This document shows, one piece after another, positions 1-11,098 of a stretch of 11,098 nucleotides of DNA. A program made the translations under genes and the position numbers. Source of the stretch: Actinomycetota bacterium (GTDB lineage: Bacteria; Actinomycetota; Thermoleophilia; RBG-16-64-13). The DNA lies in contig JAMDDA010000023.1 of NCBI GenBank assembly GCA_023488925.1, positions 1 through 11,098 on the forward strand. Reading direction: 5' to 3'. Below the pieces are notes generated by a model. The model was not told where the DNA came from. It did no database searches and saw only the letters and a list, made by a program, of their open reading frames with translations. Numbering within the stretch: position 1 is the stretch's first letter; every line of letters begins with the position of its first letter.

Positions 1-205
1 GGGAGTGCCACGAAAGAAAGACCCACCCCCGGATGACAGGTGAGGCAGAGCCCGTCCTTCTCCTTGCGGACCATGCGCGGAAACTGGGTGCCGTGGGGAT
101 CATGGCAGCTCGAACACCGCATGGTCTGCTCGTGCCAGGGATCGACAGCCGGAGCGTCGAACGGGTGGTTCTCCTGAGGGTGGGTCTTTCTTTCGTGGCA
201 CTCCC
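1..205. repeat. Exact 28-nt inverted repeat at the window edge (arms 1-28 and 178-205)
   Basis: Bases 1-28 are the exact reverse complement of bases 178-205; the match ends at base 29. The inner arm codes for a normal heme segment (CGECHERKTHP), while the outer arm, read in the same gene, gives VGLSFVAL with no heme logic. A 28-base exact inversion within 205 bases inside a coding gene is not expected by chance. The likeliest explanation is a fold-back chimera or assembly-graph end at a contig terminus. Confidence 0.85.
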
Positions 206-1292
206 CGCAGAGCGGTACCTGCCGCTTCGCCAACAAGGGACCCCACTGCGAGCCGTGGGGCACGTGGCAGTTTTGGCAGCTCCCCGGCTCTCTCCCCTGA
301 CGGGAGGTCTTGCCGTGCGGAGTCAGCGCGGTCTTCTCCACCTTGTCGGCGTGGCAGGCACGACACACGTCGTTCCCCTTCGCGTGCAGCAACTTGGCGA
401 AGGGTGACCCGTGCGGGAAGTGGCAGCTGGTGCAGTTGACCTGCCCGGGCACCGGGTGGTGCGAAGCCGCGGAGAAGAGCGCCTCCACCGAGGCGTGGCA
501 GGTGTAGCAGAGCCGCGGCGGCGGCGCCTTTAGCATCGGGGCGTACTCCGAGACGTGAGGCAGGTGGCACTTTGTGCACGCCTCTCCCGCCGGGTTGTGG
601 GTGACAGCCTGGCTCAGCTCGCCCGCGACGTTCTTGTGGCACTCCAGGCAGACGTCGGGCTGCTTCTCCTTGGTCATTCCCGGGTAGTCGGAGGCGTGAG
701 GCGAATGGCAACCGATGCAGTCGCGCGCGGCCCACGGAGGGTGCTTCTGCTTTGCCGAGTCCATGTCGGCCACGAAGTGGCAGGTGGTGCACAGGGTGTT
801 CGGCGGTTGCTTGAGCATCTTGGGGTAGACGGTCCCGTGCGGATCGTGGCAGACCGTGCACTCCCCCAGTTTGAACGGGGGATGCTGATGGGCATCGTCG
901 TAGGCTTTGCCCACGCTGCCGTGGCAGATCACACAGAGCTCCCGCTGGGAAGCGATCAGGTATGTGCCCCGCTCGCGTGGTGCGCCGTCCGCACCCGAAA
1001 GGGGATGGGTGCGGTGACAGCGCAGACACGGGACTTTGTCCGACGCGTGGGGGATACCGGAACGGACGGTATCGGGATGACACTTGCGACACTCCTCGGC
1101 GGAAACCTTGCTGCCCCCGGCCGGAGGCACGATGGTGTTGAGGCTGAGAAAAGAGCAGGAACGGATTGCGAGAAGAACGATCAGGATGACCGCCAGCAGG
1201 ACTGCAAGCAGCAGCCTGCCGAGAAGAGGGCGACGCCTCTCCTTGCGCTCGGGCTGCCCGCCCCCTCCCAAGTCTGGCACGGTCTCGGTCAC
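1..1292 (-). CDS. Large TM-anchored paired-CxxCH multiheme cytochrome c (at least 15 hemes), 3' end truncated
   Basis: Partial: open for 430 codons to the window edge with no stop. GTG at 1292 is the first possible start after an in-frame TGA, with GAGGG 4 nt upstream. A basic segment (ERKERRRP) precedes one membrane helix (about 24-43), then fifteen CxxCH sites at 68, 89, 120, 145, 168, 192, 215, 239, 262, 287, 310, 339, 362, 393 and 416. Hemes alternate in the paired-CxxCH (doubled CXXCH) pattern: every second or third site reads CxxCHxPHG or CxxCHxPHA/V (CTVCHDPHG, CIGCHSPHA, CTSCHFPHG, CQNCHVPHG, CSSCHDPHG). This differs from the MPHP-type cytochromes upstream. Such proteins act as long electron conduits. 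The sequence after residue 421 (bases 28-1) duplicates an internal segment in reverse and gives a non-heme hydrophobic tail, so the true C-terminus is unknown. Confidence 0.85.
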   Translation of the reverse strand, partial: MTETVPDLGGGGQPERKERRRPLLGRLLLAVLLAVILIVLLAIRSCSFLSLNTIVPPAGGSKVSAEECRKCHPDTVRSGIPHASDKVPCLRCHRTHPLSGADGAPRERGTYLIASQRELCVICHGSVGKAYDDAHQHPPFKLGECTVCHDPHGTVYPKMLKQPPNTLCTTCHFVADMDSAKQKHPPWAARDCIGCHSPHASDYPGMTKEKQPDVCLECHKNVAGELSQAVTHNPAGEACTKCHLPHVSEYAPMLKAPPPRLCYTCHASVEALFSAASHHPVPGQVNCTSCHFPHGSPFAKLLHAKGNDVCRACHADKVEKTALTPHGKTSRQGREPGSCQNCHVPHGSQWGPLLAKRQVPLCGECHERKTHPQENHPFDAPAVDPWHEQTMRCSSCHDPHGTQFPRMVRKEKDGLCLTCHPGVGLSFVAL

Positions 1293-1507
1293 CCTGCCCT
1301 CACGTCGATGACACCCCTCGCTTCGCGTCCGCCGCGCTCACACCGCTGGTATCGGCGCCGACAACGGCGTGCTTGACATGTGAAATGTTTCGCGCATGGC
1401 GACGCAGAACAGCATAGCGCACGGGGCGGACCCGCGCTACCGCGCGAGTTGCCGGCCGCACGCCCACCCGCAATCCCGCTCCGGAACGGGGAACCAGCGG
1501 GCCGAGA

Positions 1508-1544
1508 CGAGGCCGGGGCCGATCGTCGATCGGCCCCGGCCTCG
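1508..1544 (-). terminator. 37-bp perfect palindrome downstream of the decaheme lipoprotein
   Basis: CGAGGCCGGGGCCGATCG at 1508-1525 is exactly reverse-complementary to 1527-1544, with a single central T at 1526. As RNA it would form a stem of about 16 bp with a 5-base loop. It begins 42 nt after the stop at 1587. There is no U-tract on either side, so it resembles the U-less hairpin terminators reported for GC-rich bacteria, or a 3'-end stabiliser. The rest of the 294-nt gap (1293-1586) shows no gene. It holds a short CGCGC-TACC-GCGCG hairpin near 1434-1450 and an imperfect 12-bp palindrome TTGACATGTGAA at 1373-1384, but no convincing promoter. Confidence 0.6.
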
Positions 1545-1586
1545 ACGCTCCCGGGAACCGCGGCCGCTGCCGCGTGAACCCAGGTG

Positions 1587-2534
1587 TTACTGACCGGTAG
1601 GCTCCACCTGCTTGAACTCGCCCGTGACGTGGCAGTGGGCGCAGGTCAGCGGGTTGTGACACTTGAAGCAGCCTTCGGCGCCTTTGCCCTTCACGATGGG
1701 CGGGTGTTGGAGGCGCCACGGCTTGTCACCGGGTTTATAGCCGGGATGGTGACAGTCGTTGCACAGGTACTCCGCCGGGTGGCAGGTCGTACAGGCCTGC
1801 TTACCCACGCTCTTCACCGTTTGGGGGTGGGTTTTCTGCCAATCGGCGGCGTGCGGCATGGGTGTCTTGTGGCAGCTGTCACAGAAGCTCGCCGCGTGGC
1901 ACATCTCGCAATACTTGCGATCCTCCTTGGCCATCTCCGCGTGGCGGGCCGAGACCGTCTTCACCACGCCGGGATTGGCGCCCGGCAACCAGCCGCCGCC
2001 ACCGTGATTGGCCGGCACGAGCGGGAAGTCCGCCGGGTGACATGCCGAGCACGCCCCGGGGGCGATCGCATTGGCTTCCTGGCTGTGGCAGGCAAAGCAC
2101 GCCTGCATCTGCGGCTTCACGATCTGGTCGGGCTTGTGCGTGGGCACCGCGTGGCAGTCCTCGCACTTGAAGCCTTTGTTCAGGTGCAGCGCGTGGCTGA
2201 AGCTCCTGGTCAGCACCTTGGACTTCGCCAGGAACTGGTTGAAGTCCGAGTGGCAGTCCGTGCAGATCTTGAAGCTCTCCGACACCGGAGCGACCGATTC
2301 GGCACCGCCGGTCGTACTGGTGGTCGCTTCCCCGGTGCCCGTGGTCGCTGTGCCCCCGGTCGTGCTCCCCGTACTCTCGGTCGTTGCCTCCGTGCTTGCG
2401 GTCGTGGTCTCGGTACTGCCGACCGTCGTGGTCGTCTCGTTGGCGGACTGACACCCGGCCACCGCGAGTGCAAGGATGGCGAGCAGGAGCGCCGCGAAGA
2501 GCAAGAACGCAACTCCCTCTTTCCTTCTTCGCAT
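1587..2534 (-). CDS. Decaheme c-type cytochrome lipoprotein with Thr-rich spacer
   Basis: A 315-residue lipoprotein: basic MRRRK start, hydrophobic 8-26, and lipobox VAGC with Cys28. A spacer of about 50 residues follows (about 30-79), made almost only of Thr, Ser, Gly, Ala and Glu, probably carrying the heme domain away from the membrane through the wall. Ten CxxCH sites: CTDCH 91, then CEDCH, CFACH, CSACH, CEMCH, CDSCH, CTTCH, CNDCH, CFKCH, CAHCH. It parallels the decaheme lipoprotein at 5463-4525 heme for heme (FSHALH versus FNHPAH before heme 2; KPDQIV versus KPGRIV after it; CNDCHH at heme 8). Separated from the main block by 153 nt, with an excellent SD, and followed by a long palindrome, so it may be a separately tuned unit. 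Likely role: abundant extracytoplasmic electron carrier facing the cell wall. The Thr-rich spacer is commonly seen in actinobacterial and firmicute surface lipoproteins. Confidence 0.9.
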   Translation of the reverse strand: MRRRKEGVAFLLFAALLLAILALAVAGCQSANETTTTVGSTETTTASTEATTESTGSTTGGTATTGTGEATTSTTGGAESVAPVSESFKICTDCHSDFNQFLAKSKVLTRSFSHALHLNKGFKCEDCHAVPTHKPDQIVKPQMQACFACHSQEANAIAPGACSACHPADFPLVPANHGGGGWLPGANPGVVKTVSARHAEMAKEDRKYCEMCHAASFCDSCHKTPMPHAADWQKTHPQTVKSVGKQACTTCHPAEYLCNDCHHPGYKPGDKPWRLQHPPIVKGKGAEGCFKCHNPLTCAHCHVTGEFKQVEPTGQ

Positions 2535-2687
2535 CGAATCACCTCCTTCCCTCTCAGCATCGCCCGGATCGATAATCGGGTCGATTCTCCAATATTTGCA
2601 CCCCACACGCAAGCGGCGGACCGCCGCCGGACCGCAAACGCGCCGCCCACGGCCCCTCGGGGGACCATGCCCGGATCTTCAGCGGGG
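2535..2687 (-). other. 153-nt intergenic leader with GC hairpins between two cytochrome genes
   Basis: No gene is seen here. In the direction of transcription, a GGTCCC/GGGGCC hairpin (2666-2651, 6-bp stem with one G-T, 4-base loop) lies 21 nt after the upstream stop. A second short GC stem (2627-2613) follows. Neither has a U-run, so termination would be weak or absent. Closer to the downstream start, a 7-bp imperfect stem (2587-2581 with 2572-2566) sits just upstream of the SD. I see no convincing -35/-10 pair. The gap may hold an undetected promoter, an attenuator or an mRNA processing site that sets the level of the downstream lipoprotein apart from the block before it. Confidence 0.3.
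2538..2548 (-). promoter_or_regulatory. Near-perfect Shine-Dalgarno fixing the decaheme lipoprotein start
   Basis: AAGGAGGTGAT on the minus strand matches eleven bases of the canonical anti-Shine-Dalgarno complement. AGGAGG ends 7 nt before the ATG at 2534. This decides the start over an in-frame codon at 2612 that would add 26 residues before the lipoprotein signal. It is the strongest ribosome binding site in the window, suggesting high translation of this one cytochrome. Confidence 0.8.
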
Positions 2688-3653
2688 CTATTCCTTCACA
2701 AACCGACCCTTCTCGTGGCAGCGCTCGCAGAAGCTCTGCTCATGGCACACGAAGCACCGGGTGGTCCCCTGCGTTTTCACCACGGAACCGTGCTGGGAAG
2801 GCAACCACTGGGACGTGGGGGCATACCCGGCGTGGTGGCACTGGTTGCAGAATTGCGGCGTGTCGGGGTGGCAACGGACGCAGGCTTTCTGGTTCCGCTG
2901 AGCGATGTCGCCGTGACTCGAGTACCAGTAGGGGGGATGCTGAGAGGGAAGGCCGTGGCACCGTATGCAGAACGTGGTGTCCCGGGATTGGTGGCATTTC
3001 TCGCAGATGGCGCTTTGCGTCAAGGCCACTCGACCGTGCGCCGAGGCCCACGAGGCCGGGTGGGGCATCTCCACCCCGTGGCATTGCTCACACCACACCT
3101 TCACGTCGTGGCACTTGGCGCACGATGTACGGGTCTTTTCGTCGGGATTCAGGTGCACCACGGGCTCGTTCAAGCCCGGGGCGATCTCGTCGAGTTTGCG
3201 GTGGCAATTCGCGCAGTCGTTCGGCGCAGTCTCGCCTTGGTGGCAGGAGAGGCAGGTCATCATCAGGGGCGCGGGCGCGTCGAAGTGCCCGAGTGGCGGT
3301 TGGTGACAGGTCGCACAGGCCACGCCTTGCTCCAAGTGCGTCCGGTGCGAAAAGATCAGGTCGCCGCTCGCGGCCGGTTTCTGCAGATAATCAGGGTGGC
3401 ACGCTTCGCACGTGCGGAACGGCTCCCCCCCGAGCTCCTGCGGGGCGGCGGAGACCACGGCCGCCGCCCCTCCCGGCAGCGCGCGCAGTTCCTGGAACTC
3501 ACCCTCGGCGACGATTCCCCGGGGCTGCATCGCCCCGGAACCGTTCTCTGCTCGGTGGAACGGATAAAGCACGACCATGGCGGCCCCGCCGGCGAGGAAC
3601 ACCGCCGCGACGGCCAGCAGCACCCAGCGCACCGGCATACGGCGGACCGTCAC
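2688..3653 (-). CDS. Dodecaheme c-type cytochrome with N-terminal membrane anchor
   Basis: A 321-residue protein starting at GTG 3653 (GTGA overlap with the previous stop), with AGGAGG about 6 nt upstream. A single hydrophobic helix (about 9-31) without a lipobox Cys suggests an uncleaved anchor. An approximately 45-residue Gly/Ala-rich spacer precedes twelve CxxCH sites: CEACH, CATCH, CLSCH, CANCH, CAKCH, CEQCH, CEKCH, CIRCH, CVRCH, CNQCH, CFVCH, CERCH. The middle and C-terminal part carries the diheme module seen in the previous gene (CEQCHGVEMPHPASW and degenerate forms CIRCHGLPSQHPPYW, CNQCHHAGYAPTSQW). The C-terminal pair (CFVCHEQSFCERCH) matches the ends of the dodecaheme NapC-type protein and both decaheme lipoproteins. 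Likely a membrane-tethered electron carrier on the outer face. Last gene of the tightly spaced block; 153 nt separate it from the next gene. Confidence 0.88.
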   Translation of the reverse strand: MTVRRMPVRWVLLAVAAVFLAGGAAMVVLYPFHRAENGSGAMQPRGIVAEGEFQELRALPGGAAAVVSAAPQELGGEPFRTCEACHPDYLQKPAASGDLIFSHRTHLEQGVACATCHQPPLGHFDAPAPLMMTCLSCHQGETAPNDCANCHRKLDEIAPGLNEPVVHLNPDEKTRTSCAKCHDVKVWCEQCHGVEMPHPASWASAHGRVALTQSAICEKCHQSRDTTFCIRCHGLPSQHPPYWYSSHGDIAQRNQKACVRCHPDTPQFCNQCHHAGYAPTSQWLPSQHGSVVKTQGTTRCFVCHEQSFCERCHEKGRFVKE

Positions 3654-4528
3654 GACCCCCCTCCTCTCCCGTGCATGCGATGGATGTCATGGCACGTGGA
3701 ACAGTCTTTCTCCACGTGGCAGAGCATACAGGCGGCCCGCTTCGCCCGAGCCTCCTCCTGATGTCTCGTGCCCCAGTCCTTGGGGTGAGGCATGGGGGTG
3801 CCGTGACACGCGGCACATTGTTCGGGCGCGTGGCAGCGGGCACACACGGCCGAGCCCTTGGCAGCCGCGGCGGCGCCGTGACTCCTGGTCCAGTCGGCCG
3901 GATGGGGCATCTCCACCGGATGGCAGCGCAGGCAGAAAGTCTTCTGGTGGCAGCGCGCGCAAACCTGCAGGCGTGGATATGCCACCTGCCCGTGCTTCTC
4001 GGTCCACTGCGCAGGATGCGGCATCTGCACGCCGTGGCACTCCTGACAGTGCAGGTACACGTTGTGGCAGCGCTTGCACACTTCACCCCCGTTGGCGACC
4101 ACCTCCCGGCCGTGGGCGGTGCGGTAATCGGGGGGGTGCGGCATGGACAGTCCGTGGCATTGAGCGCAGAGCTTTCGGTCGGGCTGCGGAGCGCCGCCAT
4201 GCCCCACCGACACGTGGCAGGTCGAGCACGTGATCCTCTGCCGGAGATGCAGGTCGTGCGAGAATTCCTTGCGGTTCTCGCCGCTCGTGACCTTGGCGAA
4301 ATCGGTATGACAGCGCAGGCAGACCTCGTTGGCTATGGGCAGCACCACGTTCGTCGTTGCGGTCGTGGCCTCGGCGCCCACGGTTCCCTGCGTCACCGCG
4401 CCGCAGCCGGCCGCCGCCAGCAGAACCGAGCCCAAGAGCACGAGGAACCCCACCCGGAGCCGAGCGGCGGCGCCTCCGCCTCCCTCCACCGTGCGCCCTC
4501 CTTCCCTCATACCGTGGAAACCCCTCAT
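3650..4528 (-). CDS. Undecaheme c-type cytochrome lipoprotein with repeated MPHP modules
   Basis: A 292-residue protein. ATG at 4528 overlaps the previous stop as ATGA, and a second in-frame ATG lies at 4510; translational coupling favours the first. A hydrophobic segment (about 26-40) ends in LAAAGC, with Cys42 as probable lipidation site, although Ala at -3 makes the lipobox less typical. Eleven CxxCH sites follow (CLRCH, CSTCH, CAQCH, CKRCH, CQECH, CARCH, CLRCH, CARCH, CAACH, CMLCH, CSTCH). Four of them are followed by the same tail: MPHPPDY, MPHPAQW, MPHPADW and MPHPKDW, each with a His three to four residues later. This gives a tandem array of roughly 45-residue diheme modules. No catalytic signature is visible, so it looks like an electron wire. 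The final residues are Gly-rich (GRGGGS) and overlap the next gene's GTG by 4 nt. Confidence 0.87.
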   Translation of the reverse strand: MRGFHGMREGGRTVEGGGGAAARLRVGFLVLLGSVLLAAAGCGAVTQGTVGAEATTATTNVVLPIANEVCLRCHTDFAKVTSGENRKEFSHDLHLRQRITCSTCHVSVGHGGAPQPDRKLCAQCHGLSMPHPPDYRTAHGREVVANGGEVCKRCHNVYLHCQECHGVQMPHPAQWTEKHGQVAYPRLQVCARCHQKTFCLRCHPVEMPHPADWTRSHGAAAAAKGSAVCARCHAPEQCAACHGTPMPHPKDWGTRHQEEARAKRAACMLCHVEKDCSTCHDIHRMHGRGGGS

Positions 4529-5463
4529 CCCGCGTGGACACCCCTCTTCTTGCCCGTCGCCACATGGCACTGCGAGCAGTACGGCGGCTCGTGACACGCG
4601 AAGCAGGGTTCGGCCCCCCCGGGCAGGACTACCCGCTTGTGCTGTGTGGTCCAGTCGGGCAGCCGGGCGAAGGCGGCGTGGTGGCAATCGTTGCAGAGCG
4701 CCTTCGCCTCGTGGCACTTCAGGCAGGCGTCCCGGCTCTTGGCGGCCGGCTCTTGGTGCCCGGCCGGGACCCAGTCCTCGGGATGCGGCATGTCCACCTG
4801 GTGGCAACTGCGACAGAAGCTGTCCTCGTGACACATCTTGCAGTAGAGCCGGCGGTCCAATGCCGCCCGCGCGTGGCGGGCAAGCCCCTTCCCCGGCTGC
4901 AGAACCCAGGTGGCCTGCTCGTGATCGGGGGTGATCCTGGCAATATCCGCGGTGTGGCACACGTCACAACCGGTGGGCGCCAATATCCCCTGGGGTCCGT
5001 GAGTCGTGCCGTGACACGTGAAACAGGTCTCCACCGGCACGTGCACGATGCGCCCCGGCTTATGGGGGAACTCTTGATGGCAGGCCGCGCACCGGATGCC
5101 CCGAGCGAAATGGGCCGGGTGATTGAAGATCAGCTTACGCTGCTTACGCCAGTCGAGCTCCCGGTCGAGCCGGTCGTGGCAGTTCGCGCACAACGAGATG
5201 AACGAGGCCGCGTTCTGGGCCGCTTGCGGGCCTTCTGCTTCGGCCGAAGCGACCTGTTCCGCAAAGACCGTGGAACTCACGGTGCTTTGGTCCACTCCGC
5301 ACCCGCCCAGGCCGAAGACAAGGGCGCCAAGGATCAGCGCCAAGACGCCGGCCAGCAGTAAACCCGCCCGCGGGTTTCCCTGCGCCGGAGCCCGCCCCCC
5401 CGCCTGCGGCCCGGGAGCCCCCGCCGGATCGGGTAACCCGTGCTGTATCGCCCGGCGGTCCAC
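4525..5463 (-). CDS. Decaheme c-type cytochrome lipoprotein
   Basis: A 312-residue protein from GTG at 5463, 2 nt after the preceding stop, with GGAG 5 nt upstream inside the end of the cytochrome b gene. A long Pro/Gly/Ala-rich leader precedes a hydrophobic stretch (about 34-51) and the lipobox LGGC with Cys55, so it is probably lipid-anchored on the outer face of the cytoplasmic membrane. Ten CxxCH sites: CANCH 92, CAACH 125, CFTCH 147, CDVCH 166, CKMCH 208, CRSCH 217, CLKCH 247, CNDCH 257, CFACH 287, CSQCH 296. Late hemes come in close pairs, with MPHPEDW after one of them. It is a clear paralogue of the decaheme lipoprotein at 2534-1587: same heme order, the KPGRIV/KPDQIV segment after heme 2, CNDCHH at heme 8 and paired C-terminal hemes. 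Likely an electron carrier between the quinol oxidases and outer acceptors. Overlaps the next gene by 4 nt (ATGA). Confidence 0.88.
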   Translation of the reverse strand: MDRRAIQHGLPDPAGAPGPQAGGRAPAQGNPRAGLLLAGVLALILGALVFGLGGCGVDQSTVSSTVFAEQVASAEAEGPQAAQNAASFISLCANCHDRLDRELDWRKQRKLIFNHPAHFARGIRCAACHQEFPHKPGRIVHVPVETCFTCHGTTHGPQGILAPTGCDVCHTADIARITPDHEQATWVLQPGKGLARHARAALDRRLYCKMCHEDSFCRSCHQVDMPHPEDWVPAGHQEPAAKSRDACLKCHEAKALCNDCHHAAFARLPDWTTQHKRVVLPGGAEPCFACHEPPYCSQCHVATGKKRGVHAG

Positions 5464-5465
5464 GA

Positions 5466-6170
5466 CTACTCCGGCTTGATCTTGCCCTCGCGGACAAGAC
5501 GATCGTACCAGGCGGCCTTGTCGTGTTTCAGGTGCTCTATGGGCACCTTGCCCGTGAAGATGACAGGATCCATGGGGAACACGTTCATGCGCAGGTGCGA
5601 ATTGTAGAGGTGTACGAAGAGGATCCAGCCGATGGCCAGGATGGCTTCGTCGCCGTGAATGATACGGGCCACGTTCAGGAAAATGCCCGACACGAACCTG
5701 CCCGTGACCGTGGGGAACCAGAGGGCGAACCCCGAGGTGCCGATCATGGCGATCCCCCAGAAGACCGCCCAGTAGTCGAACTTCTCCCAGAAAGTGTACC
5801 GTTCGAAGCGCGGCCGTTCTCCTCGATCGAAGAACCACTTGACCATCCCGATGAGATCGAGCAGATCTTTTTTCCAGAAGAGGATCGAATCTGGTCCGAT
5901 GATCTTCGCCTTCCTCACGACGATGTGGTAGGCAAGATAAAGCAGGTGCACCACGAAGTCGCCCACCATGAAACCCGCCATCACCCGGTGGATCAGGCCG
6001 GCGTTGTGGACGCCGCCCCAGAAGCTCATCATCGCCTGTGCCCAGAAATCGTAGCTGTATTTCAACGGCGGCCCGGTAAGGGCGGCGCCGATGAAGGTGG
6101 TCATCATGACGAAGTGGCTCAGCCGGTGGTACCAGGAGAAACGGACGTAGTAGTCCTTGCCCTCTTCCAT
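5466..6170 (-). CDS. FdnI/HydC-type membrane cytochrome b (copy 2, short form)
   Basis: A 234-residue four-helix cytochrome b, with helices at about 19-38, 57-85, 132-153 and 166-190. Candidate heme ligands are His19, His61, His172 and His187, with His15 and His192 also kept. They line up with His26/68/179/195/22/200 of the longer copy at a constant offset of 7, then 8 after a one-residue difference in helix IV. It shares the WEKFDYWA block and the FPMDPVIFTGKVPIEH block, but stops shortly after and lacks the fifth helix of copy 1. The family exchanges electrons with the quinone pool; the adjacent heptaheme cytochrome c is the expected partner. The start ATG touches the previous stop codon with no gap, and the next gene begins 2 nt after its TAG. 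Annotation as formate dehydrogenase gamma would be misleading, since no formate dehydrogenase subunits are in the window. Confidence 0.9.
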   Translation of the reverse strand: MEEGKDYYVRFSWYHRLSHFVMMTTFIGAALTGPPLKYSYDFWAQAMMSFWGGVHNAGLIHRVMAGFMVGDFVVHLLYLAYHIVVRKAKIIGPDSILFWKKDLLDLIGMVKWFFDRGERPRFERYTFWEKFDYWAVFWGIAMIGTSGFALWFPTVTGRFVSGIFLNVARIIHGDEAILAIGWILFVHLYNSHLRMNVFPMDPVIFTGKVPIEHLKHDKAAWYDRLVREGKIKPE

Positions 6171-7229
6171 CTAGACCTCGCCCCCCTTCTCGTCGTCATG
6201 AGCGGGCGCGTCGCCCCCCGCGCCCGGCTCCTTGCCGGTTTCTTCCGTCGCCCCCCGCGCGCGCATGGACTCGCGCACGGACTCCTCCTCCAAGGCCCTG
6301 ATGAAGCCGAACAGGCGGCCCAAGCCCCGGCCAAGCACGCCCAGTATCATCCGCGTCTCCTTCTGCATGTGCACGGTGGTATAGGCGATGCCGACGACGA
6401 GAACCACGATCAGCAGGGTGCTGAAGAACAAGTACACCGCCCGTACACCCCACCAGGCGTTCTCGAAGCCCTCGTCCAGGTGCATTTGAAAATAGGTGAA
6501 GCCCTTGGTCGCCCCGGGGTGGCACTTGCGGCACTGCCTGACCGTTTCTTCCTCGCCGCTCTTGAGCGCCAGGTTCTCGTGGAAACCGTGGCAGTCGAAG
6601 CACGTGGCCGCCGGACTGTAACCCAGGGAGAGCGCCTTGAAGTGGAACTCGTGCTTCGCCTTCTCGAACTTGTCCTTGTGACAGCGCCCGCAGGAGTCAC
6701 GAGCCATGCTCATCTTGAAGTCGGCCGACTCCTGCCCCAGACGCACCCGCCTGATCTCGTGGCTGCCGTGGCACGAGATGCAGATGGGTCCCGCCTGGTC
6801 CTGATAGTAGAGCTTCGCATGGGTGGAGGTCTGATACTGCATGAACTCATTGGGATGACAGCTCTCGCACGCCTCGATCGCCACCTGGCGGAAGTCCTTG
6901 GTGGCGTCCAGCTGGTGCTGCGGAATGGTGAGCACGAAGCCTCGATGGCAGGTGGAGCACGCGTTGTTCCCGTGCACCGACTTCTTGAAAGCCTGCGGGT
7001 TCACATACAGGGATGTGGGGCCGTTCGGGTCGGGGGTCGGGTCGACGAAGTTCGGATCGCCGTGACAGATGAGGCAACCCTCGGGATCGAGCGCCCAGGC
7101 CGTGCCCGCGAGCGCAGGCAGAAAGACCAGTACCAGCGCGACCGCCAGCACCCAGAGCCGCACTCCGGGCGGCCACGGCAGCCGGCGCCCTCCGGGCGGC
7201 GGCCACGACCCCAACCTCCTCACGCGCAT
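6171..7229 (-). CDS. Heptaheme cytochrome c with C-terminal membrane helix and cytoplasmic tail (copy 2 of b/c cassette)
   Basis: A 352-residue paralogue of the gene at 9107-8151. The Arg/Pro-rich N-terminus leads into a signal peptide (hydrophobic about 26-42, probable cleavage after AWA at 46). Seven CxxCH sites lie at 52, 91, 121, 150, 180, 210 and 233, then a membrane helix (about 262-285). Unlike copy 1, it ends in a roughly 65-residue charged tail (EEESVRESMRARG and onward) predicted to be cytoplasmic, which might contact a soluble partner. ATG at 7229 is preferred because GGAGGGG sits 6 nt upstream and gives a normal signal peptide. A GTG at 7295 would shorten the 70-nt gap to 4 nt but adds 22 unconvincing residues. 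The TAG stop directly abuts the ATG of the cytochrome b gene, so the pair is coupled as in copy 1. Likely electron-accepting subunit of a menaquinol-oxidising b/c complex. Confidence 0.88.
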   Translation of the reverse strand: MRVRRLGSWPPPGGRRLPWPPGVRLWVLAVALVLVFLPALAGTAWALDPEGCLICHGDPNFVDPTPDPNGPTSLYVNPQAFKKSVHGNNACSTCHRGFVLTIPQHQLDATKDFRQVAIEACESCHPNEFMQYQTSTHAKLYYQDQAGPICISCHGSHEIRRVRLGQESADFKMSMARDSCGRCHKDKFEKAKHEFHFKALSLGYSPAATCFDCHGFHENLALKSGEEETVRQCRKCHPGATKGFTYFQMHLDEGFENAWWGVRAVYLFFSTLLIVVLVVGIAYTTVHMQKETRMILGVLGRGLGRLFGFIRALEEESVRESMRARGATEETGKEPGAGGDAPAHDDEKGGEV

Positions 7230-7299
7230 CAGAGTCCCCTCCGATCCATCCGTGGGTTCCTTTCCTCGAGACGCTCTCCGCCGGCCGGTCGTCACCGGA

Positions 7300-8151
7300 T
7301 CAGGAGACCAGCGGCCAGACGATCAGCAGGAGCGTATAAGTGGCAGCCAGGAACGCGAACAGCGTCACCAAGCCGGTGATCCATCTGAAGAGGCGGCGGC
7401 GCGGCGCCGGCGGAGCCGGAGTCACCACCTGGTCGAGCGTACCGTTTTTCAGCCGGTTCTCGTACTCCAGCGGGCGCTCGTGGATGTAGTGCTCCACCGG
7501 TATATAGCCTGAAAAGATCACTTCATCCGCCGGAAAAGACTCCGGGCGACCGTGAGCCGAGAAGAAATGGACGAAGATGAATATGACTCCGGTGGCCAGG
7601 AACGCCTCGTTGGAGTGGACCACCAAGGCGACGTTCAAGGCGACGCCCGGCAGGAGACGCGCGGTCGCCTCGGGGAACCACATCATGAGACCCGATCCAC
7701 CGATGAGGATGGTACCGGCAAACAGCGCCCAGTAATCGAACTTCTCCCAGTAGGTGAAGCGGTTGAGCGCCGGCTTCGGTCCCCTGCCGAAGAACCAGCG
7801 AAACATGCCCTTCATGTCCTGCCAGTCCTTCTTGCCGGGCACGATGGAGTCGTCGCCGAAGATGGGACCCTTGCGGGCGGCCACGTAGTAGACCATGTAT
7901 CCCGTCTCCAGCACGAAGTAAAGGATGTTGATGACCGCCATGGTGCGATGGATGAAACCGGCCGCCTCGACGCCACCCAACCCGTCTATGAGCAGCTTGG
8001 AGAAGTAGCTCTCTTTGAACTTGAGCGGGATGCCGGTAAGCACCAGCCCGAAGAAGCTGAGCATCGCCAGATAATGGTTGAAACGGTGGAACGTGCTGAA
8101 CCGCCGGTAGACCAGTCGCACGCCTTCCTTGGCATCGGTGCCCATGGTCAT
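7300..8151 (-). CDS. FdnI/HydC-type membrane cytochrome b with an extra C-terminal helix (copy 1)
   Basis: A 283-residue membrane protein of the formate dehydrogenase gamma/Ni-Fe hydrogenase cytochrome b type. Four core helices are visible at about 26-46, 66-91, 139-160 and 172-198, with candidate heme ligands His26, His68, His179, His195 and nearby His22 and His200. A fifth helix (about 257-280) follows a Pro/Arg-rich linker and is absent from the shorter paralogue at 6170-5466. Conserved WEKFDYWALF precedes helix III, and FPADEVIFSGYIPVEH follows helix IV. The family transfers electrons between membrane quinones and an extracytoplasmic partner through two b hemes. Here the adjacent partner is the heptaheme cytochrome c, so quinol:cytochrome c oxidoreduction is the likely reaction (inference). 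ATG at 8151 is coupled to the preceding stop, with GGGAGG 7 nt upstream; a second ATG two codons later is possible. Confidence 0.9.
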   Translation of the reverse strand: MTMGTDAKEGVRLVYRRFSTFHRFNHYLAMLSFFGLVLTGIPLKFKESYFSKLLIDGLGGVEAAGFIHRTMAVINILYFVLETGYMVYYVAARKGPIFGDDSIVPGKKDWQDMKGMFRWFFGRGPKPALNRFTYWEKFDYWALFAGTILIGGSGLMMWFPEATARLLPGVALNVALVVHSNEAFLATGVIFIFVHFFSAHGRPESFPADEVIFSGYIPVEHYIHERPLEYENRLKNGTLDQVVTPAPPAPRRRLFRWITGLVTLFAFLAATYTLLLIVWPLVS

Positions 8152-9107
8152 CAGTGGCCTCCCTTCCGGAAGTACAGCCCGTCCTTCAGCCCGCGGTAGA
8201 TGTAGAGCAGCGTATGCACTCCGCCGAACGAGAACACCGCGATGATCAGGACCAGGTAGAACATGGCTACCAAGAAGACCACGAGCGGAGCCTTGGGCGA
8301 AGTCGGCGTGATGTGCACGAGAAAGGTGGTGAACCCCTTGGACGCTTCGGGGTGACACCGCCGACAGGTTCCGAGGATGTTGGCCTGGGAGAGAGTCGAC
8401 TGCGGGTTCGCCACCGGCAGGATGCTGTGCGACCCATGACAGTCGACGCAGGTGGCGGCCGCCTGCCGGCCGAGGGTGACGGCTTTGCCGTGGTAAGTGT
8501 CCAGGTACGTGGCTTCCCGGCCGCCGTGACAACGCCCGCAGACGTCCTGGATACCCTGCCGATACGCGAGCGTGTTCACCTTCTGGATGGCATGCGAGCC
8601 GTGGCAATCGACGCACAGGGGGGCCTTCTCGCTCTCGGCGGAGCCGGAGCGGGACAGCGTGCCGTGGTAGCTCTGCTTGTACATCTCGAACTGATCGTCG
8701 TGGCAGTTCCGGCACGCTTCACCCGCCGTCTGCGCGAAGAACTCGGCGTTCGATACCATCTGGTGGGGATCGGGCGTAAACCCGGTGTGGCACGCGTTAC
8801 AGGGCAGCAACCCATGCACCGAGTCTTTGTACGCCGTCGGGTCGACGAAAAGACTCTTGGCCCGACCGTCGACCTCCACTTGCCCCAAGTACGGCTGGGA
8901 GTGACAGGTGAGACACCGCTGGGTGAAATCCGTCACCGGCGCGACCGGCTGATTCTGCGGCAGCGGCGCGCCTCCGGCGGCCGGTGCCGGCGCGGCTGCG
9001 AGGACCACGATGAGCAGGGTCGAGAAAGCAAGAAAGAGGGCCCGCCCACTCGAGAACGTGAATTCTTTCGCTAATTCCCGCGCACTATTCCGAGCCCCTC
9101 CGACCAA
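8151..9107 (-). CDS. Heptaheme cytochrome c with C-terminal membrane helix (copy 1 of b/c cassette)
   Basis: A 318-residue protein starting at TTG, with GGAGGG 5 nt upstream and 12 nt after the previous stop. A hydrophobic segment (about 23-40), followed by an Ala-rich region, looks like a signal peptide. Seven CxxCH sites follow: 65, 103, 132, 165, 190, 220, 248. A C-terminal helix (about 274-295) and a short basic tail complete it. The CVDCHGSH motif occurs twice (165, 220), a pattern common in cytochrome c3/c7-like and NrfA-associated multiheme proteins. The stop overlaps the start of the cytochrome b gene by one base (TGATG), so the two are translationally coupled and probably form a complex: b hemes oxidise menaquinol and this subunit collects the electrons on the outer face. 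Same heme count, spacing and topology as the product at 7229-6171, so the two are paralogues. Its exact family is not certain from sequence alone. Confidence 0.88.
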   Translation of the reverse strand: MVGGARNSARELAKEFTFSSGRALFLAFSTLLIVVLAAAPAPAAGGAPLPQNQPVAPVTDFTQRCLTCHSQPYLGQVEVDGRAKSLFVDPTAYKDSVHGLLPCNACHTGFTPDPHQMVSNAEFFAQTAGEACRNCHDDQFEMYKQSYHGTLSRSGSAESEKAPLCVDCHGSHAIQKVNTLAYRQGIQDVCGRCHGGREATYLDTYHGKAVTLGRQAAATCVDCHGSHSILPVANPQSTLSQANILGTCRRCHPEASKGFTTFLVHITPTSPKAPLVVFLVAMFYLVLIIAVFSFGGVHTLLYIYRGLKDGLYFRKGGH

Positions 9108-9119
9108 CCCGTCCCTCCT

Positions 9120-10085
9120 CTACTTGGTCGTTACTCCCTCTTTGGTGTGGCAGTCCGCGCAGAAGTTGGGCGAGTGGCACACCAGACACGGCTCGCCGCC
9201 GCCCTGCGCGAACTCGGGGTGTGACCGTACCCAGTCCGGAGGATGCTGCACCTTGTGGCACTTGTTGCAGAAATCCTCCTGGTGGCAGCCGAAACACGCC
9301 TCCCGGCCCTCGGCCTCCACTTTCTTGCGGTGCGTGTACCGCCACGTGGGGTCCTGGTGGGTGGCCGGAGGCTTGCTGTGGCAGTTCTCGCAGAACTTGG
9401 ACTGCTCGGAATGGCAGCGGCGGCAGTCCGCGATGCGCTCTTTGGCCAGCTTCCCGTGGTTCTCGATGGCGTTCTGGGGATGCGCCAGCGCCTTGTCCGG
9501 CGGGGAAAGGTGGCAGGTCCCGCAGGCGTTGGGCGCCTTCTTGCCGTCGTGGCACATGTAGCAGACGTCCATGGGCGGCGAGCCGCCGGCAACCCCCTCG
9601 AGCGGATGAACCACGTTGAAATGGCAGTCCGAGCATTTCAGGCCCTCCATCTCCACGTGTTCGCGGTGCGGGATCTTGATATCGCCGCCGGGCGACACCT
9701 GGCGATCGAGGCTGTGACACTGCAGGCAGCTCTCGTTGGTCGGGCGTTTCACGTCGGGGGGCATGCCGCCGTGGCCGAAGAAGTTCGCGTAAATCTCTTT
9801 GTAGGAGAGCACCTTGTGCTCCAGCTGCTTGAGAAACCCGGGATCGACATGGCAGGCGATGCAGTTGACATTCGCGTGGGTCGACTGCTCCCACAATTCC
9901 ACGGGCTTCTCCATCAGATGGCAGTTCGAGCAAAAGCTCGGTGTGGAGGTCATGGCCACCGGCAGATAGATGGCCGAAAAGCCGACGAAGGCGACAGCGG
10001 CGCCCATGAGGAGCAGATAGCGCAGCTTGATGCGTACCGGCCGGCCGCTCTCGTCGTAGATCCGGAGGAACCGCGGCCACTTCAT
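9120..10085 (-). CDS. NapC/NirT/NrfH-family dodecaheme membrane cytochrome c
   Basis: A 321-residue paralogue of the upstream gene. It shares the N-terminal cytoplasmic basic stretch, one membrane helix (about 23-45) and the NrfH-like tetraheme domain: CSNCH 52 with Met58 in CxxCHxM, CIACH 75, CLQCH 120, CSDCH 151. Next comes CYMCH 175/CGTCH 188, matching the extension of the upstream gene (both have the order CxMCHDG, then APNAC). A further six hemes follow: CRRCH 221, CENCH 232, CFGCH 264, CNKCH 273, CLVCH 300, CADCH 309. The last four resemble the C-termini of the 10- to 12-heme cytochromes later in the operon, so this looks like a quinol dehydrogenase domain joined to a periplasmic electron-wire domain. 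All twelve sites are ordinary CxxCH; the third replaces the CxxxxCH of the upstream paralogue. A strong SD (GGAGGAGAGG) lies inside the end of the upstream gene. Probable role: menaquinol oxidation and electron export. Confidence 0.9.
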   Translation of the reverse strand: MKWPRFLRIYDESGRPVRIKLRYLLLMGAAVAFVGFSAIYLPVAMTSTPSFCSNCHLMEKPVELWEQSTHANVNCIACHVDPGFLKQLEHKVLSYKEIYANFFGHGGMPPDVKRPTNESCLQCHSLDRQVSPGGDIKIPHREHVEMEGLKCSDCHFNVVHPLEGVAGGSPPMDVCYMCHDGKKAPNACGTCHLSPPDKALAHPQNAIENHGKLAKERIADCRRCHSEQSKFCENCHSKPPATHQDPTWRYTHRKKVEAEGREACFGCHQEDFCNKCHKVQHPPDWVRSHPEFAQGGGEPCLVCHSPNFCADCHTKEGVTTK

Positions 10086-10086
10086 G

Positions 10087-10869
10087 CTAATGGAACCTCT
10101 CCTCCATGCGCTGCTCCTCGGTCAGCTTCTCGAAGACGCCCGGGTCGTGACACCCGCTCCGGGCGCAGAAGCTCTGGTCGCTGTGGTGGCACTTGAAGCA
10201 GTCACGCTCGCGGCCCTTGGCGATCTGACCGTGCTCGGCGAGAGCCAGGCCGGGGTGCTCCTCGGCAGCCGAGGGAGGGCTGCGGTGGCAAGTGGTGCAG
10301 GCATTGGGGGCACGCTCGCCATCGTGGCACATGGCGCACACACCCATGGGGGGGACCGGTGTGCCGCCCTCGGGCGTGTGCACCACGTTGAAATGGCAGT
10401 CTTTGCACTCCAGGCCCCGCATCTCCACATGCTCCTTGTGGGGGATGATCAGATCGCCCGAGGTGGAGGCTTTGCGGTTGGTGGTGTGGCAACCGGTCTG
10501 GAGGCAGTTCTCGTTGGTGGCGGACCGGATTTCCTTGGGCATCTCGGCCCGACCGATGAAGTTCAGATAGACGTTCTTGCTGACGATCACCTGATTCACG
10601 AGGTGGTTCAGCACGCCCGGCTTCACGTGACACCGATCACACCCGAACTTCGCGTGGGTGGAGTGCTCCCACGACTTCACGAAAGGCTCCATGACGTGGC
10701 AGTTGTAGCAGAAGGACGGGGTGGTGGTCACGTAGAAGGGGACGAACAGAAAAGCCGCGGCCACCGCCGCGAAGCCAAGCACGACGAGGGCCAGGTAACG
10801 CTTCTTGATGCGGACGGCGCGACCACGCCTGTCGTACACGCGGAAGCGCAGGGGTCTTTCGTCAGTCAT
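10087..10869 (-). CDS. NapC/NirT/NrfH-family octaheme membrane cytochrome c with two CxxxxCH heme sites
   Basis: A 260-residue protein with an N-terminal membrane anchor (about residues 25-47), preceded by a basic cytoplasmic segment (RRGRAVRIKKR). It has eight heme-c sites: CYNCH 54, CDRCH 77, CLQTGCH 122, CKDCH 155, CAMCH 178, CTTCH 191, CFKCH 224 and CARSGCH 235. The first four sites follow the NrfH/NapC quinol-dehydrogenase plan, including CxxCHxM at heme 1 (Met60) and the W-x2-S-T-H stretch after it. The last four form a C-terminal extension absent from plain tetraheme NapC. The family takes electrons from menaquinol and passes them to extracytoplasmic cytochromes. Sites 3 and 8 are CxxxxCH, a spacing known from some class III cytochromes. 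The ATG at 10869 is chosen because AGAAGG lies 5 nt upstream and the N-terminus aligns with the next gene (RFRVYD versus FLRIYD); a GTG at 10995 is a weaker alternative. First gene of the operon; the next ATG follows its TAG by 1 nt. Confidence 0.9.
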   Translation of the reverse strand: MTDERPLRFRVYDRRGRAVRIKKRYLALVVLGFAAVAAAFLFVPFYVTTTPSFCYNCHVMEPFVKSWEHSTHAKFGCDRCHVKPGVLNHLVNQVIVSKNVYLNFIGRAEMPKEIRSATNENCLQTGCHTTNRKASTSGDLIIPHKEHVEMRGLECKDCHFNVVHTPEGGTPVPPMGVCAMCHDGERAPNACTTCHRSPPSAAEEHPGLALAEHGQIAKGRERDCFKCHHSDQSFCARSGCHDPGVFEKLTEEQRMEERFH

Positions 10870-11006
10870 CCGTACCTTCTGGCTCAGCTCGACCCACCAC
10901 CGGCCGCACCTCGCATCCACCGACCCACGAAACGCGAGGGTACCGACCGGTCTGCTCTCCTCTTCCCGCGGACCCCGGAAACCGCCCACCGACACAAACC
11001 ACAGTT

Positions 11007-11098
11007 TTCACAAGCGGCCCGCAGTCTGCTACTATAGCACTGTTTCGAAGGCTGTCTACCCCAAAAACACCAGGGTTCCGCGAGGAGGGGCGACATTG
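11007..11098 (+). promoter_or_regulatory. Possible divergent promoter and ribosome binding site at the right edge
   Basis: On the plus strand, TTCACA (11007-11012), a 17-nt spacer and TACTAT (11030-11035) make a moderate promoter that overlaps the -10 region of the minus-strand one. Downstream, AGGAGGGG (11083-11090) is followed by a TTG at 11096-11098, with a 5-nt gap. Together these suggest a divergently transcribed gene whose first codon is the last three bases of the window. Only the start codon is visible, so no product can be named. Confidence 0.35.
11031..11058 (-). promoter_or_regulatory. Sigma70-like promoter for the cytochrome operon
   Basis: On the minus strand, TAGACA (11058-11053), a 16-nt spacer and TATAGT (11036-11031) each differ from consensus by one base. 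The predicted transcript start is near 11024, giving a leader of about 155 nt before the ATG at 10869. The leader (11023-10870) shows no gene and no strong hairpin that I can see. It is the best promoter match in the window and is correctly placed for the first gene of the operon. Confidence 0.55.

Follow-up and report, generated by a model that had tools for sequence, protein, structure and literature searches.

The window analyzed here is the whole of contig JAMDDA010000023.1 (11,098 nt) from the MAG of an uncultured member of the Actinomycetota, and the genes of the operon that it carries are all on the minus strand (Table 1). The block consists of two NapC-type proteins (A and B), two tandem pairs of a heptaheme c and a cytochrome b subunit (C+D and E+F) and anchored 10-, 11- and 12-heme cytochromes (G, H and I), with a tight spacing of −4 to +70 nt from A to I. 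This confirmed in sequence the co-directional arrangement of two NapC/NrfH-like proteins, two b/heptaheme c pairs and three anchored cytochromes reported in a first-pass annotation of this DNA. Two further multihemes, J and K, lie beyond the range covered by that annotation (2688..11058), and G to K all look like anchored multihemes. In a promoter scan, positions 11058-11031 of the minus strand gave one sigma-70-like site, a weak one since two were found in the window against 0.9 expected.

Table 1. Genes of the multiheme cytochrome operon on contig JAMDDA010000023.1.
Gene	Position	Strand	Description
A	10087..10869	-	NapC/NrfH-type cytochrome c, N-terminal anchor, 6 CXXCH + 2 CX4CH
B	9120..10085	-	NapC/NrfH-type cytochrome c, N-terminal anchor, 12 CXXCH
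C	8151..9107	-	Heptaheme c subunit, pair 1; TTG start assumed; hydrophobic C-terminal stretch
D	7300..8151	-	Cytochrome b subunit, pair 1; PF01292; four invariant His present
E	6171..7229	-	Heptaheme c subunit, pair 2; long N- and C-terminal helices in model
F	5466..6170	-	Cytochrome b subunit, pair 2; four long helices; formate dehydrogenase N b-subunit fold
G	4525..5463	-	Putative lipoprotein, 10 CXXCH; LGGC read as lipobox; GTG start assumed
H	3650..4528	-	Putative lipoprotein, 11 CXXCH; AAGC read as lipobox
I	2688..3653	-	12-CXXCH cytochrome; N-terminal hydrophobic anchor, read from sequence
J	1587..2534	-	Putative lipoprotein, 10 CXXCH; Thr/Ser-rich linker
K	3..1292	-	Cytochrome, N-terminal hydrophobic anchor; 15 CXXCH up to contig end, which cuts gene

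A (260 aa) and B (321 aa) each show one N-terminal hydrophobic stretch as read from the sequence, and both exceeded the PF03264 cut-off of 24.1 bits (45.3 and 67.8 bits, respectively) and did not reach the 134.2-bit cut-off of the NCBIfam NrfH equivalog TIGR03153 (56.9 and 59 bits). The heme-1 CXXCHxM motif was kept in 6/6 aligned rows for A (alignment without loci L009 and L013) and 5/5 for B (without L009, L012 and L013). Specifically, Met58, Lys91 and Glu97 of B aligned with Met49, Lys82 and Asp89 of NrfH chain 2j7a_C (residue numbers obtained by counting along the alignment), where Lys82/Asp89 is the quinol-site pair; this pair was Lys/Glu in all five rows of B. The pair was absent from A in all six aligned rows, which had Gln (5) or Ser (1) followed by Asn (6), with Gln and Asn as the replacements in the A of the window. 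These matches support B as a NrfH-like NapC protein, and the loss of the pair suggests that A may be no independent quinol oxidase and that A and B may be one module, so that three quinol sites or fewer are possible and the “four alternative” quinol oxidases proposed earlier are too strong a description. The features common to A, B and NrfH/CymA-type NapC proteins are PF03264, the N-terminal anchor and the heme-1 motif, with the Lys/acid pair in B only; however, proteins of that type carry four heme motifs, whereas A and B have 8 and 12, and no NrfA adjoins them. The parallel that had been drawn with Geobacter ImcH, described as a NapC/NirT-family quinol oxidase for extracellular acceptors (PMC12307469) with three TM, one CX3CH motif and about 495-519 aa (PMC6295460), did not hold. 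A motif count gave no CX3CH in either A or B, neither has three TM or approaches that length, and judged by these features both are NrfH-like rather than ImcH-like proteins.

With respect to the b/c pairs, C and E contain seven CXXCH motifs each, accompanied in E by seven further invariant His. D scored above the PF01292 cut-off in a profile search and F below it, but F was counted as a cytochrome b subunit because its modelled fold matched the b subunit of formate dehydrogenase N. The c and b parts are separate frames with stop/start junctions in both pairs. Each pair is supported as CbcA/CbcB-like, that is, a heptaheme c subunit with seven candidate bis-His hemes and a transmembrane b subunit with two candidate hemes. 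The heptaheme model was moderate (pLDDT 77.1, pTM 0.57) and its best matches among PDB folds, the hydroxylamine oxidoreductases, were not significant (E 0.24 and worse), and PDB sequence searches returned nothing for E (E-value up to 0.01) or for the b-subunit profile (E-value up to 0.001). The best match to C was a protein labelled Thermoleophilia bacterium, at 97% identity. One-chain b/c relatives exist elsewhere (9, 6 and 9 CXXCH) and did not cluster with C or E in a quick tree. The b-subunit tree has several rows on long branches, and its groups were named with the topology already in view. In it, D joined the b subunit of another family of the class, which has only one (support 98/100), and F formed its own clade (100/100). 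A clade of D and F alone was rejected in a topology test (p-AU 0.012), and one of D and F plus that single-b-subunit family was not (p-AU 0.293). The heptaheme tree, a quick tree with long branches, agreed in outline, placing C with the same family as D (SH-aLRT 95). That one b/c pair had recently been duplicated to give both was not supported, D and F falling into separate lineages.

The gene order A-J was intact in six of the seven Actinomycetota loci fetched, the seventh being cut by a contig end and 99% identical to another locus. The search for the ordered set in other genomes that the first-pass annotation had proposed found it, and its view that two types of quinone-linked membrane module share a conserved operon was supported. 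K was present in 3/6 relatives with the downstream side covered, and F was unmatched in 9/18 listed family genomes, a further one, G010, having distant matches only. A different explanation is that A-K form one large complex with a single job, A being a relay partner of B and the b/c pairs protomers of different sequence. The close spacing of A-I, the presence of A-H together in 7/7 Actinomycetota loci and the loss of the Lys/acid pair from A are consistent with such a complex. However, the pieces are separable, since the six loci read from another family (f3) have a single b/c pair and loci L047 and L048 have tandem pairs without NapC genes, and the separate lineages of D and F also argue against it. 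We regard one complex as unlikely though far from negligible; it is compatible with the reading favored below, the difference being the number of independent routes.

Among known systems, CbcBA/Cbc5 of Geobacter sulfurreducens (GSU0593-0594; cbcEDCBA) resembles C+D and E+F in its adjoining genes for a membrane-bound heptaheme c (CbcA) and a PF01292 cytochrome b (CbcB) (PMC7726332), although F qualifies via its fold and the likeness rests on composition, family and fold rather than on sequence comparison. Cbc5 is reported also to include a 12-heme c subunit (PMC7894505). Unlike CbcBA, the operon studied here, from a monoderm, combines two tandem pairs with two proteins of the NapC type and with lipoprotein multihemes. 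CbcL, described as a low-potential quinol route (PMC9129911), shares with both pairs, as do MtoC and MtrH, a transmembrane diheme b part joined by a multiheme c part. However, in CbcL a single chain carries nine c hemes and six TM helices, whereas each pair has two chains and seven c hemes; the seven CXXCH of C and E are inside the CbcL/MtoC/MtrH family range (3–23) and the single polypeptide of that family is lacking. A CbcL-like function split into two genes, as proposed earlier, is not new, given the published counterparts in CbcBA and in Carboxydocella thermautotrophica (Clostridia). The latter is described as having an ImcH homologue and two split pairs of b and multiheme c (PMC6085454), but by locus tag these are at three separate places rather than in one operon. 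Rhodoferax ferrireducens likewise has two NapC-type proteins and a b/c-type quinol oxidase in one cluster, its mtr cluster being given as two cymA, mtrH and mtrABC (PMC6295460), yet it is a diderm with a porin-cytochrome conduit and one single-chain b/c protein instead of two split pairs. In the actinobacterial Parvivirga hydrogeniphila, the cluster MCL4079323-32 is described as encoding Rex and cytochrome c biogenesis proteins beside a multiheme that putatively oxidises quinol (PMC9686372); loci L071 and L073 look similar to it by description and have one b/c pair each against two here. No description of two NapC-type proteins and two split b/c pairs in one operon was found in the titles and abstracts of a library that lacks most subscription papers. 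Several quinol oxidases in one cluster have a diderm precedent in Rhodoferax. Taken by their parts, the proteins resemble known electron-exporting ones and their packed combination looks new.

NapC/NrfH proteins often serve nitrite, nitrate or sulfur-compound reductases, and the operon could be the electron-transfer arm of such an enzyme encoded nearby, as might be suggested by the kinship of A and B with that family and by the presence somewhere in the genome of molybdopterin oxidoreductases (8/8 genomes) and of NrfA-type matches over the cut-off (4/8). However, no PF00384 match among those listed was within 50 kb on the operon contig in the eight genomes (nearest about 79 kb away, in G046), the operon contigs being ≤45 kb in four of them, and just one NrfA match shared a contig with the operon, at a distance of 84 kb in G004, with none doing so in G000, G080 and G086. 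The flanking ORFs that were read look like heme-synthesis, PBP, GGDEF and glycosyltransferase genes, and we consider an enzyme arm highly improbable. The stand-alone conduit of the first-pass annotation was not refuted, as no molybdopterin reductase, NrfA or other catalytic reductase gene was seen just outside the operon in homologous loci within the reach of their contigs, some of which offer short flanks. A monoderm lineage, as the first-pass annotation had supposed, is supported by a search for Omp85 that was positive in 0/8 genomes (five of them at least 90% complete) and in 7/14 control genomes. On these data the genes are inherited as a set in a lineage that lacks Omp85, and no catalytic reductase was seen close to them.

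On balance, and with somewhat better than even confidence, we read the operon as a series of menaquinol:cytochrome c junctions together with the first part of the multiheme wire that they feed, most likely as several points at which electrons leave the membrane quinone pool for a single heme-protein chain. The junctions would be of two topologies and probably serve extracellular electron transfer, for which we infer an outward direction. In this model B, with A as its partner or as a relay, would oxidise menaquinol near the outer face, and the b subunits would do so near the inner one. The hemes of C, E, A and B would take up the electrons and hand them to the lipoprotein multihemes reaching into the wall, from where large surface multihemes encoded elsewhere would carry them to an external acceptor, for example Fe(III). 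Proton bookkeeping should not be the same for the two topologies, which could let the cell balance energy yield against the potential of the acceptor, as is reported for ImcH, CbcL and CbcBA in Geobacter, where CbcBA is needed for acceptors near −0.2 V. Weighing against this reading are the missing Lys/acid pair of A, the PF01292 score of F below the cut-off, the moderate heptaheme model, the one-chain relatives that fall apart from C and E, and the family genomes without a match to F.

The same parts could work mainly in the uptake direction, with an outside donor (Fe(II) or a syntrophic partner) feeding the multihemes and the CbcBA-like b subunits reducing menaquinone at the inner face, in line with their formate dehydrogenase N b-subunit fold, formate dehydrogenase N being an enzyme that reduces menaquinone. 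A reverse mode is predicted for CbcBA in Seep-SRB2 (PMC10553843), and sequence does not fix the direction of flow; homologues of CymA and CbcL/MtrH/MtoC are also reported from Fe(III) reducers and Fe(II) oxidisers alike (PMC6295460). The NrfH-like quinol-site residues in B point the other way, and uptake as the main role appears quite unlikely. More speculatively, the operon could be a genetically fixed gearbox. Its quinol sites would have opposite topologies, those of the NapC type lying at the outer face and those of the CbcBA type at the inner one, each in two diverged copies, and all would use a common heme wire in a monoderm, with A as a non-catalytic coupler. Acceptor potential would then direct the electrons, or some of them would go back to the quinone site at the inner face in a modular Q-cycle that has no Rieske protein; we give this version a low probability.

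Little work has addressed extracellular electron transfer in monoderm Actinomycetota, a process for which the operon would offer a compact marker among uncultured lineages. Should the pairs and NapC proteins differ in potential or proton yield, the operon would be a natural test bed for the matching of quinol oxidases to acceptors, with the components side by side and one-pair relatives for comparison. A role mainly in metal or stress detoxification or charge storage, rather than in growth-supporting respiration, could be proposed from Geobacter, in which cbcB and cbcA are reported among the most upregulated genes under cobalt stress (PMC7726332), but the size and conservation of the gene set argue against it and we hold it to be extremely unlikely. 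Also against it, the CbcBA-like pairs documented here in Actinomycetota have menaquinone- or heme-synthesis genes adjoining the operon in relatives.

The minus strand carries every gene of interest in the window (A-K in order of transcription), which spans all of contig C112 in a 1.25-Mb draft genome (221 contigs, 65% complete). Genes A-I overlap by at most 4 nt or are separated by at most 70 nt, with gaps of 153 nt before J and 294 nt before K. The operon described in the first-pass annotation was correct in substance, except that J and K lie beyond its range and that its first start codon (11058) is more likely at 10869. Lipoboxes and anchors were assigned by reading the sequence. In J, the heme domain is set off from the putative lipobox by a Thr/Ser-rich linker (window 2285-2462, minus strand), consistent with a stalk crossing the wall.

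Operon genes in order of transcription, and features of related loci
Feature	Position	Strand	Description
A, B	first two genes transcribed	minus	NapC/NrfH-type; A with 6 CXXCH + 2 CX4CH
C, D	after B	minus	heptaheme c, cytochrome b
E, F	after D	minus	heptaheme c, cytochrome b
G, H	after F	minus	putative lipoproteins, 10 and 11 CXXCH
I	after H	minus	anchored, 12 CXXCH
J	after I	minus	putative lipoprotein, 10 CXXCH
K	last, runs to contig end	minus	anchored, 15 CXXCH up to there
Gene row, L071	4299-15504		heme-synthesis genes, one b/c pair, two NapC, 12-CXXCH NapC-like, Rex-like
Gene row, L073	3597-14533		same set as L071
Giant multiheme ORFs, L084	827-5923 and 10106-14461
Giant multiheme ORF, L086	1098-5282		own-genome copy, Ig-like domains
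Giant multiheme ORF, L087	7063-12216
Giant multiheme ORF, L088	5969-9511
Giant multiheme ORFs, L090	5923-8610 and 10716-14471

Menaquinol is likely oxidised at each of two kinds of membrane junction, NapC-type and b/c, from which electrons would pass to multihemes extending into the wall; the outward direction is presumed. Four quinol-oxidising modules had been proposed, and for B this agrees with the alignment to NrfH (2j7a_C), in which Met58, Lys91 and Glu97 correspond to Met49, Lys82 and Asp89, a set kept in all five aligned B rows. Work on NrfH and CymA gives these residues a role in quinol oxidation. The six aligned A rows all retain the Met, but have Gln (five) or Ser (one) in place of the Lys and Asn in place of the acid; A may thus act as a partner or a relay, and there would then be three quinol sites instead of four.

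The likening of the NapC-type proteins to ImcH is not supported, since ImcH has a CX3CH motif and is far longer (PMC6295460), whereas neither A nor B contains CX3CH by motif count. The nearest counterpart of C+D and E+F is CbcBA, made up of the membrane-bound heptaheme c protein CbcA and the PF01292 cytochrome b CbcB (PMC7726332); the Cbc5 set also includes the 12-heme CbcC (PMC7894505). In Geobacter, ImcH serves high-potential acceptors, CbcL lower and CbcBA the lowest (PMC12307469, PMC9129911), and CbcBA of Seep-SRB2 is predicted to work in reverse (PMC10553843). Carboxydocella is already known to have split b/c pairs, along with an ImcH homologue (PMC6085454); Rhodoferax has two cymA and mtrH in one cluster (PMC6295460), and Parvivirga an actinobacterial multiheme cluster with Rex and a putative quinol oxidiser (PMC9686372). 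By title or abstract, none of the papers listed in literature searches reports a monoderm operon that combines a pair of NapC-type proteins with two diverged pairs of the CbcBA kind; at that level it is the combination that looks new, the individual parts having precedents.

With F as the query, named genome contigs yielded eight loci. Seven carry the label Actinomycetota or that of one of its classes, and the eighth is from a Desulfobacteraceae MAG sharing only a related b subunit. A-H were present in the same order in all seven Actinomycetota loci, I and J also in six (L013 stops inside H), and K in three of the six with the downstream side covered. L011 and L013 are 99% identical, reducing the distinct relatives to six; they come from MAGs of different genera (G086, g10; G097, g12, listed contamination 5%), and the shared stretch may reflect mis-binning or transfer. 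Frame breaks split B and F in L012 and B and E in L013. Among 249 genomes of the class, 20 had an F match at E 0.001 or better and eight at least 84% identity, namely the own genome and seven others that are apparently those of the Actinomycetota loci. All eight belong to the window's family, in which nine of the 18 listed genomes gave no F match in this search and G010 only distant ones. Phylum-wide, 12 of 396 genomes had an F match at E 1e-10 or better.

A catalytic reductase just outside homologous loci had been named as the finding that would refute a stand-alone conduit; among the matches listed for eight genomes, none lay within 50 kb on an operon contig, flanks being short in some. Molybdopterin oxidoreductases occurred in all eight, the nearest on an operon contig, among matches listed, lying ~79 kb away (G046). 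NrfA-type proteins exceeded the cut-off in four, the sole match on an operon contig being 84 kb off (G004). Four of the eight operon contigs are at most 45 kb, and only 1.2-1.4 kb precedes A in L008, L010 and L011 (2.9 kb in L013), so G004, G016 and G080 give the most robust test. Some molybdopterin oxidoreductase frames (G000:C120:141-1415 and relatives) contain a single in-frame TGA, a feature shared with selenocysteine formate dehydrogenases. Omp85 was detected in none of the eight genomes and in 7 of 14 controls, which supports the monoderm envelope originally proposed.

Flanking ORFs were read by eye, with Pfam scans of those named here. In G004, the ~10 kb upstream of the operon include genes for HemA (glutamyl-tRNA reductase), HemB (ALA dehydratase) and a radical SAM/SPASM protein; ~14-16 kb downstream of J in G080 are a class-III aminotransferase taken to be HemL and a Put_DNA-bind_N/CoA_binding protein taken to be Rex. 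Rieske and b6-type cytochrome b genes with a small third subunit, just upstream of the operon in two relatives (L012:650-3791, with a 7-CXXCH NapC-like protein ahead of them; L013:2-1633), are a further quinol-oxidising complex. At its end, contig C219 of the own genome encodes a counterpart of the L012 NapC-like protein, likewise with 7 CXXCH and sharing 77% identity; the own genome alone of the eight gave no Rieske match, perhaps through incompleteness. An opposite-strand membrane protein directly upstream of A (L012:4038-4772, minus; no Pfam match) has look-alikes in L007-L011 and L013. Giant multihemes (896-1718 codons, 12-35 CXXCH) are candidate outer termini of the chain: the contig-cut own-genome ORF has 1395 codons and 12 CXXCH, and those of G046 and G076 (1181-1718 codons, 12-35 CXXCH) lie on the operon contig, 18-52 kb away.

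A simpler operon is found in f3, another family of the class (six loci read, of 10 matched genomes), with NapC-type, heptaheme c and b genes, then more multihemes and NapC-like proteins; in L045 its neighbours are UbiD and UbiA at one end, and polyprenyl-synthase and CofH/MqnC-type genes at the other. The first heme motif of several f3 NapC-like proteins is CXXCK (L045:7837-8820 and 11811-12866; L046:3022-3981 and 7013-8050; L052:7714-8766), and this would imply either a non-standard heme ligand or a specialised lyase; in L050:6816-7790 the motif is still CXXCH. L071 and L073, from two other families of the phylum, run hemB, radical SAM, hemL-like, heptaheme-like c, b, NapC, NapC, 12-CXXCH NapC-like and Rex-like (names in L073 and part of L071 read from translations). 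In the distant loci L067-L070 and L072 a heptaheme-like c adjoins the b gene, with no NapC pair of the window's kind. Further tandem heptaheme c/cytochrome b pairs of a distant clade (L047:8163-12143, minus; L048:6327-12787, plus), in stretches lacking a NapC gene, adjoin kinase-like and response-regulator-like genes, as read from translations. One block in L070 (2-6441) combines another type of cytochrome b, two heptaheme c genes, a D-related b subunit and an 18-CXXCH relative of G.
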